Source: Devosia sp. MC521
GTDB taxonomy: Bacteria > Pseudomonadota > Alphaproteobacteria > Rhizobiales > Devosiaceae
Assembly: GCF_014127105.1 (NCBI RefSeq)
Contig: NZ_CP059902.1
Span: 2,882,001 to 2,946,000, forward strand
Reading direction: 5' to 3'
DNA length: 64,000 bases
The position numbers and the translations under genes are program-made. Shown here in pieces: positions 1-64,000 of the stretch. The notes under the pieces are model-generated. The model was not told the DNA's origin. It saw only the letters and a list, made by a program, of their open reading frames with translations, and did no database searches. Each line of letters starts with the position of its first letter. Position 1 is the first letter of the stretch.

Positions 1-617
1 TCATCGAGCGTGGCCGCCTGATGTTTGCGCGCCCGATTATCTTCACCAAGGGCTGCGTCAGCCTCAATGACCTGCCCGACATGGACCGTGTTGAGATCGC
101 CTTCGCGGGCCGCTCCAACGTCGGCAAGTCGAGCTTGATCAACGCGCTGTGCGGCACCTCGGGCCTGGCACGCACGTCCAATACGCCAGGGCGCACGCAG
201 GAGCTCAATATCTTTGAGAGCCAGAGCGAACCCCTGCGCATCGTCGATATGCCCGGCTATGGCTACGCTAAGGCGCCTGAGCCTAAGGTGAAGGCATGGA
301 CCAAGCTGGTTCACCAGTATCTCGTTGGCCGCGCCACCCTGCGCCGTGTTTATGTTCTGGTGGACAGCCGCCACGGTCCCAAGGACAACGACATCTCGGT
401 GATGAACGAACTTGACCGCGCCGCTGTGAGCTATCAGGTCGTACTGACCAAGATCGACAAGCCTTTGGCCAAGGATCTGGACGCTGTGATTGCTATGACC
501 AAGGCAGCCATCGCCAAGCGTCCTGCGGCCCACCCAGACGTCATTCTCACCTCGAGTGAGAAGGGTGACGGCATGGAGCACCTGCGCAGCGAAATCGCGC
601 TGCTGCTGGAAAGCTAA
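1..617 (+). CDS. engB: Ribosome biogenesis GTPase EngB (YihA/YsxC), 5' end outside the window
   Basis: EngB is an essential cytoplasmic GTPase that helps assemble the large ribosomal subunit. Counting from the ATG at 21, the G1 P-loop GRSNVGKS lies at residues 30-37, the G3 motif DMPG at 76-79 and the G4 motif TKID at 143-146. The frame stays open upstream of that ATG to base 3 and reads IERGRL before MFARP. Family members have ERGRLLFARP at this point, so the ATG at 21 is internal and the true start lies left of the window. At least 204 residues are visible. A bidirectional terminator follows. In many Hyphomicrobiales argB follows engB; here argB is about 35 kb away. Confidence 0.95.
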
Positions 618-640
618 AAGCTCTCCCAATAGAAAAGCAA

Positions 641-666
641 AAGGGGCGCCGAAGCGCCCCTTTTTT
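641..666. terminator. Bidirectional intrinsic terminator, engB / chemotaxis receptor
   Basis: GGGGCGC (643-649) pairs with GCGCCCC (654-660) around a 4-base loop. An A-rich flank lies on the left and six T on the right. It serves engB and the convergent receptor gene, whose stop codon (665-667) lies in the T tract. Confidence 0.85.
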
Positions 667-2164
667 ATGCGGCCCGCCGCCCCATCTTTTGCCCCCCGGA
701 CCGCACCTCTGCGATGGTAAAGACCGCAACGATCCGGTCTAGTTCATCCACCTGGGCTTCGGTCTGTTCGATGGTGGCGTTGGTCTCCTCTACCAAGGCC
801 GCATTGTGTTGCGTGATCTCATCCATTTGCTGCATGGCGACATTAACCTCGCCAATGGCCCGCGACTGCTGCCGTCCCGCCGCAGTGATTTCAGCAATCA
901 CCGAAGCGCTTTCGAGGACTGACGCATTCAGCGCGCTAATCCGCTCGCCGATCTGCAGCACAATCTGAGTGCCAGAGCGCACTTCACCCGCAGACAAATC
1001 AATCAGGTGTTTAATCTCGGCCGATGCCTCGGCAGCGGACTGGGCCAAGCGCCGCACCTCGATGGCGACGACCGCAAAGCCCTTACCCGCCTCCCCGGCT
1101 CTAGCGGCTTCAACCGAGGCGTTGAGGGCCAGAAGATTGGTTTGGAACGCGATATCGTCGATCAAACCAATGATTTTGGAAATCTTGGACGAGGAGGCTG
1201 AGATTTTCTCCATCGCCAGCTTTGCCGTTTCCATAGCCGAGCCACTTTCGACCGCAATGCGTGAAGCATCTTCAGCGGCTCTATTGGCGTCTTCAGCACG
1301 CGTGGCATTAGCCTCCACGGTTGTGGCCAATTGCTGGATGGTAGCGGAGGTATGCTCGACCATGCCGGCCTGACGACTGGTGCGCTGCGAGAGATCTTCA
1401 GAACCGGCGAGGATTTCCCCGGCAGCCGTTTTCAAACGCGAAGACGTGGACTGTAGATCGCCCATGACGCTGGCCAAACGATTGGCCACAGCATTGGTAT
1501 TGTCGCGGAGGTCAGCGAAGGCTCCGGTGAACTCGCCATCGACACGCTTAGAGAGATCGGCCCGGGCCAGTGCCGACAGCACAAGACCGGTGCTGGTGAG
1601 GCCGCTGTCCATCGCGCCTAAGAGACCGTTGACCTCGATGGCCAGCTGACGGAGGTCCGCCTGCTCGTAATGGGCATCGACCCGGCGGCTCAACTGCCCC
1701 TGCATGACCGCGCGAATAGTGTCGCGCAAGTCGGTGGTGAGGTGGTTGGCGTCGACCTGTCGCTTGTTTTCTTGGGCAACATGCTCCTGCTCGGCCGCAT
1801 AGAGCGCAACCTGCTCGATCAGCGCCGCACGGAAGCGTTCAAAGGCATCGAACATGACGGTCAGCTCGTCATTGGTCGTTTGCTTGGGGATCGCGATCTC
1901 GCGATTGCCCGATGTGAGAGCCGCTGTGATGCCGACAAGTGTACGAAGGCGCTGGGCGACTAAGCGCTGGAAAAAGAAGAAGACAGCCGTACAGCCCGCG
2001 GCCGCAGAGGCACCCGCCAGAACCAACCAAGCGATGACGCTGGTGTTGCCCTGACGGTAGAGTTCAAACAGCGCACCGCCGCCAAAAACGAGAACGAGTG
2101 CACCGAATACCAGAAACACACCCACGAGCTTCTGGGTGATCGAAGACTGCCGCAAACGAGCCAT
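665..2164 (-). CDS. Methyl-accepting chemotaxis protein with a minimal periplasmic part
   Basis: This is a 499-residue chemoreceptor expected to signal through CheW/CheA. Two membrane helices are predicted at about residues 14-34 and 43-66, so only some 8-9 residues can reach the periplasm. HAMP-like segments follow at about 66-118 and again at about 145-235. The cytoplasmic signalling helices have the conserved hairpin tip at about 336-376 ([20 protein letters not shown] is clear). With almost no external domain, the stimulus probably comes from the membrane, the cytoplasm or a partner protein. The ATG at 2164 is the only start that keeps the first helix whole. No che genes lie nearby, so it is an orphan receptor; its ligand cannot be named. 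Confidence 0.92.
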
Positions 2165-2225
2165 GGTAAATCACTGACGCCACAAGAAATCGCGTCATGC
2201 TGAACCATAGTTGGTTAAGCGTTGT

Positions 2226-2948
2226 TTATCGCAAACTGCTCGCAGCGCTAAAAAAACGCATAATCGTGTGGCGCAGCGCCATGCTATCGGAATTTATCCG
2301 CATAGATTGAAGCGCCGTCTCGATAACATCGTCGGTTGCGCGACCACGGCGCATTTCGACCAAGGCCTGCGCGTAACTGTCTTCAAACTCGGGATGAGGC
2401 TGGAGTGTCAGGGTCACACCATTGGCATAGGTCAGTCCGGCATTGGGCGCGAACGGTGACGAGAGAAACACACGCGCCTGACTCGGGGGCGTGATGACCT
2501 GATCCTGATGCGAGCAAGCGACGTTGATGACGGCGGGCAACTCACGAGCAAAGGGGAGATCATTGGCAACAGAATAGGTGTGGCGACCAAGGCCCCAGCC
2601 TTTTTCTGACTTCCGCACTTCGCCACCCAAGGCGTCCGCGATAATCTGATGACCAAAGCAAATCCCGAGCATGGGGATGTTGCCCGCATAGGCCGAGCGG
2701 ATGAACGCACGAAGCGGATCGAGCCAATTGTGATCTTCATAGACACCAGCAGGCGAGCCGGTGATCAAAATGGCATCAAGCGTCGTCGGATCGGGCAAGG
2801 CGTCTGCCGCGCAGGCATCGATGTCGTCAAAGGTGAAGCCCTCAACGCCGGTCGAGCCAAACATTTTGCGGAACATCTGCGGATAGTCTTCGTGCTCAGC
2901 TTGCAGGTGGCTGGGCACAGCGCCGGTCTGAACGATGGTAATTTTCAT
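2226..2948 (-). CDS. Class I glutamine amidotransferase (GMP synthase-like, stand-alone)
   Basis: This is a 240-residue stand-alone class I GATase. The nucleophile elbow GICFGH carries the catalytic Cys at 97, and HPEFE gives the His (185) and Glu (187) of the triad. LITGSPAGVYE at about 61-71 matches the family's oxyanion strand. I chose the ATG at 2948 because the protein then begins MKITIVQTG, typical of this family; a TTG five codons upstream is less likely. Such proteins release ammonia from glutamine or act on gamma-glutamyl compounds, but no partner synthase is adjacent, so the substrate is unknown. It has its own short intergenic space on both sides. Confidence 0.85.
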   Translation of the reverse strand: MKITIVQTGAVPSHLQAEHEDYPQMFRKMFGSTGVEGFTFDDIDACAADALPDPTTLDAILITGSPAGVYEDHNWLDPLRAFIRSAYAGNIPMLGICFGHQIIADALGGEVRKSEKGWGLGRHTYSVANDLPFARELPAVINVACSHQDQVITPPSQARVFLSSPFAPNAGLTYANGVTLTLQPHPEFEDSYAQALVEMRRGRATDDVIETALQSMRINSDSMALRHTIMRFFSAASSLR

Positions 2949-3011
2949 GCGAGAATAGGCCAATATGAGATCGACCCGAAAGTAACTGGCTCGACATCAC
3001 CCCGCAATGGG

Positions 3012-3488
3012 TTAGGCGCTCGGCTCAAACCGCATAGCGATACCATTGATGCAATAGCGCAGACCGGTTGGTGCGGGGCCGTCTTCAAAGACATGGCCCT
3101 GGTGCCCGCCGCAATTGCTGCAATGGACCTCGATGCGCATCATGCCAAGCGTAAGGTCCTCCTCGGTGCCGAGTGCGCCGGGGATAAAATCATAAAAGCT
3201 CGGCCAGCCGGTGTGGCTGTCATATTTGGTATCAGAGACGAAGAGGGCCTGATCGCAGGCAGCGCAGTGGAAGACCCCGGCGCGCTTTTCCTCGTTTAAG
3301 GGCGACGTATAGGGGCGTTCGGTGCCCTTTTTACGCAGAACGATATAGGCTTTTTGGTCCAAGCGATCCCGCCATTCCTCATCGGTCAGGCTGAAGGGGA
3401 ACTCGTCATCAGCGGCCCAGGCGCCACGCATAGGGAATGCTGCGGCAGAGAGGGCGGCCAGTGACAAAACAAATGATCGGCGTTGCAT
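3012..3488 (-). CDS. msrB: Exported peptide-methionine (R)-S-oxide reductase MsrB
   Basis: MsrB reduces methionine-R-sulfoxide in oxidised proteins. The 158-residue protein starts with a twin-arginine-like signal (MQRRSFVLSLAAL, with a likely cut after AWA near residue 25), so the mature enzyme should act in the periplasm. Zinc ligands are Cys75/Cys78 and Cys123/Cys126, and the catalytic Cys146 lies in RYCIN. A ribosome site GGGAG stands 8 bases before the ATG at 3488. It is followed at its 5' side by the fasciclin/ECF module on the same strand as the first fasciclin gene, which suggests a shared role in extracytoplasmic oxidative stress, although no shared promoter motif is visible upstream of it. 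Confidence 0.92.
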   Translation of the reverse strand: MQRRSFVLSLAALSAAAFPMRGAWAADDEFPFSLTDEEWRDRLDQKAYIVLRKKGTERPYTSPLNEEKRAGVFHCAACDQALFVSDTKYDSHTGWPSFYDFIPGALGTEEDLTLGMMRIEVHCSNCGGHQGHVFEDGPAPTGLRYCINGIAMRFEPSA

Positions 3489-3587
3489 GCGCGCACTCCC
3501 TGATTTGTGGTTACGCTTAGATTTGAGTTCTAGACCATGGTGGTGCCGGGCTGAAGCACTGTCCAGCCCGTCACATGGCTTTGATCG

Positions 3588-4124
3588 TTAGTTTGCCGGA
3601 AGAAGCACGGCATCGACCACGTGGATAACGCCATTCGAAGCGTCAATGTCGGCTGCTGTGACGCTTGCGGAACCACCTGCTGCGTCGGCAATCTTAACGG
3701 TCTCGCCATCGAGGCTAAAGCTCAGCTCGCCACCCGCAACAGTTGCCGCCTTGAAAGTACCGCCGTTGTCCTGGATCAGCTTGATGAGGTCAGCGGCATG
3801 AATGTCGCCAGCGACCACGTGATAGGTGAGGATGCCAGTCAGCTGATCTTTGTTTTCTGGCTTCAGCAGAGTTTCAACAGTGCCAGCTGGCAGCGCGTCA
3901 AAGGCTGCGTTCACGGGCGCGAATACGGTGAATGGGCCTTCGCCATTGAGGGTGTCCACAAGACCAGCGGCTTGAACTGCTGCAACGAGAGTCGAATGAT
4001 CTGGCGAACCGATAGCGGTTTCAACCACGGTGCTGGTGCTCGCCATCATTGCGTCTTGAGCCGTAGCCGACAGGGAGCCAAATGCGAGTACTGCAGCAAC
4101 CGATAGAGTACGAAGCGTCATCAT
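3588..4124 (-). CDS. Secreted fasciclin (FAS1) domain protein, first copy
   Basis: This is a 178-residue protein with a Sec signal peptide (about 1-22, cut near ATAQD) and one FAS1 domain at about 35-178. The two conserved FAS1 motifs are visible: PFTVFAPVNAAFDALP and, near the C terminus, NGVIHVVDAVLLP. FAS1 domains mediate adhesion or ligand contact outside the cytoplasm. The start at ATG 4124 is supported by GGAAGG upstream and by the signal peptide; a longer reading frame to 4232 lacks these. It is divergent from the ECF sigma gene and has a predicted promoter of that sigma factor at 4173-4200. A paralogue lies at 5818-6375. The nearest known analogues are the mycobacterial MPT70/MPT83 proteins (family knowledge). 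Confidence 0.9.
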   Translation of the reverse strand: MMTLRTLSVAAVLAFGSLSATAQDAMMASTSTVVETAIGSPDHSTLVAAVQAAGLVDTLNGEGPFTVFAPVNAAFDALPAGTVETLLKPENKDQLTGILTYHVVAGDIHAADLIKLIQDNGGTFKAATVAGGELSFSLDGETVKIADAAGGSASVTAADIDASNGVIHVVDAVLLPAN

Positions 4125-4148
4125 AGAATGCACCTTCCATTGTCTGGG

Positions 4149-4165
4149 GCTCCAACCATTGGAGC
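4149..4165 (-). repeat. Inverted repeat at the predicted 5' end of the fasciclin-1 mRNA
   Basis: GCTCCAA and TTGGAGC are perfect 7-base arms around CCA. The repeat starts one or two bases after the transcription start expected from the promoter at 4173-4200. It could form a 5'-terminal stem-loop that protects the message, or bind a regulator. Confidence 0.5.
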
Positions 4166-4172
4166 TGCGACA

Positions 4173-4200
4173 ATTACGGGGAGCGATCTGCACTGGATTG
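4173..4200 (-). promoter_or_regulatory. Predicted ECF (SigK-like) promoter of the fasciclin-1 gene
   Basis: On the minus strand CAATCC (4200-4195), 15 bases, then CCGTAAT (4179-4173). The sigma operon has TGATCC, 15 bases, CCGTAAA. The published mycobacterial SigK consensus (CCATCC, 16-17 bases, CCGAAT) is similar. Transcription would begin near 4166, leaving a leader of about 42 bases. Confidence 0.6.
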
Positions 4201-4304
4201 GTTTTTACATGAGCGAGGCTCAAAAACCTCATTACAACGAAATATCAATGACTTACGGAATTTTCACGGGTCGAAAACGCTAGTTCTGGGCGAATTTTTT
4301 GGAG

Positions 4305-4332
4305 TGATCCAATCGACTTTGATCACCGTAAA
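4305..4332 (+). promoter_or_regulatory. Predicted autoregulatory ECF promoter of the sigma/anti-sigma operon
   Basis: TGATCC (4305-4310), 15 bases, CCGTAAA (4326-4332). The elements and spacing match those of the divergent fasciclin promoter. The elements are embedded in an interrupted dyad, GTGATC (4304-4309) and GATCAC (4321-4326), which might also be an operator. The leader would be about 80 bases. Autoregulation is normal for ECF factors. Confidence 0.55.
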
Positions 4333-4419
4333 GAACCGATTTTGACGCCGAAGATGAGTGTGACTTGCACGTCCAATCGGGCGCCCGCATAGTTGCGCCG
4401 CAGTTTCCCCGGAGGACGC

Positions 4420-4974
4420 ATGTCTACAAACACTATGCGAGACGACATCGGCGGGCTCATTCTCCGGGTCGCCTTGCGTGACCGGTCAGCATTCGATCGG
4501 CTCTATACCGCAACGGCTGCGAAACTTTTTGGCACCTGCCTACGTGTCTTAAACAACAGAGCCGAAGCTGAGGACGCCTTGCAGGAGGTTTTCGTCAAAA
4601 TCTGGCTCAAAGCGGATCGTTTTGCGGTGACCGGACAAAGCCCGATGACGTGGCTGATTGCCGTGGCCCGACACCACGCGATTGACCGATTGCGGGCGCG
4701 GCGTGAGGGCCTAGGGCAGATCGATGATGCGGCATTGGCCGTCAAAGACCCGAGCCCTGACCCCGAGGCGCAAACTGTTGCCGCTGGTGAAGCCACCCAA
4801 CTTGATGGGTGCTTATCCGAACTGGAAGAGCAAAAGGCCAGCGCCCTGCGTGCAGCCTATATGCAAGGCGATAGCTATGCGGATCTCGCGATCCGCTATG
4901 CGGTTCCGCTGAACACCATGCGCACATGGCTAAGACGAGGCCTGATGCGACTGAAGGAGTGCTTGGAGCGATGA
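4420..4974 (+). CDS. ECF (extracytoplasmic function) RNA polymerase sigma factor, SigK-like
   Basis: This is a 184-residue sigma factor with only regions 2 and 4. Region 2 (about residues 25-90) includes AEDALQEVFVKIW, which contacts core polymerase, and WLIAVARHHAIDRLRAR, which melts and reads the -10. Region 4 (about 125-180) contains the helix-turn-helix SYADLAIRYAVPLNTMRTWL. The ATG at 4420 follows GGAGGA at a good distance; an upstream TTG at 4393 has none. The stop overlaps the anti-sigma start as ATGA, so the two proteins should be made together. The neighbours (RskA-type anti-sigma, two fasciclins) match the mycobacterial SigK arrangement, but close relationship to SigK itself is only inferred. 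Confidence 0.93.
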   Translation: MSTNTMRDDIGGLILRVALRDRSAFDRLYTATAAKLFGTCLRVLNNRAEAEDALQEVFVKIWLKADRFAVTGQSPMTWLIAVARHHAIDRLRARREGLGQIDDAALAVKDPSPDPEAQTVAAGEATQLDGCLSELEEQKASALRAAYMQGDSYADLAIRYAVPLNTMRTWLRRGLMRLKECLER

Positions 4975-5681
4975 GCGTGATCAAAGATGACGATCTGCCC
5001 GAAGGCGGTGACGATATTCTTGCGGCTGAATTCGCGCTTGGTGTGCTCCCCGCGAGCGAACTGGCGATGCTCGCGCGCCGCGTCGAAACCGACGCAGCAT
5101 TTGCGCAATCCGTCTACGCCTGGGAAGAGCGCCTCACCCCGCTCGCCGAGGGTTATGTGCCCCAGGATGTGTCGCCACGTTTAAAGACCGCGCTCGACAG
5201 GCATCTCTTTGGCGTCGCAGGAGCACCTCAGAGCAAAGGTTTTTGGGGCAGTTTAGTGCTGTGGCGCGGCCTTGCCGCTGGTATCGCAGCGGCATTCCTT
5301 GTGGCCGTCACTCTTCCCATGATGCAGACGCCGCTGGCGCCCCAAACCAGCATCCTGGCCTCGCTGGCAGCGGACACAAGCGAAGTGCGCTATATGGCCA
5401 TTTACGACGCGGGTAGCGGCGAGATCCGGCTCGCCCATCTTGCAGGCGAACCTGCCCCGGGGCAGGTCTTTGAGCTTTGGGTCGCGGAAGGCGACGCGGC
5501 TCCAACCTCGCTGGGCGTCATCCCTGTGGGCGGCGCAGCCCGTATGCCCCTTAACGACAGCGTGAGAGCGTTGCTTAACAATCGTGCCCACATGGCGATC
5601 AGCGTTGAACCACCGGGCGGATCGCCGACAGGGCAACCGACCGGAGACGTGGTCGCATTAGGCGACCTCCTCGAAATCTAA
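4971..5681 (+). CDS. RskA-type membrane anti-sigma factor
   Basis: This is a 236-residue anti-sigma factor. A cytoplasmic sigma-binding segment (about 12-62, FALGVLPASELAMLARRVE) is followed by one membrane helix at about 95-118 and a periplasmic RskA C-terminal domain (about 125-236; GQVFELWVAEGDAAPTSLG is typical). The ATG at 4971 overlaps the sigma stop by four bases. No zinc-binding HxxxCxxC motif of the ZAS type is present, so release is not by a zinc switch; in mycobacteria RskA responds to extracytoplasmic redox state and is proteolysed (family knowledge). The periplasmic domain would hold the sigma factor silent until its signal appears. Confidence 0.88.
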   Translation: MSVIKDDDLPEGGDDILAAEFALGVLPASELAMLARRVETDAAFAQSVYAWEERLTPLAEGYVPQDVSPRLKTALDRHLFGVAGAPQSKGFWGSLVLWRGLAAGIAAAFLVAVTLPMMQTPLAPQTSILASLAADTSEVRYMAIYDAGSGEIRLAHLAGEPAPGQVFELWVAEGDAAPTSLGVIPVGGAARMPLNDSVRALLNNRAHMAISVEPPGGSPTGQPTGDVVALGDLLEI

Positions 5682-5817
5682 CTTTCTTTGTCTTTCGCTT
5701 CAGTACCTTACCAGCCCTGCGCAAAACAAAATGCGTGGGGCTGAAACTTATCTGCCGTTGCTCTCGTGTCTGTTTATGTCCCTCAATCCTGAGGCGATCT
5801 ACACATGGAGGAACGCC

Positions 5818-6375
5818 ATGAACATGATCTCGAAGACCCTTATCGCAGGCTGTTTTGCTCTGACCACTGCCGGTGCAGCACTGGCACAGGACAATCCAGA
5901 AGTGGGCGGCGCTGCAATGTTCGCGGACAAGAACATTGTCGAAAACGCCATGAACTCGGCCGACCACACCACGCTCGTAGCCGCTGTTTCCGCAGCAGGT
6001 CTGGTGGAAACCCTGCAGGGTGCCGGTCCTTTCACCGTCTTTGCTCCAACCAACGCTGCCTTTGATGCTCTCCCAGCAGGTGCGGTTGAAGATCTGCTGA
6101 AGCCAGAAAATAAGGACATGCTGACCAAGGTCCTGACCTGCCACGTGGTTGGTGCCAAGGCCCTCGCTGCGGACGTTATCAAGATGGTTGAAGACGGTAG
6201 CGGCAAGCACGTCATCGACACCCTTGGCGGCTGCAAGCTCACCGCCGAAGTTACCGACGGCATGGTCACCCTCACCGATGAAACCGGTGGCACCGCGACC
6301 GTCACCATCGCTGATGTGATCCAGTCGAACGGCGTTATCCACGTCATCGACAAAGTGCTGATGCCAGCGAGCTAA
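5818..6375 (+). CDS. Secreted fasciclin (FAS1) domain protein, second copy
   Basis: This is a 185-residue paralogue of the protein at 3588-4124. A signal peptide (about 1-23, cut at ALAQD) is followed by one FAS1 domain with PFTVFAPTNAAFDALP at 71-86 and NGVIHVIDKVLMP at the end. Unlike the first copy it has two cysteines in the mature part (108 and 139), which could form a disulfide in the periplasm. The ATG at 5818 has GGAGG 6-11 bases upstream. It follows the anti-sigma gene by 136 bases; I do not find the ECF promoter motif there, so it may be read from the sigma operon or from another promoter. Its role in adhesion or redox sensing is open. Confidence 0.9.
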   Translation: MNMISKTLIAGCFALTTAGAALAQDNPEVGGAAMFADKNIVENAMNSADHTTLVAAVSAAGLVETLQGAGPFTVFAPTNAAFDALPAGAVEDLLKPENKDMLTKVLTCHVVGAKALAADVIKMVEDGSGKHVIDTLGGCKLTAEVTDGMVTLTDETGGTATVTIADVIQSNGVIHVIDKVLMPAS

Positions 6376-6386
6376 TCGCTCGCGGC

Positions 6387-6429
6387 GGGGCCTCGTCGAT
6401 GCAGTCTCCCTTCTGCACATCGAGGCCCC
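6387..6429 (+). repeat. Long hairpin between fasciclin-2 and the DUF4394 gene
   Basis: GGGGCCTCG (6387-6395) pairs with CGAGGCCCC (6421-6429), with a second helix (TGCAG/CTGCA) inside. No T tract follows, so it is not a standard terminator. It may partly stop transcription or stabilise the upstream message. Confidence 0.55.
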
Positions 6430-6433
6430 TGCC

Positions 6434-6461
6434 CGATCCGCAAGTTCGATGACACCGAAAG
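6434..6461 (+). promoter_or_regulatory. Possible third copy of the ECF promoter motif before the DUF4394 gene
   Basis: CGATCC (6434-6439), 15 bases, CCGAAAG (6455-6461). Elements and spacing fit the motif at the sigma and fasciclin-1 promoters. It ends only 10 bases before the ATG at 6472 and overlaps the apparent ribosome site AAAGGA, so transcription from it would give an almost leaderless message. It may be coincidence. Confidence 0.3.
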
Positions 6462-6471
6462 GAAACCCAAG

Positions 6472-7233
6472 ATGACTGCGCTTAAAACCCTCACTGCAGC
6501 ACTGCTGCTCACCAGTTTTGCTGCACCCGCAATGGCCGCAAATGTCGTTGGCCTATCAGGCGAAAACACCCTTCACTGGCTCGACACCGAAAGCTGGACT
6601 GAAACGGGTTCGATCGATGTAACAGGCGTTGATGGGCGTCTTCTCGGGATCGACGTTCGCCCCGCAGACGGGATGCTTTATGGTGTGTTCGCCGATGGCA
6701 CGCTCGCCACTATCGACCCCGAAACCGGTGTCGCCACCAAGGTCAGCACTTTGGCGACGAAACTCGCAGATGGCGTCTCAGCGACCGTTGATTTCAATCC
6801 AGTTGCCGACAAATTGCGTGTCATGGGCAGCGATGGCACCAGCCTACGCGTCACTGTTGATACCGGTGAAACCGTCACCGATGGCAGCCATAGCTACGCG
6901 GACGGTGCGTCCCCAAATGTCATCGCGGGCGCTTACACCAATTCCTACGCCGGCACGGAAAAGACCCAGCTCTTTAACATCGACGGCAAGGCTGGTTGGC
7001 TGGTTCTTCAGGACCCACCAAATGATGGTGTGTTGAACGCTGTCGGCGAAATTGGCGTTATGCCGACCGAAGCTGGCTTTGACATCGCATCAGATGGCAA
7101 GGGCGGCAATGAAGCTTGGCTCGTGATCGACGGTGCATTCCACACGGTTAATCTGGAAACCGGTGCGACCACGGAAGCTGGCAAGATCGACGGCGCAAAC
7201 GTCCGAGATATCGCTATTATGCCTGCTATGTAA
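6472..7233 (+). CDS. Secreted DUF4394 domain protein
   Basis: This is a 253-residue protein with a signal peptide (about 1-22, cut at AMAAN). The rest matches DUF4394 in style: repeated strands such as LLGIDVRPADGMLYGV, ATVDFNPVADKLRVMGSDG and LVLQDPPNDGVLNAVGEIG, suggesting a beta-propeller-like exported domain. No catalytic residues can be named. It stands 96 bases after the second fasciclin gene, on the same strand, with a strong hairpin between, and ends at a bidirectional terminator. The position argues that it belongs to the same ECF regulon. DUF4394 proteins have no established function that I know of. Confidence 0.85.
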   Translation: MTALKTLTAALLLTSFAAPAMAANVVGLSGENTLHWLDTESWTETGSIDVTGVDGRLLGIDVRPADGMLYGVFADGTLATIDPETGVATKVSTLATKLADGVSATVDFNPVADKLRVMGSDGTSLRVTVDTGETVTDGSHSYADGASPNVIAGAYTNSYAGTEKTQLFNIDGKAGWLVLQDPPNDGVLNAVGEIGVMPTEAGFDIASDGKGGNEAWLVIDGAFHTVNLETGATTEAGKIDGANVRDIAIMPAM

Positions 7234-7253
7234 AAATGCTCAGGCTTTAATGC

Positions 7254-7285
7254 AAAACACCCCGGCGCAAACCGGGGTGTTTTTG
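7254..7285. terminator. Bidirectional terminator between the DUF4394 gene and tolB
   Basis: AAAACACCCCGG (7254-7265) pairs with CCGGGGTGTTTT (7272-7283) around CGCAAA. A and T tracts on the two sides allow use in both directions by two convergent genes. Confidence 0.88.
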
Positions 7286-7305
7286 TATTCAATTGAGGTT
7301 TGGCA

Positions 7306-8616
7306 CTAGACCAGCAGGTTAGACCAAGCCGGGTCAGAAGCGTAGCTTTCCGTCTGGATAGACTGGGCCGCGCGGCCCCAGATGTCGACCGACATCAGAC
7401 GCGGGCCGTCATTGCCACCCGGATCCTGGAAGAACATGATGACACGACCATTGGGCGCCCATGTTGGGCCTTCGGCGTGATAGCCAGAATAGAGCAGGCG
7501 TTCGCCCGAGCCATCTGGAGCCATGGTGCCAATGTGGAACTGACCACCGGACTGACGGGTGAAGGCGATGAGGTCGCCCTTTGGCGACCACACGGGGGTC
7601 GAATAGCTGCCCTGGCCGTAGCTGATACGCTGCGGATTGCCGCCCGAGGCACCCATCATGTAAATCTGCGGCGAGCCACCACGATCGCTTTCAAAGACTA
7701 TCCGGCCACCATCTGGGGAATAGGACGGCGCTGTATCAATCGCTGCGCCAGAGGTCAGCTGCATCGCCTGCCCGCCACCCACGCCAACCGAGTAAATATT
7801 GGTTGCGCCCTGCTGCTCAACCGAGAACGCAACCGTGTTGCTATCGGGGGAGAAGCGTGGCGCAAAGGTCATCGCGCCAACATTGGCGAGGCGCTGCTGG
7901 CGACCGCTCGAAAGCTGCAGCAGGTAAACCTGCGGATTGCCTTCAGCGAAATTCATATAGGTGATGAGATCACCATTGGGCGAGAAGCGCGGGGTGAGCG
8001 CCATGTATGAGCCATCGGTCAGATAGCGCACATTGGCACCGTCCTGATCCATCATCGCGAGACGACGGGTACGGTTCGCCTTCGGGCCGCTTTCAGCGAC
8101 ATAGACAACACGGGTATCGAAATAGCCCGAACCGCCGGTCAGCTGCTCATAAACAGCGTCCGACACCATGTGCGCGATACGACGCGCCGAGCTTGGATCG
8201 GTCGCATAGCTCTTGCCAACGACCTGCGCGCCAGCCTGAACATCCCAAACGCGGACCATGGAATTGATCTGGCCGCCGCGCTCTACCGAACCCATGACGA
8301 CGCCGTCGACATTGGCCGTGCGCCAAATGGTGAAGTCCGGCGAGTTGTTCACATCGCCAACCTGCACCGGAAGCGAGGCAGGATCGAGCGGCAGGAAAAG
8401 ACCAGACCGGCGCAAATTGTTGCGCACGATATCGGCGATCTCTTTACCAAAGGCCGGGTCCGAAGACGCGAAATCAGGGATAGCAATCGGCAGCGGCTGG
8501 AAGTTAGCGCCTTCGACCACAACACGCAGCTGTGCCAAAGCCATAGGGGCAGTGGCAAGCATGACGCCGCCAGCCAAGCCCAATTTCAGCGCATCGCGCC
8601 GCGATAGAAGCGTCAT
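7306..8616 (-). CDS. tolB: Tol-Pal system periplasmic beta-propeller protein TolB
   Basis: TolB is the periplasmic partner of Pal and TolA, needed for outer-membrane constriction at division. The 436-residue protein has an N-terminal domain (about 30-160) and a six-bladed propeller made of WD40-like PD40 repeats (for example TPRFSPNGDLITYMNF, APRFSPDSNTVAFSVE, APSYSPDGGRIVFESD). The signal peptide begins MTLLSRRDALKLGLAGG, with a twin-arginine motif followed by a hydrophobic stretch and ALA; most TolB proteins use Sec, so the route is notable. It ends the tol operon at the terminator near 7270. Pal and CpoB, which usually follow tolB, are at 32914-34601 on the opposite strand. Confidence 0.96.
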   Translation of the reverse strand: MTLLSRRDALKLGLAGGVMLATAPMALAQLRVVVEGANFQPLPIAIPDFASSDPAFGKEIADIVRNNLRRSGLFLPLDPASLPVQVGDVNNSPDFTIWRTANVDGVVMGSVERGGQINSMVRVWDVQAGAQVVGKSYATDPSSARRIAHMVSDAVYEQLTGGSGYFDTRVVYVAESGPKANRTRRLAMMDQDGANVRYLTDGSYMALTPRFSPNGDLITYMNFAEGNPQVYLLQLSSGRQQRLANVGAMTFAPRFSPDSNTVAFSVEQQGATNIYSVGVGGGQAMQLTSGAAIDTAPSYSPDGGRIVFESDRGGSPQIYMMGASGGNPQRISYGQGSYSTPVWSPKGDLIAFTRQSGGQFHIGTMAPDGSGERLLYSGYHAEGPTWAPNGRVIMFFQDPGGNDGPRLMSVDIWGRAAQSIQTESYASDPAWSNLLV

Positions 8617-8680
8617 TATTCTCTATCTCCGATCTCGCCAGTTTTGCTGCACTAAGGCTAACAAACGGGCAAATTCAAGG

Positions 8681-9859
8681 TCACGGTCTTAGTTCAAGTT
8701 CAATCGTCCGCCACTCGCTGTAGGAGTCTGCGGAAAGCATCGTATAGGGGCCACACTGAATGACAGCGCGTTGAGCGGCGCGCGCCATGGCCTGCCCGGC
8801 AGTCGACGGATCAGCCGAAATCACCTGAGGGGTGCCAGCCGGTGAACCGTCCTGGTTCATGTTCACGCGCAGCGTGACATTCATGCCCGAGTTGTAATCG
8901 CTCGGCAGCAAGTTCCAGCACGCCTTGATCTTGGCAGCAAAGCCGTCAATTGCGGTCTGGCTCAAGCGCGCTGAGGTGCCGGTTGTGTCACCCAAGCTTG
9001 CCGCTCCACCCTGCCCAGTCGTGCCGCCTGTCGTCGGCGCATTATTGATGATCGAGGAGATATCATCTGGCGGTGGGCGCTCGGACGGCGCTGTCGGTTG
9101 GTTTTGGCGTGCAGCGGCGGCAGCGGCTTCGCGCTTCTTGCGCTCTTCCTCTTCCTTGCGCTTACGTTCGGCCTCGGCAGCAGCCTCCTCCTTACGCTTT
9201 TCCTCAGCAGCCAAGGCTTGCTGACGAACCTGCGCAAGATCGGTTGGGCGTGATGTCGGCATAGCCACATTCACCGTTGGCGCCGCAGGAGGGGTTGGCT
9301 CCGGCGTCGGCTCTGGTGTTGTCGGCTCTGGTTCTGGCACGGGCTCTGGAACCGGTTCTGGTTCCGGAACAGGCTCTGGGGTCGGCTCAGGCGTAGGCTC
9401 TGGCTCTGGTGGCGGCGGTGGAGGCGTTAAGTCCGCAGGACGCGTCTCAGGCAGCGCTGGTGGCGGCGTCGGTTCTGGCGGTGGTGGTGGCTCCACTGGT
9501 TCCGGCTCTGGTTCGGGCTCAGGCTCTGGTGCCGTTTCCGGCGCAGGTGCGGTTTCAGTCACTGGCGAAGGCGTGGGAACATCGGCCGGCGACGGGGTCA
9601 GCTGATCTTCTTCCGTATTGCCAGTCGGCTGGGCCAACTCTGCCGGTTCTTCGCTATCAGTTATCGATGGCGTGTCGGTTTCCACGACCTCGCTATCCAA
9701 CACCCCTTTACGGATATTGGAGAATTCTTCAATCGGCACCAAATCAACGGCAATTGACTGTACGCTCGGCTCAAGCCGTTCAGTCATGCCCAGATTGACC
9801 AGACCCAGCACGAGGACGATCACGTGGGCAGAAACAGAGACAACTAGACCTGTGCGCAT
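8681..9859 (-). CDS. tolA: Tol-Pal system protein TolA
   Basis: TolA links the TolQR motor in the inner membrane to TolB/Pal. The 392-residue protein has an N-terminal membrane helix (about 3-24, TGLVVSVSAHVIVLVLGLV), a long Pro/Glu-rich spacer with many PEP and PTP units (about 80-200), an Ala/Lys/Glu-rich helical stretch (about 215-265) and a C-terminal TonB/TolA domain (about 300-392) with two cysteines (CWNLLPSDY, QCGPYTM) that can form the usual disulfide. The start is taken as ATG 9859; a GTG at 9880, overlapping tolR, is possible. The proline-rich spacer gives a rigid rod in place of the longer helix of E. coli TolA. Confidence 0.93.
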   Translation of the reverse strand: MRTGLVVSVSAHVIVLVLGLVNLGMTERLEPSVQSIAVDLVPIEEFSNIRKGVLDSEVVETDTPSITDSEEPAELAQPTGNTEEDQLTPSPADVPTPSPVTETAPAPETAPEPEPEPEPEPVEPPPPPEPTPPPALPETRPADLTPPPPPPEPEPTPEPTPEPVPEPEPVPEPVPEPEPTTPEPTPEPTPPAAPTVNVAMPTSRPTDLAQVRQQALAAEEKRKEEAAAEAERKRKEEEERKKREAAAAAARQNQPTAPSERPPPDDISSIINNAPTTGGTTGQGGAASLGDTTGTSARLSQTAIDGFAAKIKACWNLLPSDYNSGMNVTLRVNMNQDGSPAGTPQVISADPSTAGQAMARAAQRAVIQCGPYTMLSADSYSEWRTIELELRP

Positions 9860-9869
9860 GGGCCCGGGC

Positions 9870-10307
9870 CTATCGCTCACGCTCGGTAACGAGCCCGATC
9901 TTGGTATAACCGGCAGCCGACAGCTGGCCCATGACACGCATCACAACGCCATAGTTGGCGGTGGTGTCGCCCTGCAAATAAACGCGGTCCTCGGTGGTCG
10001 CTAATCCGGAAAGAGTGGTGATGAGTTCGGCTTCAGCCACAGGCGTCTGATCAACAAAGATCGCGCCTTCCGGCGAGACCGACACGGTGATCGGCTTGGT
10101 CTGGTTTGGCATCGAGCCTGCAGCGGATTGCGGCAGGTCGACTGGCACGCCAGTGGTCATCATCGGCGCGGCCACCATGAAGATGATCAGCAGCACCAGC
10201 ATCACGTCCACCATCGGCGTGATGTTGATTTCACTTATAACGGCGCGGCTCTTGCGGCGTCTGCGACGCCCGCCTCCGCCCCCGCCTGAGGAAACACCCA
10301 TGCCCAT
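9870..10307 (-). CDS. tolR: Tol-Pal system protein TolR (ExbD family)
   Basis: This is a 145-residue ExbD/TolR protein. A Gly/Arg-rich cytoplasmic start is followed by EINITPMVDVMLVLLIIFMV, one membrane helix with the conserved Asp that carries protons, and a periplasmic ExbD domain to the end. The ATG at 10307 lies one base after the tolQ stop (10309), so translation is coupled. A longer frame reaching 10382 would overlap tolQ by 74 bases and has no family support. With TolQ it forms the proton-driven motor of the Tol-Pal machine. Confidence 0.95.
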   Translation of the reverse strand: MGMGVSSGGGGGGRRRRRKSRAVISEINITPMVDVMLVLLIIFMVAAPMMTTGVPVDLPQSAAGSMPNQTKPITVSVSPEGAIFVDQTPVAEAELITTLSGLATTEDRVYLQGDTTANYGVVMRVMGQLSAAGYTKIGLVTERER

Positions 10308-10308
10308 A

Positions 10309-11028
10309 TTAGCGGTTCCGTGCTTCGAGCTGGCGCGAGAGGATGGTCGAGAACTCGTCGGCGAAGCCTTCGAGGCGGCCAATCATCTTGCCTGCATCAG
10401 CGGAGAGCTTGTTGTAGGCGATAACGGCAGGGATAGCGGCCACTAGGCCAATCGCAGTTGCGAACAGCGCTTCCGCAATCGGACCCGCCACAATTGCAAG
10501 GCTGGTATCGGATGAGGCCGCAATATTGGTGAAGGCGTTCATGATGCCCCACACGGTACCGAAGAGGCCAATGAATGGGCCCGCAGAACCGACCGTGGCG
10601 AGGAAGCCGAGGCGCTTTTCGAGGCTATCGCTCTCGCGGGAAATGGCAACATCGAGAACCTTGTCGAGGCGCTGCTGCATGCCAGCAAAGCTCGAGGCGT
10701 TCTGCTCGTGGCTGCGCTTCCATTCCTTCATCGCGGCGACAAAGACCGCGCCCATACCACCAGAAGGCTTTTCAGCCTGCTGACGATAGAGTTCTTCGAG
10801 CGACTGTCCGGACCAGAACGTGCGTTCAAACGCGTTCATCTCAGCGGCAGCGCGACGATACATCAACGACTTTTCGACAATGATCGCCCAGCACCAAACA
10901 GATGCCGCGAGCAAGCCAATCATCACGCTTTTGACGACGAAATCGGCAGCCCAGAAGAGGCCCCAGATGGAGAGGTCAGCATGCGGAGCGGCGGCGGTGG
11001 CGACTCCAACTGCATCCATGGCTTCCAT
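10309..11028 (-). CDS. tolQ: Tol-Pal system protein TolQ (ExbB family)
   Basis: This is a 239-residue MotA/TolQ/ExbB protein with three membrane helices (about 20-45, 135-160 and 170-195 by hydrophobicity). The conserved segment GSAGPFIGLFGTVWGIMNAF and the following FATAIGLVAAIPAVIAYN are typical of TolQ. The ATG at 11028 has AAAGGA seven bases upstream. Two hundred bases separate it from ybgC, with a small hairpin (about 11139-11157) in between, so tolQ may have its own promoter; a TTGACA lies on the minus strand there, but I see no convincing -10. Confidence 0.95.
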   Translation of the reverse strand: MEAMDAVGVATAAAPHADLSIWGLFWAADFVVKSVMIGLLAASVWCWAIIVEKSLMYRRAAAEMNAFERTFWSGQSLEELYRQQAEKPSGGMGAVFVAAMKEWKRSHEQNASSFAGMQQRLDKVLDVAISRESDSLEKRLGFLATVGSAGPFIGLFGTVWGIMNAFTNIAASSDTSLAIVAGPIAEALFATAIGLVAAIPAVIAYNKLSADAGKMIGRLEGFADEFSTILSRQLEARNR

Positions 11029-11228
11029 TAAACGATCCTTTCGGCCGACGAGGCGCGGGTCCACATCGGGCTGCGATGGGGGCCAATTCTGTCAAAATTA
11101 AGAGAATTGCTTCGTTTCTCCGGCCGCGAAGCAGCGCGGAGACCGAACTGCGGTCTCTGTTCCTTGGTTATGGTCACCAATGGGTTAACAAAGAGATTCC
11201 GGAAAACCCCTTGTGTTCGCTTTGTTAT

Positions 11229-11618
11229 TTATGGAGCCAGGGCGCGAAGCACAGCAGGGAGGCGCGCAGGCCCACCAGAGGTTTTTATTGCGACGACATC
11301 AAGTTGAGCGGTTGTGAGCAGCGTATCATCGCAGAAAATCTTTTGCTCAAGCTTGAGACGAGCACCAGTTGCCGCAACAACTTGTGTAGAGACAGACAGC
11401 AAATCATCGATGTGAGCGGCGCCGATAAACTCGAGCTGCATTGAACGGACGGCAAAGGCGATGCCCTGCGCCGCCAATTCAGAATGGTGAATACCATTCT
11501 CACGCAGGAACTCGGTCCGCGCCCGCTCAAAGAATTTGAGATAGGCCGCGTGATAGACATTCCCCGAAAAGTCAGTGTCCTCGTAATAAATGCGGACAGG
11601 AAAACTATGCGTCGTCAT
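11229..11618 (-). CDS. ybgC: Tol-Pal associated acyl-CoA thioesterase YbgC
   Basis: This is a 129-residue hotdog-fold thioesterase of the YbgC family. The catalytic segment YYEDTDFSGNVYHAAYLKFF near the N terminus contains the active Asp and the long helix. The enzyme hydrolyses acyl-CoA or acyl-ACP and is typically the first gene of tol-pal clusters. The start at ATG 11618 overlaps the stop of the Nudix gene as ATGA; the longer frame to 11684 lacks support. Its product is cytoplasmic or membrane-associated and is probably co-transcribed with ruvB and the Nudix gene. Confidence 0.93.
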   Translation of the reverse strand: MTTHSFPVRIYYEDTDFSGNVYHAAYLKFFERARTEFLRENGIHHSELAAQGIAFAVRSMQLEFIGAAHIDDLLSVSTQVVAATGARLKLEQKIFCDDTLLTTAQLDVVAIKTSGGPARLPAVLRALAP

Positions 11619-12109
11619 ACGCGCTCGTCGTGAATGATGTGGGTCAGGGTGCGGGACCGGGTCCGCAGATAGTTCGGCAACCATGAGGGCAACAGATTGC
11701 GCTTCTCCAGCGCAGCCCCTTCAAGGCTCACCCATGAGAATTTGAGCAAATGCCCTTCATCCCAACGCTGGAGCCAGGGGGCATTGCCGTCAGGCCCCTG
11801 CCCCGGCAAAGCGACTTCATAGAAAAAGCCGAGCTCATGAAAATCTTCGCCGACGCGGCGGTAAAAACTCTCAGAGGTGGCGACCAGAGCACCAACGCGG
11901 CCGGGCATATCCAGCTCTTCGGCGATTTCGCGCGATAGCGAAAACTTGCTGTCTTCGCCTAGCTCAATCCGGCCGCCCGGAAGCATGGCATAGTCATCAT
12001 CATCTTCGCTGCAAATCAGGACGTGATTATCGACCACGATGATCCCGGCGACACGGAAATTGAACCGCTGCGAGCCGATGGGAAAGCTGATGATATGCCG
12101 TTCATTCAC
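11615..12109 (-). CDS. Nudix hydrolase
   Basis: This is a 164-residue Nudix protein. The Nudix box runs from Gly46 through Glu52 to Arg60-Glu61 and Glu64-Glu65 ([20 protein letters not shown]), so the metal-binding glutamates are present; the usual Gly of the last part is Asp. It begins with GTG at 12109, overlapping the ruvB stop as GTGA, and its own stop overlaps the ybgC start as ATGA. This tight packing between ruvB and ybgC implies one transcript. The substrate (a nucleoside diphosphate derivative) cannot be predicted from the sequence. Confidence 0.88.
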
Positions 12110-13149
12110 TCTTCGGGTTCCTCAAACAGGGTCGACTGTATGCCCACAAAGCCTTGCGGCACACCGCGCCCCATATGTTGGAACGCGATTGAGGTGAGCA
12201 TGCGCCCACGCGGTGTGCGCTGAATAAAGCCCTGCTGCAAGAGGTAAGGCTCGACGATTTCTTCAATCGCATCGCGCGGCTCGGAGAGCGCAGCGGCGAT
12301 TGTTTCGATACCGACGGGGCCACCATTGTAGAAATCGGCAATGGTTGTGAGATAACGGCGGTCGAGCTGATCAAGACCCCGGCTATCCACATCAAGACGC
12401 AAGAGCGCAGCGTCGGCAATCTGTCGTGTCACTTCATGAGCGCCGCCCACCATGGCAAAATCGATGACGCGACGGAGCAGGCGTCCGGCGATACGCGGGG
12501 TGCCGCGCGAGCGACGCGCGACTTCCATTGCGCCATCGGGCGACATTGGCATGCCGAGAAGGCGCGCACCACGCGTGACGATTTTGACCAGCTCTTCAGG
12601 CGTATAGAAATTGAGACGAACCGGTATGCCGAAACGATCGCGCAGTGGCGTGGTGAGTAGGCCGGCACGTGTGGTTGCACCAACCAGCGTAAACTTGGCC
12701 AGATCAATACGAACAGAACGCGCCGCAGGCCCTTCCCCGATGATCAGATCAAGCTGGAAGTCTTCCATAGCAGGATAGAGGACTTCTTCAATGGCCGGGT
12801 TGAGACGATGGATTTCGTCGATGAAAAGCACGTCGCGCTCTTCAAGATTGGTCAGCAGCGCCGCCAGATCCCCCGCCTTGGCGATCACCGGGCCCGAGGT
12901 CGCGCGAAAACCCACACCCAATTCCTTGGAAATAATCTGCGCGAGCGTGGTTTTGCCGAGGCCGGGCGGCCCCACAAACAAAACGTGGTCCAGCGCCGAA
13001 CCACGCTGTTTTGCGGCCTGAATGAACACTTCCAGATTGGCGCGCGCCGCCGCCTGTCCGACGAAGTCAGAAAAGCCTGACGGGCGCAACGACACATCGA
13101 GATTTTCGTCGCGACCGGTGGAAGGGTTGGTAATTGAGGTCACGCGCAA
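12106..13149 (-). CDS. ruvB: Holliday junction branch migration ATPase RuvB
   Basis: RuvB is the hexameric motor that drives Holliday junction migration with RuvA. The 347-residue protein has Walker A GPPGLGKT at 60-67, Walker B LFIDEIH at 108-114, the sensor segment GATTRAG and a C-terminal winged helix ending in RGR-rich text ([11 protein letters not shown]). The frame opens with TTG at 13149, two bases after the stop of the small upstream gene; a GTG at 13143 is an alternative. Neither has a strong ribosome site, which points to coupling with the upstream gene. Confidence 0.95.
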
Positions 13150-13151
13150 GC

Positions 13152-13454
13152 TTACTTTATGTTGCGGACCGGAACACAGGCCGACCTTGTCGCCTGCTTG
13201 TTCTTGAGGTCCGGATTGGATCTTGTATTGCGAAAATGCAATTTCGTTAGGTAGTCAAGTCGCGCTTCGCACGACCAGCGCGGCAAGGGGTTATTCAAAT
13301 CGTGGAAATAATAGGGCTTTGACGTCCCATCGGCTTCCACAAACCAAATCGCCACAGCGACAGCTTCATTTTGGTCGGCCTGCGCCGCCGTTACAGAGCT
13401 CGCCGCGCCGAGCATAACCAGTGCCACACATGCAGACTGAAGTTTCGTTGCCAA
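13152..13454 (-). CDS. Small exported protein of unknown function between ruvA and ruvB
   Basis: This is a protein of about 100 residues with a clear Sec signal peptide (hydrophobic core [14 protein letters not shown], cut near TAAQA). The mature part is about 75 residues, with two cysteines (SCEAR and SACVP) and aromatic residues. I do not recognise a family. The start is placed at TTG 13454, eight bases after GGGGGA; a GTG two codons earlier sits too close to that site. It stops two bases before the ruvB start, so it is part of the ruv operon and may be translationally coupled to ruvB. An exported protein here is out of step with a DNA-repair operon. Confidence 0.65.
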
Positions 13455-13482
13455 AATCACTCTCCCCCAATTTGGAGAGAGC

Positions 13483-14100
13483 TTAACTGCTCAGCTCGCG
13501 AAGTCCCAGACGAATAAGCTTTTCGGTCGCGGTATCGTCGCCTTCCTTTTGCACCACGCGTGCCACGGCAGCAGACGCCTGCTGGCTGGAATAGCCCAAA
13601 TTGGTCAGCGCCGACACGGCGTCGGAAATATTGGTTGCGGCAACGCCTTCGCCAAGCGCGGCCTGCAAGCCCAGAGTGCCAGCATCGACAGCGCCAATGG
13701 CTGGAACCTTGCCCTTAAGTTCGGTCACAACACGCAGCGCCAGTTTGGGGCCAACACCATTGGCGCGCCCGATCATCGCCTTATCTTGCAGCGCCACAGC
13801 GCTCGAGAGTTCAGACGGCGTGAGGATCGACAGAATGGCCAAAGCCACGCGTGCACCCACGCCCTGCACGGAGGTGAGAAGATTGAACCAGCTCTTTTCA
13901 GCTTCGGTGGCAAAGCCATAAAGCCGGATCATGTCCTCGCGCACGATGGTCTCGATAAAGACCACACCAGCTTGGCCAACACTGGGCAATGACTGCAGCG
14001 TGCGGCCCGAGCAGAACACTTGGTAGCAAACACCACCGCAATCGATCAGCGTGTAATCATCACCAAAACTATCGACCAGACCTTTAAGCTTGCCGATCAT
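13483..14100 (-). CDS. ruvA: Holliday junction DNA helicase subunit RuvA
   Basis: RuvA binds the four-way junction and loads RuvB. The 205-residue protein starts [16 protein letters not shown], the OB-fold domain, followed by two helix-hairpin-helix motifs ([18 protein letters not shown] and [17 protein letters not shown], about 70-130) and the mobile C-terminal domain III that contacts RuvB (about 155-205, [19 protein letters not shown]). The ATG at 14100 overlaps the ruvC stop as ATGA. Domain content and length are ordinary for the family. Confidence 0.96.
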
Positions 14101-14603
14101 GCATAGGCTCCCATGCGCATCGCTGAAACACGGTGGTGGGCGTGGCAAATTGCAATCGCCAAAGCGTCGGCTGCGTCCGCGCCCTTAAAAACAGCTGTCG
14201 GCATCAGAGTTTTGACCATGAGGCCAATCTGCGCCTTATCCGCGTGGCCCGTGCCGACAACGGATTTCTTGATGAGATTGGCGGCGTACTCTGCCACGGG
14301 CAGACCGCGCAAAGCAGGCGTCACCAAAACAACGCCGCGCGCTTGTCCAAGGATAAGCGCTGAGCGAGCGCCCGCACTCACGAATGTCTCTTCCACTGCG
14401 GCTTCATCTGGCTGATGAGCGTCCAATACGCCATTTAGCCCTTCGGACAAAAATGCCAGCCGGGAGGCCAGTTCGCCTGTTGTTGGCGGGGTGAGCGTGC
14501 CACCAGCGACAAAGCGCAAACGATTGTCCTGCGCCTCGATAACGCCCCAGCCACAACGGCGGATGCCAGGGTCGATGCCGATGATTCGAACGGGAGTGCT
14601 CAT
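14097..14603 (-). CDS. ruvC: Crossover junction endodeoxyribonuclease RuvC
   Basis: RuvC cuts Holliday junctions. The 168-residue protein has all four acidic catalytic residues: Asp11 (GIDPG), Glu71 (VEETF), Asp143 and Asp146 ([15 protein letters not shown]), matching Asp7, Glu66, Asp138 and Asp141 of E. coli RuvC. It is the first gene of a ruvC-ruvA-(small gene)-ruvB-Nudix-ybgC run. The divergent gene on its 5' side is a diguanylate cyclase, which separates yebC from ruvC; these two are often adjacent in other Proteobacteria. Confidence 0.97.
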
Positions 14604-14765
14604 GGATTACCTTGTAGTCAACTTCGCGCAGCCTACCAAGGCTAAAGTGAACAAATTGGCAACAAACGATATACCAGTGGATGAATAAAGCTTTAACAAT
14701 TCGGGCAAGCATTAATTGAGAAAGCCTCGCCTAGCGTCACGCGCATGCTTTTGGGGGCAAACGGC

Positions 14766-15617
14766 ATGGACACACAGCGCGTTACCAACTGGCGACTTTC
14801 AGCTATTTTATATGCACGACAACGCCTCAAACGCGTTGCAAGCCACAGGAAATCTAGGCCATTTCATAGCTGGCCGAGCGTAACCCGTTGGAGCATTTTC
14901 GGCCCGGTTTGCTGCGTGGTCGTTTCGTGGATTGTGGTGGCTGTGTTCTTCTCGAGCGCAGAGCTCACATCCGATCTTTCGATCCGCCTGTTTGGCGCGG
15001 CGACCCTCTCCCCGCTGCTGGTGGGTCTGCCCTTATTCTACTTGTTCACAATGCGAATGCGCCAGCTGGCGGTCGAAAACCTTCGACTGGCGCGCTTGGC
15101 CAATACCGATAGCCTCACCGGCTGCCTGAACCGAGGTGCGTTCACGGAGCTAACGCAGGAGTTTCTCAGTGACCGCGAAGGCACGCCCAGTGGTGCCCTT
15201 CTCGTTATTGACGCCGATAATTTCAAAGCGATCAACGATGCCCATGGCCATGATCAGGGCGACATTGCCCTGACCCTTATTGCGGCGACGTTGCGCCGTA
15301 TTGTACGCACCGGTGCGCTGGTCGGGCGGCTCGGCGGCGAGGAATTTGGCGTTTACTTACCGGGCGCCAATCGCATGAGCGCCTTTCTGGTGGCAGAACG
15401 CATTCGCCGCGGCATCCGCAGGGCGAGCTTTTCACCGCGAGGCGTGCCCTGTCCGCTCAGCGTGAGTATTGGGGGCGCAAGTTTCGCCGCACCAATCAGT
15501 TTTTCAGAACTGTTCCGCTGTGCTGATCAGGGGCTCTATGCGGCCAAAAAGGCCGGGCGCAATATGGTGGAAGTAGCGGCCGTTTCTTTGCCCCCGGCCC
15601 CTGTGCGCCGCGCATAA
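14766..15617 (+). CDS. Membrane diguanylate cyclase (GGDEF domain)
   Basis: This is a 283-residue protein with two membrane helices (about 45-64 and 75-96) and a GGDEF domain (about 108-275). The active-site loop reads GGEEF at 190-194, which is competent for making cyclic di-GMP. The inhibitory I-site RxxD is replaced by RTGA (181-184), so product inhibition may be weak. NTDSLTGCLNRGAF and VIDADNFKAINDAHGHDQGD are standard GGDEF segments. GGGGG eight bases before the ATG at 14766 supports this start over one at 14745. No sensory domain beyond the helices is present. It stands alone on the plus strand inside a minus-strand region. Confidence 0.9.
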   Translation: MDTQRVTNWRLSAILYARQRLKRVASHRKSRPFHSWPSVTRWSIFGPVCCVVVSWIVVAVFFSSAELTSDLSIRLFGAATLSPLLVGLPLFYLFTMRMRQLAVENLRLARLANTDSLTGCLNRGAFTELTQEFLSDREGTPSGALLVIDADNFKAINDAHGHDQGDIALTLIAATLRRIVRTGALVGRLGGEEFGVYLPGANRMSAFLVAERIRRGIRRASFSPRGVPCPLSVSIGGASFAAPISFSELFRCADQGLYAAKKAGRNMVEVAAVSLPPAPVRRA

Positions 15618-15645
15618 AAAAATCCCCGCGCGAGGCGGGGATTTC
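15616..15645. terminator. Bidirectional terminator between the cyclase gene and yebC
   Basis: AAATCCCCGC (15620-15629) pairs with GCGGGGATTT (15635-15644) around GCGAG. The A run at 15616-15622 provides the T tract on the minus strand for yebC. Confidence 0.85.
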
Positions 15646-15665
15646 AAATTCGAAATGCTGCTCAA

Positions 15666-16409
15666 TTAGACGAGCTTGGCAGCGTCTTCTTCGCTCATGT
15701 CAAAGTTCGAGTAGACGTTCTGAACGTCGTCATCTTCTTCGAGGGTCGCGATCAGCTTCATCAGGGTTGCACCCTTTTCAGCGTCAATCGGCGTACGGTT
15801 CTGAGGCTTCCAGACGGCCTTGACCGTTTCAGCTTCGCCCAACACCTGCTCAAGCGCGGCCGAGACTTCGGCCATGCCTTCAAAGCTGGTGTAGATGTAG
15901 TGGCCTTCGTCGTCGCTCTCAACGTCATCGGCACCGGCCTCAATCGCCGCTTCCATGACCTTGTCTTCCGTACCGACTGCAGCCGGGTAGGTGATTTCGC
16001 CAACGCGATCGAACATGAAGCCGACCGAACCGGTTTCACCCAAGGCGCCACCGTTCTTGGAGAAGTACGAACGAACGTTCGAGGCCGTGCGGTTGCGGTT
16101 GTCAGTCAGCGCTTCAACGATGACGGCAACACCACCCGGGCCGTAGCCTTCATAGCGGATTTCGTCATAGTTCTCAGCGTCGCCACCGGACGCCTTTTTC
16201 ACTGCGCGTTCGATATTGTCTTTTGGCATCGACTGCGAGCGCGCATTGGTGATGGCCAAACGCAGACGTGGGTTAAACGCTGGGTCAGGCTGACCCATCT
16301 TGGCCGCCACGGTGATTTCGCGGGCGAGCTTCGAAAATATCTTGGAGCGAATAGCATCGCTCTTGCCCTTGCGGTGCATAATGTTCTTGGCGTGGGAATG
16401 GCCAGCCAT
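15666..16409 (-). CDS. YebC/TACO1 family translation or transcription regulator
   Basis: This is a 247-residue YebC/PmpR family protein. It begins with the family signature [15 protein letters not shown] and contains [20 protein letters not shown] near residues 85-105, the most conserved part. Members are DNA-binding regulators in some bacteria and ribosome-associated factors that ease translation of proline stretches in others. The acidic C-terminal segments ([20 protein letters not shown]) are usual. It is followed on its strand by its own terminator. Which of the two roles applies here cannot be read from the sequence. Confidence 0.92.
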
Positions 16410-16528
16410 TCGTTACCTCGGCGAGAATTTGTAAAATCGGGCTGCTTATAGGGCCCGCGAGGGCAAAAATAAAGCGCCCGCCCCCGGTGTCACGGCAGCG
16501 AGCGCAGGTTTTTTAGGCCAAAAACAGT

Positions 16529-17947
16529 TTAGCCGGGGTCCTGCCTGTTCCAGATCGAATGATCGATCTTGCCATCGAGCTCAGGATAATCCGAGGCCTG
16601 GAAGGTTGGCACCTTCCCCGCTTTACGCTGATCGACATAGTCCTTGGTCAGTTTCGCAACAGTACCGGAGAGCAGAACAATGGCGATCAAATTGATGGTC
16701 GCCATCAGCCCCATGGATGCGTCGGCCGCATTAAAGACCGTCGCCACGGTTTCAACAGAGCCCCAGATCACCATGCCCATAGCGGCCAAGCGCAGAACTG
16801 TAAGCGCAGGAAAATTGCCCAGCTTGAGGAAGGTCATGGCATTTTCGGCATAGGTGTAATTGCCGATGATGGAGGTGAAGGCGAAAAAGAAGATCGCAAT
16901 GGCGATAAAGGCATTGCCGAACCCGCCGATGTGAACAGTCATGGCGGCCTGGGTCAGCGGTGTGCCAGTCAAATCGCTGCCCGGAACCATAACCCCGGAA
17001 AGCAGAATAAGCAGCGCAGTTGCAGTACACACCAGAATGGTATCGATGAATACGCCCAGCGCCTGCACGAAGCCCTGCGATGAAGGGTGGTGCGGGTCAG
17101 GCGTTGCAACGGCGGCGATATTGGGCGCAGAGCCCATGCCGGCCTCGTTGGAAAAAAGACCACGCTTCACACCGTTGAGCATCGCGCCCGCGATCCCGCC
17201 ACCAGCAGCTTCAAGACCGAACGCGCTGCGGACAATGAGGCCGAGCATGTCGGGCACCTCGGTGATGTGCATGGCCACGACCCAAAGCGCGACCAGAAGA
17301 TAGATACCGGCCATGATCGGCACGACCACTTGCGACACATAAGCGACGCCGCGAATACCGCCGAAAATCACGATGCCGGTTAGCACAGCCAGAGAAATGC
17401 CGACCCAGAGCTTATCGAAGCCGAATGCGCCCGCGGCCGCATCAGCAATTGAGTTGGCTTGAACGGCATTAAAGACCAGACCAAAGGCGAGGATCAGGCA
17501 GACCGAAAACAGAGCACCGGCCCACGGAGCTTTGAGGCCACGCGCGATATAAAACGCGGGCCCACCGCGATAATCGCCGTTCTGGTTTTTGATTTTATAG
17601 AGCTGGGCGAGCGTCGATTCAGAATAGGCCGTGGCCATGCCGAGGAGCGCAACCACCCACATCCAAAAGATAGCGCCGGGACCGCCAAGATAAAGAGCCA
17701 CCGCGACACCGGCGAGGTTCCCCGTGCCAACACGGGATGCCAGTGAGGTGCAGAGGGCCTGAAAGGGTGTGATCCCGGCTTTGTCGTTGGCCTTTGAACC
17801 GACAACCGCTCGAAACATCTCACCGAAATGGACAAACTGCACGAACCGCAACCGGATCGTGAAGAATAACCCAACGGCAATTAGGCCATAAACGAGGACA
17901 TAGCCCCAGAATATGTCGTTCAGAAAATTGATGATGGGATCAAGCAT
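16529..17947 (-). CDS. Sodium:alanine/glycine symporter, AGCS family
   Basis: This is a 472-residue inner-membrane carrier with about ten or eleven membrane helices. Family landmarks include GTGNLAGVAVALYLGGPGAIFWMW (only partly quoted: GTGNLAGVAVALYLGG) near residues 70-85 and the motif GLFSNEAGMGSAPNIAA, which is characteristic of the AGCS family. It imports alanine or glycine with sodium. The ATG at 17947 follows purine-rich GGGGAAATGGGGAT; a longer frame to 18022 adds an unlikely Cys/Arg-rich start. An inverted repeat at 18013-18038 lies between it and ymdB upstream. Confidence 0.93.
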   Translation of the reverse strand: MLDPIINFLNDIFWGYVLVYGLIAVGLFFTIRLRFVQFVHFGEMFRAVVGSKANDKAGITPFQALCTSLASRVGTGNLAGVAVALYLGGPGAIFWMWVVALLGMATAYSESTLAQLYKIKNQNGDYRGGPAFYIARGLKAPWAGALFSVCLILAFGLVFNAVQANSIADAAAGAFGFDKLWVGISLAVLTGIVIFGGIRGVAYVSQVVVPIMAGIYLLVALWVVAMHITEVPDMLGLIVRSAFGLEAAGGGIAGAMLNGVKRGLFSNEAGMGSAPNIAAVATPDPHHPSSQGFVQALGVFIDTILVCTATALLILLSGVMVPGSDLTGTPLTQAAMTVHIGGFGNAFIAIAIFFFAFTSIIGNYTYAENAMTFLKLGNFPALTVLRLAAMGMVIWGSVETVATVFNAADASMGLMATINLIAIVLLSGTVAKLTKDYVDQRKAGKVPTFQASDYPELDGKIDHSIWNRQDPG

Positions 17948-18012
17948 ATCCCCATTTCCCCCGTTAACGAGCCGCTGGTTAAAGCCGACACAATCATCGA
18001 GGTAACGAGAAC

Positions 18013-18038
18013 AGCGACTCACGGTTCCGTGAGTCGCT
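18013..18038. repeat. Perfect 12-base inverted repeat between ymdB and the symporter gene
   Basis: AGCGACTCACGG and CCGTGAGTCGCT are exact complements separated by TT. It lies just after the stop of the ymdB-like gene, so it may end that transcript, but the T tract is weak on both sides. It could also bind a regulator of the symporter. Confidence 0.6.
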
Positions 18039-18049
18039 TATGCTAGTCT

Positions 18050-18871
18050 TTATGCAGGGAAGTCCGGCAATGCCTGAGCCAGTACGCCGCCAACCCGCAA
18101 AGGTGCAACGTAACGCGCCAGACCCGTCAGTGGGTCAGTCTCAACGGCGACGCCGCAGAGCGTGGCTTCACCATCTGCCGGAACAAATCGGCCAGTCGGT
18201 ATGCCACTGAGGAACCGGTTCAACGGCTCCTCATAATCACTGCCGATAACAGAGTCGAAATCTCCGCACATGCCAGCGTCGGCCATCAGCGCCGTGCCGC
18301 CACGCAAAATGCGGTGGTCGGAGGTGGGGATATGGGTATGTGTGCCAACCACGAGGGTAGCACGACCATCCAAGAAATAGCCCATCGCCTGGATTTCCGA
18401 CGTGGCCTCAGTGTGGAAGTCGACCAGAATAGCGTCGGCGACATGCCCGAGTGGCGCTTGCGCGATCGCCGCTTCAACAGCGCGGAATGGGTCATCGATC
18501 GGGGGCATAAATACGCGGCCGAGCGCATTGACCACCAAGACGCGATGCCCATTGCGGCCTTCGACCATCATTGCGCCGCGGCCCGGCGTGCCAGAGACAT
18601 AATTGATCGGGCGCACCAAATTGGGTTCACGCTCGATATAAGAAAGCGCTTCACGCTGATCGAAAGCATGGTCGCCAAGCGTGACAATGTCCGCGCCCGC
18701 GTCACGCAATGCGTTGTAATGGCCCTCAGTGAGACCGCGCCCATGGCTGGCGTTCTCGCCGTTGATGACGACGAAATCGAATTTGTATTCTTGGATCAAG
18801 CCCGGCAGGCGTTCGGTTATGGCATCACGTCCGGCCTTACCCATCACGTCGCCAAGAAAAAGCAGTCTCAT
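18050..18871 (-). CDS. YmdB-type metallophosphoesterase (TIGR00282 family)
   Basis: This is a 273-residue member of the YmdB/TIGR00282 family, calcineurin-like phosphoesterases that hydrolyse 2',3'-cyclic nucleotides and affect biofilm or RNA turnover in Bacillus. Metal-binding motifs are seen: GDVMGKAGRDA (about 7-17), INGENASHGRG (about 36-46), LGDHAFDQ (about 66-73), VDFHTEATSE and GTHTHIPTSDHRI. Its ATG overlaps the 5-FCL stop as ATGA, and the two genes form one operon downstream of zapA and the 6S RNA. Confidence 0.92.
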   Translation of the reverse strand: MRLLFLGDVMGKAGRDAITERLPGLIQEYKFDFVVINGENASHGRGLTEGHYNALRDAGADIVTLGDHAFDQREALSYIEREPNLVRPINYVSGTPGRGAMMVEGRNGHRVLVVNALGRVFMPPIDDPFRAVEAAIAQAPLGHVADAILVDFHTEATSEIQAMGYFLDGRATLVVGTHTHIPTSDHRILRGGTALMADAGMCGDFDSVIGSDYEEPLNRFLSGIPTGRFVPADGEATLCGVAVETDPLTGLARYVAPLRVGGVLAQALPDFPA

Positions 18872-19455
18872 AAAGTGTCTCCGAACATGCGCAGGCCAGT
18901 CTCTGTAATGACGGCATCTAGCGGCACGTCGTGGTCCAAGCGAGGTATCTCATCGAGCTCTTGAACGGCGTAGGCCAATCCAATGAGCCGTGGCTTTTTA
19001 GGTAGGGACGCAAGCGTCCGGTCGTAATACCCACCGCCATATCCCAGACGCGTGCCTGTTTTGTCAAAGGCAACGAGCGGCAGCAATAGGACATCGGGTA
19101 TCGCCCGTGGCGCAGTGCTCGGGGGCCCGAAGGTACCAAAACCGGCTTTTTCCAATGGAACATCAGGCTCCCAGAGCCTTAGATCGAGCGGCTGACCGGA
19201 TGCCGCCACCACCGGCAAGATGACTTTTCCGCCCCGTTCTTTCAGCGCATTCAAGATCGGCAGGCAATCGAGCTCATCGCGCAGTGTCCAATACCCAGCG
19301 ACAGTATCGGCGTCAGACATCAGCGATGATTGGAAAAAATGGGAGGCGACGGCCAAAGCGGCATCACGTCGATAGTCGGCACTCAGCGCCGCGCGGGCAA
19401 GGTATGCTTCGTGCCGCAGGTCTGACTTGATCTCATCAACGCTCAGCTGCGCCAT
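18868..19455 (-). CDS. 5-formyltetrahydrofolate cyclo-ligase
   Basis: This 195-residue enzyme converts 5-formyl-THF to 5,10-methenyl-THF using ATP (YgfA/MTHFS family). The C-terminal motif GTRLGYGGGYYDRTLA is the folate/ATP site, and LPLVAFDKTG precedes it. The start is ATG 19455; a TTG just upstream is less likely. The 6S RNA gene lies directly upstream on the same strand, an order (zapA, 6S RNA, 5-FCL) conserved across Proteobacteria, and the enzyme may be expressed from the same transcript by processing. Confidence 0.93.
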   Translation of the reverse strand: MAQLSVDEIKSDLRHEAYLARAALSADYRRDAALAVASHFFQSSLMSDADTVAGYWTLRDELDCLPILNALKERGGKVILPVVAASGQPLDLRLWEPDVPLEKAGFGTFGPPSTAPRAIPDVLLLPLVAFDKTGTRLGYGGGYYDRTLASLPKKPRLIGLAYAVQELDEIPRLDHDVPLDAVITETGLRMFGDTL

Positions 19456-19465
19456 CAAACCTCAG

Positions 19466-19634
19466 ATATTTGTGCCGCCCAGGCCGTGGGAATTGCGATC
19501 CCGGGAACCTACTTACGTAGGTGGGCGCCGTATGTCCAAGCCCACGGGCCTGGTCAGGGACAGCTCCCTTAGGATCGATTAAGGCCCCGGGGATTCTGTG
19601 TCCTCACGCGCCGGGCAGCGCTTACACATATAGG
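19466..19634 (-). ncRNA. ssrS: 6S RNA (SsrS), regulator of RNA polymerase
   Basis: 6S RNA mimics an open promoter and binds the housekeeping holoenzyme. The call rests on position between zapA and the 5-FCL gene and on structure. Read on the minus strand, the 5' ATATGTGT...GCTGCCC can pair with the 3' GGGCGGC ACAAATAT as the closing stem. CCAGGCCCGTGGG pairs with CCCACGGCCTGG inside, and a short stem CACCTAC/GTAGGT occupies the 3' half, like CACCTTGAACC in E. coli 6S RNA. The 3' part GGGCGGCA...CTGAGG also resembles the E. coli end GGCGGCATCTCGGAGA. Ends are approximate to about 10 bases. Confidence 0.75.
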
Positions 19635-19688
19635 CGCTTCCGGCACCGCTGCAAAGGCCACCATCGCGCTTTCAACGAGGTTGATCGC

Positions 19689-20063
19689 TCAATTCGCAAC
19701 TGGCGCAGTTTGCTCGAGAACGCTGGCGATGCTCTCGATCGTCCGTGAGGCTTCATCGAGCTTCTGGGTAAACTTACGCTCGGTCTGCTCAAGCTCTTCG
19801 GCAATGCCTTGCCCGGCCTCGGTCAAAAGCGCCACTTGCTCTTCAAGAGCGGCGATGCGTTTTTCCGCTTCCGTCAATTCATCCATGACGGCAATGCCTG
19901 CCATGACCGTTAGACGGGTATCCCCGATTTCGCCGACGGCACCCTTGAGCGCTTCAACCTCAGCGTCAAAACGCTCGGCAAGGCGCATCAAATGCCCCTG
20001 TTGACCTGCTTCACAAGCCATACGGTACTTGCGGCCATTAATTTCAACATTGACCTCGGGCAC
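19689..20063 (-). CDS. zapA: Cell division protein ZapA
   Basis: ZapA stabilises FtsZ filaments at the division ring. The 124-residue protein starts MPEVNVEINGRKYRMACEAG, the beta-strand head domain, followed by a long coiled coil (about 60-115, with DELTEAEKRIAALEEQV). The start is GTG at 20063 directly after the TGA of the upstream DUF4164 gene, with GGAGAG as ribosome site. The order DUF4164-zapA-6S RNA-5-FCL is typical of Hyphomicrobiales. Confidence 0.93.
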   Translation of the reverse strand: MPEVNVEINGRKYRMACEAGQQGHLMRLAERFDAEVEALKGAVGEIGDTRLTVMAGIAVMDELTEAEKRIAALEEQVALLTEAGQGIAEELEQTERKFTQKLDEASRTIESIASVLEQTAPVAN

Positions 20064-20354
20064 TCAACTCTCCGTTTTTTGGAGCACGGACCGCACGGTT
20101 TCCATGGCTTCGACGAGACGACGCGACACTTCGTGTGCACCGTCATCCAGACGCTTCGCCTTTGCTGCCGTTTTATCGAGCTCAGTGGCAAGCCGCGCGC
20201 GTTCATGCACGAGCCTTTGCGTGTCCACTTCCATGCGCTGACGTCTCTGGATACGCCCATTAAGGTCGCGCAGACTGGTTTCCAGTCTTTCTATTGCCCG
20301 GTTGAAACGGGCGTCGGCTGCTTGCAGCCCTTCTTGAAGTTCCGTCTCACTCAT
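20064..20354 (-). CDS. DUF4164-type coiled-coil protein
   Basis: This is a 96-residue, highly charged protein that is predicted to be almost entirely helical coiled coil (LQAADARFNRAIERLETSL and later RLVHERARLATELDKTA). It fits DUF4164, small proteins that sit next to zapA in Hyphomicrobiales. The ATG at 20354 opens the frame, and its TGA is immediately followed by the zapA GTG. A role in cell division alongside ZapA is inferred from this coupling only. Confidence 0.8.
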   Translation of the reverse strand: MSETELQEGLQAADARFNRAIERLETSLRDLNGRIQRRQRMEVDTQRLVHERARLATELDKTAAKAKRLDDGAHEVSRRLVEAMETVRSVLQKTES

Positions 20355-20488
20355 TGCCGGTACTGCCCTTTAGGCGCATCGTTTCGAGCACATAAACTTG
20401 GCCCACCCTACCCGGCATTGCAACCGAGTCGCCATCCATACCCCCTTATTTTGCAAGAAGAGGCGAACGTATTGCCCTAATGCCGACA

Positions 20489-20516
20489 TTGACAGCCTAA
20501 GGGAACCTGTTATGGC
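20489..20516 (+). promoter_or_regulatory. Possible housekeeping promoter of the tkt operon
   Basis: TTGACA (20489-20494), 16 bases, TATGGC (20511-20516). The -35 is exact and the -10 weak. It lies about 75 bases before the tkt ATG in the 238-base divergent gap to the DUF4164 gene. Confidence 0.35.
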
Positions 20517-20592
20517 TCAAAACCGCCTTGGGAGGGTGACATTTGCGCGCCCACTCCCACGTTTTCAGCCTTTTGAAAGAGCGGTCCGCCCC

Positions 20593-22569
20593 ATGACGAA
20601 CACAGCCCAGCAGAACGAATTGGCCAATGCCATCCGGTCTCTCTCCATGGATGCCGTCGAGAAAGCTAATTCTGGTCACCCAGGCCTTCCCATGGGCTGC
20701 GCGGATATCGCAACCGTGCTGTTCACAAAAATCATGAAGTTCGACGCTGCGGCGCCCCACTGGGCAGATCGCGATCGCTTCATTCTTTCGGCCGGTCACG
20801 GCTCGATGCTGCTCTACTCTTCGCTCTACCTTCTGGGCTATGAAGACATGACCATCGACCAGGTCAAGAACTTCCGCCAGATCGGCGCCAAGACCGCCGG
20901 TCACCCAGAATACGGTCACGCTACCGGCATCGAAACCACCACTGGCCCACTCGGCGCTGGTATCGGCAATTCGGTTGGTTTCGCTGTTGCAGAAGCCAAG
21001 CTCGCGGCCGAATTCGGCTCCGACCTTGTCAACCACTACACCTATGTTCTTGCTGGTGACGGCTGCCTCATGGAAGGCATCTCCCAAGAAGCAATTTCCC
21101 TTGCTGGCCACCTCAAGCTCAACAAGCTGATCGTCATCTGGGACAATAACAGCATCACCATCGATGGCGCAGTGTCCAACGCTTGCTCCACCGATCAAAT
21201 CGCGCGTTTCCAGGCTTCGGGCTGGAACACCATCGAAATCGACGGCCACGACCAGGCAGCTATTGAAGCGGCTCTGCTCGAAGCGAAGAAGTCGACCGAT
21301 AAGCCAACCATGATCGCTGCCAAGACCGTCATCGGTCGCGGCGCGCCAAAGAAGGCGGGCACCGAAAAGGTTCACGGCGCTCCACTTGGCGCTGAAGAAC
21401 TCGCTGGCGCAAAGGCCGCACTCAGCATCGACTACCCAGCCTTTGAAATCCCTGCTCATATCCTCGACACGTGGCGCGCCGCTGGCCAGCGCGGTGCAAA
21501 TATCCGTGGCGATTGGGAAGCGACCCTTGCCGCCTCCGCGCACAAGGCCGAGTTCACCCGCCGTATGTCGGGCAAGCTCCCAACCGGTCTGGACGCAGCC
21601 TTCGCCGCCTACAAGCAGAAGCTCGCTGAAGACAAGCCAAAGGTCGCCAGCCGCAAGGCTTCGCAGATGGCTCTCGAAGTCGTCACCAAGAACGTGCCGG
21701 AAATTCTGGCGGGTTCGGCTGACTTGACCCACTCGAACCTCACCAATACCCCGGACACCGTGCCGTTCCAGGCGAACAACCGCTCTGGCAACTACATGAT
21801 GTACGGTATCCGCGAGCACGAAATGGGTGCAGCCATGAACGGCGTTACCCTTCATGGCGGCCTGATCCCATACGGCGGCACCTTCATGGTGTTCACCGAC
21901 TATGCCCGCCCAGCGATCCGCCTCGCTGCGCTGATGGAAATCCGTTCGATCTACGTCATGACCCACGACTCGATCGGTCTTGGCGAAGACGGCCCAACGC
22001 ACCAGCCAGTGGAGCACCTGACCGCTCTGCGCGCGATCCCGAACCTCTACGTTTTCCGTCCAGCTGACGCGATGGAAACTGCAGAATGCTGGGAAATCGC
22101 TCTGGCGTCGCAGAAGACGCCGTCCATCCTCGCGCTGTCGCGCCAGAACCTGCCGGCGCTGCGCACCGAATATTCGGTTGAGAACAAGTCGGCTAAGGGC
22201 GCATACACTATCCTCGGCGATGCCAATGCAGACGCTGTCATCTTCGCGACCGGCTCGGAAGTAGCCATCGCTGTAGAAGCGCAGAAGGAGCTGACCGCAC
22301 AGGGCATTTCCGCTCGCGTCGTCTCGGTTCCGTCCATGGAACTCTTCAACAAGCAGTCTGATGCCTACAAGGCTGAAGTGATCGGTTCGGCTAAGGCACG
22401 CGTTGCTGTGGAAGCTGGCATTGAAATGAGCTGGAACAAGCTCCTTGGCGACAAGGGCCGCTTTGTTGGCATGAGCTCGTTCGGTGCTTCTGGCCCAATC
22501 GATGCGCTCTATGCCCACTTTGGCATTACGCCGAAGGCCGTTGTTGAAGCCGTCACCGCGCAGTTGTAA
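20593..22569 (+). CDS. tkt: Transketolase
   Basis: Transketolase moves two-carbon units between sugar phosphates in the pentose phosphate pathway, using thiamine diphosphate. The 658-residue protein has the N-terminal [13 protein letters not shown], the ThDP/Mg motif [13 protein letters not shown] followed by [10 protein letters not shown], and the C-terminal halves with [13 protein letters not shown] and [17 protein letters not shown] chose ATG 20593 because family members begin close to the segment [20 protein letters not shown]; the frame is open further upstream to 20398 but without similarity. It leads a set of carbon genes, with gap 47 bases downstream. Confidence 0.96.
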
Positions 22570-22616
22570 CAGATCGGGACCTCCCTCCCAATCTTCCTTC
22601 TTTGGAGTTTAAAACT

Positions 22617-23624
22617 ATGGCAGTTCGCGTCGCCATCAATGGCTTTGGTCGTATTGGCCGTAACGTTTTGCGCGCTATCATCGAGTCGGGCCGTACCGAC
22701 ATCGAAGTCGTAGCGATCAATGACTTGGGCCCTGTAGAAACCAATGCTCACCTGCTGCGCTTTGACAGCGTGCACGGTCGCTTCCCTCATGAAGTGAAGG
22801 TGGATGGCGACACCATCGACGTTGGTCGTGGCCCAATCAAGGTCACCGCAGAGCGCGATCCAGCGAACCTGCCGCACGCCGCAATGGGCGTCGACATCGC
22901 TCTTGAGTGCACCGGTATCTTTACCTCGAAGGAAAAGGCATCGGCTCACCTCAAGGCCGGCGCGAAGAAGGTGATCATCTCGGCTCCGGGCGACGGCGCT
23001 GACAAGACCATCGTTTACGGCATTAACCACGCCAGCCTGACCAAGGATGACGTGGTGATCTCGAACGCATCGTGCACCACCAACTGCCTAGCACCAGTCG
23101 CCTATGTGCTGCACAAGGAATTCGGCATCGAGAAGGGGATGATGACCACCATCCACTCCTACACCGGTGACCAGCCGACCCTCGACACCATGCACAAGGA
23201 TCTCTATCGCGGCCGCGCAGCTGCGCTCTCGCAGATCCCAACCTCGACCGGCGCTGCTAAGGCTATCGGTCTGGTTCTGCCAGAACTCGCTGGTAAGCTC
23301 GACGGTGTTTCGGTCCGTGTACCGACCCCGAACGTATCCTGCGTCGACTTCAAGTTCATCGCGTCGCGCAATGTAACCGCTGAAGAAATCAACGCTGCGA
23401 TCAAGAAGTACGCCGATGGCGAACTCAAGGGCGTTCTCGGCTACACCGAAGTTCCAAACGTCTCGATCGACTTCAACCACGATCCGCACTCCTCGACCAT
23501 GGCTCTGGATCAGACCAAGGTACTGGGCGGCAACTTCGTGTCGATCCTGTCCTGGTACGACAACGAGTGGGGCTTCTCCAACCGTATGTCCGACACCGCA
23601 GTGGCACTGGCAAAGACCCTCTAA
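22617..23624 (+). CDS. gap: Glyceraldehyde-3-phosphate dehydrogenase, type I
   Basis: GAPDH oxidises glyceraldehyde 3-phosphate in glycolysis or works in reverse in gluconeogenesis. The 335-residue protein has the Rossmann start [14 protein letters not shown], Asp36 in AINDLG (which favours NAD), and the active-site [10 protein letters not shown] with Cys153. The ATG at 22617 is 10 bases after GGAG. It follows tkt by 47 bases and ends at a terminator, so tkt-gap is an operon, with pgk and fba following further on under separate signals. Confidence 0.97.
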
Positions 23625-23646
23625 GGATCTTCCAGACAAACTGTTT

Positions 23647-23677
23647 AAGGGCGTCCCTCGGGGCGCCCTTTTTTTGT
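23647..23677 (+). terminator. Intrinsic terminator of tkt-gap
   Basis: AAGGGCG (23647-23653) pairs with CGCCCTT (23664-23670) around a 10-base loop that can pair further, followed by a run of T. Confidence 0.85.
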
Positions 23678-23740
23678 TTGAGCGCCACCGGGTGACAAAA
23701 TGAGAACCCCCGTGCCATCCTCACCCAGAGGGACAGGACG

Positions 23741-24274
23741 ATGACGCTCAATCGCACGATTGCTTGGAAAGGGCTTGAGCTTGATACGCTCGAACATGCC
23801 CACGTGATTTTCAACGGACGCGACACCCGCATTCGCGGTACGATTATTGGCCCCGACTTTGGCCTGTTTTATCGGCTCGACATTGACGGTGCAGCGCGTG
23901 TTCGTGCCGCAAAAATCGAACACACCAATGGCGGCGTGCTAGAGCTTTTCTCAGACGGCCTCGGCAATTGGAGCGACAATCGCGCCGAGCCCATCGCCGC
24001 GCTCAAAGGATGTCTCGATCTCGACATCTGGCCCACCCCGATGACCAATTCCCTTCCCCTCTGGCGGCTGGAGCCGGAGGTGGGCGTGGCTCAGCGCCTA
24101 GCCCTCGTCTATATTGACGCCACAGACCTCAGCTTTAGCCGTGTCGAGCAGATCTACACCAAGCTCTCCGACACAGCTGCGCGCTTTCAATCTGCCCAGA
24201 TCGACGTTGAAATCACCCTCGATGCAGATGGTTTGGTGGTGAACTATCCGGGCTTGTTCAAATCGATAGACTAG
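23741..24274 (+). CDS. Putative glycolipid-binding protein (COG3554 family)
   Basis: This is a 177-residue cytoplasmic-looking protein without signal peptide. The pattern [16 protein letters not shown] near the start, [15 protein letters not shown] in the middle and [19 protein letters not shown] match the putative glycolipid-binding family (COG3554/PF06475). Function is not established for this family. It lies between gap and pgk, after the gap terminator and 70 bases before pgk on the same strand, so it may be co-transcribed with pgk. Confidence 0.75.
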
Positions 24275-24344
24275 TGTGCATGTTTCGCCCTTCCGCCAAA
24301 CGTGCCACTCTGCTACCCAGCGGCCACACACTCGGAGCAGCACC

Positions 24345-25547
24345 ATGAGCGATAGTTTCAAGACCCTGGATGAACTCGATCTGACCGGCAAGCGCGTGCT
24401 GCTGCGAGGCGATCTCAACGTTCCGGTTGCAGACGGCAAGGTCACAGATGCGACCCGTATCGAACGTCTGGTCCCGACCATCCGCGAAATCGTCAAGCGC
24501 GATGGCAAGGCTATCATCCTCTCCCACTTCGGCCGTCCGAAGGGCAAGGTTGATCCTGAATTCTCGCTTGAGCAGGTCTGTGAAGCTGTTGCCAATGTCA
24601 CCAAGCTTCCAGTTGGCTTCATTGCTACCGATTGGATCGATGTGTCTGAAGCCGGTGCCGCGATCGACGACGCGCCGGAAGGCTGCGTCCTGATCCTGGA
24701 AAACACCCGCTTCCACCCAGGCGAAGAAGAAAACGACGTTGAACTGGCCGAACGCATGGCCAGCCTTGGCGATGTTTATGTCAATGACGCCTTCTCGGCT
24801 GCGCACCGCGCCCACGCCTCGACCGAAGCCCTAGCGCGCCTCCTGCCCGCTGCGGCCGGTCTTGCGATGCAGGCCGAGCTTGAAGCGCTTGAAGCCGGTC
24901 TCGGCAAGCCAAAGAAACCGGTCGTTGCCATTGTTGGCGGCGCTAAGGTGTCTTCCAAGATCGACCTGCTGGAAAACCTCGTTTCCAAGGTGGATGCCCT
25001 CGTTATCGGCGGCGGCATGGCCAACACCTTCCTTTACGCACAGGGTCTGGGCGTTGGTAAGTCGCTTTGCGAAAAGGACCTTGCCGATACCGCCCGTCGC
25101 ATCATGGAAAAGGCCGACAAGGCCAATTGCGCCATCATTCTGCCTATCGACGCCGTCGTCGCTTGGGAGTTCAAGGCAAACACGAAAACCATGCTGTATG
25201 GGGTCGATGCCATTGCTAACGACGGCATGATCCTCGACATCGGCCCGTCCTCGGTTGAGCGCATCAATGCAGCTATCGACGACGCCAAAACCGTCATCTG
25301 GAACGGCCCAGTGGGCGCGTTTGAAATCGAGCCCTTCGATACAGCAACAGTCGCTATCGCCAAACATGTCGCCAAGCGCACTCATGACGGCCACTTGGTC
25401 TCAGTTGGTGGTGGCGGTGACACGGTCTCCGCGCTTGCCCACGCTGGCGTCAAGGATCAGCTGACCTATGTCTCGACCGCTGGCGGCGCCTTCCTTGAAT
25501 GGATGGAAGGCAAGCCTTTGCCAGGCGTCGAAGCGCTCAAGAAGTAA
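24345..25547 (+). CDS. pgk: Phosphoglycerate kinase
   Basis: This 400-residue enzyme interconverts 1,3-bisphosphoglycerate and 3-phosphoglycerate with ATP. Motifs include [16 protein letters not shown] (about 19-34), LSHFGRPKG, the nucleotide-binding [18 protein letters not shown] and [14 protein letters not shown] near the C terminus. The ATG at 24345 has GGAG upstream; the frame is open to 24276 without family similarity. A strong terminator follows. Pgk continues the reaction series begun by gap, with an extra gene in between. Confidence 0.97.
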
Positions 25548-25555
25548 GAATTTAG

Positions 25556-25584
25556 GCCGGGATCACTCCCGGCCTTTTTCTTTT
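25556..25584 (+). terminator. Intrinsic terminator after pgk
   Basis: AGGCCGGGA (25556-25564) pairs with TCCCGGCCT (25569-25577) around TCAC, followed by TTTTTCTTTT. It lies just before the convergent aldo/keto reductase gene. Confidence 0.85.
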
Positions 25585-25589
25585 GATTG

Positions 25590-26420
25590 TTAGAACGTCA
25601 TCGTCGCCGGATCGAAGCCGATGCGCCCTCCAGCGTCGTCTAGGGCGTTGATGGCTGCCATCGCTTCGGCATCAAGCGCAAAGTCGAACACGGCAAAATT
25701 CTCAATAATGCGGCTCGCTGTCACCGATTTCGGGATGACATTGAGGCCGCTGTCCAAATGCCAGCGGATAATGATCTGCGCAGGGGTTTTGCCATACCGC
25801 TTGGCGATTTCCGCAATCACCGGATTATCAAGCTGCTGACCTTGTCCCAATGGACTCCAGCTCTGAGTAATGATGCCAAGCTTCTCGTGAAGAGCCCGCA
25901 GTTCACGCTGTTGGAACTTTGGGTGTAGCTCGATCTGGTTGATCACCGGCACGACGCCAGTGGCATCAATGATCTCGTTCAAAAAGCCAGTCGTAAAATT
26001 CGACACACCTATGGAGCGCGCCTTACCCGTCTTTTGGATATCGATGAGCGCCTTCCAGCTCTCAACATACTTGCCGCGAAAGGCTGACGGGGCATGGATA
26101 AGATAGAGGTCGACATAGTCGGTGCCCAGTCTGTCTAGGCTCGCATCGAGCGCGCGAAACGCACTGTCATAACCTTGGTCCTCATTCCAGAGCTTGGTGG
26201 TCAGAAAGATATCCTTTCGCTCCACCCCGCTTTGGCGCATGCCTTCACCAACGCCATTTTCATTGCCGTAGATGGCCGCCGTGTCGATATGACGGTATCC
26301 AGAGCGCAGAGCCGTGGCGACAGCATCCACAGCCACATCATCGGGGGTTTTCCACACGCCCAGTCCAATCTGGGGAATGGTGTAGCCGTCGTGGAAAGTC
26401 TGGGTCGGTGCAGTGGTCAT
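25590..26420 (-). CDS. Aldo/keto reductase (2,5-diketo-D-gluconate reductase type)
   Basis: This is a 276-residue NADPH-dependent aldo/keto reductase. The catalytic tetrad is visible: Asp46, Tyr51 (HIDTAAIYGNE), Lys76 (TTKLW) and His109 (YLIHAP). The late IPKSVTASRIIENFAVFDF is the cofactor-binding segment. The ATG at 26420 follows GAGGG; a longer frame to 26504 is unlikely. It runs against pgk and is divergent from fba, with which it shares a 180-base control region containing repeated GTCTAAT. Substrates of this group include keto-sugars and methylglyoxal; the actual one is unknown. Confidence 0.9.
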   Translation of the reverse strand: MTTAPTQTFHDGYTIPQIGLGVWKTPDDVAVDAVATALRSGYRHIDTAAIYGNENGVGEGMRQSGVERKDIFLTTKLWNEDQGYDSAFRALDASLDRLGTDYVDLYLIHAPSAFRGKYVESWKALIDIQKTGKARSIGVSNFTTGFLNEIIDATGVVPVINQIELHPKFQQRELRALHEKLGIITQSWSPLGQGQQLDNPVIAEIAKRYGKTPAQIIIRWHLDSGLNVIPKSVTASRIIENFAVFDFALDAEAMAAINALDDAGGRIGFDPATMTF

Positions 26421-26509
26421 TTGGATCCCTCGATGCGCGTCTTTCATCTCGACGAGAGATGTAGTGTTTTGCCACGCCATCGCAAGGCCAACGCTCACTA
26501 CCATACTAG

Positions 26510-26568
26510 ATTAGCCTTTCGTCTAATAACCACAGGTCTAATCGAAAGCAGAAGTCCAAAAGTCTAAT
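26510..26568. repeat. GTCTAAT repeats in the reductase-fba control region
   Basis: GTCTAAT occurs at 26521-26527, 26536-26542 and 26562-26568, with ATTAG at 26510-26514 facing the first as an inverted copy. CTTTCG (26516-26521) and CGAAAG (26543-26548) also form a dyad around the first two. This suggests binding sites for a regulator of the divergent genes. Confidence 0.45.
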
Positions 26569-26600
26569 GTCGCCTCAAGTTCCCAACTGAGGTGCACACG

Positions 26601-27629
26601 ATGACGAAGTCCCTTAACGCGATTGCGCAGAAACTTATGACGCCCGGACAGGGCATTCTTGCTGCCGACGAGAGCGAAGGCACTATCGGCAAGCGTTTTT
26701 CAAAGATTAACCTGCCGAATACTCTCGAAATGCGCCGCGACTACCGCGAAATGCTCTTTGGCGCTTCCGATGCCATGCGCAACTATATTTCCGGTGTCAT
26801 CCTCACCGAAGAAACTCTCAAGCAAGAAGCGGCAGACGGCACACCGTTCCGCGCCATTCTCGCTGATGGCGACGTTATCCCGGGCATCAAGGTCGACCGC
26901 GGCGCATTCCCAATGCCCGGTGAGTCTGGCGAAAAGATCACAGAAGGTCTGGATGGCCTGCGTCAGCGCCTTGAAGAATACGCCAAGCTCGGCGCCGGTT
27001 TCGCCAAGTGGCGCGCTGTGATCACCATCAATGACATCGCCCCAACCCGCAACAACATCCGCGCTAACGCCCACGCGCTGGCCCGCTATGCCGTGCTCTG
27101 CCAAGAAGCTGGCATCGTGCCAATCGTTGAACCAGAAGTGGTTGGCGATGGCGAACCGGGCAACCACTCGCTGGAGCGCTGCGCTCAGGTCACTGGCGAC
27201 GTACTCGAAAACGTCTTCAAGGAACTCCGCCTTGCCGGCGTTGATCTCGCAGGCATGCTGCTCAAGCCAAACATGATCCTGCCGGGCATCAACTCCCGTG
27301 ACCGCCCAAGCGTGGAAGAAGTTGCAAAGCGCACTGTTGAAGTGCTGCGCGACCACGTTCCTGCGGCTGTTCCCGGCATTGCCTTCCTTTCCGGCGGCCA
27401 GACCGACGAAGAAGCAACAGCCCACCTCTCTGCCATGAACCAGATCAGTGGCAAGCCTTGGCCAATGACCTTCTCCTACGGCCGTGCTTTGCAGAACGTT
27501 GCACTGCGCACTTGGTCAGGCCGTCGTGAGAACTTCATGGCAGCGCGTACCGCTTTTGCACACCGCGCCCACATGAACTCGCTCGCTGCACTGGGTCAGT
27601 GGAATAACGCTGTAGATCGCGCAGCTTAA
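26601..27629 (+). CDS. Class I fructose-bisphosphate aldolase
   Basis: This is a 342-residue class I (Schiff-base) aldolase, which cleaves or forms fructose 1,6-bisphosphate. The start QGILAADESEGTIGKRF is a family signature. The Schiff-base lysine is Lys222 in MLLKPNM, with Lys136 in FAKWRAV. LSGGQTDEEATAHLSAMN forms the phosphate site. The ATG at 26601 has TGAGGTG 8-14 bases upstream; a GTG at 26592 is less likely. Class I enzymes in bacteria are less common than class II; none of the latter is in this window. Confidence 0.95.
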   Translation: MTKSLNAIAQKLMTPGQGILAADESEGTIGKRFSKINLPNTLEMRRDYREMLFGASDAMRNYISGVILTEETLKQEAADGTPFRAILADGDVIPGIKVDRGAFPMPGESGEKITEGLDGLRQRLEEYAKLGAGFAKWRAVITINDIAPTRNNIRANAHALARYAVLCQEAGIVPIVEPEVVGDGEPGNHSLERCAQVTGDVLENVFKELRLAGVDLAGMLLKPNMILPGINSRDRPSVEEVAKRTVEVLRDHVPAAVPGIAFLSGGQTDEEATAHLSAMNQISGKPWPMTFSYGRALQNVALRTWSGRRENFMAARTAFAHRAHMNSLAALGQWNNAVDRAA

Positions 27630-27650
27630 CGCTCCGCATCACTGTGGATT

Positions 27651-27690
27651 TGGGCGCGCGTCGACTGGATCGATCCGCGCCTTATTTATT
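27651..27690 (+). terminator. Probable terminator after fba
   Basis: GGCGCG (27653-27658) pairs with CGCGCC (27676-27681), with an inner TCGA/TCGA helix. The tail is TTATTTATT rather than a pure T run. Confidence 0.5.
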
Positions 27691-27791
27691 GCACCATTGC
27701 GCCAACCCGTTCTCATCCCCTATGTGAGACATGCCGCGCATTGCTAAAATCGCAATGAAGGCAACAATGCTTTGCAGTATCGGAAATGCCC

Positions 27792-28397
27792 ATGGCGCCG
27801 CAGCTCTATCTCATCACCCCGGCCAATCCGGATGTCGCCCAGTTTCCGCGCCAGCTGATGGCTGTGCTGACCGGCCCCGAAATTGCAGCCATTTTGGTGC
27901 AGCGCGGCACCCTTTCTGACGCTGATTATGCCAAGTTCGTTGCCAGCCTCGTTCAGGTCGGACAAGCAGCAGGCGCAGCTGTTCTGGTCGAAAACGACGC
28001 TAAGCTCGCTAAAAAGCTCGACGCCGATGGCGTGCATATTTCGACCGGGGACGTTGAAGACATTGAGGAAGCAATCAAGCTCCTCAAGCCTCAGGGCATT
28101 GTTGGCGCCGGACACATCCGCTCGCGCCACGACGCCATGAGCTTTGGCGAAATGGACGTCGACTATGTCTTCTTTGGCCCGATTGGCGACAAAGCCGACC
28201 CACAAGCCGCTGAACTCAGCGCTTGGTGGGCAGAAGCTTTTGAGGTTCCCGCTGTTTTTTCGAACCCGAGTGCAGAGGCGGGCGATGCTGCCGCAACTTT
28301 GGCGGAATTTATTGCAGTGTCTGATAGCGTTTGGTCCGCTGCTGATCCTGCAGCGGCTTTGGCTGCTATTGATCGTGCCCTTCGGGAGACAGAATGA
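27792..28397 (+). CDS. Thiamine phosphate synthase-like protein with degenerate active site
   Basis: This is a 201-residue TIM-barrel protein resembling ThiE. QLYLITPANP near the start, LVENDAKLAKKLDADGVHIS in the middle and VDYVFFGPIGDK later are the ThiE strands. However, the usual substrate-binding Gln/Arg/Lys near the first strands and the late phosphate loop with GGI are not present (here VPAVFSNPSAEAG). Thiamine synthesis is therefore doubtful. No other thiamine gene is nearby. An ATG at 27786 is also possible. The stop overlaps the next start as ATGA, so it is coupled to the Sel1-repeat gene. Confidence 0.78.
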   Translation: MAPQLYLITPANPDVAQFPRQLMAVLTGPEIAAILVQRGTLSDADYAKFVASLVQVGQAAGAAVLVENDAKLAKKLDADGVHISTGDVEDIEEAIKLLKPQGIVGAGHIRSRHDAMSFGEMDVDYVFFGPIGDKADPQAAELSAWWAEAFEVPAVFSNPSAEAGDAAATLAEFIAVSDSVWSAADPAAALAAIDRALRETE

Positions 28398-29563
28398 TCC
28401 GCACATCGCGCCTTTTCGCCTTAGCGCTGCTCGCCCTGCCCCTCCCCGCTTTCGCGCAGGATGCAGAACCGGCTGAGCCAGCGCAGGCCCCTGTTGCTGA
28501 AGAGGCCGCACCACCGGCCTCTCCCATGCCCGGCGCGATTGAGATCAATAACTCCATCTTCGGCTCCACGCGCGAACCCGACTATGCCTATGGCGCGTTC
28601 CAGCGCGGCTATTATCTAACCGCTCTCGAACTTGCCCTACCACGCGCTGAAAAGGGCGATGGCGCAGCGCAAACGCTCATTGCTGAAATTTACTCCAAAG
28701 GCCTAGGCGTAGCACAGAATGCTGAGCGCGCTCGCGGCTGGTATGAACTCGCGTCCCGCTCGGGCGACCGCCTCGCGACGTTTGAGCTCGGCATGCTGTA
28801 CCAACAGGGAATCGGTGTTGAGAAAGATCGCGCCAAGGCCGCCGAACTGTTCAAAATGGCTGCGGACGCTGGTTATGCTCCCGCCAAATATAATATGGCG
28901 CTCTTGCATGTTGAGGGCATTTACGCCGAACCCAACATGAGCAAAGCGGCTGGTCTTATGAAAGAGGCCGCCGACGCTGAACTGCCCGAAGCCTTTTATG
29001 ATTATGGCACCATGCTCATCGAAGGCGTTGGCGTTCTGCCCAATGCAGTTGAGGGCGCAGAGTTCATCAAGCGCGCAGCAGAAGAGAATCTCGTTTCGGC
29101 CCAGATCGACTACGCGACCCTGCTCTATCTCGGTCAGGGCGTTGATCGCGATCTTGAAGAAGCAGCGCGCTGGTACGGACGCGCCGCCGATAGCGGCAGC
29201 GCTGTAGCACAGAACCGCTACGCCAAGCTCCTTGCCGTTGGTGAAGGAATATCACTCGATCTTGAAGAGGCGGCGATGTGGCGCTCTTTGGCGCGCCGCC
29301 AGGGCTTTACGGACCCTTCATTGGACCGCCTGCTTGTGTCGATCCGCCCAGAGGCTTTGGCACGGGCTGAGGAGCGCGCACGCTTCTGGCCATTGCCCGC
29401 GCCGAGTTCAACCGCCAGCGCCACTGTTGAGGCTATCGAGCCCATTGGTGAAGTTTTACCCACCACTCTTGATCCCGAAAATGCACCAAGCCTCGTGGTC
29501 GATCCGACGGTCGAGGATGAACAAGCTGCGCCGGGACAAGATGATGCGGGCCAAGACCCTTGA
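28394..29563 (+). CDS. Exported Sel1-repeat (TPR-like) protein
   Basis: This is a 389-residue protein with a signal peptide (about 1-21, LFALALLALPLPAFAQD). Residues about 75-300 hold six Sel1-type repeats, each of about 36 residues, of the form AAQTLIAEIYSKGLGVAQNA and ATFELGMLYQQGIGVEKDRA. The Pro/Ala/Glu-rich tail (about 330-389) is low-complexity. Sel1 proteins in bacteria act as periplasmic adaptors in envelope functions. It is translationally coupled to the ThiE-like gene and is followed after 131 bases by the inositol monophosphatase gene. The partner proteins are unknown. Confidence 0.85.
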   Translation: MIRTSRLFALALLALPLPAFAQDAEPAEPAQAPVAEEAAPPASPMPGAIEINNSIFGSTREPDYAYGAFQRGYYLTALELALPRAEKGDGAAQTLIAEIYSKGLGVAQNAERARGWYELASRSGDRLATFELGMLYQQGIGVEKDRAKAAELFKMAADAGYAPAKYNMALLHVEGIYAEPNMSKAAGLMKEAADAELPEAFYDYGTMLIEGVGVLPNAVEGAEFIKRAAEENLVSAQIDYATLLYLGQGVDRDLEEAARWYGRAADSGSAVAQNRYAKLLAVGEGISLDLEEAAMWRSLARRQGFTDPSLDRLLVSIRPEALARAEERARFWPLPAPSSTASATVEAIEPIGEVLPTTLDPENAPSLVVDPTVEDEQAAPGQDDAGQDP

Positions 29564-29694
29564 ACCGCGCCCCGTTCTGAGGCAATAAGCCCGCCACACA
29601 TTTATTTTGCGGCGGAGCTTTTCTCCTTCTGCACTGGTTCCATCCACACGGGCCCGATGCATATAATCCGCATGAGCTAGCGAGCAAATCCGAT

Positions 29695-30489
29695 ATGGCG
29701 CGTTCCGCCCTTCTAAACGTTATGGTCAGCGCGGCCATTAAAGCCGGTAAATCCCTCACCCGCGACTTCAACGAAGTCGAAAATCTGCAGGTATCCCGCA
29801 AGGGCCCAGCGGACTTCGTTTCCAAGGCCGACCTTCGCGCCGAACAGATCATCTATGATGAACTGCGCAAAGCCCGCCCATCCTATGCCTTCCTGATGGA
29901 AGAAGGTGGCGAAGTTGCAGGTACCGACGGCCAGCACACTTGGATCGTTGACCCGCTCGATGGCACAACCAACTTCCTACACGGCATCCCACTGTTCGCA
30001 GTCGCAATCGCGCTGCAGCGCGGCGACGATATTGTCGCCTCGGTGATCTACAACCCAGTGCTCGACGAACTCTACACCGCCGAAAAGGGTGGTGGCGCAT
30101 GGCTTGCTGATAAGAAGCGCCTGCGCGTTGGCGCGCGTCGCCACCTTGCTGACGCTGTCGTCTCGACTGGCATCAAGACTCAGGGCACCTCTAACGACGT
30201 TCTCCAGATCAAGCAGGTCGCATCGATCAATGCTGCCGTTGCTGGCATTCGCCGCTCCGGCTCGATCTGCGTTGACATGGCTTGGCTCGCAGCAGGTCGT
30301 TTCGACGCCCTCTGGGAAGCTGGCCTTAAGCCATGGGACGTGGCTCCGGGTCTCCTGCTCGTCAAGGAAGCCGGTGGCGTTGTTTCGGACTACGCCGGTC
30401 AGCCTGGTTCGGTTGCCAACGGTCAGCTCGTGGCTGGCAACGAAACCCTGCAGCCACTGCTGCTCAAGGCTCTGCGCCCAATCCACTAA
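29695..30489 (+). CDS. Inositol-1-monophosphatase family protein (SuhB-like)
   Basis: This is a 264-residue inositol monophosphatase. The metal site is formed by Glu69/Glu70 (LMEEGGE) and VDPLDGTTNFLHGIP (about 85-99), and the second motif GSICVDMAWLAAGRFDALWE with PWDVAPGLLLVKEAGG lies near the C terminus. SuhB in E. coli also binds RNA polymerase during rRNA transcription. Substrates range over inositol and sugar phosphates. It ends the carbon gene stretch at an intrinsic terminator. Confidence 0.93.
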   Translation: MARSALLNVMVSAAIKAGKSLTRDFNEVENLQVSRKGPADFVSKADLRAEQIIYDELRKARPSYAFLMEEGGEVAGTDGQHTWIVDPLDGTTNFLHGIPLFAVAIALQRGDDIVASVIYNPVLDELYTAEKGGGAWLADKKRLRVGARRHLADAVVSTGIKTQGTSNDVLQIKQVASINAAVAGIRRSGSICVDMAWLAAGRFDALWEAGLKPWDVAPGLLLVKEAGGVVSDYAGQPGSVANGQLVAGNETLQPLLLKALRPIH

Positions 30490-30510
30490 GTTTAGCCAAA
30501 CTGATTTTCT

Positions 30511-30550
30511 GCCCTCGCCCAGCGTTCTAGCGCTCGGCGGGGGCTTTTGT
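30511..30550 (+). terminator. Intrinsic terminator after the inositol monophosphatase gene
   Basis: GCCCTCGCC (30511-30519) pairs, with one G-T pair and one mismatch, with GGCGGGGGC (30536-30544). AGCG/CGCT closes the loop. TTTTGTTT follows. Confidence 0.75.
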
Positions 30551-30667
30551 TTGTGCGGGTCACGAAATCTGGTTTGTGGATTGAGAAATCCTTAACCTTA
30601 CGAGTTGTCACGCATCGCTAGCCCCTCTAGTCTTTGCCATGCCTGATTTGCGGCGTAAGGGGCGTGA

Positions 30668-31660
30668 ATGTCGATGAGCCAAGGATATGATCCCTATCAC
30701 CTAGCAAGCCCGGGTGTGTATCTGGTCAAGATCGTGATCTTCCTGATCCTAGTGGGCTTGGTTGCCGCCATTCTGGCCGGGCAAATCATCAGCTTCTTCT
30801 GGGCAAACCCGTTCATCAACTCGATGATCTTTTTTGCTCTCGCAATCGGCATTTTCCTAAGCTTCCGTCAGGTCATCCGCCTCTTCCCAGAAGTGAAGTG
30901 GGTGAACTCGCTTCAAGACGGCACACAGGCCAATGTGCGTACGCCAGTACTGCTCGCTCCTGTGGCAGGGTTGCTGCGCGAACGCATTGGCGACGCGGTT
31001 ATCACGCCGTCGTCCATGCGCTCCATCTTGGATTCGGTGGGAAATCGCCTCGATGAGGCCAAAGACACCTCACGCTATTTGACGGGTCTTCTGGTCTTTC
31101 TGGGGCTGATGGGCACGTTTTACGGCCTCTTAGAAACCGTCAGCTCCGTTGCTGGCGTTATCAATGCTCTCGATGTGACCTCCGCAGACAGCGCCTCGCT
31201 CTTTTCCAACCTCAAGGAGGGCCTCGCCGCTCCTCTCGGCGGCATGGGCACGGCGTTCTCGTCCTCGCTCTTTGGCCTTGCAGGATCGCTGATCCTCGGC
31301 TTTCTCGATCTTCAAACCAGTCAGGCTCAGAACGCCTTCTACACCGACCTGGAAGACTGGATGACCTCCATGACCGAGTTGGATCACCCTGTTTCGGCCA
31401 TGCAGGCCAATGCGGGCGGCCCGGACATGCAGGCCATGTTCGATAAGCTTGGCGCCAATATGCAGAACGCCAATTCCTCGCAAAACGCCATTCGCGCCAT
31501 GGCCGAACTGGCGCGCGGTATTGATGGCCTCGTCAAGCACATCCGCACCGAGCAAGACGATTTGCGCGCCCATATCCTGGAGCAAGGCGAAACCAACAAG
31601 AAGCTGCGCGATTTGTTGGAAGCCATGACCAAAGAGCTCGACAACGAGCGGCGGAACTAA
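30668..31660 (+). CDS. MotA/TolQ/ExbB-family proton channel protein of an uncharacterised motor pair
   Basis: This is a 330-residue inner-membrane protein with four predicted helices (about 17-41, 46-68, 138-165 and 197-222) and a helical C-terminal tail. The segment YLTGLLVFLGLMGTFYGLLE and the later GMGTAFSSSLFGLAGSLILG match the MotA/TolQ/ExbB core. AAGGGG lies upstream of the ATG. It is followed after 3 bases by a MotB/OmpA-type protein, the pattern of a proton-driven rotary or force-generating unit. It is neither TolQ (present at 10309) nor flagellar MotA (no flagellar genes here). The pal-cpoB-tilS genes are next, so cell-envelope work is likely. Confidence 0.85.
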   Translation: MSMSQGYDPYHLASPGVYLVKIVIFLILVGLVAAILAGQIISFFWANPFINSMIFFALAIGIFLSFRQVIRLFPEVKWVNSLQDGTQANVRTPVLLAPVAGLLRERIGDAVITPSSMRSILDSVGNRLDEAKDTSRYLTGLLVFLGLMGTFYGLLETVSSVAGVINALDVTSADSASLFSNLKEGLAAPLGGMGTAFSSSLFGLAGSLILGFLDLQTSQAQNAFYTDLEDWMTSMTELDHPVSAMQANAGGPDMQAMFDKLGANMQNANSSQNAIRAMAELARGIDGLVKHIRTEQDDLRAHILEQGETNKKLRDLLEAMTKELDNERRN

Positions 31661-31663
31661 GCC

Positions 31664-32689
31664 ATGCCGGGAGCCCGCTCGCGTCGCAGGCAAGAGGCCA
31701 ATTACTGGCCGGGGTTCGTAGACGCCCTATCGAGCCTTCTGCTCGTCATCATTTTTATGCTGTCGCTGTTCATGCTGACCCAGTTCTTTCTGGGTCAGGA
31801 GATTCAGGGGCGCGATACGGCACTCGCTCGGCTCAACTCCCAGATTGCCGAACTGACCGAGCTCTTGCAGCTGGAGCGTGCCAATTCCGATGATTTGCTT
31901 GGCCAAATCTCCGTCATCACCGCAACGCTCGCTTCCGCCGAGAACGAAAACCAATCGCTGAACTCGCGCCTCGCCGGAATCGGCGCGGGTCTCGGCGACA
32001 AGGACGACGCCATCGCAGGGCTGCAATCGGAGCTACTGGCGGCCGAACAACTCTCCGACGAGGCCAATGCGCAGGTCGCCCTGCTCAACCAGCAGTTGGC
32101 CGCTTTGCGCACTCAGATCGCCGCGCTCGAAAACGCGCTCAACGCCTCTGAGGCTCGCGATACAGAATCGCGCACGCAGATTGCCGATCTTGGCCGTCGC
32201 CTGAACCTTGCACTAGCCCAACGCGTGCAGGATCTGTCGCGCTACCGCTCTGATTTCTTTGGTCGCTTGCGCCAGATTCTTGAAGGTCGCGCCGACGTCC
32301 GCGTTGTTGGAGACCGGTTCGTCTTCCAATCCGAAGTTCTGTTTGACGCGGGTCAGGCCACTCTGGGCGAAGACGGACTGCCCGATCTTGATGCTCTGGC
32401 CGACGCCATCCTGCAGCTTGAAGACGAAATTCCACCCGATATTAATTGGGTCCTGCGCATCGACGGCCACACCGACAAGCGCCCGATTTCCAACGCACGC
32501 TTCCCCTCGAACTGGGAATTGTCGGCCGCTCGCGCAATTTCCGTCGCCCAATATCTGGTTTCACGCGGGGTTTCGCCAAATCGCTTGGTCGCCGCTGGCT
32601 TTGGTGAATTCACCCCACTCGATGAGGGTGAGACCGATGACGCCTACCGGCGCAACCGCCGTATTGAGTTCAAGCTAACGGAGGGGTGA
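31664..32689 (+). CDS. MotB-like protein with OmpA peptidoglycan-binding domain
   Basis: This is a 341-residue partner of the preceding channel protein. A short basic cytoplasmic start is followed by one membrane helix at about 19-42, beginning with FVDALSSLLLVIIFML; Asp20 sits where MotB has its proton-carrying Asp. A long coiled coil (about 50-185) and an OmpA-like domain (about 215-340) follow, with the peptidoglycan-binding INWVLRIDGHTDKRPI and NRRIEF. It would anchor the channel to the cell wall. The stator-like pair lacks ZorC/D/E neighbours that would mark it as a Zorya defence system. Confidence 0.85.
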   Translation: MPGARSRRRQEANYWPGFVDALSSLLLVIIFMLSLFMLTQFFLGQEIQGRDTALARLNSQIAELTELLQLERANSDDLLGQISVITATLASAENENQSLNSRLAGIGAGLGDKDDAIAGLQSELLAAEQLSDEANAQVALLNQQLAALRTQIAALENALNASEARDTESRTQIADLGRRLNLALAQRVQDLSRYRSDFFGRLRQILEGRADVRVVGDRFVFQSEVLFDAGQATLGEDGLPDLDALADAILQLEDEIPPDINWVLRIDGHTDKRPISNARFPSNWELSAARAISVAQYLVSRGVSPNRLVAAGFGEFTPLDEGETDDAYRRNRRIEFKLTEG

Positions 32690-32913
32690 GAGTTTCTCTC
32701 TCCCCTTCAAATCATGGGCGAGAGCTAAACGGCTTAACCTTAACAGCTTTTCATGGCGGTGCTGTCTGAGATCGACCGCGCCACAAAAAAGCCCGGATTC
32801 CCGCCACATCCCAGCCTCAATAGGACAAGATTAACCATAGCAGCAAACTCGCTTTTAAGAATAAGAGCGGTAAATGCCCTGCTTAAGTTTAAAGCCTTCT
32901 TGAGGAGCCGCTC

Positions 32914-33414
32914 GTGGCCATCTCTGCACCCATCTCTAATGTAATGCGCGCTGCTGCCATGATGCTTTTCGTCGTGGTGTTGGCAGCGTGCTCGCGCTCT
33001 GCAACTGACAATGTTGGCCTGACCGGTGTTGGTAATACAGGTCCGGGCGGCGGCGCCCCTGGCAGCCAGCAGGAATTCATCGTCACCGTTGGCGACCGTA
33101 TTTTCTTCACCACCGACTCGAGCTCTCTGACTCCAGAAGCCATGGCGACCCTCGACAAGCAGGCCCAGTGGCTCAACCAGTATCCGAACTACCGCGTCAT
33201 GATCGAAGGCCATGCCGACGAACGCGGCACCCGTGAATACAACATTGCACTTGGTGCACGTCGCTCCAACATCGTGGTCAACTACCTCGTCTCCAAGGGC
33301 GTTGGCGCGCAGCGCATCACCAGCCAGTCCTTCGGCAAGGAACGCCCAGTTGCAATTTGTAACGACATCTCCTGCTGGTCGCAGAACCGCCGCGCGGTAA
33401 CCGTCGTCCAGTAA
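32914..33414 (+). CDS. pal: Peptidoglycan-associated lipoprotein Pal
   Basis: Pal anchors the outer membrane to peptidoglycan in the Tol-Pal system. The 166-residue protein starts with GTG at 32914, preceded by GAGGAG. The lipobox LAAC puts the lipidated Cys at residue 26, and residues 27-55 are Gly-rich linker. The OmpA-like domain (about 60-166) has EGHADERGTREYNIALGARR, the peptidoglycan-binding loop. It is separated from tolB by about 24 kb and lies on the opposite strand; cpoB and tilS follow as usual. Confidence 0.96.
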   Translation: MAISAPISNVMRAAAMMLFVVVLAACSRSATDNVGLTGVGNTGPGGGAPGSQQEFIVTVGDRIFFTTDSSSLTPEAMATLDKQAQWLNQYPNYRVMIEGHADERGTREYNIALGARRSNIVVNYLVSKGVGAQRITSQSFGKERPVAICNDISCWSQNRRAVTVVQ

Positions 33415-33470
33415 GCTAAAGGCCTCTCCTCTCGAGGAGAATGCCACTGACCCAGTGAAAACTGGAGGTA

Positions 33471-33514
33471 AAAGCGCCCAAAACCAGAAATGGTTTGGGC
33501 GCTTTCTTTTTTTT
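33471..33514 (+). terminator. Strong intrinsic terminator after pal
   Basis: AAAGCGCCCAAAACCA (33471-33486) pairs with TGGTTTGGGCGCTTT (33491-33505) around GAAA, with one bulge, followed by CTTTTTTTT-like sequence. It separates pal from cpoB. Confidence 0.88.
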
Positions 33515-33593
33515 GGCACGATTGGGGTTTATCGACACATATTGATACCCATTTAATCCGCATCGGCGGCGACACTCGGAGGCTAGGGTAACC

Positions 33594-34601
33594 TTGTTCA
33601 AAACTAAGAAATTCGGAAGGGCGGCGCTTTGCGCACTGGGGCTAAGCCTCGGCGCACAAGCCGCACAAGCGCAGACCTCTCTGCCCGCTGCCGAACTCGG
33701 CGGCCTCTCCTACAACAATAATGGCGGCCGCATTCTGGTAGCGCAATCGAACGACGCACAGTCGATGGTTCGCATTCAGCAGCTCGAAGAACAGATCCGC
33801 ACCCTGAACGGCCAGATTGAAGGCCTCACCTTCCAGCTGACCCAGCTGCAAGAAATGCTGAACCGCTTCCAGGAAGACGCAGAGTTCCGTTTCCAGCAAT
33901 TAGAAGGCGGTGACTCGGGAAACTCTGAAGCGGCAACCCGCTCGGGCAGCGTGATGCAGCCCCAGGCGTTGCCGCAGGCCCCAGCCACTAACGAAGAAGC
34001 AGCCCCGCTGACCGACATTCCCGAGCAAGGCGTTAAGCCTCTCCCGGGCGAGCAGGAATTTGACCCGACTTTTGGCGACGAGGGTGCTGTTGACGAACTC
34101 GGCAATTCTGCCGATCCGCTCGTTGGTACCGGCCAGAATGGCGGGATCAACTTGGCGACCGGTCAACCCCTTGATCTTAGCTACAATCCTACGCCCAAAA
34201 CCGGCAATGCTGACGCCGATGCGCAGTTTGCGGCAGCCCGTCAGGCTCTTGAAACTGGCGATTACGAGTTCGCCGAAGACCAGTTCAAACAGTTCCTAGA
34301 ACTATACCCAGACAACCCAAATCTCCCCGATGCGTCGAGCGGATTGGGTAAAGCCATGATCGCGCGCGGCGGCTATACCGAAGCTGCCGATGTGCTGGTC
34401 ACCGCCTATGAAAAGCACCAGAGCAGCCCAGTTGCTCCGGAATTGCTGATGAACCTCGGCGTGGCATTGGCTGGTGTCGGTGAACGCGAAACCGCGTGCC
34501 GGACATTCGGCGAGGTCCGCTCACGCTATCCCAATACCGGTCAAACGTTCCAGACGAGCCTGTTGCAGGCCAATTCGCAGGCGCAATGTCCGCCAGTCTG
34601 A
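33594..34601 (+). CDS. cpoB: Tol-Pal coordinator protein CpoB (YbgF)
   Basis: CpoB links Tol-Pal to cell-wall synthesis during division. The 335-residue protein has a signal peptide (about 1-26, AAQAQT), an N-terminal trimerising coiled coil (about 58-105, RIQQLEEQIRTLNGQIEGL), a flexible Pro/Glu/Asp-rich middle (about 110-200) and C-terminal TPR repeats (about 205-330). The start is TTG at 33594, with GGAGG 11 bases upstream. The last 16 bases overlap the start of tilS. Confidence 0.92.
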   Translation: MFKTKKFGRAALCALGLSLGAQAAQAQTSLPAAELGGLSYNNNGGRILVAQSNDAQSMVRIQQLEEQIRTLNGQIEGLTFQLTQLQEMLNRFQEDAEFRFQQLEGGDSGNSEAATRSGSVMQPQALPQAPATNEEAAPLTDIPEQGVKPLPGEQEFDPTFGDEGAVDELGNSADPLVGTGQNGGINLATGQPLDLSYNPTPKTGNADADAQFAAARQALETGDYEFAEDQFKQFLELYPDNPNLPDASSGLGKAMIARGGYTEAADVLVTAYEKHQSSPVAPELLMNLGVALAGVGERETACRTFGEVRSRYPNTGQTFQTSLLQANSQAQCPPV

Positions 34602-35860
34602 CGCCGGATTTTACCAACTCCACACTGCTGGCGCAGCTTTTTGCGCCAGCAGCGCTTGAGAAAACCATCGGCCTAGCGGTTTCCGGCGGTGCGGATAGCC
34701 TAGCTCTGATGATCTTGGCGCACCGCTGGGCGCAAAGCGCGCCCCACACACCAAAACTCATCGTTTATAGTCTCGATCATGATCTTCGCCCAGAAGCCGC
34801 GGCCGAGGTCGAGATGGTACTACGTGAGGCGGCGCGCTTGGGCCTCACTGCGCGGGCTCTAAAGTGGACTGGTAAAAAGCCAGAAACCGGCGTTTCCGAA
34901 GCGGCACGAGCGGCCCGCTACGGGATAATCGGCGCGGCAATGATAGACGATGGGGCAACGCTACTTCTCACCGCGCACCATCGTTCCGACCAAGCCGAAA
35001 CCGTCCTGATGCGCCTGGCGCACGGCAGCGGCATCGAGGGCCTGCGCGGCATGGCTGCCCGCTCGCAAGTTGAAGGCATCACGGTATTCCGCCCGCTCTT
35101 GGAGATTGACCCCAAGCACCTCATTGCCCTCGTCAAGCAAGAAGCCATGACGGCTGTGCAAGACCCAACAAATGAGGACACCAGTTATGAACGCGTGCGC
35201 TGGCGCAAGCTCCTGCCTGCACTGGCCGCTGAGGGCCTAGACGGGGCAGCACTCTCCCGCTTCGCCCAGCGCATGGCCGAGACCGATCTTGCAATCGGGC
35301 AAATGGCTGATGCAGCTTTTGACGAACTCGTTGATCTCGATGGCTTTGGCGCCGCCACCATTTCACGCGACGCCTTTACCGCTCTCAGCCCGGCCATCGG
35401 TCGGCGCATGCTTTCGCGCGTGCTCACCATCGTTGGTGGTCGTCAGAAACCGCGCGCTTTGGGGCAAGTCGATCGTCTCTACGATTCGATCATTGCCAAT
35501 ACACTGCAGCGCGCCGCGACCGCCCTTGGCGCCGTTGCTCGTGTCCGCGAAAAGACCCTTGTCATTTCGCGCGAACCCGGCCGTACATTGCCCGCAGACG
35601 CGTTTCTTGAGCCGAATGGCGTGCTCACTTGGGACGAGCGTTTCCTCTATGCCAATCTCTCGACCGACAAGCGTTTCACCGCTTCAGTATCGGAATTTTT
35701 GCCCCGCCACCGCATTGAAACAGTGCTTGGTGCCAAAGTAACCGCCCCATCGGAAGCCATTCGAACCACTCCCATTCTGCGCGACGAGGCAGGAAACGTG
35801 GTCGCATTGGGCGGATGGTCGTTTGATGATCGAATTAAGGTCGAAATTCTTGTCGATTGA
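34586..35860 (+). CDS. tilS: tRNA(Ile)-lysidine synthetase TilS
   Basis: TilS modifies the wobble C of the AUA-reading tRNA-Ile to lysidine, which changes its amino-acid and codon specificity. The 424-residue protein has the N-type ATP pyrophosphatase P-loop SGGADS at 33-38, YSLDHDLRPEA in the next part and HHRSDQAETVLMRLAHGSG. The C-terminal region binds tRNA. ATG 34586 overlaps the end of cpoB by 16 bases; a longer frame to 34496 lies inside cpoB and is not supported. In many relatives ftsH follows; here argB does. Confidence 0.93.
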   Translation: MSASLTPDFTNSTLLAQLFAPAALEKTIGLAVSGGADSLALMILAHRWAQSAPHTPKLIVYSLDHDLRPEAAAEVEMVLREAARLGLTARALKWTGKKPETGVSEAARAARYGIIGAAMIDDGATLLLTAHHRSDQAETVLMRLAHGSGIEGLRGMAARSQVEGITVFRPLLEIDPKHLIALVKQEAMTAVQDPTNEDTSYERVRWRKLLPALAAEGLDGAALSRFAQRMAETDLAIGQMADAAFDELVDLDGFGAATISRDAFTALSPAIGRRMLSRVLTIVGGRQKPRALGQVDRLYDSIIANTLQRAATALGAVARVREKTLVISREPGRTLPADAFLEPNGVLTWDERFLYANLSTDKRFTASVSEFLPRHRIETVLGAKVTAPSEAIRTTPILRDEAGNVVALGGWSFDDRIKVEILVD

Positions 35861-35959
35861 TCGTTCTAAAGTCCAAAGAATCCTGATTTCATCCGCCACA
35901 GAAATCCTATAGACCCTTGGCCCAATTTGAGGCTTTGTTCCCAGGGAGCGCCCACTGCA

Positions 35960-36856
35960 ATGACTACCCCCGATACAGACCGGTTCAGCCATGATGCCGG
36001 CATCCTTGCGCAGGCCCTGCCCTATATGCAGCGCTATGAAGGCAAAACCGTCGTTGTGAAATACGGCGGCCACGCCATGGGCGATGCCGCACTGGGTCAG
36101 GCATTTGCGCGCGACATCGCGCTGCTCAAGCAGTCCAAGGTTAATCCGATCGTGGTTCATGGGGGTGGACCACAGATCGCCTCGATGCTGAAAAACCTCG
36201 GCATCGAATCCAAGTTCGAAGGCGGCCTTCGTGTCACCGACAAGCGCACCATGGAAATCGTGGAAATGGTGCTGGCGGGTTCGATCAATAAAGAGATCGT
36301 CGCCACCATTAATGCTGAAGGCGAATGGGCCATCGGCCTGAGCGGTAAAGACGGCAACATGGTTTTCGCCAAAAAGGCGGTTAAGACCATGATCGACCCA
36401 GACAGCAATATCGAGCGCGTGCTCGACCTTGGTTATGTCGGCGAACCGGTTGAAGTCGATCGCACCCTGCTCGACCTGCTGGCCCGCTCGGAAATGATCC
36501 CGGTCATCGCTCCGGTTGCTCCAGGCCGCGACGGCAATACCTACAACATCAACGCCGACACCTTCGCGGGCGCCATTGCTGGCTCGCTCGGTGCTAAGCG
36601 CCTGCTGTTCTTAACCGACGTGCCGGGCGTTCTCGACCGCGATGGTAAGCTCATTCCAGAATTGACCGTGCGCGAAGCCAAGGCGCTCATCGCCGATGGC
36701 ACGATTTCGGGCGGCATGATCCCCAAGGTGGAAACCTGCCTTGACGCGCTCGACAGCGGCGTTGAAGGCGTCGTGATCCTCAACGGTAAACAGCCACACG
36801 TCGTTCTCGTCGAGCTGTTCACCGAGTTCGGCGCGGGCACGCTGATCGTTCGCTAA
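35960..36856 (+). CDS. argB: Acetylglutamate kinase
   Basis: ArgB phosphorylates N-acetylglutamate in arginine synthesis. The 298-residue protein shows [11 protein letters not shown] (about 28-38), VHGGGPQI, the acetylglutamate site [19 protein letters not shown] and [13 protein letters not shown] with SGGMIPKVE near the C terminus. GGGAG lies upstream of the ATG at 35960; the frame is open to 35927. It is single-gene and ends with an inverted repeat. In many Hyphomicrobiales it follows engB directly; here engB is at the start of the window. Confidence 0.96.
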
Positions 36857-36866
36857 CCTGTTTCAA

Positions 36867-36898
36867 CGGCCGCCGGTGACGTACTGGCGGCCGTTCCT
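36867..36898 (+). terminator. GC-rich inverted repeat after argB, possible terminator
   Basis: AACGGCCGCC and GGCGGCCGTT are perfect 10-base arms around an 11-base loop (GGTGACGTACT), starting about 10 bases after the argB stop. The tail has few T, so a factor-independent stop is uncertain. Confidence 0.5.
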
Positions 36899-37100
36899 CA
36901 TTGCATAGGCGAACTCCGCGACCATCGTGCTTCGGGCACACACCGTCGGTCGCTCTGGCAATTTCCAACTCTAAATACTGTGAGAATCTCAGGCCTTCCC
37001 CGCGCTGATCACGTAACCGTGACGATCCGCCATCCCAGCGGCGCAATTGACATTTAGCGCACGGAAGCGTCCATCAAACGCACGCGCTGGAGCCATATTG

Positions 37101-38621
37101 ATGACCGACTACGTCCGTAAGATCCTTTCCTCCTCAGTCTACGAAGCTGCTATTCAAACGCCGCTCGAACAGATGGAATTGCTATCGGCCAAGCTCGGAC
37201 GCCAGATCCTCGTTAAACGCGAGGACCTACAGCCCGTATTCTCATTCAAAATCCGCGGCGCGCATAACCGCATCGCCAATCTTACTGAGGAAGAGAAAGC
37301 GCGCGGCGTCATCTGCGCCTCCGCGGGCAATCACGCTCAAGGCGTTGCCCTCTCGTCAACCCGTGCGGGCATTCGCTCGGTCATCGTCATGCCCACCACC
37401 ACGCCCTTAATTAAGGTCAACGCCGTTAAGCGGTTGGGCGGTGAAGTGGTTCTATTCGGCGATGGTTTTGACGCTGCTCGCGCGCAGGCAGAAATCCTCG
37501 CAGAACGGCACGGCTATGTCTTCGTCCACCCCTTTGACGATCCCGACGTGATCGCCGGGCAAGGCACAGTTGGCCTCGAGATTATGCGCCAGCACCCGCA
37601 CGACCTCGGCGCGATTTACGTGCCTGTAGGTGGTGGTGGTCTGGCCGCAGGGATTGCGCTCTTGGTCAAATTCCTCAACCCAGATGTCAAAGTTATTGGC
37701 GTTGAGCCAGAGGAAGCCGCCAGCATGAAGGCGGCGATTGAAGCCGGCCATCCTGTGCCGCTCGATCAGGTCGGCCTCTTTGCTGATGGCGTCGCTGTGC
37801 GCCAAGTGGGCGAGGAAACTTTCCGTATCTGTCGCGAGCTGCTCGACGGGATCGTCACCGTCTCAGCCGATGAAATCTGCGCGGCCATCAAGGACATTTT
37901 CGATGACCATCGCGCTATCACTGAACCAGCTGGCGCTTTGGCCTTGGCAGGGCTCCGCCGCGACATTGAAAATGGCACCGCCCCCGCAACCGGCGCTCTG
38001 ATCGCCGTCAACTCTGGCGCCAATGTCAATTTTGATCGCCTACGCTATGTCGCCGAACGCGCCGAAATCGGCGAACGCGCTGAGGCATTGCTGGCCGTGA
38101 CCATTCCCGAACAGCCGGGCAGCTACCGCTCCTTCATTCGCCAGATTGGCGCACGCGCTGTGACGGAGTTCAACTATCGCTATGCGCAGGGCGACAAGGC
38201 CCGAATTTTCGTTGGCGTCAAACTCGCCCGCGGTGATGCCGAGAAAGCCGACATCATCTCCCATCTCGTGGCGCAAGGATTGGCCGTGACCGATCTCACC
38301 GACAATGAAGTGGCCAAGCTTCACGCTCGCCATATGGTGGGTGGCCGCGTCGGTGGACTGAACAATGAGATGGTGTTCCGCTTCCAGTTCCCAGAACGGC
38401 CAGGCGCACTGCTGAAATTCCTTGAGGGCCTCAACGATGAGTGGAACATCACCCTATTCCACTATCGCAACCATGGCTCCGACTATGGTCGCGTGCTGGT
38501 GGGTGTCGAAGTCCCGGCGGAAACGCGGGAAAGCTTCTTTAGCCATATCGACGAGATTGGTTTCCCTTATTGGGACGAGACCGAAAATCCAGCTTATAAG
38601 CAATTTTTGCATCTGGCTTAG
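37101..38621 (+). CDS. ilvA: Biosynthetic threonine ammonia-lyase (threonine deaminase)
   Basis: IlvA converts threonine to 2-oxobutanoate for isoleucine synthesis. The 506-residue protein has a PLP domain with the cofactor lysine Lys50 in FSFKIRGA, SAGNHAQGVA and VGGGGLAAG, and two regulatory ACT-like domains at about 330-410 and 425-500 (ERPGALLKFLEGLNDEWNI is clear). This is the feedback-regulated long form. GGAG nine bases before ATG 37101 supports the start. The 244 bases before it hold no recognisable attenuator peptide. Confidence 0.94.
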   Translation: MTDYVRKILSSSVYEAAIQTPLEQMELLSAKLGRQILVKREDLQPVFSFKIRGAHNRIANLTEEEKARGVICASAGNHAQGVALSSTRAGIRSVIVMPTTTPLIKVNAVKRLGGEVVLFGDGFDAARAQAEILAERHGYVFVHPFDDPDVIAGQGTVGLEIMRQHPHDLGAIYVPVGGGGLAAGIALLVKFLNPDVKVIGVEPEEAASMKAAIEAGHPVPLDQVGLFADGVAVRQVGEETFRICRELLDGIVTVSADEICAAIKDIFDDHRAITEPAGALALAGLRRDIENGTAPATGALIAVNSGANVNFDRLRYVAERAEIGERAEALLAVTIPEQPGSYRSFIRQIGARAVTEFNYRYAQGDKARIFVGVKLARGDAEKADIISHLVAQGLAVTDLTDNEVAKLHARHMVGGRVGGLNNEMVFRFQFPERPGALLKFLEGLNDEWNITLFHYRNHGSDYGRVLVGVEVPAETRESFFSHIDEIGFPYWDETENPAYKQFLHLA

Positions 38622-38755
38622 GCAAAGCGCCTGACACCGCCCCGTTTGGGTCGCATTTCTGTCAGACTAGCTTTGCTACAAGTCATACGAAGACAACGAT
38701 ACGGTTTTGCAGCGGCGGTGCAGCCCTGCGCATTCACTCAGAAGGGACACAGCTC

Positions 38756-39979
38756 ATGCTCGGCACTATCAAGACGGCCACCGCATTACTGGCAACAAGC
38801 GTTACGGCACTGCTTGTCGCTCAGCCTGCTCTCGCTTTCGAGGCCGATGCCGTGCTGGAGCGCTTCAGCGCTGTCATGGAATATTCGGGCAGCAAGATTA
38901 CGTTTGGCCCAGCAACGGTGAACGGCGATACGATTACCGTCGAAGGCGCCACCATGGATGTGCCCGGCGAAGATCCTATCGTATTCGACCAGACGATCAC
39001 CTTCTCCGGCGTGGCCGAAGGCAGTGGCGGCAATTTCACGATCGAATCCGTTTCGATCCCCGATCTCGAAGTTGCTGAAGGGTCCAAGAAGTCTAAGACG
39101 AACGTGACCCTCAAAGACATCAAGGCCTCCGACATTTGGCTGCCGCCGCCAGGCGAAGTGACCGCCGCTCATGTCGTGCAGTCTTTCGGCTCGATCAGCA
39201 CCGGTCCACTGACCGTTATCACGAACGGCACAACCGTTCTCACCTACGATAGCCTGCTTGCGAAGTACGACTTTGGCTTCGATAGCGCGGACGTTCTCGA
39301 AACCGTTGATAGCACTTTTACTATCGCCAACATTCAGGCTGACCTAGAGCCGCTCAAGGCCGAAGATCCAGCCGCAGCCGCGATGATCGACGGCTTGGGA
39401 CTTCAAACGCTGCAGGGTGAAGTGAACCAGACAGCGCAGTGGACCTTGGCCGATGGCCGCATGGTCATGGATCAGTTCCTGATCGACTTCGCCGACGTTG
39501 GCCAGATCAACTCGACCTTCGACATTTCGGGCTTCACACTGCCACTGCTCGAAAAGCTATCTGCCCTGTCCGCAACAACGGCGGCGGCGGCCAATAGTGA
39601 AGAAGCTGAAGCACAGGCCATGGTGACGGGGCTGGAGCTAGCGCAGGCGCTCTCGATCAGCGGCTTCACGCTTCGCTACGATGACGCAGGTTTTGCTCAG
39701 CGTGCTCTAAAAGTCTTTGCAGATCAGGCAGGTGTCTCCACCGAGCAATACGCAGCAAGCCTCAAACCAATGGTGCGCATGGCGTTGGAGCAAGTTGGCA
39801 TTCCAGCAATCGTTGATCTCGTTGCGCCACCGGTCGAGGCCTTCCTCGACAAGCCTGAGAACATCGAACTCAAGATTGCTCCACCCACGAAAACCAGCAT
39901 GCTGATCCTGGCGGCCGGTGCGGCAAACCCAGCAAGTCTGATCAAGACCCTGGGCATTACCCTCACGGCAAACCAGTAA
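38756..39979 (+). CDS. Exported protein of unknown function, 407 residues
   Basis: This protein has a signal peptide (about 1-27, ATSVTALLVAQPALAFEAD) and no other membrane helix. I do not recognise a family. Its mature part is rich in Ser/Thr/Ala and acidic residues. The pattern YSGSKITFGPATVNGDTITV and the alternating strands in residues 45-160 suggest an all-beta N-terminal half; the rest looks helical. GAAGGGAC lies upstream of the ATG. It is single-gene, ends at a terminator and is not clearly tied to ilvA or the HAD gene. It could be an envelope or lipid-handling protein, but there is no direct evidence. Confidence 0.8.
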   Translation: MLGTIKTATALLATSVTALLVAQPALAFEADAVLERFSAVMEYSGSKITFGPATVNGDTITVEGATMDVPGEDPIVFDQTITFSGVAEGSGGNFTIESVSIPDLEVAEGSKKSKTNVTLKDIKASDIWLPPPGEVTAAHVVQSFGSISTGPLTVITNGTTVLTYDSLLAKYDFGFDSADVLETVDSTFTIANIQADLEPLKAEDPAAAAMIDGLGLQTLQGEVNQTAQWTLADGRMVMDQFLIDFADVGQINSTFDISGFTLPLLEKLSALSATTAAAANSEEAEAQAMVTGLELAQALSISGFTLRYDDAGFAQRALKVFADQAGVSTEQYAASLKPMVRMALEQVGIPAIVDLVAPPVEAFLDKPENIELKIAPPTKTSMLILAAGAANPASLIKTLGITLTANQ

Positions 39980-39986
39980 ATCTCCT

Positions 39987-40013
39987 AGGGGCCCTCGGGC
40001 CCCTTTCCTTTTC
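39987..40013 (+). terminator. Terminator after the 407-residue exported protein
   Basis: GGGGCCC (39988-39994) pairs with GGGCCCC (39997-40003) around TC, followed by TTTCCTTTTC. Confidence 0.7.
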
Positions 40014-40022
40014 AAGCTATTG

Positions 40023-40745
40023 ATGCATTCTGCGCTTATGACCTCTGTGATCTCCCCGTCCCCCGCCGCCGACCTCAGCCACGTATCCGAGTGGGTCTTT
40101 GACCTCGATAACACGCTGTACCCGCGTGAATGCAATTTGTGGGAGCAAGTGGACGTCCGCATCACCCACTATGTGATGGACGTTACGCGGCTTGAGTTTA
40201 CTGAAGCTAGAAAGCTGCAGAAAGAGTTCTACCGGGACTACGGCACGACGCTGAACGGCTTGATGAGCCGCTATTCAATCGATCCGGACCATTTTCTCCA
40301 TACGGTCCACAACATCGACTATTCCCCGGTTCAGCAGAATCTCGAATTGGTGGCGGCCATTCGCAACCTGCCAGGTCGTAAGTTGATCCTGACCAATGCG
40401 GACACCAACCACGCCAAATCAGTGCTTACTCGCCTCGGCGGCGCGGACCTCTTTGAAGACTTCCACGACATTCGTGACATGGTCTTCATCCCCAAGCCAC
40501 GCAAAGAGGCCTATGAAGGCTTCTTCTCGCGCTACAGCATCACCCCCAGCAATTCGGTGTTTTTCGACGATCTCGAAAAGAACCTCGTCGTTCCGCACGA
40601 AATGGGGATGAGCACGGTGCAGGTGGTGGCCAGCGAAGACTATAGCCACGACCTCGTCGATGCGTGGGAGCTGGAGCAAACCTCCGGTCCGCACGTCCAT
40701 CACGTCACTGCAAACCTGACGAAGTTTCTCCGCAATCTGAAATAA
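40023..40745 (+). CDS. HAD-family pyrimidine 5'-nucleotidase
   Basis: This is a HAD-type phosphatase of about 240 residues. The catalytic motif VFDLDNTLYP has Asp27 and Asp29, motif II is LILTNADTNHA and the last motif is VFFDDLEKNL. It fits the Sdt1-like pyrimidine 5'-nucleotidase group, which in Hyphomicrobiales usually lies next to argB. The start is uncertain between ATG 40023 and ATG 40038; neither has a clear ribosome site. Its distance from argB here (about 3 kb, with ilvA and one other gene between) is part of a broken block. Confidence 0.85.
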   Translation: MHSALMTSVISPSPAADLSHVSEWVFDLDNTLYPRECNLWEQVDVRITHYVMDVTRLEFTEARKLQKEFYRDYGTTLNGLMSRYSIDPDHFLHTVHNIDYSPVQQNLELVAAIRNLPGRKLILTNADTNHAKSVLTRLGGADLFEDFHDIRDMVFIPKPRKEAYEGFFSRYSITPSNSVFFDDLEKNLVVPHEMGMSTVQVVASEDYSHDLVDAWELEQTSGPHVHHVTANLTKFLRNLK

Positions 40746-40786
40746 CGACTATTTCTTCGCCCTCTGCTGCGGATTAAACTGCGCGT

Positions 40787-42664
40787 ATGACCGATCTTCC
40801 TGGGCGTCGCCCGCCACCAATTCCCGAAACGCCGCTCACCTTCCGTCAACGACTGGACAACATGCGCCACCTAGGGCGCCTGATCGCGCAGATTTGGCGC
40901 ACCAGCAGATCCTTGACGGCGGCGAGCATCGGTTTACGCCTCGTGGCGGCGTTCCAACCGATCGCGGTGCTCTATACGGCGAAGCTGATTGTTGATGAGG
41001 TCGTGCGGCTTACCGCTCTGCCCGCCCCCGGCCCCAGCATTCTAGACTGGTGGAATGCCGGTGCGCTCAACACGGTTCTCGGCTTCCTGCTGATCGAGCT
41101 GGCTCTGGTGTTGGCCAATGATGTGATCAACCGCGCCACAGGCCTAGTCGACTCCATCCTCTCCGAACTGCATTCGAACACTGTCAGTGTCGAGTTGATG
41201 GCGCACGCCGCCAAGCTTGATCTGATGCATTTTGAATCGGCGGAATATCAGGACCGATTGGAGCGCGCACGCCGTCAGGCTGCAGGGCGCAATCAACTCT
41301 TGAGCCAGCTGTTTGGCCAAGCGCAGGACATGATCACAGTCGTGACCCTCGCGGCAGGTCTCGTCATCTACGCCCCGTGGTTGGTGCTCTTACTGCCCTT
41401 GAGCTTCATCCCCTCGATTTGGGGCGAAACGCGGTTCAACACGCTTAATTACATGCTCAGCCGCTGGCGCACCCCAGAGCGCCGCGAACTTGAGTATCTC
41501 CGCCACGTTGGTGCGAGCGCTGAAACAGCTAAAGAGGTCAAACTCTTTGGCCTAGGCGATTATCTCATCGGGCGCTTTAAAAAGCTGGCTCACGGCATCT
41601 ATGTCGACAATCGCCGGGTCGCTATTGCGCGCGCCAGCTGGGGCTCCCTCTTTGCGGCCATTTCCAGCCTCGCCTATTACCTCGCCTATGGCTACATCGT
41701 CTGGCGCACCATTACCGGCGAGTTCACGCTCGGCGATCTCGCCTTTTTGTCGGGGTCTTTCCTCAGGCTCAATGGCCTGTTCCAAAAAATCCTTCTCGGC
41801 TTCACCCAGATCGCGGGGCAGTCGCTCTACCTCGACGACCTCTTCTCTTTCTTCGAGATCGAACCGTCCGTTCTGCCCCCGGCCTCCCCCAAGGCCTTCC
41901 CAACCCCGATCCAGCGCGGCATCGTCTTTGAGAACGTCGGCTTCCAATATCCCGAGACGGAGTATTGGGTGGTGCGCAATCTCAACTTCACCCTCGCGGC
42001 AGGCGAAACTCTTGCGCTGGTTGGGGAGAATGGCGCTGGCAAAACCACCATCGTCAAACTGCTGACGCGTCTCTACGATCCGACAGAGGGCCGCATCACC
42101 ATCGACGGCATCGACCTGCGTGACATGTCGCCCACCGACATCCACCAGCACATCGGCGTGATTTTCCAAGACTTCATCCGTTACAGCTTTTCCGCTCGCG
42201 ACAATATCGGCGTTGGCCGTATCGAAGCGCGAACCGATCAGGCGCGGATCGAGCAGGCCGCTGAACAAAGCCTTGCCGATGGGGTCATCGCCAAGCTGCC
42301 GCAGCAATATGATCAACAGCTCGGTCGTCTCTTCAAGAAGGGCCGCGACCTCTCGGGCGGCGAATGGCAGAAGGTCGCCATTGCCCGGGCCTATATGCGT
42401 GACGCCGATCTCGTCATTCTCGATGAACCGACCGCAGCGCTGGACGCTAAGGCGGAAGCTGAGGTGTTCGCCCGCTTTAAAAACCTTGCGACCAACACTA
42501 CGGCCGTCATCATCTCGCACCGCTTCTCGACTGTCCGCATGGCAGACCGTATTTTGGTGCTTGAAAAGGGCGCGATTCTTGAAGCAGGAAGCCACGAGGA
42601 ATTGCTGGCGCTCAATGGGCGCTATGCCGAACTCTTTGAACTGCAAGCGGCAGGCTATCGTTGA
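40787..42664 (+). CDS. ABC exporter, fused permease and ATPase
   Basis: This is a 625-residue type I exporter half-transporter. The membrane domain with six helices covers about 45-330; the ATPase covers about 370-620. Walker A is GENGAGKTTIVKLL, the Q-loop is VIFQDFIRYSF, the signature is LSGGEWQKVAIARA and Walker B is DLVILDEPTAALDA. It likely works as a homodimer. The stop shares a base with the arsC-like start (TGATG), so the two are co-translated. The exported substrate is unknown; lipids, peptides and drugs are all transported by this class. Confidence 0.92.
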   Translation: MTDLPGRRPPPIPETPLTFRQRLDNMRHLGRLIAQIWRTSRSLTAASIGLRLVAAFQPIAVLYTAKLIVDEVVRLTALPAPGPSILDWWNAGALNTVLGFLLIELALVLANDVINRATGLVDSILSELHSNTVSVELMAHAAKLDLMHFESAEYQDRLERARRQAAGRNQLLSQLFGQAQDMITVVTLAAGLVIYAPWLVLLLPLSFIPSIWGETRFNTLNYMLSRWRTPERRELEYLRHVGASAETAKEVKLFGLGDYLIGRFKKLAHGIYVDNRRVAIARASWGSLFAAISSLAYYLAYGYIVWRTITGEFTLGDLAFLSGSFLRLNGLFQKILLGFTQIAGQSLYLDDLFSFFEIEPSVLPPASPKAFPTPIQRGIVFENVGFQYPETEYWVVRNLNFTLAAGETLALVGENGAGKTTIVKLLTRLYDPTEGRITIDGIDLRDMSPTDIHQHIGVIFQDFIRYSFSARDNIGVGRIEARTDQARIEQAAEQSLADGVIAKLPQQYDQQLGRLFKKGRDLSGGEWQKVAIARAYMRDADLVILDEPTAALDAKAEAEVFARFKNLATNTTAVIISHRFSTVRMADRILVLEKGAILEAGSHEELLALNGRYAELFELQAAGYR

Positions 42665-43083
42665 TGCACATCACCATCTACCACAATCCCGAATGCGGCA
42701 CCTCGCGCAACACCTTGGCAATGATCCGCGGCACCGGGATTGAGCCAGAAATTGTGCTCTATCTCGAAAACCCTCCGTCTGCTGCAACGCTTGCCGACCT
42801 CATCGCTCGTGCCGGGATTTCAGTGCGGGATGCGATCCGCACCAAGCAGCCAGAATACCTCTCCCAGGGTTTGGACAATCCCGAGTTGAGTGACACGCAG
42901 CTGCTCGCAGCCATGGTGGCGACGCCTATTCTCATCAATCGCCCTCTCGTGGTTACTCCGCATGGCGTGCGCCTCTGCCGCCCCTCAGAGCTCGTTTTGG
43001 ACATTCTGCCAGAAGCGGCCACCATCCCGTTCACCAAAGAGGATGGTGAGGTGGTGATCGACAAGGATGGTCAGCGCATCTAA
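42664..43083 (+). CDS. arsC: Arsenate reductase-like protein, ArsC/Spx thioredoxin fold
   Basis: This is a 139-residue glutaredoxin-type arsenate reductase. The active Cys11 lies in HNPECGTSRNTL, and PILINRPLVVTPHG with conserved Arg in the middle matches the ArsC family. The ATG at 42664 shares a base with the stop of the ABC exporter. It is followed after 46 bases by a SmtB-type repressor. No arsenite exporter (arsB or acr3) lies in the window, so a classical ars operon is not present; the enzyme may serve detoxification with another exporter. Confidence 0.88.
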   Translation: MHITIYHNPECGTSRNTLAMIRGTGIEPEIVLYLENPPSAATLADLIARAGISVRDAIRTKQPEYLSQGLDNPELSDTQLLAAMVATPILINRPLVVTPHGVRLCRPSELVLDILPEAATIPFTKEDGEVVIDKDGQRI

Positions 43084-43129
43084 GCGGCTTTAAGGTCAGG
43101 GCGAACCAGCAAATTGAGCGCATCGCCCC

Positions 43130-43483
43130 GTGGCCCTTCCTGAAGAACACACCATCCAACTGATTGCCGAGACCTATAAGCTGTTGGGCGATCCGACCCG
43201 TCTGCGTGTGCTCTTAACCTGCCTTGAAGGCCCCATCGCGGTGGGCGATATCGCCAAAACCACCGGTGCCTCCCAATCTCTCGTTAGCCACCATTTGCGT
43301 CTCCTCCGCGCCGCCCGACTGGTGCGCGGAACCCGGCGCAATAAGCAGGTATTCTACCAAGCAGCGGACGATCACATCGCCAGAATTCTGGCCGATATGA
43401 TTGCCCATGCGATGGAAGAGCACGACCTGCACGACGACGATTTGGCAGAACCGAAGACAGACGAGGCATCCAGCCAAGTCTAA
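43130..43483 (+). CDS. ArsR/SmtB-family zinc-sensing repressor with alpha-5 metal site
   Basis: This is a 117-residue winged-helix repressor. The DNA-binding helices cover about 35-62 (VGDIAKTTGASQSLVSHHLR). The alpha-5 zinc site DxHx10HxxE is complete: Asp80, His82, His93 and Glu96. There is no Cys pair of the arsenic or cadmium type in the winged helix. This pattern is that of Zn/Co sensors such as SmtB and CzrA. It starts with GTG at 43130. Its probable operator lies at 43556-43577, upstream of the CDF transporter 113 bases downstream. Confidence 0.88.
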   Translation: MALPEEHTIQLIAETYKLLGDPTRLRVLLTCLEGPIAVGDIAKTTGASQSLVSHHLRLLRAARLVRGTRRNKQVFYQAADDHIARILADMIAHAMEEHDLHDDDLAEPKTDEASSQV

Positions 43484-43555
43484 GGGTTCTAAACGGGCGA
43501 GCTTCATGCGCGAAGTCACGATCACGCCAGCGTGTCTACCATGCTTGTTGACCAT

Positions 43556-43577
43556 CATATGAATACATGTTCATATG
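43556..43577. promoter_or_regulatory. Predicted SmtB-type operator before the CDF transporter gene
   Basis: CATATGAA (43556-43563) and TTCATATG (43570-43577) are exact 8-base inverted arms around six bases, matching the SmtB-type core TGAA-N6-TTCA. It lies 20 bases before the transporter ATG at 43597, where a bound repressor would block transcription. Confidence 0.7.
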
Positions 43578-43596
43578 ACTATAGAACGAGGGTATC

Positions 43597-44613
43597 ATGG
43601 CACATCCGCACGACCACTCCGGCCACAGTCACGACGAAACTGACCACGATCATGAGGCGCATCAACACGCGCCCCATGCTCATGACCATGCAGGTCATAG
43701 TCATGATCACGCCGGACACGATCATACGCCAAAAGTAAGTTCCGCCAACGAACGCGCTGTCCTCATCGGGCTAACGCTGACCGGCACGTTCATGGTCATC
43801 GAAGTGATCGGCGGCCTGCTGTCGGGCTCCCTCGCCCTGCTGGCCGATGCTGGTCATATGCTGACCGACACCATAGCCCTTTTCCTGTCGTGGCTCGGCT
43901 TCCGTATCGGCAAGCGTGTAGCGGATAGCAAGCGCAGCTTTGGCTATGCTCGTGTCGAAGTCCTTGCCGGGCTGATCAATGCGCTGACCCTCTTCGGTAT
44001 TGTGGTCTGGATCCTCTATGAGGCGTTCCAGCGCTTCATGGCGCCGGACGAAGTCCTCGCGGGTCCCATGTTCGCCGTCGCCGTCGCTGGGCTTCTCATA
44101 AACCTGCTGGTGCTGCGCATCCTCGGGGGGGCCGACAAAGACCACGTCAACATCAGGGGCGCATCGCTACACGTCATGGGCGACCTTTTGGGCTCGGTGG
44201 GCGCTATTGCAGCCGCGATCATCATCTGGCTCACCGGCTGGACGCCGATTGACCCGATCCTCTCGGTATTTGTCAGCCTGCTCATTCTGCGTGGCGCTTG
44301 GGCTTTGCTGATGCGGACCTTCAATATTCTCATGGAGGGCGCACCCGATGGCGTCGATCCCACAGCGATCACCGCTGATCTCAAGGCCAATATCCCCGGC
44401 CTCGCCAATGTCGACCATCTCCACGTCTGGTCGCTGTCGTCAGGCCGCACCATGGCTACGCTCGACATTTCTCTCACGGGAGCAATCGCCCCGGCCACGG
44501 TTTCAAATGCCGTGCGGCAACGCTTGGCACAGACCCACGACATCAATCACGCCACGATCGAGATCGACTGGACCGGTCACGGCTCCCAATGCGCGGCCGC
44601 TAAGCCTGCGTAA
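43597..44613 (+). CDS. Cation diffusion facilitator (zinc/cobalt efflux), CDF family
   Basis: This is a 338-residue CDF transporter exporting Zn or similar metals against protons. The first 46 residues are very His/Asp-rich (HDHSGHSHDETDHDHEAH), a metal-buffering tail. Six membrane helices follow; the metal-site pairs are HMLTD (GHMLTDTIAL) and HVMGD (second HxxxD). A cytoplasmic domain closes the protein. GAGGG precedes the ATG at 43597. The palindromic operator just upstream and the zinc-type repressor before it imply control by zinc. Its 3' end overlaps the convergent flavoprotein gene by 37 bases. Confidence 0.93.
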   Translation: MAHPHDHSGHSHDETDHDHEAHQHAPHAHDHAGHSHDHAGHDHTPKVSSANERAVLIGLTLTGTFMVIEVIGGLLSGSLALLADAGHMLTDTIALFLSWLGFRIGKRVADSKRSFGYARVEVLAGLINALTLFGIVVWILYEAFQRFMAPDEVLAGPMFAVAVAGLLINLLVLRILGGADKDHVNIRGASLHVMGDLLGSVGAIAAAIIIWLTGWTPIDPILSVFVSLLILRGAWALLMRTFNILMEGAPDGVDPTAITADLKANIPGLANVDHLHVWSLSSGRTMATLDISLTGAIAPATVSNAVRQRLAQTHDINHATIEIDWTGHGSQCAAAKPA

Positions 44614-45782
44614 CGCCCAGTGGCCATGGACGCCGTAAGCAGATAGCCCCCCGTCGGGGCCTCCCAATCGATCATTTCCCCGGCGACAAACGTCCCGGGG
44701 ATTTTCTTGAGCATATAGTTGGGGTCGATCTCATCCCAGACCACCCCGCCCGCCACCGAAATGGCTTCAGCAATAGGACGCGTGTTATCGAGACGCAGCG
44801 GCAAGCTCTTGAGCATCATCGCCAATGCCTCAGGAGCCAGCTGCGCAGCCTCAGGCGCCAGCTCGCGCACCAATGCCGCCTTCACCCCATCGAGCCCCGC
44901 GGCCTTACGCAATCTATTGGTAAAACTCACCTTGCTCGGCTGGCGACCGAAATCCGCCGCCAATCGTTCAACACTGCGTCCCGGCACCAAATCGAGGGTC
45001 AGCACTGCTGAACCGTCTGCCTCAATAGCGTCGCGCAGCGCAGCAGAATGAGCATAGATCAAGCTGCCTTCAACACCGTAAGGGGTGACCACAAACTCGC
45101 CTGGCAGACCGCCCAGAGCACTCGTCGCCACAACGGACTTTACTGGGTGACCGGCGAAACGCTCGCTGATAAACGGGCTCCACCCCCGCTCGAAGGCGCA
45201 ATTGGCGGCCCGGAACGCGGCGATTTCAATTTCACGTTCTGAAAAGGGCGAAACCCAAGCGGCATCTGAGCCTAGTCGCGGCCAGCTCGCCCCTCCAAAT
45301 GCAAAAACCAGCGCATCAAACGCGTGCTGAACCTCACCCTCAGGCGTCGCAAAAACCAGCTTTTCCCCCGCCCAGCCAATCCAGCGATGACGGGTGCGGA
45401 TGGTAACGCCCTGCTCGTCCAGCCGCTTGAGCCAAGCGCGCAACAGAGGCGAGCCTTTCATAACATCTGGAAACACACGGCCCGACGAGCCAACAAAAGT
45501 GCTCACACCCAATCGATCCGCCCAAGTGCGGACATCATCGCCCGTAAAGGCGTTCAACGCCGTTTCGAGCCTTGCTCGTGAAGCCCCAAACCGTCCTAGC
45601 AAGGCTTCATGCGGCTCAGAGTGGGTGATGTTAAGACCAGACTTACCGGCCATGAGGAATTTCCGGCCGACACTGGGCATAGCGTCGAACACGGTGACAC
45701 GCGCCCCGGCATTCGCTGCTGCCTCAGCTGCCATGAGCCCCGCAGGCCCAGCTCCAAGAATTCCGATGTGCCGCTGCATCAT
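44577..45782 (-). CDS. HI0933-family FAD-dependent oxidoreductase (TIGR03862)
   Basis: This is a 401-residue flavoprotein with an N-terminal dinucleotide-binding GAGPAGLMAAEAAANAG, then SVGRKFLMAGKSGLNITHSEP (residues about 37-57 show the HI0933 signature). Near the C terminus is VAGEMIDWEAPTGGYLL, typical of the FAD part of this family. The substrate is not known; related proteins (YhiN) are uncharacterised. The start is one of two adjacent ATG codons (45782 or 45779). It overlaps the transporter gene tail to tail. Confidence 0.9.
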   Translation of the reverse strand: MMQRHIGILGAGPAGLMAAEAAANAGARVTVFDAMPSVGRKFLMAGKSGLNITHSEPHEALLGRFGASRARLETALNAFTGDDVRTWADRLGVSTFVGSSGRVFPDVMKGSPLLRAWLKRLDEQGVTIRTRHRWIGWAGEKLVFATPEGEVQHAFDALVFAFGGASWPRLGSDAAWVSPFSEREIEIAAFRAANCAFERGWSPFISERFAGHPVKSVVATSALGGLPGEFVVTPYGVEGSLIYAHSAALRDAIEADGSAVLTLDLVPGRSVERLAADFGRQPSKVSFTNRLRKAAGLDGVKAALVRELAPEAAQLAPEALAMMLKSLPLRLDNTRPIAEAISVAGGVVWDEIDPNYMLKKIPGTFVAGEMIDWEAPTGGYLLTASMATGRYAGLAAAHWEP

Positions 45783-45866
45783 GGCCTGCCTAACAAGAAG
45801 TGAAGCTTCTCATAGCGCAAGAGAGCCAAATTTGGCCATGCCAAGAGCGCGCAGCTCCCCAAAGAG

Positions 45867-45893
45867 AAAAGCGCGACCGAAGCCGCGCTTTTT
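45867..45893. terminator. Terminator of the cysTWA operon
   Basis: AAAAGCGCG (45867-45875) pairs with CGCGCTTTT (45884-45892) around an 8-base loop. It has A on one side and T on the other, and lies 6 bases after the cysA stop in the minus direction. Confidence 0.85.
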
Positions 45894-45898
45894 CTGCT

Positions 45899-46933
45899 TT
45901 ATGCTGCCGGAAAGAGTCTGAACCGCTTGGGGCGAAACGCAAAGCGGGATCGGTCTGCCAGCGGATGGTCGAACGGCAGGTCAATCTCGACGCGATGTGC
46001 GCTTCCCTGCAATTCAAGCTCAACACGGCGCGTACCACCAACGCGGCGGCTGGCGACAACATCGCCGCCGAGCGCCGAGGACGCGTCTGTCAGCTCGATA
46101 TCATGTGGACGGAAATAAAGCCGTTGGGCCCCCGTGGCTCCGCTGGCCGGAAGACCGAGTGAGCGACCATCGAGGTGAAGTTCGCCCCCCTCGACCGTGA
46201 CGGGAAGCTCTGAACTTTCGCCGATAAACCCGAAGACAAACGGCGACGCCGGTTGGTCATAGACCATATCAGGCGTTCCCACCTGTTCGATCTTGCCCTG
46301 GCTCATGACACAGAGACGATCAGCCAGCTCCAGCGCTTCTTCCTGATCATGCGTCACAAAAACTGTGGTGTGGCCGGTGCGATCATGGATTTCGCGCAGC
46401 CATTTGCGCAAGTCGCGCCGAACCTGCGCGTCGAGCGCACCGAATGGTTCGTCGAGCAGCAAAACGCGCGGCTCGATAGCCAATGCGCGAGCGAGCGCCA
46501 CACGCTGACGCTGCCCGCCCGATAGCTGGCTCGGGTAGCGTTTCTCGAGACCAGACAGCTGCACCAGATCGAGCAGCTCCAACGCCCGGCGGCGGATTTC
46601 ACTATTGTGCGGGCGGCTCGAACGCGGGCGCACCTTCAGGCCGAAGGCAACATTCTCCAAAATCGTCATATGCCGGAACAGCGCGTAGTGCTGGAACACA
46701 AAACCAATGTTCCGCTCCTGCACACTCTTTTCCGACGCGTCTTCATCTCCGAAGAAAATCTTGCCTTCCGTCGGGCGCTCAAGCCCGGCAATTAAGCGCA
46801 GCAGGGTGGTTTTGCCGGAACCAGATGGCCCCAGAAGCGCAATCAACTCGCCCGAAAGAATATCCAGAGACACCGAATGCAGTGCTGGAAACCGGTCGAA
46901 TTCCTTGCGGACGTTTTGTACTTTTACTTCCAT
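45899..46933 (-). CDS. cysA: Sulfate/thiosulfate ABC transporter ATP-binding protein CysA
   Basis: This is a 344-residue ATPase of the sulfate importer. Walker A is [18 protein letters not shown], the signature is [17 protein letters not shown], Walker B is [19 protein letters not shown] and the H-loop is [18 protein letters not shown]-terminal TOBE-like domain (about 240-344) is present. The ATG at 46933 follows AGGG; a TTG two codons earlier is possible. It is the last gene of cysT-cysW-cysA, 11 bases after cysW. Confidence 0.95.
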
Positions 46934-46944
46934 TCCCAACCCTG

Positions 46945-47814
46945 TCAGTGGCCGCGGCCAGTAGCGGCGAGTTCATCGCCGAAGCGCCATTCAAGCGCCG
47001 TTTTGAGCACCAGAGTGACAAGGGCCAGCAAGGCCAATAGCGACGCCAGCGCAAAGGCGGCTGTCCCTTGATACTCATTATAGAACATTTCGACCTGCAA
47101 CGGCATGGTCGTGGTTTGACCCCGGATTTTCCCAGAAACCACCGCGACCGCACCAAATTCGCCCATAGCGCGCGCATTACACAGCAGCACGCCATAGAGC
47201 AGGCCCCATTTAATATTGGGCAGCGTCACGCGGAAAAACGTCTGCCACCCCGAAGCGCCAAGCGAAATGGCCGCCTCTTCATCGCCGGAACCTTGGTCCT
47301 GCATCAGCGGGATCAGCTCGCGGGCCACAAACGGAAAGGTGACAAATATCGTCGCCAGAACAATCCCCGGCACCGCGAAGAGAATTTCGATGTTGTAGGA
47401 TTTGAGGAACGGCCCCAACAGGCTCCCCGAGCCAAACAGCAGCACATAGACCAAGCCAGAAATCACGGGCGACACCGAGAACGGTAGGTCGATAAGCGTG
47501 ATGAGAAAGGCTTTGCCCTTGAACTCAAATTTAGCGATGGCCCACGAGGCCGCGATACCGAACACCACATTGAGGGGCACGGAGATCGCCGCCACCAAAA
47601 GCGTCAGGCGGATGGCCGACTGCGCATCAGCAGTCTGCAGTGCCTCTACAAATCCGGGTATGCCCTGACGAAGCGCTTCGGTGAATACGGCCACGAGCGG
47701 CAAAACCAAGATCAGCCCCATGAAGGCGACGCCGATCAGAATTAGGGTCACGCGCACCCAGAGAGGCTCATTGGTGGGGTGGTAGCGACGGGATGGGGCG
47801 TTCTTACGTGCCAT
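46945..47814 (-). CDS. cysW: Sulfate ABC transporter permease CysW
   Basis: This is a 289-residue inner-membrane permease with six helices. The EAA-type cytoplasmic loop that contacts CysA is seen as [21 protein letters not shown]. The start at ATG 47814 has GAGG at a good distance and overlaps cysT by 11 bases; ATG 47820 is an alternative. With CysT it forms the translocation channel for sulfate or thiosulfate. Confidence 0.94.
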
Positions 47815-48649
47815 AGCCATACCTCTTGCGGCTCCACGCCTGAATGAGATTGATCGCAAAGAGCATCAGAAACGAAATCGACAACATCACCGTGGCGATC
47901 ACAGCGGCCGCAGAATAGTTGAATTCCTCAAGCCGGATCACGATCAGCAGCGGCGCGATTTCGGATACGAACGGAATATTGCCAGCAATAAAAATCACCG
48001 AACCATATTCTCCGACAGCGCGGGCAAAGGCCAAAGCGAAGCCGGTTAAAATTGCGGGCGTGAGGCTCGGCAACAGCACTCGGGAAATTGTCTGAAAGCG
48101 GTTGGCGCCAAGTGTAGCTGAAGCCTCTTCCACCTCTCGGCTGGTTTCTTCCAAAATCGGCTGAATGGTCCGAACGACAAAGGGCAGGCCGATAAACACC
48201 ATGGCTATGGTGATGCCGATTGGCGTGTAAGCGATCCGCCAACCCAAAGGTGCAAACAGCGTCCCGATCACCCCGTTGGGCGCATAGATTGCCGTCAGAG
48301 CAATCCCGGCCACCGCCGTTGGCAGCGCAAATGGCAGGTCCACCACCGCATCGAAAATACGCCGACCGGGAAAACGATAGCGCACGAGCACCCAAGCGAT
48401 CAGCGTGCCAAAAACAACATTGATCCCGGCAGCGATCAGCGCCGTCACGAAGCTGGTGCGCAGCGCCGCAAGCATGCGCGCATCGAGCGCCACCGCCCAA
48501 AACCCGGTCCAACCAATACCCGCAGCACGCAACACCAGCGCGATGAGCGGAATAAGAATGATCAGGCCAAAGTATGCAAGAGTAAAACCAAAGGTCAAAC
48601 CGAAGCCCGGTATGACGCTAGGCTGAACAAATCCAGTCTTCCGGCTCAT
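47804..48649 (-). CDS. cysT: Sulfate ABC transporter permease CysT
   Basis: This is a 281-residue permease with six helices and the EAA loop VEEASATLGANRFQTISRVLLP. The substrate-path segment ARAVGEYGSVIFIAGNIPF is characteristic of sulfate permeases. GGGGA precedes the ATG at 48649. Just upstream lies a 15-base palindrome (48660-48674) and two copies of TTTCTCAAG, so the cysTWA part probably has its own regulated promoter although sbp is about 3.6 kb upstream. Confidence 0.94.
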   Translation of the reverse strand: MSRKTGFVQPSVIPGFGLTFGFTLAYFGLIILIPLIALVLRAAGIGWTGFWAVALDARMLAALRTSFVTALIAAGINVVFGTLIAWVLVRYRFPGRRIFDAVVDLPFALPTAVAGIALTAIYAPNGVIGTLFAPLGWRIAYTPIGITIAMVFIGLPFVVRTIQPILEETSREVEEASATLGANRFQTISRVLLPSLTPAILTGFALAFARAVGEYGSVIFIAGNIPFVSEIAPLLIVIRLEEFNYSAAAVIATVMLSISFLMLFAINLIQAWSRKRYGYGT

Positions 48650-48659
48650 ATGAGATCTC

Positions 48660-48674
48660 CCCTGTCAGACAGGG
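48660..48674. promoter_or_regulatory. Palindrome at the cysT ribosome site
   Basis: CCCTGTC A GACAGGG is a perfect 7-1-7 palindrome whose right part, on the minus strand, merges with the GGGGAG ribosome site of cysT. It may be an operator, or a hairpin that reduces translation. Confidence 0.5.
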
Positions 48675-48747
48675 TTCGGCCTCTATGCTTTGGTCGATGC
48701 ATACATCTACCCTCAAGAACTGGCCTAACCCTAGCTTTCCGCTCGAC

Positions 48748-48782
48748 TTTCTCAAGGAGCGGACTGGGCGAGTTTTCTCAAG
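48748..48782. repeat. Direct repeats TTTCTCAAG upstream of cysT
   Basis: TTTCTCAAG occurs at 48748-48756 and 48774-48782, 26 bases apart, with a related CTCAAG at 48712-48717. A similar TTTGAGAAGG lies upstream of sbp, near 52310. These may be binding sites for a regulator of sulfur genes. Confidence 0.4.
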
Positions 48783-48816
48783 AATGTAGAAAATCGTTCC
48801 GGAAGGAGCAAGCAAT

Positions 48817-50214
48817 TCACGAAGAGCTTTGCGTGGCCGCCTCCGCCTGTCCTGCAGCGAGCAAAGATTGCGCTAGTCCTGCCGCCTGTACGCGGATGTC
48901 TGGAACAGCCTCAATTTCGAAATATCGTCCCCGCGTGAGGGGGCCAATAACGCGCACTCTTGGCGACACCTGGCCGTTCGCCGTGATGAGCGCGCAGGCA
49001 CCATCCACATCGATACCGATATGCATTGAGTCTGGACGTGCCGCCCCTGTGCTCACCAGATGCTGGAGCAGTGGATTATGGCTCGCACGGACATCAACAC
49101 TCACGCCACCGCAGTCATAGACACGCGCAACCGTAAGCCGTTCGCGCTGTTCGGTCCCTCGCGCGCGGATGATCGCCACGGTATTCCCGCCGTCCCGCTC
49201 AATCCCCACAAACTCAGCTGCGCGCAGTGTCACCTGCCCCGAACGGATGGCATCGACCAGACGCTGATAAAGATCAGGTGGCAGGCGGTGACGATGGATA
49301 TTCCACCAAGGCCGGATGTGGCGCAGGAACTGCCGCTTCACCGGATCAGACCAGCTCTGCCACAGTTTCTGATTATAGGGCCTTAGGCCGTCGACAACAC
49401 TGCGCCAATCGCCCCCTTTGCCCTCAGTGTCGCGCACAAGCGCGCGGAACCACTTAGCCAATTCGGTCATATTGGTGCCGAAGGGGACATCGCTTTCGCT
49501 GATCGTCAGCGGCGGCACGTCCTTATGCCCTTTCGGCAAAAGCCCGTTGCGCGAAACAACCGTGATCGGCCCCCGATGCTTGGCCTCAACCAGCGACACC
49601 CAAGCGTCCACCATCGACAGGCCGGAGCCGAGGATCATCACCGGAGCGTTCCGCTCAAGCGGCGTGTCTTCTTCAGACCCGACACGAACCGCGATCCCCC
49701 GCCCGCGCGCGGGCTGTGTCTCATGCCCAACGGCCAGAACAGCGCGACGGCTCACAAGGCTGGTGCCATTGCCCAGCTCGACTTCCACACCCTTGCTGGT
49801 CTCGCGCAGCGAGACAGCCTCCTCAGCGAGGATACGCAGACGACCCTGCATGCGTGCACCTGCCTGACGCAAAACATCCTCTAGATAGCTGCCATATTTG
49901 CGACGCGGCACAAAAACATACGAGCTGTCGTAAACGCCCGGCTCGTGCTCTTGCAGCCAATTCCAGAAGTGATCCTTATCATCGGCAAATGCGCTCATGC
50001 CACGCGCCGGCACGTTCACCCGATGGTCCTTGCGGCGGGCTGAATAGGCGAGACCTTGGCCGAACTGCCCTTGGCGTTCTAGCAAGGTGACGCGCAAATC
50101 TGGATCGTCGCTTTTGAGCAAATTGGCCGCCAGCAGGACACCACTTGCACCGCCACCGATAATCGTCACCGATTTCTCAGCCGGGGTCTTAGATAGGTCC
50201 TTCGGATCAGCCAT
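48817..50214 (-). CDS. FAD/NAD(P)-binding protein of the COG4529 type
   Basis: This is a 465-residue flavoprotein with an N-terminal FAD motif VTIIGGGASGVLLAANLL (about 16-33), the segment RVNVPARGMSAFADDKDHF typical of COG4529 proteins, and a second dinucleotide motif VMILGSGLSMVDAW (about 192-205). The substrate is unknown. It lies between sbp with two small genes and cysT, on the same strand, which suggests a link to sulfur uptake or use. The ATG at 50214 is the natural start. Confidence 0.85.
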   Translation of the reverse strand: MADPKDLSKTPAEKSVTIIGGGASGVLLAANLLKSDDPDLRVTLLERQGQFGQGLAYSARRKDHRVNVPARGMSAFADDKDHFWNWLQEHEPGVYDSSYVFVPRRKYGSYLEDVLRQAGARMQGRLRILAEEAVSLRETSKGVEVELGNGTSLVSRRAVLAVGHETQPARGRGIAVRVGSEEDTPLERNAPVMILGSGLSMVDAWVSLVEAKHRGPITVVSRNGLLPKGHKDVPPLTISESDVPFGTNMTELAKWFRALVRDTEGKGGDWRSVVDGLRPYNQKLWQSWSDPVKRQFLRHIRPWWNIHRHRLPPDLYQRLVDAIRSGQVTLRAAEFVGIERDGGNTVAIIRARGTEQRERLTVARVYDCGGVSVDVRASHNPLLQHLVSTGAARPDSMHIGIDVDGACALITANGQVSPRVRVIGPLTRGRYFEIEAVPDIRVQAAGLAQSLLAAGQAEAATQSSS

Positions 50215-50344
50215 GTACTGCGCCTTCCATAATAAGCTGGAAGCTGCACGCGCTCACAAAAATGAAGCTACGGCACACCGCTGCCAGGCTGAAAATCACC
50301 CAATACGAAAGCTTTGGGGATCAGCCTGAAAACTATAAAGTCGA

Positions 50345-50950
50345 CTAAGGCACTAGACAAGAGCGCTGGACGCTCTGTGGGCCCATCGCGCGGCGGTGCC
50401 GCTGTTGTCGATCAGCCTTATCGGCAAGCTGTTGGGCCAGATCATAGCCGCGTGCCCAGCGACCAAACCCGCTCGCAATATTGATATGCCCTGCGTGCCC
50501 CAAATCCAGCACAGGGACGCCCCAGTGCTGCGCGAGGGTCCGCGCTTTAGCAAGGTTCATAAAGATATCGTCGCGGCTGGCGACCATGAGCCCCGGAAAT
50601 GGCAGCTTATCCCCCGGCAGCGTGCCAAACTCATAACTACGCGCGTGCAAGGTCGAAGTGCGCTCTATGTCCGCCGGTGCTACCAACAGCACCCCACCCA
50701 CCAATGGCGCGACCGGGCTTGTTGCGAGGCGAGCCGCAAGGATAGTGCCCAGGCTATGCCCGACAACGATGGCGCCCGGATAGGTCATCACCGCTTTCTC
50801 TAACCAATGCAGCCAACGCCCAGCCTTTGGGTCAGCCCATTCGGCTTGTTCAACGAGAACAGCTTCCGGCTTGTCACGCAGCCAATAGTGCTGCCAATGG
50901 CCATCATTCGAGCCATTGAGGCCCGGCACAATGAGAACTGGTCTGGTCAT
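50345..50950 (-). CDS. Alpha/beta hydrolase of the RBBP9/YdeN family
   Basis: This is a 201-residue serine hydrolase. The nucleophile elbow GHSLG puts Ser66 at the active site, and DLGHAGHINIASGFG carries the His. LIVPGLNGSNDGHWQHYW near the start is the family signature. These small hydrolases have no agreed substrate. Its ATG overlaps the stop of the small upstream gene as ATGA, so both follow sbp in an operon. Confidence 0.88.
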   Translation of the reverse strand: MTRPVLIVPGLNGSNDGHWQHYWLRDKPEAVLVEQAEWADPKAGRWLHWLEKAVMTYPGAIVVGHSLGTILAARLATSPVAPLVGGVLLVAPADIERTSTLHARSYEFGTLPGDKLPFPGLMVASRDDIFMNLAKARTLAQHWGVPVLDLGHAGHINIASGFGRWARGYDLAQQLADKADRQQRHRRAMGPQSVQRSCLVP

Positions 50951-51171
50951 GGCTCACCTGCGCGCTCACGACTATTGGCCGGGGTGTCGCGATAGTCGGG
51001 TTCAGGCGCTTTACTGGCCAGATAGCAGGCATCTTGCTCTGCTCGGCTCAAGGGCACAGCGCCCTGAGCAATGTCTGGCACCCCACCGAAAAAGTTTGCT
51101 TTGGATCTGGCTTCCGCTGCCGGAGCGCGTTGGAGCTTTCCGGGGCCGAAGATACCGAAGAAGTAGACCAT
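50947..51171 (-). CDS. Small protein of unknown function between sbp and the hydrolase
   Basis: This is a 74-residue protein starting MVYFFGIFGPGKLQRAP. It has an excellent ribosome site (AGGAGAAGGA, close upstream of the ATG at 51171) and its stop overlaps the hydrolase start as ATGA, which argues that it is a real gene. It has a short hydrophobic start but no clear signal peptide, and a charged tail. One Cys is present. No family is recognised. Its position implies a role with sulfate uptake. Confidence 0.7.
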   Translation of the reverse strand: MVYFFGIFGPGKLQRAPAAEARSKANFFGGVPDIAQGAVPLSRAEQDACYLASKAPEPDYRDTPANSRERAGEP

Positions 51172-51226
51172 GTTCCTTCTCCTGGGTGAGGCTCCCCGGC
51201 TTACAGGGCCGAGGAGCGCTGTTCCG

Positions 51227-52255
51227 TTACTGGGTTGGACCGGAATAGATCTGGTCGAACACACCACCATCGCCGAAGTACTTCGGCTGCGCTTCACGCC
51301 AGCCGCCGAAATCCTCGATCGTCACAAGGTTCAACTCACCGAAGCGGGCTGTGTCTTCAGCCGGGACCTTTGAGAAATCCGAAGGACGATAGTAGTTCTG
51401 CGCTGCAATAGTCTGGCCTTCATCCGAATAGAGATATTCGAGATAAGCCTGCGCCAAATCCGTCGTTCCCTTCTTGTCGGCATTGCCCTTCACAACCGCA
51501 ACTGGCGGTTCAGCGAGGATCGAAAGCGACGGGGTGACGATATCGAAAGCATCAGGGCCAAGCTCTTCAAGGGCGAGGTAAGCCTCGTTTTCCCAAGCCA
51601 GCAGAACGTCGCCAATGCCACGCTGCACAAAAGTGGTGGTCGAACCCCGTGCACCTGTGTCGAGAACAGGAACATGGCGGAAGAGTTCAGAGACAAACTC
51701 CTGCGCCTTAGCTTCATCGCCACCATTGGCTTCGCGCGCCCACGCCCAAGCGGCGAGGAAATTCCATCGTGCGCCACCGGAGGTTTTCGGGTTCGGCGTG
51801 ATCACCTCGACACCATCAGCAATCAGGTCACCCCAATCTTGGATGCTTTTGGGGTTCCCCTTGCGAACGAGGAAGACAATGGTCGATGTGTATGGCGCAC
51901 TATTGTGCGGCAAGGCCTGACGCCAGTCGGCTGGAATAAGATCGGGATTGGCGTCTGAGATTGCGTTGATGTCGCTTTCGAGCGCCAGTGTGACGACATC
52001 AGCCTCGAGGCCGTCGATGACGGTGCGAGCCTGCGAACCAGAACCGCCATGGGTCACCTGAATGGCGACGGTGTCGCCCTTTTCAGCGTTCCAGTGCGTG
52101 ATGAAGGCTTCGTTATAAGCGCGGTAGAGTTCCCGCGTGGGATCGTAAGACACGTTGATCAGGGTGCGATCCTGTGCCTGAGCGGTAATAGAAAAGCCCA
52201 CGAGCAGGGATGCGGCGAGGGCTGAGTAGGCAACTAGCTTGGCTGTCCGTTTCAT
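51227..52255 (-). CDS. Sulfate-binding periplasmic protein of an ABC transporter
   Basis: This is a 342-residue solute-binding protein (Sbp/CysP). A signal peptide (about 1-27, [17 protein letters not shown]) is followed by [20 protein letters not shown], the family signature, and by [25 protein letters not shown], which forms the sulfate site (only motifs THGGSGSQ and VTLAL are given as key). The ATG at 52255 follows GGGAGG. It is the first gene of the locus and delivers sulfate to CysTWA, which here is about 2.6 kb further on. Confidence 0.94.
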
Positions 52256-52663
52256 TGGGAACCTCCCGTTCATTTGATGTTTTAAACTCTATCAACGTGG
52301 TCGCCTTTGAGAAGGTTTTGGCTTGCCGTAACGGCGAGAATGAAGAAAAAAATGCCTCCAATCCTGCTTTTGCTTGGATCAAATAGAACTTAGTTCCGAA
52401 AACACCTAAAAGCTACCCCGGCTGCTTTCCGCCAGAAATCACTCTCAAACAGAACCCGAATGGCACCCTATCTGGTTTTGAGGCGCGAGCTATCGGGGTG
52501 CCGCGCCGTTTGGCATTGCCGCGCCGGCAGATCAGAGGGTCACTGTGAGGCAAGGACGGCTACGGCAAGTAGCGATGACATGATGCGCAAGAGCGAGAAG
52601 CCGAACATCTCTGACATTCTAATGCAATGGCACCAGAGCAGGATGCAGCTCAAACACTGCCGT

Positions 52664-52832
52664 TTGACTTTTATTTAAAAATGACAGAACAATAGGCAGT
52701 AACAAAACTATATTTTAGTTTTTTTCCAAATGGAAACGCGCTGTGACTTAACAGTGCAACAAAGTCACTTCCAAAGGGCGCACTCCCAGCAGAAGTGATT
52801 GGGCCCCGACTTTCGGTCGGGGCCCTTTTTAT
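52664..52832 (+). ncRNA. Candidate small RNA ending at an orphan terminator
   Basis: TTGACT (52664-52669), 18 bases, AACAAT (52688-52693) would start a transcript near 52700. It would contain a stem-loop from GTGACTT (52743-52749) and AAGTCAC (52762-52768) and end at the terminator at 52801-52832. There is no coding frame in it. The evidence is only the terminator orientation, the stem and the weak promoter. Confidence 0.35.
52801..52832 (+). terminator. Plus-strand intrinsic terminator without an upstream gene
   Basis: GGGCCCCGAC (52801-52810) pairs with GTCGGGGCCC (52816-52825) around TTTCG, followed by TTTTTATTAG on the plus strand. The minus-strand side (after maeB) has no T run, so it fits a plus-strand transcript better than maeB. 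Confidence 0.8.
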
Positions 52833-52853
52833 TAGTCTTTATTCCAAGAAGGC

Positions 52854-54119
52854 TTAGAGCCCGCGCAATTTGCGCAGGTTCACTGCATAGGTCTCAAAAT
52901 CAGAGATCGGACGGCGCGCGACGCCGCTCTCTTCCGCTGCCTTTGCCACGGCGATCGAAACTCGCTCAATCAAACGCGGATCGAACGGGTTCGGGATCAG
53001 CTTCTCGCGACCGAAGGTGCTTGCAGAACCGTCAAGTTCGGCTTCCTGCGCCAGCTCAGCAATTGCCTGCGCTGCAGCTGCCTTCATCGCTTCGTTGATC
53101 GTGGTTGCGCCGCAATCGAGCGCGCCACGGAACAAGAATGGGAAGCACAGAACGTTGTTCACCTGGTTGGCATAGTCCGAACGACCCGTGCAAACCATAG
53201 CGTCTGGGCGCGTGGCCTTTGCCAATTCTGGCATGATTTCCGGAATTGGGTTGGAGAGACCCAAGATCAGCGGATTTTCCGCCATATTGGTCATCATCTC
53301 TGGCTTGAGCGCGCCAGCCTTGGAAAGACCAACAAACACGTCTGCGCCATCCATAACTTCGCTCAGCTGGGTCTTGTCGGTATCCTGAGCGAAAGCTGCA
53401 CGCCAACTATCAACCGAGCCAACACGCGCGGTCGTGACGAGACCCTTGCTGTCCGCCAGCCAGATGTTCTCGCGCTTAGCGCCAACAGCGATGAGCATGT
53501 TCATGCAAGCGATAGCCGCAGCACCTGCACCCGATGTGCAGATCTTGATCGAGCCAATATCCTTGCCGATCAGCTTCATCGCATTGAGGACAGCAGCAGC
53601 CACGATGATCGCAGTACCGTGCTGATCGTCATGGAACACTGGAATGTTCATGCGCTCGCGCAAGGCTTCTTCGATTTCGAAGCACTCTGGAGCCTTGATG
53701 TCTTCAAGGTTCACACCACCAAAGCTTGGAGCGAGCGGCGCAACGATCTCGATGAACTTCTTCGGATCCTGCTCGTCAACTTCAAGGTCAATAGAGTCAA
53801 TGCCAGCAAAGGTCTTGAACAGAACGGCCTTGCCTTCCATCACCGGCTTGGACGCCAGCGCACCAATATTGCCAAGGCCCAGAACGGCAGTGCCGTTTGA
53901 AATCACGGCAACGAGATTGCCCTTGGAGGTGTAGCGGTAAGCCGCCTCTGGGTTCGCTGCAATTTCTTCACAAGGAATAGCAACGCCTGGCGAATAGGCG
54001 AGCGAGAGGTCGCGCGTGTTCGCGAGTGGCTTGGTCGCGACGATAGCGAGTTTACCCGGGGTCGGATACTCGTGGAAATTAAGCGCTGCGTCCTTCAGGC
54101 TGGAATTATCGACGGTCAT
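52854..54119 (-). CDS. Malic enzyme, short form without phosphotransacetylase domain
   Basis: This is a 421-residue decarboxylating malate dehydrogenase. Key motifs are [27 protein letters not shown], the metal site [10 protein letters not shown] and the nucleotide site [12 protein letters not shown]. MaeB of most Proteobacteria has a further ~330-residue phosphotransacetylase-like domain; here the protein ends at about residue 421 and downstream DNA shows no trace of it. It makes pyruvate and NAD(P)H from malate. It is single-gene. Confidence 0.93.
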
Positions 54120-54281
54120 ACGGTCCTACACATGTCGAAGGGGCGGCCAGCGATGACCGCCCCTCAATAGATTCGCCCATTTTGGGCCAGTAGGAGAATG
54201 AACCCAAATTACATCGAAAAGAGAACATAGCCTTTCGACGCATGGACGATAAAGTGCAAAAACGTCTACCGGTGCAAGACC

Positions 54282-54713
54282 TTAGTCCTGGCCTACAACA
54301 AGCGACTTCTTGAGGAAGCTACGCGTGTTACCCTTAGGAAAATCGGGCAGTTCGCCAAAAACTTCGTAACCAGATTTTTTGTAAACATGCAGCGCGTGCG
54401 CGCTGAACGTGTCGATGTGCGCCGAATGGCAACCGCGCTGGCGCGCTTCGGCCTCAGCCGCCTCAAGCATGCGACCAGCGAGCGATTGCCCGCGCGTGCT
54501 TTCATCGATCCACAGCCACTGGGTATAGAGCCAGCCCCAAGCCGTGTAGCCGGAAATCCCGCCAACGATCTCGCCGCTGTCGTTGCGCACGACCACGGCG
54601 AGATTTTGCTTTTCCGACGGCCCCACCATCGCCTGATTGAAAGAGGCAAGCCCCTTGCTGATGGTGTCGAGATCTTCAGCAGCGGGCGAGGCAGTGACGT
54701 CGAATACAAGCAT
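54282..54713 (-). CDS. GNAT-family N-acetyltransferase
   Basis: This is a 143-residue GNAT protein. LWIDESTRGQSLAGRMLEAA (about 75-94) is the acetyl-CoA loop, and ALHVYKKSGYEVFGEL is the C-terminal signature. The ATG at 54713 lies one base after the anmK stop, so it is the last gene of the murein salvage run and coupled to anmK. The acceptor is unknown; an amino sugar or a peptide from cell-wall turnover would fit the context (inference). Confidence 0.87.
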   Translation of the reverse strand: MLVFDVTASPAAEDLDTISKGLASFNQAMVGPSEKQNLAVVVRNDSGEIVGGISGYTAWGWLYTQWLWIDESTRGQSLAGRMLEAAEAEARQRGCHSAHIDTFSAHALHVYKKSGYEVFGELPDFPKGNTRSFLKKSLVVGQD

Positions 54714-54714
54714 T

Positions 54715-55833
54715 TTACTGAACCAGAATGCCACCAGTCATCGGATGCGGCGCACCCGTCGTGGTGGGGAAGCTAATCGGCATATTGCGCAGAACACGTA
54801 CTGCGAGGAAGGCAAAGCATTCCGCTTCCACGGCGTCGCCGCGCCAACCCACAGCTTCTGCCGGCACCGCTTCCACGCCCGCACGGACATTGAGCATAGC
54901 CATGATTGCCGGGTTATGACGACCGCCCCCGCAAACGATCAGCTTGTCTGGACGTCCGGGCAGAATGTCGAGCGCCTTACCAACGGCCCCCGTGGTGAAT
55001 GCCGTCAACGTCGCCGCGCCATCATCCGCGCCAAGGCCTTCGGCCATGGTGTGGAGGAAGTCGAAACGGTCGAGCGATTTTGGATAGGGCGCTGAGAGAT
55101 ATTTATGGGTCAAGAGTTGCGCGAGGCGCTCTTCGTCAACCGTGCCGCGCAGTGCCATCGCACCATTGCGGTCCATTTCGCCTAGGCCCAGCGACTTTAC
55201 AAAGTCGTTGATCGGGGCATTGGCCGGACCTGTATCGAAAGCCACGAGCGTGTCTGCACCATCCCAATAGGTGACATTGGAAACGCCGCCCAGGTTGAGC
55301 ACAGCGGTCTTGCCATCAACATGGCCCAGCGTGCGCAGCAACGCTTGGTGATAGACAGCCGCCAAAGGCGCGCCCTGCCCGCCAGCACGCACGTCCGCCG
55401 AGCGGAAGTCATAGGCAACAGGGATGCCGAGGATTTCGTTCATCAGCTTGCCATTGCCCAGCTGACGGGTTGCACCAATGCGACCCGGAACCGGCGCGCG
55501 GTGCAATACTGACTGGCCATGGAAACCCACGACGCCAATGTCCGACGGTTTGAGACCAGCTTGGGCGACGAGGTCGGCCACAGCCGCAGATTGCGCACGG
55601 GTCAGCGCATCTTCAGCCTTGGCGAAAATGGCCGGCTCTTCGCCCTCAAAATTCCAAACCCGGGCTTCCGCCAATGCCTGCTCCAGCATATCGCGGATGT
55701 CTGCGGGATAGGGCGCGAGCGTATATGCACCAAATTCGCTGATCGTCTCGCCATCGGTGCGCAACAGCGCAACGTCGATGTTTCCGTCCAGCACCGTGCC
55801 TGTCATCAGGCCAACAGCCCAAATCGGCTCCAT
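54715..55833 (-). CDS. anmK: Anhydro-N-acetylmuramic acid kinase AnmK
   Basis: AnmK opens and phosphorylates 1,6-anhydro-MurNAc to MurNAc-6-phosphate in cell-wall recycling. The 372-residue protein begins with [19 protein letters not shown], the ATP-binding start, and has [40 protein letters not shown] and [12 protein letters not shown]-type motifs (here VCGGGRHNP). It stands between the serine hydrolase and GNAT genes, 9 bases after the hydrolase. MurQ, the next enzyme of the pathway, is not in the window. Confidence 0.95.
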
Positions 55834-55842
55834 GTGCGTCTC

Positions 55843-56835
55843 CTAGTTTGCGTTGATAGCGTCAGCCACAGCGCGACGGAGCGGAATAATACCGCTGTCG
55901 AAATGGCGCGTGGGGTGAACGCGATTGGTAAGAAGTGTCCAGGCATGACCGCGCTCGAAATCGAGCCAGAGGCCAGTGCCGGTAAATCCAGTGTGCCCGA
56001 TGGTGGAAGAAGAGCTGAGCTCCCCGCCAGACCAGCCCTCATAGGGGCGCTCCCAGCCATGGGTGCGACGCCCCGAAAGCGGCGTGCGGATCAGTGCGTT
56101 TTCGCCCGCAGACTGCAGTTTTTCCGCAGCGAAGTCGAGGACTGAAGAGACCGTGCCAAATAGCCCTGCGTGACCAGCACCATTGAGCGCCGAGCAATTG
56201 TCGTCATGCACTTCGCCAACGAGAACGCGATGACGCCAATAGCAATCTTCGGTCGCTGCAGTATTGTCCGGATCAGCGCCCCAAGCAAACCCCTTGCCCG
56301 GATCAAGATCGCGGATCCAGCACTTGTTCAGCCGCTCCAGCACAAAGCCGAGAAGGATGAAGTTGATATCAGAATAGACCGAAGGTCCTGCCGTATACTC
56401 ATATTGCAGAATAAGCGTACGCAGCAGGTCCGGGTCACGCCCATAGGCGTAGAAGGGAATGACGGCTGGGAACGGCGTCTGATGCCCGAGGCACTGACGG
56501 AAGGTAACGTTCCGCTCCCAATTGTCGAGATTGTAATGGCGGAAGTCTGGCAGGACGGAGGTGATCGGCTTGTCGAGGTCGATCGTCCCCGCTTCTGCCA
56601 AAGCCAGAATACGCTCGGTGGTAAAAAGCACTTTGGAGAGCGAGGCCAGATCGAACCAAGTGTCCTCGGTCATCGCCCGCGCCGCAGGAACGGTCTGAGC
56701 CTGCCCCATAACGCGGGTGACACGATTGCCGTCGCGATCGACAAGGCCCAAAATCCCACCGGGGATTTTACCGGCCTCAATCGCCGCCGCAACCGGCGCG
56801 AACGCCCGATCGAGCTTGCTCTCCAAAATACCCAT
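55843..56835 (-). CDS. Serine hydrolase of the class C beta-lactamase/penicillin-binding family
   Basis: This is a 330-residue enzyme without a signal peptide. The nucleophile motif is SLSK at 65-68, the second motif YSD (YSDINF) stands in place of YxN, and HTGFTGTGLW is the third (HTG). The family includes peptidases and esterases acting on cell-wall peptides. The lack of a signal peptide points to a cytoplasmic substrate, such as imported muropeptides. ATG 56835 is 5 bases after the ATPase stop; the longer frame to 56973 lies inside that gene. Confidence 0.88.
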   Translation of the reverse strand: MGILESKLDRAFAPVAAAIEAGKIPGGILGLVDRDGNRVTRVMGQAQTVPAARAMTEDTWFDLASLSKVLFTTERILALAEAGTIDLDKPITSVLPDFRHYNLDNWERNVTFRQCLGHQTPFPAVIPFYAYGRDPDLLRTLILQYEYTAGPSVYSDINFILLGFVLERLNKCWIRDLDPGKGFAWGADPDNTAATEDCYWRHRVLVGEVHDDNCSALNGAGHAGLFGTVSSVLDFAAEKLQSAGENALIRTPLSGRRTHGWERPYEGWSGGELSSSSTIGHTGFTGTGLWLDFERGHAWTLLTNRVHPTRHFDSGIIPLRRAVADAINAN

Positions 56836-56839
56836 AGGC

Positions 56840-58567
56840 CTAAGCCTCCAACCGCACCTGATGATCCGCCCCGGCCTGACGCCACTGCGCCGCTGGTGGT
56901 TCATAACCCACCGGACGCACGAGTGATGGCACTTGCGTATTGTCGACAGCAAAACTCTGACGACGACGCTCAACCGCCGGAACGGCGGAAATCAGGCGCT
57001 TGGTATAGCTGTGCTGTGGATCGGCCAGGATCGACTTGGCGTCGCCAATTTCCACCACCTGCCCCGCGAACATAACCGCCACGCGGTGCGAGATGCGTTC
57101 CACTACGGCCATATCATGCGAGATGAAGAGGTAAGCGAGGTTGAACTCTTTTTGCAGTTCAACCAAAAGCTCAATCACCTTGGCCTGAACCGAAACGTCG
57201 AGCGCCGACACAGCTTCATCGAGAACAACGACGTCAGGGTTGAGCATGAGCGCACGCGCAATGCACAGGCGCTGGCGCTGACCACCCGAGAACTGATGCG
57301 GGAAACGCACGAGCGCGTCTTCCGGCAAGCCAACACGTTTTAAGAGAAACAGCATACGCTCGCGCAGTGCTGCATCCATTTTGCCGCCATTGGCAATCGC
57401 TGGCTCGGCCAACAAAGCCTCAACGTTCAAGCGCGGATTGAGCGACGCAAACGGGTCCTGAAACACCATCTGGATAGGACGACGCGAGCGACCGGTTTTA
57501 GCGTCGATCTCACCACGGTGCTTTTGCACGAGGCCGAGAACAGCACGCGCGGTTGTCGACTTTCCGCAACCGCTTTCGCCGACGATCCCGAGCGTTTCGC
57601 CCGGCATCAAATCAAAGCTCACCCCATCAACGGCATGGATCGCGCCTGTCAACTTGAAGAACTTTTTCTTCATTGGGAACCGTACGGCCAGATCAGACAC
57701 CTTGACGATTGGCTCCATGCCTTCGGCACGTGGGCTATCGGTGCGGACCGAGCGGCCCGAGGTGAAGTGTGGCACGGCATTGAGCAGATGCTTGGTGTAC
57801 TCATGCTGGGGGTTGTCGAGCACTTCATCGGCAGCGCCCTGCTCCACACACACGCCATTTTGCATGACCATGATGCGATCAGCGATACCGGCAACAAGGC
57901 CGATATCATGGGTGATGAAAATCATCGACATCCCCGTCTCTGCCTTAAGCTCAGAGAGGAGCGCCATGATCTGGGCTTGCACGGTAACGTCGAGTGCCGT
58001 GGTCGGCTCGTCAGCGATGAGGAGGCGCGGGCTCGCGGCCAAGGCCATGGCAATCATCACGCGCTGGCGCATACCGCCCGAGAGCTGATGCGGGAAATAT
58101 GCCGAGCGCGTTGCCGCATCCGGAATACGAACGCGCGCCAAAACCTCGAGCATCGCCTTTTTGGCCGCTTCGCCTTTGAGCCCGTGGCTCAGACGAAACG
58201 CTTCTTCGATCTGATCGCCAATCGTGTGGACCGGATTAAGCGAGGTCATCGGCTCTTGGAAGATCATGCCAACGTCGCGACCGCGCAGCGAGCGCATGGT
58301 CACTTCATCAGCCGAGGCGACATCGACCACAGTGCCGTCTTGGCGCTGCAGTTTGATCGACCCACTGATCACCTTGCCACCGCCAAAATCGACGAGGCGG
58401 TTGATCGACAACGCTGTCACCGACTTGCCTGAGCCACTCTCGCCAACGATGGCGAGCGTTTGTCCTGGCAGAAGGTCAAAGCTTACGCCATGCACGACTT
58501 CATTAGCCTGCGGATCGCGGCCAAAGCCGACCTTCAGATCTGTTACGGAAAGCAGTGGGGTGGTCAT
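56840..58567 (-). CDS. Fused DppD-DppF-type ATPase of a peptide ABC transporter
   Basis: This is a 575-residue protein with two ATPase domains in one chain. The first (about 5-255) has GESGSGKSVTALS, QLSGGMRQRVMIAMALA and LLIADEPTTALDV. The second (about 290-550) has GESGCGKSTTARA, QFSGGQRQRLCIARALM and VVVLDEAVSALDV (Ala in place of the usual Pro). Dipeptide/oligopeptide importers normally use two separate ATPases. The ATG at 58567 overlaps the permease stop as ATGA. Confidence 0.93.
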   Translation of the reverse strand: MTTPLLSVTDLKVGFGRDPQANEVVHGVSFDLLPGQTLAIVGESGSGKSVTALSINRLVDFGGGKVISGSIKLQRQDGTVVDVASADEVTMRSLRGRDVGMIFQEPMTSLNPVHTIGDQIEEAFRLSHGLKGEAAKKAMLEVLARVRIPDAATRSAYFPHQLSGGMRQRVMIAMALAASPRLLIADEPTTALDVTVQAQIMALLSELKAETGMSMIFITHDIGLVAGIADRIMVMQNGVCVEQGAADEVLDNPQHEYTKHLLNAVPHFTSGRSVRTDSPRAEGMEPIVKVSDLAVRFPMKKKFFKLTGAIHAVDGVSFDLMPGETLGIVGESGCGKSTTARAVLGLVQKHRGEIDAKTGRSRRPIQMVFQDPFASLNPRLNVEALLAEPAIANGGKMDAALRERMLFLLKRVGLPEDALVRFPHQFSGGQRQRLCIARALMLNPDVVVLDEAVSALDVSVQAKVIELLVELQKEFNLAYLFISHDMAVVERISHRVAVMFAGQVVEIGDAKSILADPQHSYTKRLISAVPAVERRRQSFAVDNTQVPSLVRPVGYEPPAAQWRQAGADHQVRLEA

Positions 58568-59406
58568 GCTGCCCTCCTCTGAGTACGCGGATCAAGAATG
58601 TCACGCAGCGCATCGCCGGTGAGGTTAAAGCCCAAAATGCCGAGCATGATGGTCAAGGCTGGGAAGATCATCAGCCACGGCGCCTGCTGCATCAAATTCT
58701 TGCTTTCGGCCAGCATCACCCCGAGAGACGGGGTCGGAGGCTGTGTACCAAGGCCAAGGAACGAGAGACCCGCTTCAGTGAGCAATGCCCACGCCAGAGC
58801 CAAAGTCACCTGCACGGCGAGCGGAGCCACAAGATTGAGCAGCAAGTGGCGGCTCAAAATATAGGGCTGCGACGAACCAAAAGTGCGCGCTGCATCGACG
58901 AAGTCGCGGTTTTTGAGCGACAGCGCCGGGCCACGCACAACGCGAGCAAAGATGGGGATGTAAACCAGCGCAATCGCGAACACCGAAGTGAATGTGCCCG
59001 GACCAACAATGGCAATGATGAGCAGGGCAAGCAGGATCGCTGGGAAGGCGAGCAGGATGTCCATGATGCGCATGAACAAGCCATCCCACAATCCGCCCCA
59101 CCAAGCCGACAACAGGCCAATAATGGTGCCGACGACCGTCGCAATGGCCACCGCCGCAAAGGCAATGATCAGCGACTGACGAATGCCAACCATCAGACGG
59201 CTCAACGTGTCACGACCAAGCAGATCCGTTCCGAACCAATAGGTGGCGCTCGGCCCCTTGAGGCGGTCGATAGCAAAAAGCTTGAGTGGGTTGTGCGGCG
59301 TCAAACTCAACGCGCCCAAAATGGCGACGATGAGATAGACGGAAATGATAACCAGCCCGATCCGACCTGACGGATGCCGAGCAAGAGCGCCAAGAACTTT
59401 GCGCAT
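58564..59406 (-). CDS. Peptide ABC transporter permease, DppC type
   Basis: This is a 280-residue permease with about six helices. GTDLLGRDTLSRLMVGIRQS (about 72-91) is the DppC signature, and the EAA loop is FVDAARTFGSSQPYILSRHL. The ATG at 59406 shares a base with the DppB stop (TGATG). It forms the import channel with the next protein. Confidence 0.93.
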   Translation of the reverse strand: MRKVLGALARHPSGRIGLVIISVYLIVAILGALSLTPHNPLKLFAIDRLKGPSATYWFGTDLLGRDTLSRLMVGIRQSLIIAFAAVAIATVVGTIIGLLSAWWGGLWDGLFMRIMDILLAFPAILLALLIIAIVGPGTFTSVFAIALVYIPIFARVVRGPALSLKNRDFVDAARTFGSSQPYILSRHLLLNLVAPLAVQVTLALAWALLTEAGLSFLGLGTQPPTPSLGVMLAESKNLMQQAPWLMIFPALTIMLGILGFNLTGDALRDILDPRTQRRAA

Positions 59407-60365
59407 CAGCGGTTTCCGATACGAATACGCGGATCGAGCGCCACATAGGCGAGATCGACCAGCAGGTTAACCACGAGGAAGTTGAAGGCGATAAACAGCA
59501 CCGAGCCCTGCACCAGCGCATAGTCGCGCTGTGTGATCGCATCGAGCGTCAAACGACCAACGCCGGGCAGTGCAAAAATCTGCTCAACGATAACGGCACC
59601 GCCCAACAAATAGCCGAACTCGACACCCGCAAGGGTCACAACCGGGATCAGCGCATTCGGCAGTGCATGACGCCAAACAACGCTGCGCGGCGAAGCGCCC
59701 TTGGAGCGCGCCGTACGGATGTAGTCGTCACTCAACACATCCAGCATGGACGAGCGCGCAATGCGCGTCACAGACGCAGCAAAGGCAAAACCAAGCGTGA
59801 TTGCCGGGAAAATAAGCTGACCAATGCTCGCCAATGGGTCCTGCAACAGCGGGGTAAAGGTCCCCATTGCAGGCACAAAGCCGAAGAATACTGACAGCAC
59901 AAAAATGATCAGCACGCCGACGACGAAGCTTGGGGTCGATTGCCCCAGCATGGCCAGCATACGAATACCAAGATCGCTTGGACGCTCATTGCGAGTCGCT
60001 GCCAGAACACCGAGCGGAATACCGATAGACATGGCAATAACCATGCTCATCAGCGCCAGCTGCAAGGTGAGCGGGAAACGCTCGAGAATGACGGTCATGA
60101 CGGGCTTGCCATAAATCGTTGAAATGCCCAGGTCGCCCTGGAACACGCCACCAATCCAGCGCAGATACTGCGACCAAACCGGTTGATCTATGCCGAAATA
60201 ATTAGCCAATGCGGCACGCTGGTCGGGCGTAAGCAGCCCTGCTTCAGTGCCAAGCATGGCGGTGATCGCGTCACCCGGAACCATCCGGATTGCCACGAAT
60301 ACGAGGATCGAAACCCCCAAAAGGATCAGCGGAAATGTGATGAGCCGCTGTACCACGTAATTCAT
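59406..60365 (-). CDS. Peptide ABC transporter permease, DppB type
   Basis: This is a 319-residue permease with about six helices. MNYVVQRLITFPLILLGVSI at the start and DYIRTARSKGASPRSVVWRH (EAA loop) are typical of DppB. FALPGVGRLTLDAITQRDY follows. It lies 55 bases after the binding-protein gene and overlaps DppC by one base. Confidence 0.93.
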   Translation of the reverse strand: MNYVVQRLITFPLILLGVSILVFVAIRMVPGDAITAMLGTEAGLLTPDQRAALANYFGIDQPVWSQYLRWIGGVFQGDLGISTIYGKPVMTVILERFPLTLQLALMSMVIAMSIGIPLGVLAATRNERPSDLGIRMLAMLGQSTPSFVVGVLIIFVLSVFFGFVPAMGTFTPLLQDPLASIGQLIFPAITLGFAFAASVTRIARSSMLDVLSDDYIRTARSKGASPRSVVWRHALPNALIPVVTLAGVEFGYLLGGAVIVEQIFALPGVGRLTLDAITQRDYALVQGSVLFIAFNFLVVNLLVDLAYVALDPRIRIGNR

Positions 60366-60420
60366 AAAACCCGTCCTGCGGACGAGGCTGGCCGAAATGA
60401 CCAGCCTCAGATTGCATTAA

Positions 60421-61938
60421 TTACTGAATGGAGACCGTGGTCAGACCAAACAGAGTGCCTGTTGGCGACGATTCAAAGCCAACAACGTTCTTCTGCGAAG
60501 CGGTGTAGCTATAACCGGTCGAGAGCCACAGCCATGGAGCCTGTTCGGCCATGTGGCGTTCCCATTCCTGGAAGACTTCCTTGCGGGCAGCCGGATCGGT
60601 TTCCCACTGACCCTGCTTGAGCAGAGTGTCCGACTTTTCGTCGAGGAAGTTGGAAACCTTCTGCAGGTTGCCTTCATTGGTGAAGTAGCGGTTGTACATC
60701 GGATATGGATCCGGACGGCCGCCGTTCTGCGCAACTGCCATATCGAAATCACCCTTGAGCCAGGTGTCGACATAGACGTTGAGTTCCATCATTTCGATTT
60801 CGAGCGTTACGCCGATTTCTGCCAGCTGTGCCTGCAGAACCTGAGCCTGCGACGCTGCGGTTGGCGGCTCGCCAGTCGCTGCAATCACCTTGACGGAGAA
60901 TGGCTCAACGCCAGACTGCTCCATCAGCGACTTCGCAGTTGCGATGTCCTGGTTGTAGCAAAGCAGGGTCGATGGCTCCTGAGCAAATGCTGGCATGGTC
61001 AGAGGACCGGTGACAGCACCTTCACCAGCAAGCGCTGCGTCAACGATTTCCTGACGGTTGATCGCGCAGCTCATAGCCTGACGCACGAGCAGATTGTCCA
61101 TCGGCGCACGGGATGGGTTCAGCTGCAGCACGTTGTAAGCAAGACCGGTAACGCGGTTGAGCGTCAGGTTCTGCTCGTTCGGGACGAGGGTTGCAACCAG
61201 CGGGTCGTTGAGCAGAGCAAAGTCGGTCTGGCCAGCGCGGAGCGAAGCCAGGATCGCGGTTTCGTCTGGCAGAACCGAGATGTTGATGCCTTCGATGGCG
61301 ATTGCGCCACCAGCCCATTCGGTGTTGGTCTTGAGAACTTCCTTGGAGTTTGGCTCCCAGGATTCAAGAATGAACGGACCCGAGCCAACAGCAGTGTTGC
61401 CGACGTTGCCAGCTTCAATTTCGCTAGCAGGAACGATCGCCGCGTTCACGGTTGCCATAGCAACCAGCAGCGGCACGTCTGGGGTCGAGAGGTTGAAAAC
61501 AACGGTCTCAGCATCTGGGGTGTCGATGCTCGCGATGGTCAGGAAGTTCGCGCGCGCAGCGGCACCGGTTGCTTCGTCCATAAGACGATCAAACGAAGCC
61601 TTGACGTCAGCTGGGGTAACAGCCGCACCGTTGGTGAACTTGGCCTTTGGATCGAGCTTGAAGGTCAATGTCTTTGCGTCTGGCGCAAATTCCCAAGACG
61701 CAGCGATCGCAGGAACAACGTTCAGATCTGCGTCCAGACGAACCAGAGGCTCATAGATCAGCTCAAGCAGGCGGAGCGAAGAAAACGCAGTCTGCTTGTG
61801 TGGATCAAGGCCAGTGGCGTCCTGCGACCAAGCCATATTCAAAGTTGCGGCCTGTGCCGGCAGCGCAAAAGCTGCGGTCGACAGAGCCGTTGCCACGGCA
61901 AGCCCAGCGATGAGCTTACGGGATGTCATCCAGTTCAT
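60421..61938 (-). CDS. Peptide-binding protein of the ABC transporter (SBP family 5)
   Basis: This is a 505-residue periplasmic binding protein. A signal peptide (about 1-31, LSTAAFALPAQAA) is followed by TLNMAWSQDATGLDPHKQTA and FKLDPKAKFTNGAAVTPADV, the family-5 signature. It would bind peptides or muropeptides and give them to DppB/DppC. The ATG at 61938 has GAGGGAAGT directly before it; an earlier ATG at 61950 is possible but lies within the ribosome site. The gene neighbourhood suggests murein peptides as ligand. Confidence 0.92.
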   Translation of the reverse strand: MNWMTSRKLIAGLAVATALSTAAFALPAQAATLNMAWSQDATGLDPHKQTAFSSLRLLELIYEPLVRLDADLNVVPAIAASWEFAPDAKTLTFKLDPKAKFTNGAAVTPADVKASFDRLMDEATGAAARANFLTIASIDTPDAETVVFNLSTPDVPLLVAMATVNAAIVPASEIEAGNVGNTAVGSGPFILESWEPNSKEVLKTNTEWAGGAIAIEGINISVLPDETAILASLRAGQTDFALLNDPLVATLVPNEQNLTLNRVTGLAYNVLQLNPSRAPMDNLLVRQAMSCAINRQEIVDAALAGEGAVTGPLTMPAFAQEPSTLLCYNQDIATAKSLMEQSGVEPFSVKVIAATGEPPTAASQAQVLQAQLAEIGVTLEIEMMELNVYVDTWLKGDFDMAVAQNGGRPDPYPMYNRYFTNEGNLQKVSNFLDEKSDTLLKQGQWETDPAARKEVFQEWERHMAEQAPWLWLSTGYSYTASQKNVVGFESSPTGTLFGLTTVSIQ

Positions 61939-61955
61939 ACTTCCCTCCATAGGAC

Positions 61956-61979
61956 CAGCCTGAACACTGAGTTCGGCTG
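61956..61979 (-). repeat. Hairpin in the leader of the binding-protein mRNA
   Basis: CAGCC-T-GAAC (61956-61965) pairs with GTTC-GGCTG (71-79 of the same block) around ACTGA, with one bulged T. It lies about 20 bases before the ATG, next to the ribosome site, and may stabilise the mRNA or tune translation. Confidence 0.5.
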
Positions 61980-62062
61980 GATTGGTATCGACGCCCTTGC
62001 TCTTTTAGGAGCCAAAGCGAACGCCCGGCAGGATTAAACCTGTCTGGGGCAATTCCAGCTAG

Positions 62063-62090
62063 CGTATGAACCCACACCCTTCTCTGTCAA
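62063..62090 (-). promoter_or_regulatory. Probable promoter of the binding-protein/transporter operon
   Basis: On the minus strand TTGACA (62090-62085), 16 bases, CATACG (62068-62063). The -35 is exact. Transcription would start near 62056, giving a leader of about 118 bases. The candidate operator at 62114-62143 is just upstream. Confidence 0.5.
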
Positions 62091-62113
62091 TAATTTTCAG
62101 ATGTCTTGTCTCG

Positions 62114-62143
62114 TTTGAACTTTTGTTACACACAAGAGTCAAA
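62114..62143. promoter_or_regulatory. Candidate operator of the MurR/RpiR regulator
   Basis: TTTGAACTTTTG (62114-62125) and CAAGAGTCAAA (62133-62143) form a near-palindrome around TTACACA, with one bulge and one mismatch. It lies in the divergent space between the transporter operon and the regulator gene, as expected for a shared site. Confidence 0.45.
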
Positions 62144-62198
62144 TCTGCGAACAAATTGGCTAAGACCGGTTTCGCAGAGGAGGATGTGAGGAACAGCT

Positions 62199-63050
62199 TT
62201 GGGCATACAGTCGACGATTGAAGCTTCGACCAGTAAATTTACCCCAGCAACACAGCGTGTGGCCTCGACGGTGCTCGCAAACCCAACCTTGGTCATGGAA
62301 AAGACGATTTCCGAATTGGCCAGTTGTTGCGACACATCAGTGGCTTCCGTGGTGCGATTCTGCCGCATCCTCGGTCTTTCGGGTTATGCCCAATTGCGCA
62401 TGACGCTCGCGACCGAACTGGGCCGCGAAGCCGCTCAATTTGGCTCCGCCCAAACGCTCGGCGCTGAAATCGCCAAGTCCGACACCCTCCAAGAGATCGC
62501 CTCAAAGATCGCATCGCTCGAAATGCTCGCCATTGATGAGACTGTGAGCGGGCTCGATTATGAAGTGCTGGATCGCGTTGTAGCGCTCATTGACCAAGCG
62601 CCCCGCATTCTACTGTTTGGAATTGGCGCGAGCCAATTTGTGGCACGAGATCTCCATCACAAGCTTTTCCGCATCGGCCGCAGCGCGTTTCTTCTCACCG
62701 ATACCCATGAGGCATGGTCTTCAGTTCTGCTCGCACCAAAGGGCACAGTGGCCATCGGCTTCTCGCACTCGGGCGAAACAGCCGACACGGTGCGGTTCGT
62801 AGAACTGGCCCGCGACGCTCACCTGCACACACTGGCCATCACCGGCAGTCCAGATTCCTCTATCGCCCGCGCCGCGCAGGATCGCCTCACGACCAGCGCC
62901 CGCGAAAGTCACCTCCGCGCGGGCGCTATGGTGAGCCGCATTGCGCAACTGCTCATTGTCGACTGCCTGTTTATGGGCGTCGCGCGTCAGCGCTATGATG
63001 AAACCATCGACGCCCTACAACGCACGCGCGACGTTACCCACCCGCGCTGA
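62199..63050 (+). CDS. MurR/RpiR-family transcriptional regulator
   Basis: This is a 283-residue regulator with an N-terminal RpiR helix-turn-helix (about 1-77; ISELASCCDTSVASVVRFCR is the recognition region) and a SIS sugar-phosphate domain (about 125-250; LLFGIGASQFVARDLHHKL and IGFSHSGETADTVRFVE). MurR in E. coli senses MurNAc-6-phosphate, which is the AnmK product, so the same signal is plausible here. Start TTG at 62199 follows GAGGAAC. It is divergent from the transporter operon and convergent with the epimerase gene. Confidence 0.9.
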   Translation: MGIQSTIEASTSKFTPATQRVASTVLANPTLVMEKTISELASCCDTSVASVVRFCRILGLSGYAQLRMTLATELGREAAQFGSAQTLGAEIAKSDTLQEIASKIASLEMLAIDETVSGLDYEVLDRVVALIDQAPRILLFGIGASQFVARDLHHKLFRIGRSAFLLTDTHEAWSSVLLAPKGTVAIGFSHSGETADTVRFVELARDAHLHTLAITGSPDSSIARAAQDRLTTSARESHLRAGAMVSRIAQLLIVDCLFMGVARQRYDETIDALQRTRDVTHPR

Positions 63051-64000
63051 TCACTGCCCCCAAAGCGTCATTGCCGCCATGTCGATGACCCCATCACGAT
63101 AGATAAGACCACCGGGACGATCTTGCGCCAGCAAAAGTGGACCATCCAGATCCACCCAGCGCGCCGATGCCGCCAACAGCGCAGCAGGGGCCATAGACAG
63201 CGAACTGCTCACCATGCAACCAACCATGATCGACATATTAAGGTATTGAGCGCGTTCCACGACCGCCAAAGCCTCCGTCAGTCCACCAGTCTTATCGAGC
63301 TTGATGTTGATCGCATCGTACCGCGTTACCAACTCGTCGATCCCGGCGAGCGCATGTGCGCTTTCATCAGCGCAGATCAAAACCGGATGATCAATTTCGG
63401 CCAAACGCCAATCATCCGATGCCGGCAGGGGCTGCTCGACCAGCTCCACCCCCAATTGCGCCGAGAGCGCCAACATCGGCTCTAGCATGTCCGCGGTCCA
63501 GCCCTCATTAGCATCCACCAAAAGCCGTGCATTGGGCACAGCCGCCCGTACCGCTTTAAGCCGCTCCGCATCGCCTTCAGCACCAAGCTTCAATTTCAAA
63601 AGAGGCATATGCGCAGCCTTGCATGCCGCCTCGGCCATAATCTCGGGCCGATCAAGGCTAATGGTGAACGCTGTCGTGACATGCGATGGCAACTTCAGCC
63701 CACACATATCTGCAACTCTTAGCCCCCGCTCCCGCGCTTCTAAATCCCACAGCGCACAATCCAGGCCATTGCGCGCGGCGCTCGGCTTCAGTGCCTTGAG
63801 CAATCCCTGACGATCCAGCCCGCCAGCGATCAAACTGGCCATAGTTTCAACCGTTGCGACCGTTTCCGCAGGCGTTTCACCATATCGCGGATAGGGCACG
63901 CATTCGCCCCGCCCAATGACGCCGTCGCGCTCGATCTCAACGCTGACCACGGCCTGTTCGGTACGGCTCCCCCGAGAGATAGTGAACTTGCCGGCGATAG
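63051..64000 (-). CDS. L-Ala-D/L-Glu epimerase (enolase superfamily), 5' end outside the window
   Basis: This enzyme epimerises L-Ala-D-Glu from cell-wall peptides so they can be degraded as ordinary dipeptides. An ATG-type start at 63950 exists in frame, but the reading continues past it to the window end as IAGKFTISRGSRTEQAVVS, family-like sequence, so the gene is cut by the window. Motifs include LLKLKLGAEGDAE (catalytic Lys pair), RLLVDANEGW, CADESAHAL and INIKLDKTGG. It is convergent with the MurR-type gene, with stop codons adjoining, and fits the murein salvage role. Confidence 0.92.
   Translation of the reverse strand, partial: IAGKFTISRGSRTEQAVVSVEIERDGVIGRGECVPYPRYGETPAETVATVETMASLIAGGLDRQGLLKALKPSAARNGLDCALWDLEARERGLRVADMCGLKLPSHVTTAFTISLDRPEIMAEAACKAAHMPLLKLKLGAEGDAERLKAVRAAVPNARLLVDANEGWTADMLEPMLALSAQLGVELVEQPLPASDDWRLAEIDHPVLICADESAHALAGIDELVTRYDAINIKLDKTGGLTEALAVVERAQYLNMSIMVGCMVSSSLSMAPAALLAASARWVDLDGPLLLAQDRPGGLIYRDGVIDMAAMTLWGQ

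Follow-up and report, generated by a model that had tools for sequence, protein, structure and literature searches.

An ECF σ factor gene and a divergently oriented fasciclin gene in Devosia sp. MC521 raise the question of which regulator reads the DNA between them. A sequence-only reading of this region, which is part of a 64-kb stretch (64,000 nt, hereafter the window), had noted two ECF-promoter-like motifs, TGATCC-N15-CCGTAAA (4305-4332, + strand) and CAATCC-N15-CCGTAAT (4200-4173, - strand), and had assigned both to the local SigK-like σ factor, which would thus control its own operon together with the fasciclin gene. Both motifs are present as written and their spacers are equal. Autoregulation of ECF σ operons is usually looked for upstream of the σ gene; the comparison with related loci presented here points to a predicted promoter inside it.

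Results

The two motifs in the genome

The strict pattern RATCC-N15-CCGTAAW has three exact matches in the 3.78-Mb genome, i.e. both window sites and a third copy at C1:1643340, which precedes another ECF σ operon, rpoE-chrR. The relaxed pattern YRATCC-N15-CCGWAAW, suggested earlier for a genome scan, exceeds its control (nine matches vs none for the reversed pattern), but it is a poor regulon detector, since at least three of eight inspected matches lie inside open frames of at least 500 aa. With one mismatch allowed the motif shows no enrichment over the genome (45 matches vs 41 in the reversed control), and neither does the genome-wide count of TGATCC-N16-CGTA taken alone (6 sites vs ~4.6 per spacing). 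The significance of the pair derives from position and homology, not from counts. Under an ECF11 matrix built from 33 rpoE-type sites of other genomes, the genome studied here being excluded, the + site ranks first and the - site fifth among the 127,940 window positions (Table 1).

Table 1. Genes and predicted regulatory elements around the σ gene (window coordinates)
Feature	Position	Strand	Remarks
msrB-like gene	3012..3488	-	downstream of fas1a; named from sequence; fas1-msrB adjacency in most related loci
fas1a, fasciclin-domain protein	3588..4124	-	resident copy; PF02469
CAATCC-N15-CCGTAAT, putative fas1a promoter	4173..4200	-	probable homologue of SigK-type promoter with decayed -35; weak ECF11 match
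TGATCC-N16-CGTA, predicted ECF11 (RpoE/ChrR)-type promoter	4305..4330	+	faces σ operon; 19.9 bits, rank 1 in window; positional homologues in relatives
TTGCAC-N17-CATAGT, candidate housekeeping-like promoter	4365..4393	+	identified by eye
ECF σ factor gene, SigK-like	4420..4974	+	Sigma70_r2/r4; best NCBIfam PRK12514, 262 of 265 bits
Predicted intragenic SigK-type promoter, GCGAAACTTTTTGGCACCTGCCTACGTGTCTT	4519..4550	+	inside σ gene; 22.8 bits
RskA-like anti-σ factor gene	4971..5681	+	RskA_C PF10099, 2.3e-22
Predicted SigK-type promoter of fas1b, CTGAAACTTATCTGCCGTTGCTCTCGTGTCTG	5741..5772	+	25.7 bits, best in 64-kb window; same place in 93 loci
fas1b, fasciclin-domain protein	5818..6375	+	PF02469, 8e-34
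DUF4394 protein, last cassette gene	6472..7233	+	PF14339, 2.7e-67; 71-86% identical in Paracoccaceae loci
Terminator-like hairpin, tolB 3' end	7259..7289		approximate right cassette border, by-eye comparison with relatives

The + site resembles RpoE/ChrR promoters

The + site matches exactly the published ECF11 consensus TGATCC-N16-CGTA, which was derived from ChIP-Seq in P. syringae (PMC5507510). The same sequence precedes rpoE, on the rpoE strand, in 26 of the 30 rpoE-chrR loci of the family, and two further loci carry it on the opposite strand only; when spacings from 8 to 24 were tested upstream of rpoE in these 30 loci, none but N16 was found. As TGATCC-N16-CGTA is thus both the rpoE promoter of the family and the published ECF11 consensus, the + site is predicted to be an RpoE/ChrR-type promoter. 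An rpoE-chrR pair, i.e. a σ factor and a cupin (ChrR-like) anti-σ factor, both recognised by sequence, is encoded in the same genome (C1:1642006-1643333). On the other side of the C1:1643340 site lies a gene for an FAD-dependent oxidoreductase, whose own upstream region contains another TGATCC-N16-CGTA.

In same-genus relatives tolB is followed by fas1a-msrB, and TGATCC-N16-CGTA is found between tolB and fas1a, pointing away from fas1a, with no σ gene adjoining. Such positional homologues of the + site occur in at least ten same-genus genomes. Because these relatives carry the site without a σ gene beside it, the + site is regarded as predating the σ gene at this locus.

The local σ factor has its own motif

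From 92 orthologous loci we learned TGAAACTt-N-CGTRNCT as motif of the local SigK/RskA-like σ factor, and sites of this kind are what it is predicted to read. Of the 96 loci in which fas1 follows rskA, 94 contain the core GAAAC-N14..18-CGT, nearly always with a spacing of 16 or 17 (~1.5 occurrences expected for those two). The window was left out of the training of the SigK-type matrix, as were all sites internal to σ genes. Scanning the 64-kb window with this matrix gives two strong sites, at 5741 and at 4519, the next one reaching 6.8 bits, and the region of the two reported sites scores at most -2.5 bits. Throughout the 110 orthologous loci (0.92 Mb) there are 109 sites in the σ gene, 1 elsewhere and 3 antisense, in addition to 96 in the rskA-fas1 intergenic region (a site before fas1b in 93 of the 110 loci), a number that is partly by construction as the matrix was trained on regions containing the fas1b-type sites. 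No SigK-type site was found in the 500 bp upstream of the σ gene in any of the 110 loci. Likewise, YRATCC-N16-CGTA is absent from the 400 bp before the σ gene in all 80 orthologous loci searched, and a search for the reported motif before orthologous σ genes yielded no convincing counterpart.

Codon usage preserves the site inside the σ gene

The internal site recurs in the σ gene of 109 of the 110 loci, in 108 of them at the identical offset, i.e. in the same codons. We analysed codon choice in 71 representative σ genes sharing less than 90% nucleotide identity, which are nevertheless related and hence not independent. Codon 33 is GCG in all 66 representatives that have alanine there. In 70 of the 71 genes codon 34 reads AAA, a triplet used for 38% of lysines gene-wide, and CGT, which encodes 13% of arginines gene-wide, occupies codon 41 equally often. 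These three codons have the three highest values of excess synonymous conservation in the entire σ gene, and most spacer codons of the site show little excess. Shuffling synonymous codons within each gene kept the site in a mean of 1.5 and a maximum of 7 of the 71 genes, vs 70 observed. With a 12-bit cut-off the internal site was also detected in more distant homologues, namely in 26 of 29 at 49-68% identity, 14 of 20 at 40-48% and 4 of 20 outside the Alphaproteobacteria.

The σ cassette is probably of Paracoccaceae origin

The closest solved structure to the window σ factor is SigK (4nqw). With NCBIfam model PRK09646 for SigK it reaches 131.7 bits, below the cut-off of 226, so that we do not call it SigK itself. 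SigK-like (ECF18/ECF19) σ factors conserve a pair of cysteines, located at positions 133 and 183 of the M. tuberculosis protein (PMC7509140), to which C131 and C181 of the window σ factor can be likened by position, and an RskA-family anti-σ gene (PF10099) adjoins the σ gene as it does for this group. In the tree the window σ factor falls within Paracoccaceae (support 99/93), which indicates horizontal transfer of a Paracoccaceae-type cassette. fas1b and DUF4394 are ~80-86% identical in most Paracoccaceae loci; the same-genus orthologues of the σ factor are just ~51-58% identical to it. The cassette, comprising σ, rskA, fas1b and DUF4394 genes, sits between the + site and the tolB terminator, both borders being judged by eye; an Rfam scan gave a single weak, sub-threshold match, at this terminator. 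The candidate promoter TTGCAC-N17-CATAGT has by-eye counterparts of the form TTGNNN-N17-CANNNT at comparable distance to the start in several Paracoccaceae loci, and seems to have arrived together with the cassette. A scan of the region with the E. coli σ70 consensus called no promoter, this one included.

The fas1a side

In other genomes of the genus, fas1a orthologues with up to 78% identity are flanked by tolB and msrB. The fas1a-side site of the window scores -2.5 bits with the SigK-type matrix and 8.1 bits with the ECF11 matrix (as CAATCC-N16-CGTA). In relatives that possess the σ factor the fas1a promoters carry SigK-type sites of 20-29 bits at the homologous position, vs 3.2, 10.7 and 2.4 bits in three same-genus genomes lacking it (G015, G020 and G051, respectively). 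From this distribution the CAATCC box of the window looks like the decayed -35 element of a SigK-type promoter. A match to the SigK-like σ factor is missing from these three genomes, yet they keep fas1a-msrB, which suggests that the σ factor may have been lost and then, in the window genome, regained by transfer.

Discussion

Based on these findings we consider the following model quite probable. An RpoE/ChrR (ECF11) + site would have stood between tolB and fas1a prior to the arrival of any σ gene, and a Paracoccaceae-type cassette of sigK-like, rskA, fas1b and DUF4394 genes would have been inserted right downstream of it. Due to this position, transcription of the cassette could start at the + site, probably under stress by singlet oxygen or peroxide, and also at the housekeeping-like promoter of the cassette itself; that RpoE of this genome responds to singlet oxygen is suggested by analogy with known ECF11 systems. 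The resident σ factor would make no use of the + site and would instead recognise TGAAACTt-N-CGTRNCT before fas1b and within its own coding sequence. As transcripts from the internal promoter would span rskA and lack an intact σ gene, the active σ factor would raise the levels of its own inhibitor and its effector, i.e. establish negative feedback. We infer transcription from each site, the signal and the sign of the feedback from the sequence.

The assignment of both reported sites to the local σ factor, activating its own operon and fas1a, had in its favour the elements and spacing that the sites have in common as well as the mycobacterial precedent, where SigK-RskA controls mpt70/mpt83 (PMC7509140). 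Of this assignment the ECF-like character of both elements and their matched spacing hold, but autoregulation through these sites is highly improbable, given that the strongly conserved motif of the local σ factor is a different one and does not exceed -2.5 bits there, that YRATCC-N16-CGTA does not precede any of the orthologous σ genes searched, and that the + site is found without a σ gene. Control of both divergent promoters by RpoE/ChrR, which would make RpoE the shared regulator of σ operon and fas1a, is possible, if somewhat doubtful: the fas1a-side site ranks high under the ECF11 matrix, its -10 region CCGTAATTG is identical to that of rpoE, and an R. sphaeroides table on photooxidative stress includes the fasciclin gene RSP_1409 (PMC7074977), but two of the six bases of the -35 element CAATCC deviate and the homologous sites in the three σ-less relatives score only -5.8 to 1.0 bits with this matrix. 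That the + site is a chance match is scarcely credible in view of its positional homologues in the genus, although TGATCC-N16-CGTA occurs in the genome about as often as expected.

As for the site inside the σ gene, its placement within an open reading frame might indicate that it is a decoy for the holoenzyme or an element of the mRNA, or that a constraint on the codons matches the motif by chance, and codons 33, 34 and 41 could be held for some other reason. Such a role instead of a promoter is unlikely, however, as the -35 element, the -10 element and their 17-nt spacing fit a motif learned solely from intergenic regions and most codons between them show little excess conservation. The best reading of the internal site is an intragenic promoter, recognised by the σ factor it lies in, that would drive the anti-σ gene and provide negative feedback within the coding sequence. 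In a wider sense, SigK/RskA-type σ genes throughout the Alphaproteobacteria probably harbour, within the conserved codons for A-K-L-F-G-x-x-L-R-[VI]-L, a promoter that their own product recognises, with silent positions under selection and negative feedback via the anti-σ gene.

The locus combines traits of several known systems. Like the RpoE-ChrR (ECF11) regulons of Rhodobacter sphaeroides and Pseudomonas syringae it has the exact consensus at the + site, the rpoE-chrR operon of the genome bears the same promoter, and in R. sphaeroides, too, a fasciclin gene is among the stress-table genes; unlike there, one site precedes a second, unrelated σ operon, apparently inserted behind it. With SigK-RskA-MPT83/MPT70 of M. 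tuberculosis it shares a SigK-like σ factor, an RskA-family anti-σ factor, a fasciclin-type target and similarly placed cysteines, but here there is no SigK-type site upstream of the σ gene and the predicted promoter lies inside it. A precedent for this idea is rpoE6-ecfR6 of Sinorhizobium meliloti (ECF26), where the anti-σ gene ecfR6 has been suggested to have an RpoE6-dependent promoter located in the rpoE6 coding region (PMC6180224). That case concerns another ECF group and motif in a single organism, and codon-level conservation is not described in the pertinent part of that paper. Apart from this remark we found no direct description of an intragenic promoter for an anti-σ gene in the open-access literature.

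If the internal promoter works, the feedback of a large σ group lies within the σ genes themselves, out of reach of annotation and regulon scans, and recoded σ genes would lose it silently. The locus further illustrates how a transferred σ cassette may come under an older stress promoter, resulting in a σ cascade. The feedback wiring appears to vary among lineages, since in two homologous loci (L293 and L295) the internal site is accompanied by a second SigK-type site, which lies ~185 nt upstream of the aligned σ start; given such an upstream site, feedback in some lineages may not be exclusively negative.

Several minor observations concern the ECF11 sites and the genome. The locus L004 (C1:1641840-1644867), with rpoE-chrR, the divergent FAD oxidoreductase gene and two divergent TGATCC-N16-CGTA sites, resembles the usual ECF11 core arrangement. 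Identical 28-base matches at two separate places (G000:C1:115747 and G000:C1:573094; L001, L002) suggest a duplicated genome segment. In the same-genus relatives (L229:4560-4650, L223:4620-4710, L222:4206-4300 and equivalents) the divergent ECF11 site faces a short stretch up to the tolB terminator that contains no gene. A GTTCC is conserved 21-23 nt past the CGTA of these sites. The stretch may give rise to a candidate small RpoE-driven RNA of ~80 nt, or GTTCC may represent, in the opposite direction, the -35 element (GGAAC) of a candidate EcfG-like general-stress promoter oriented toward fas1a.
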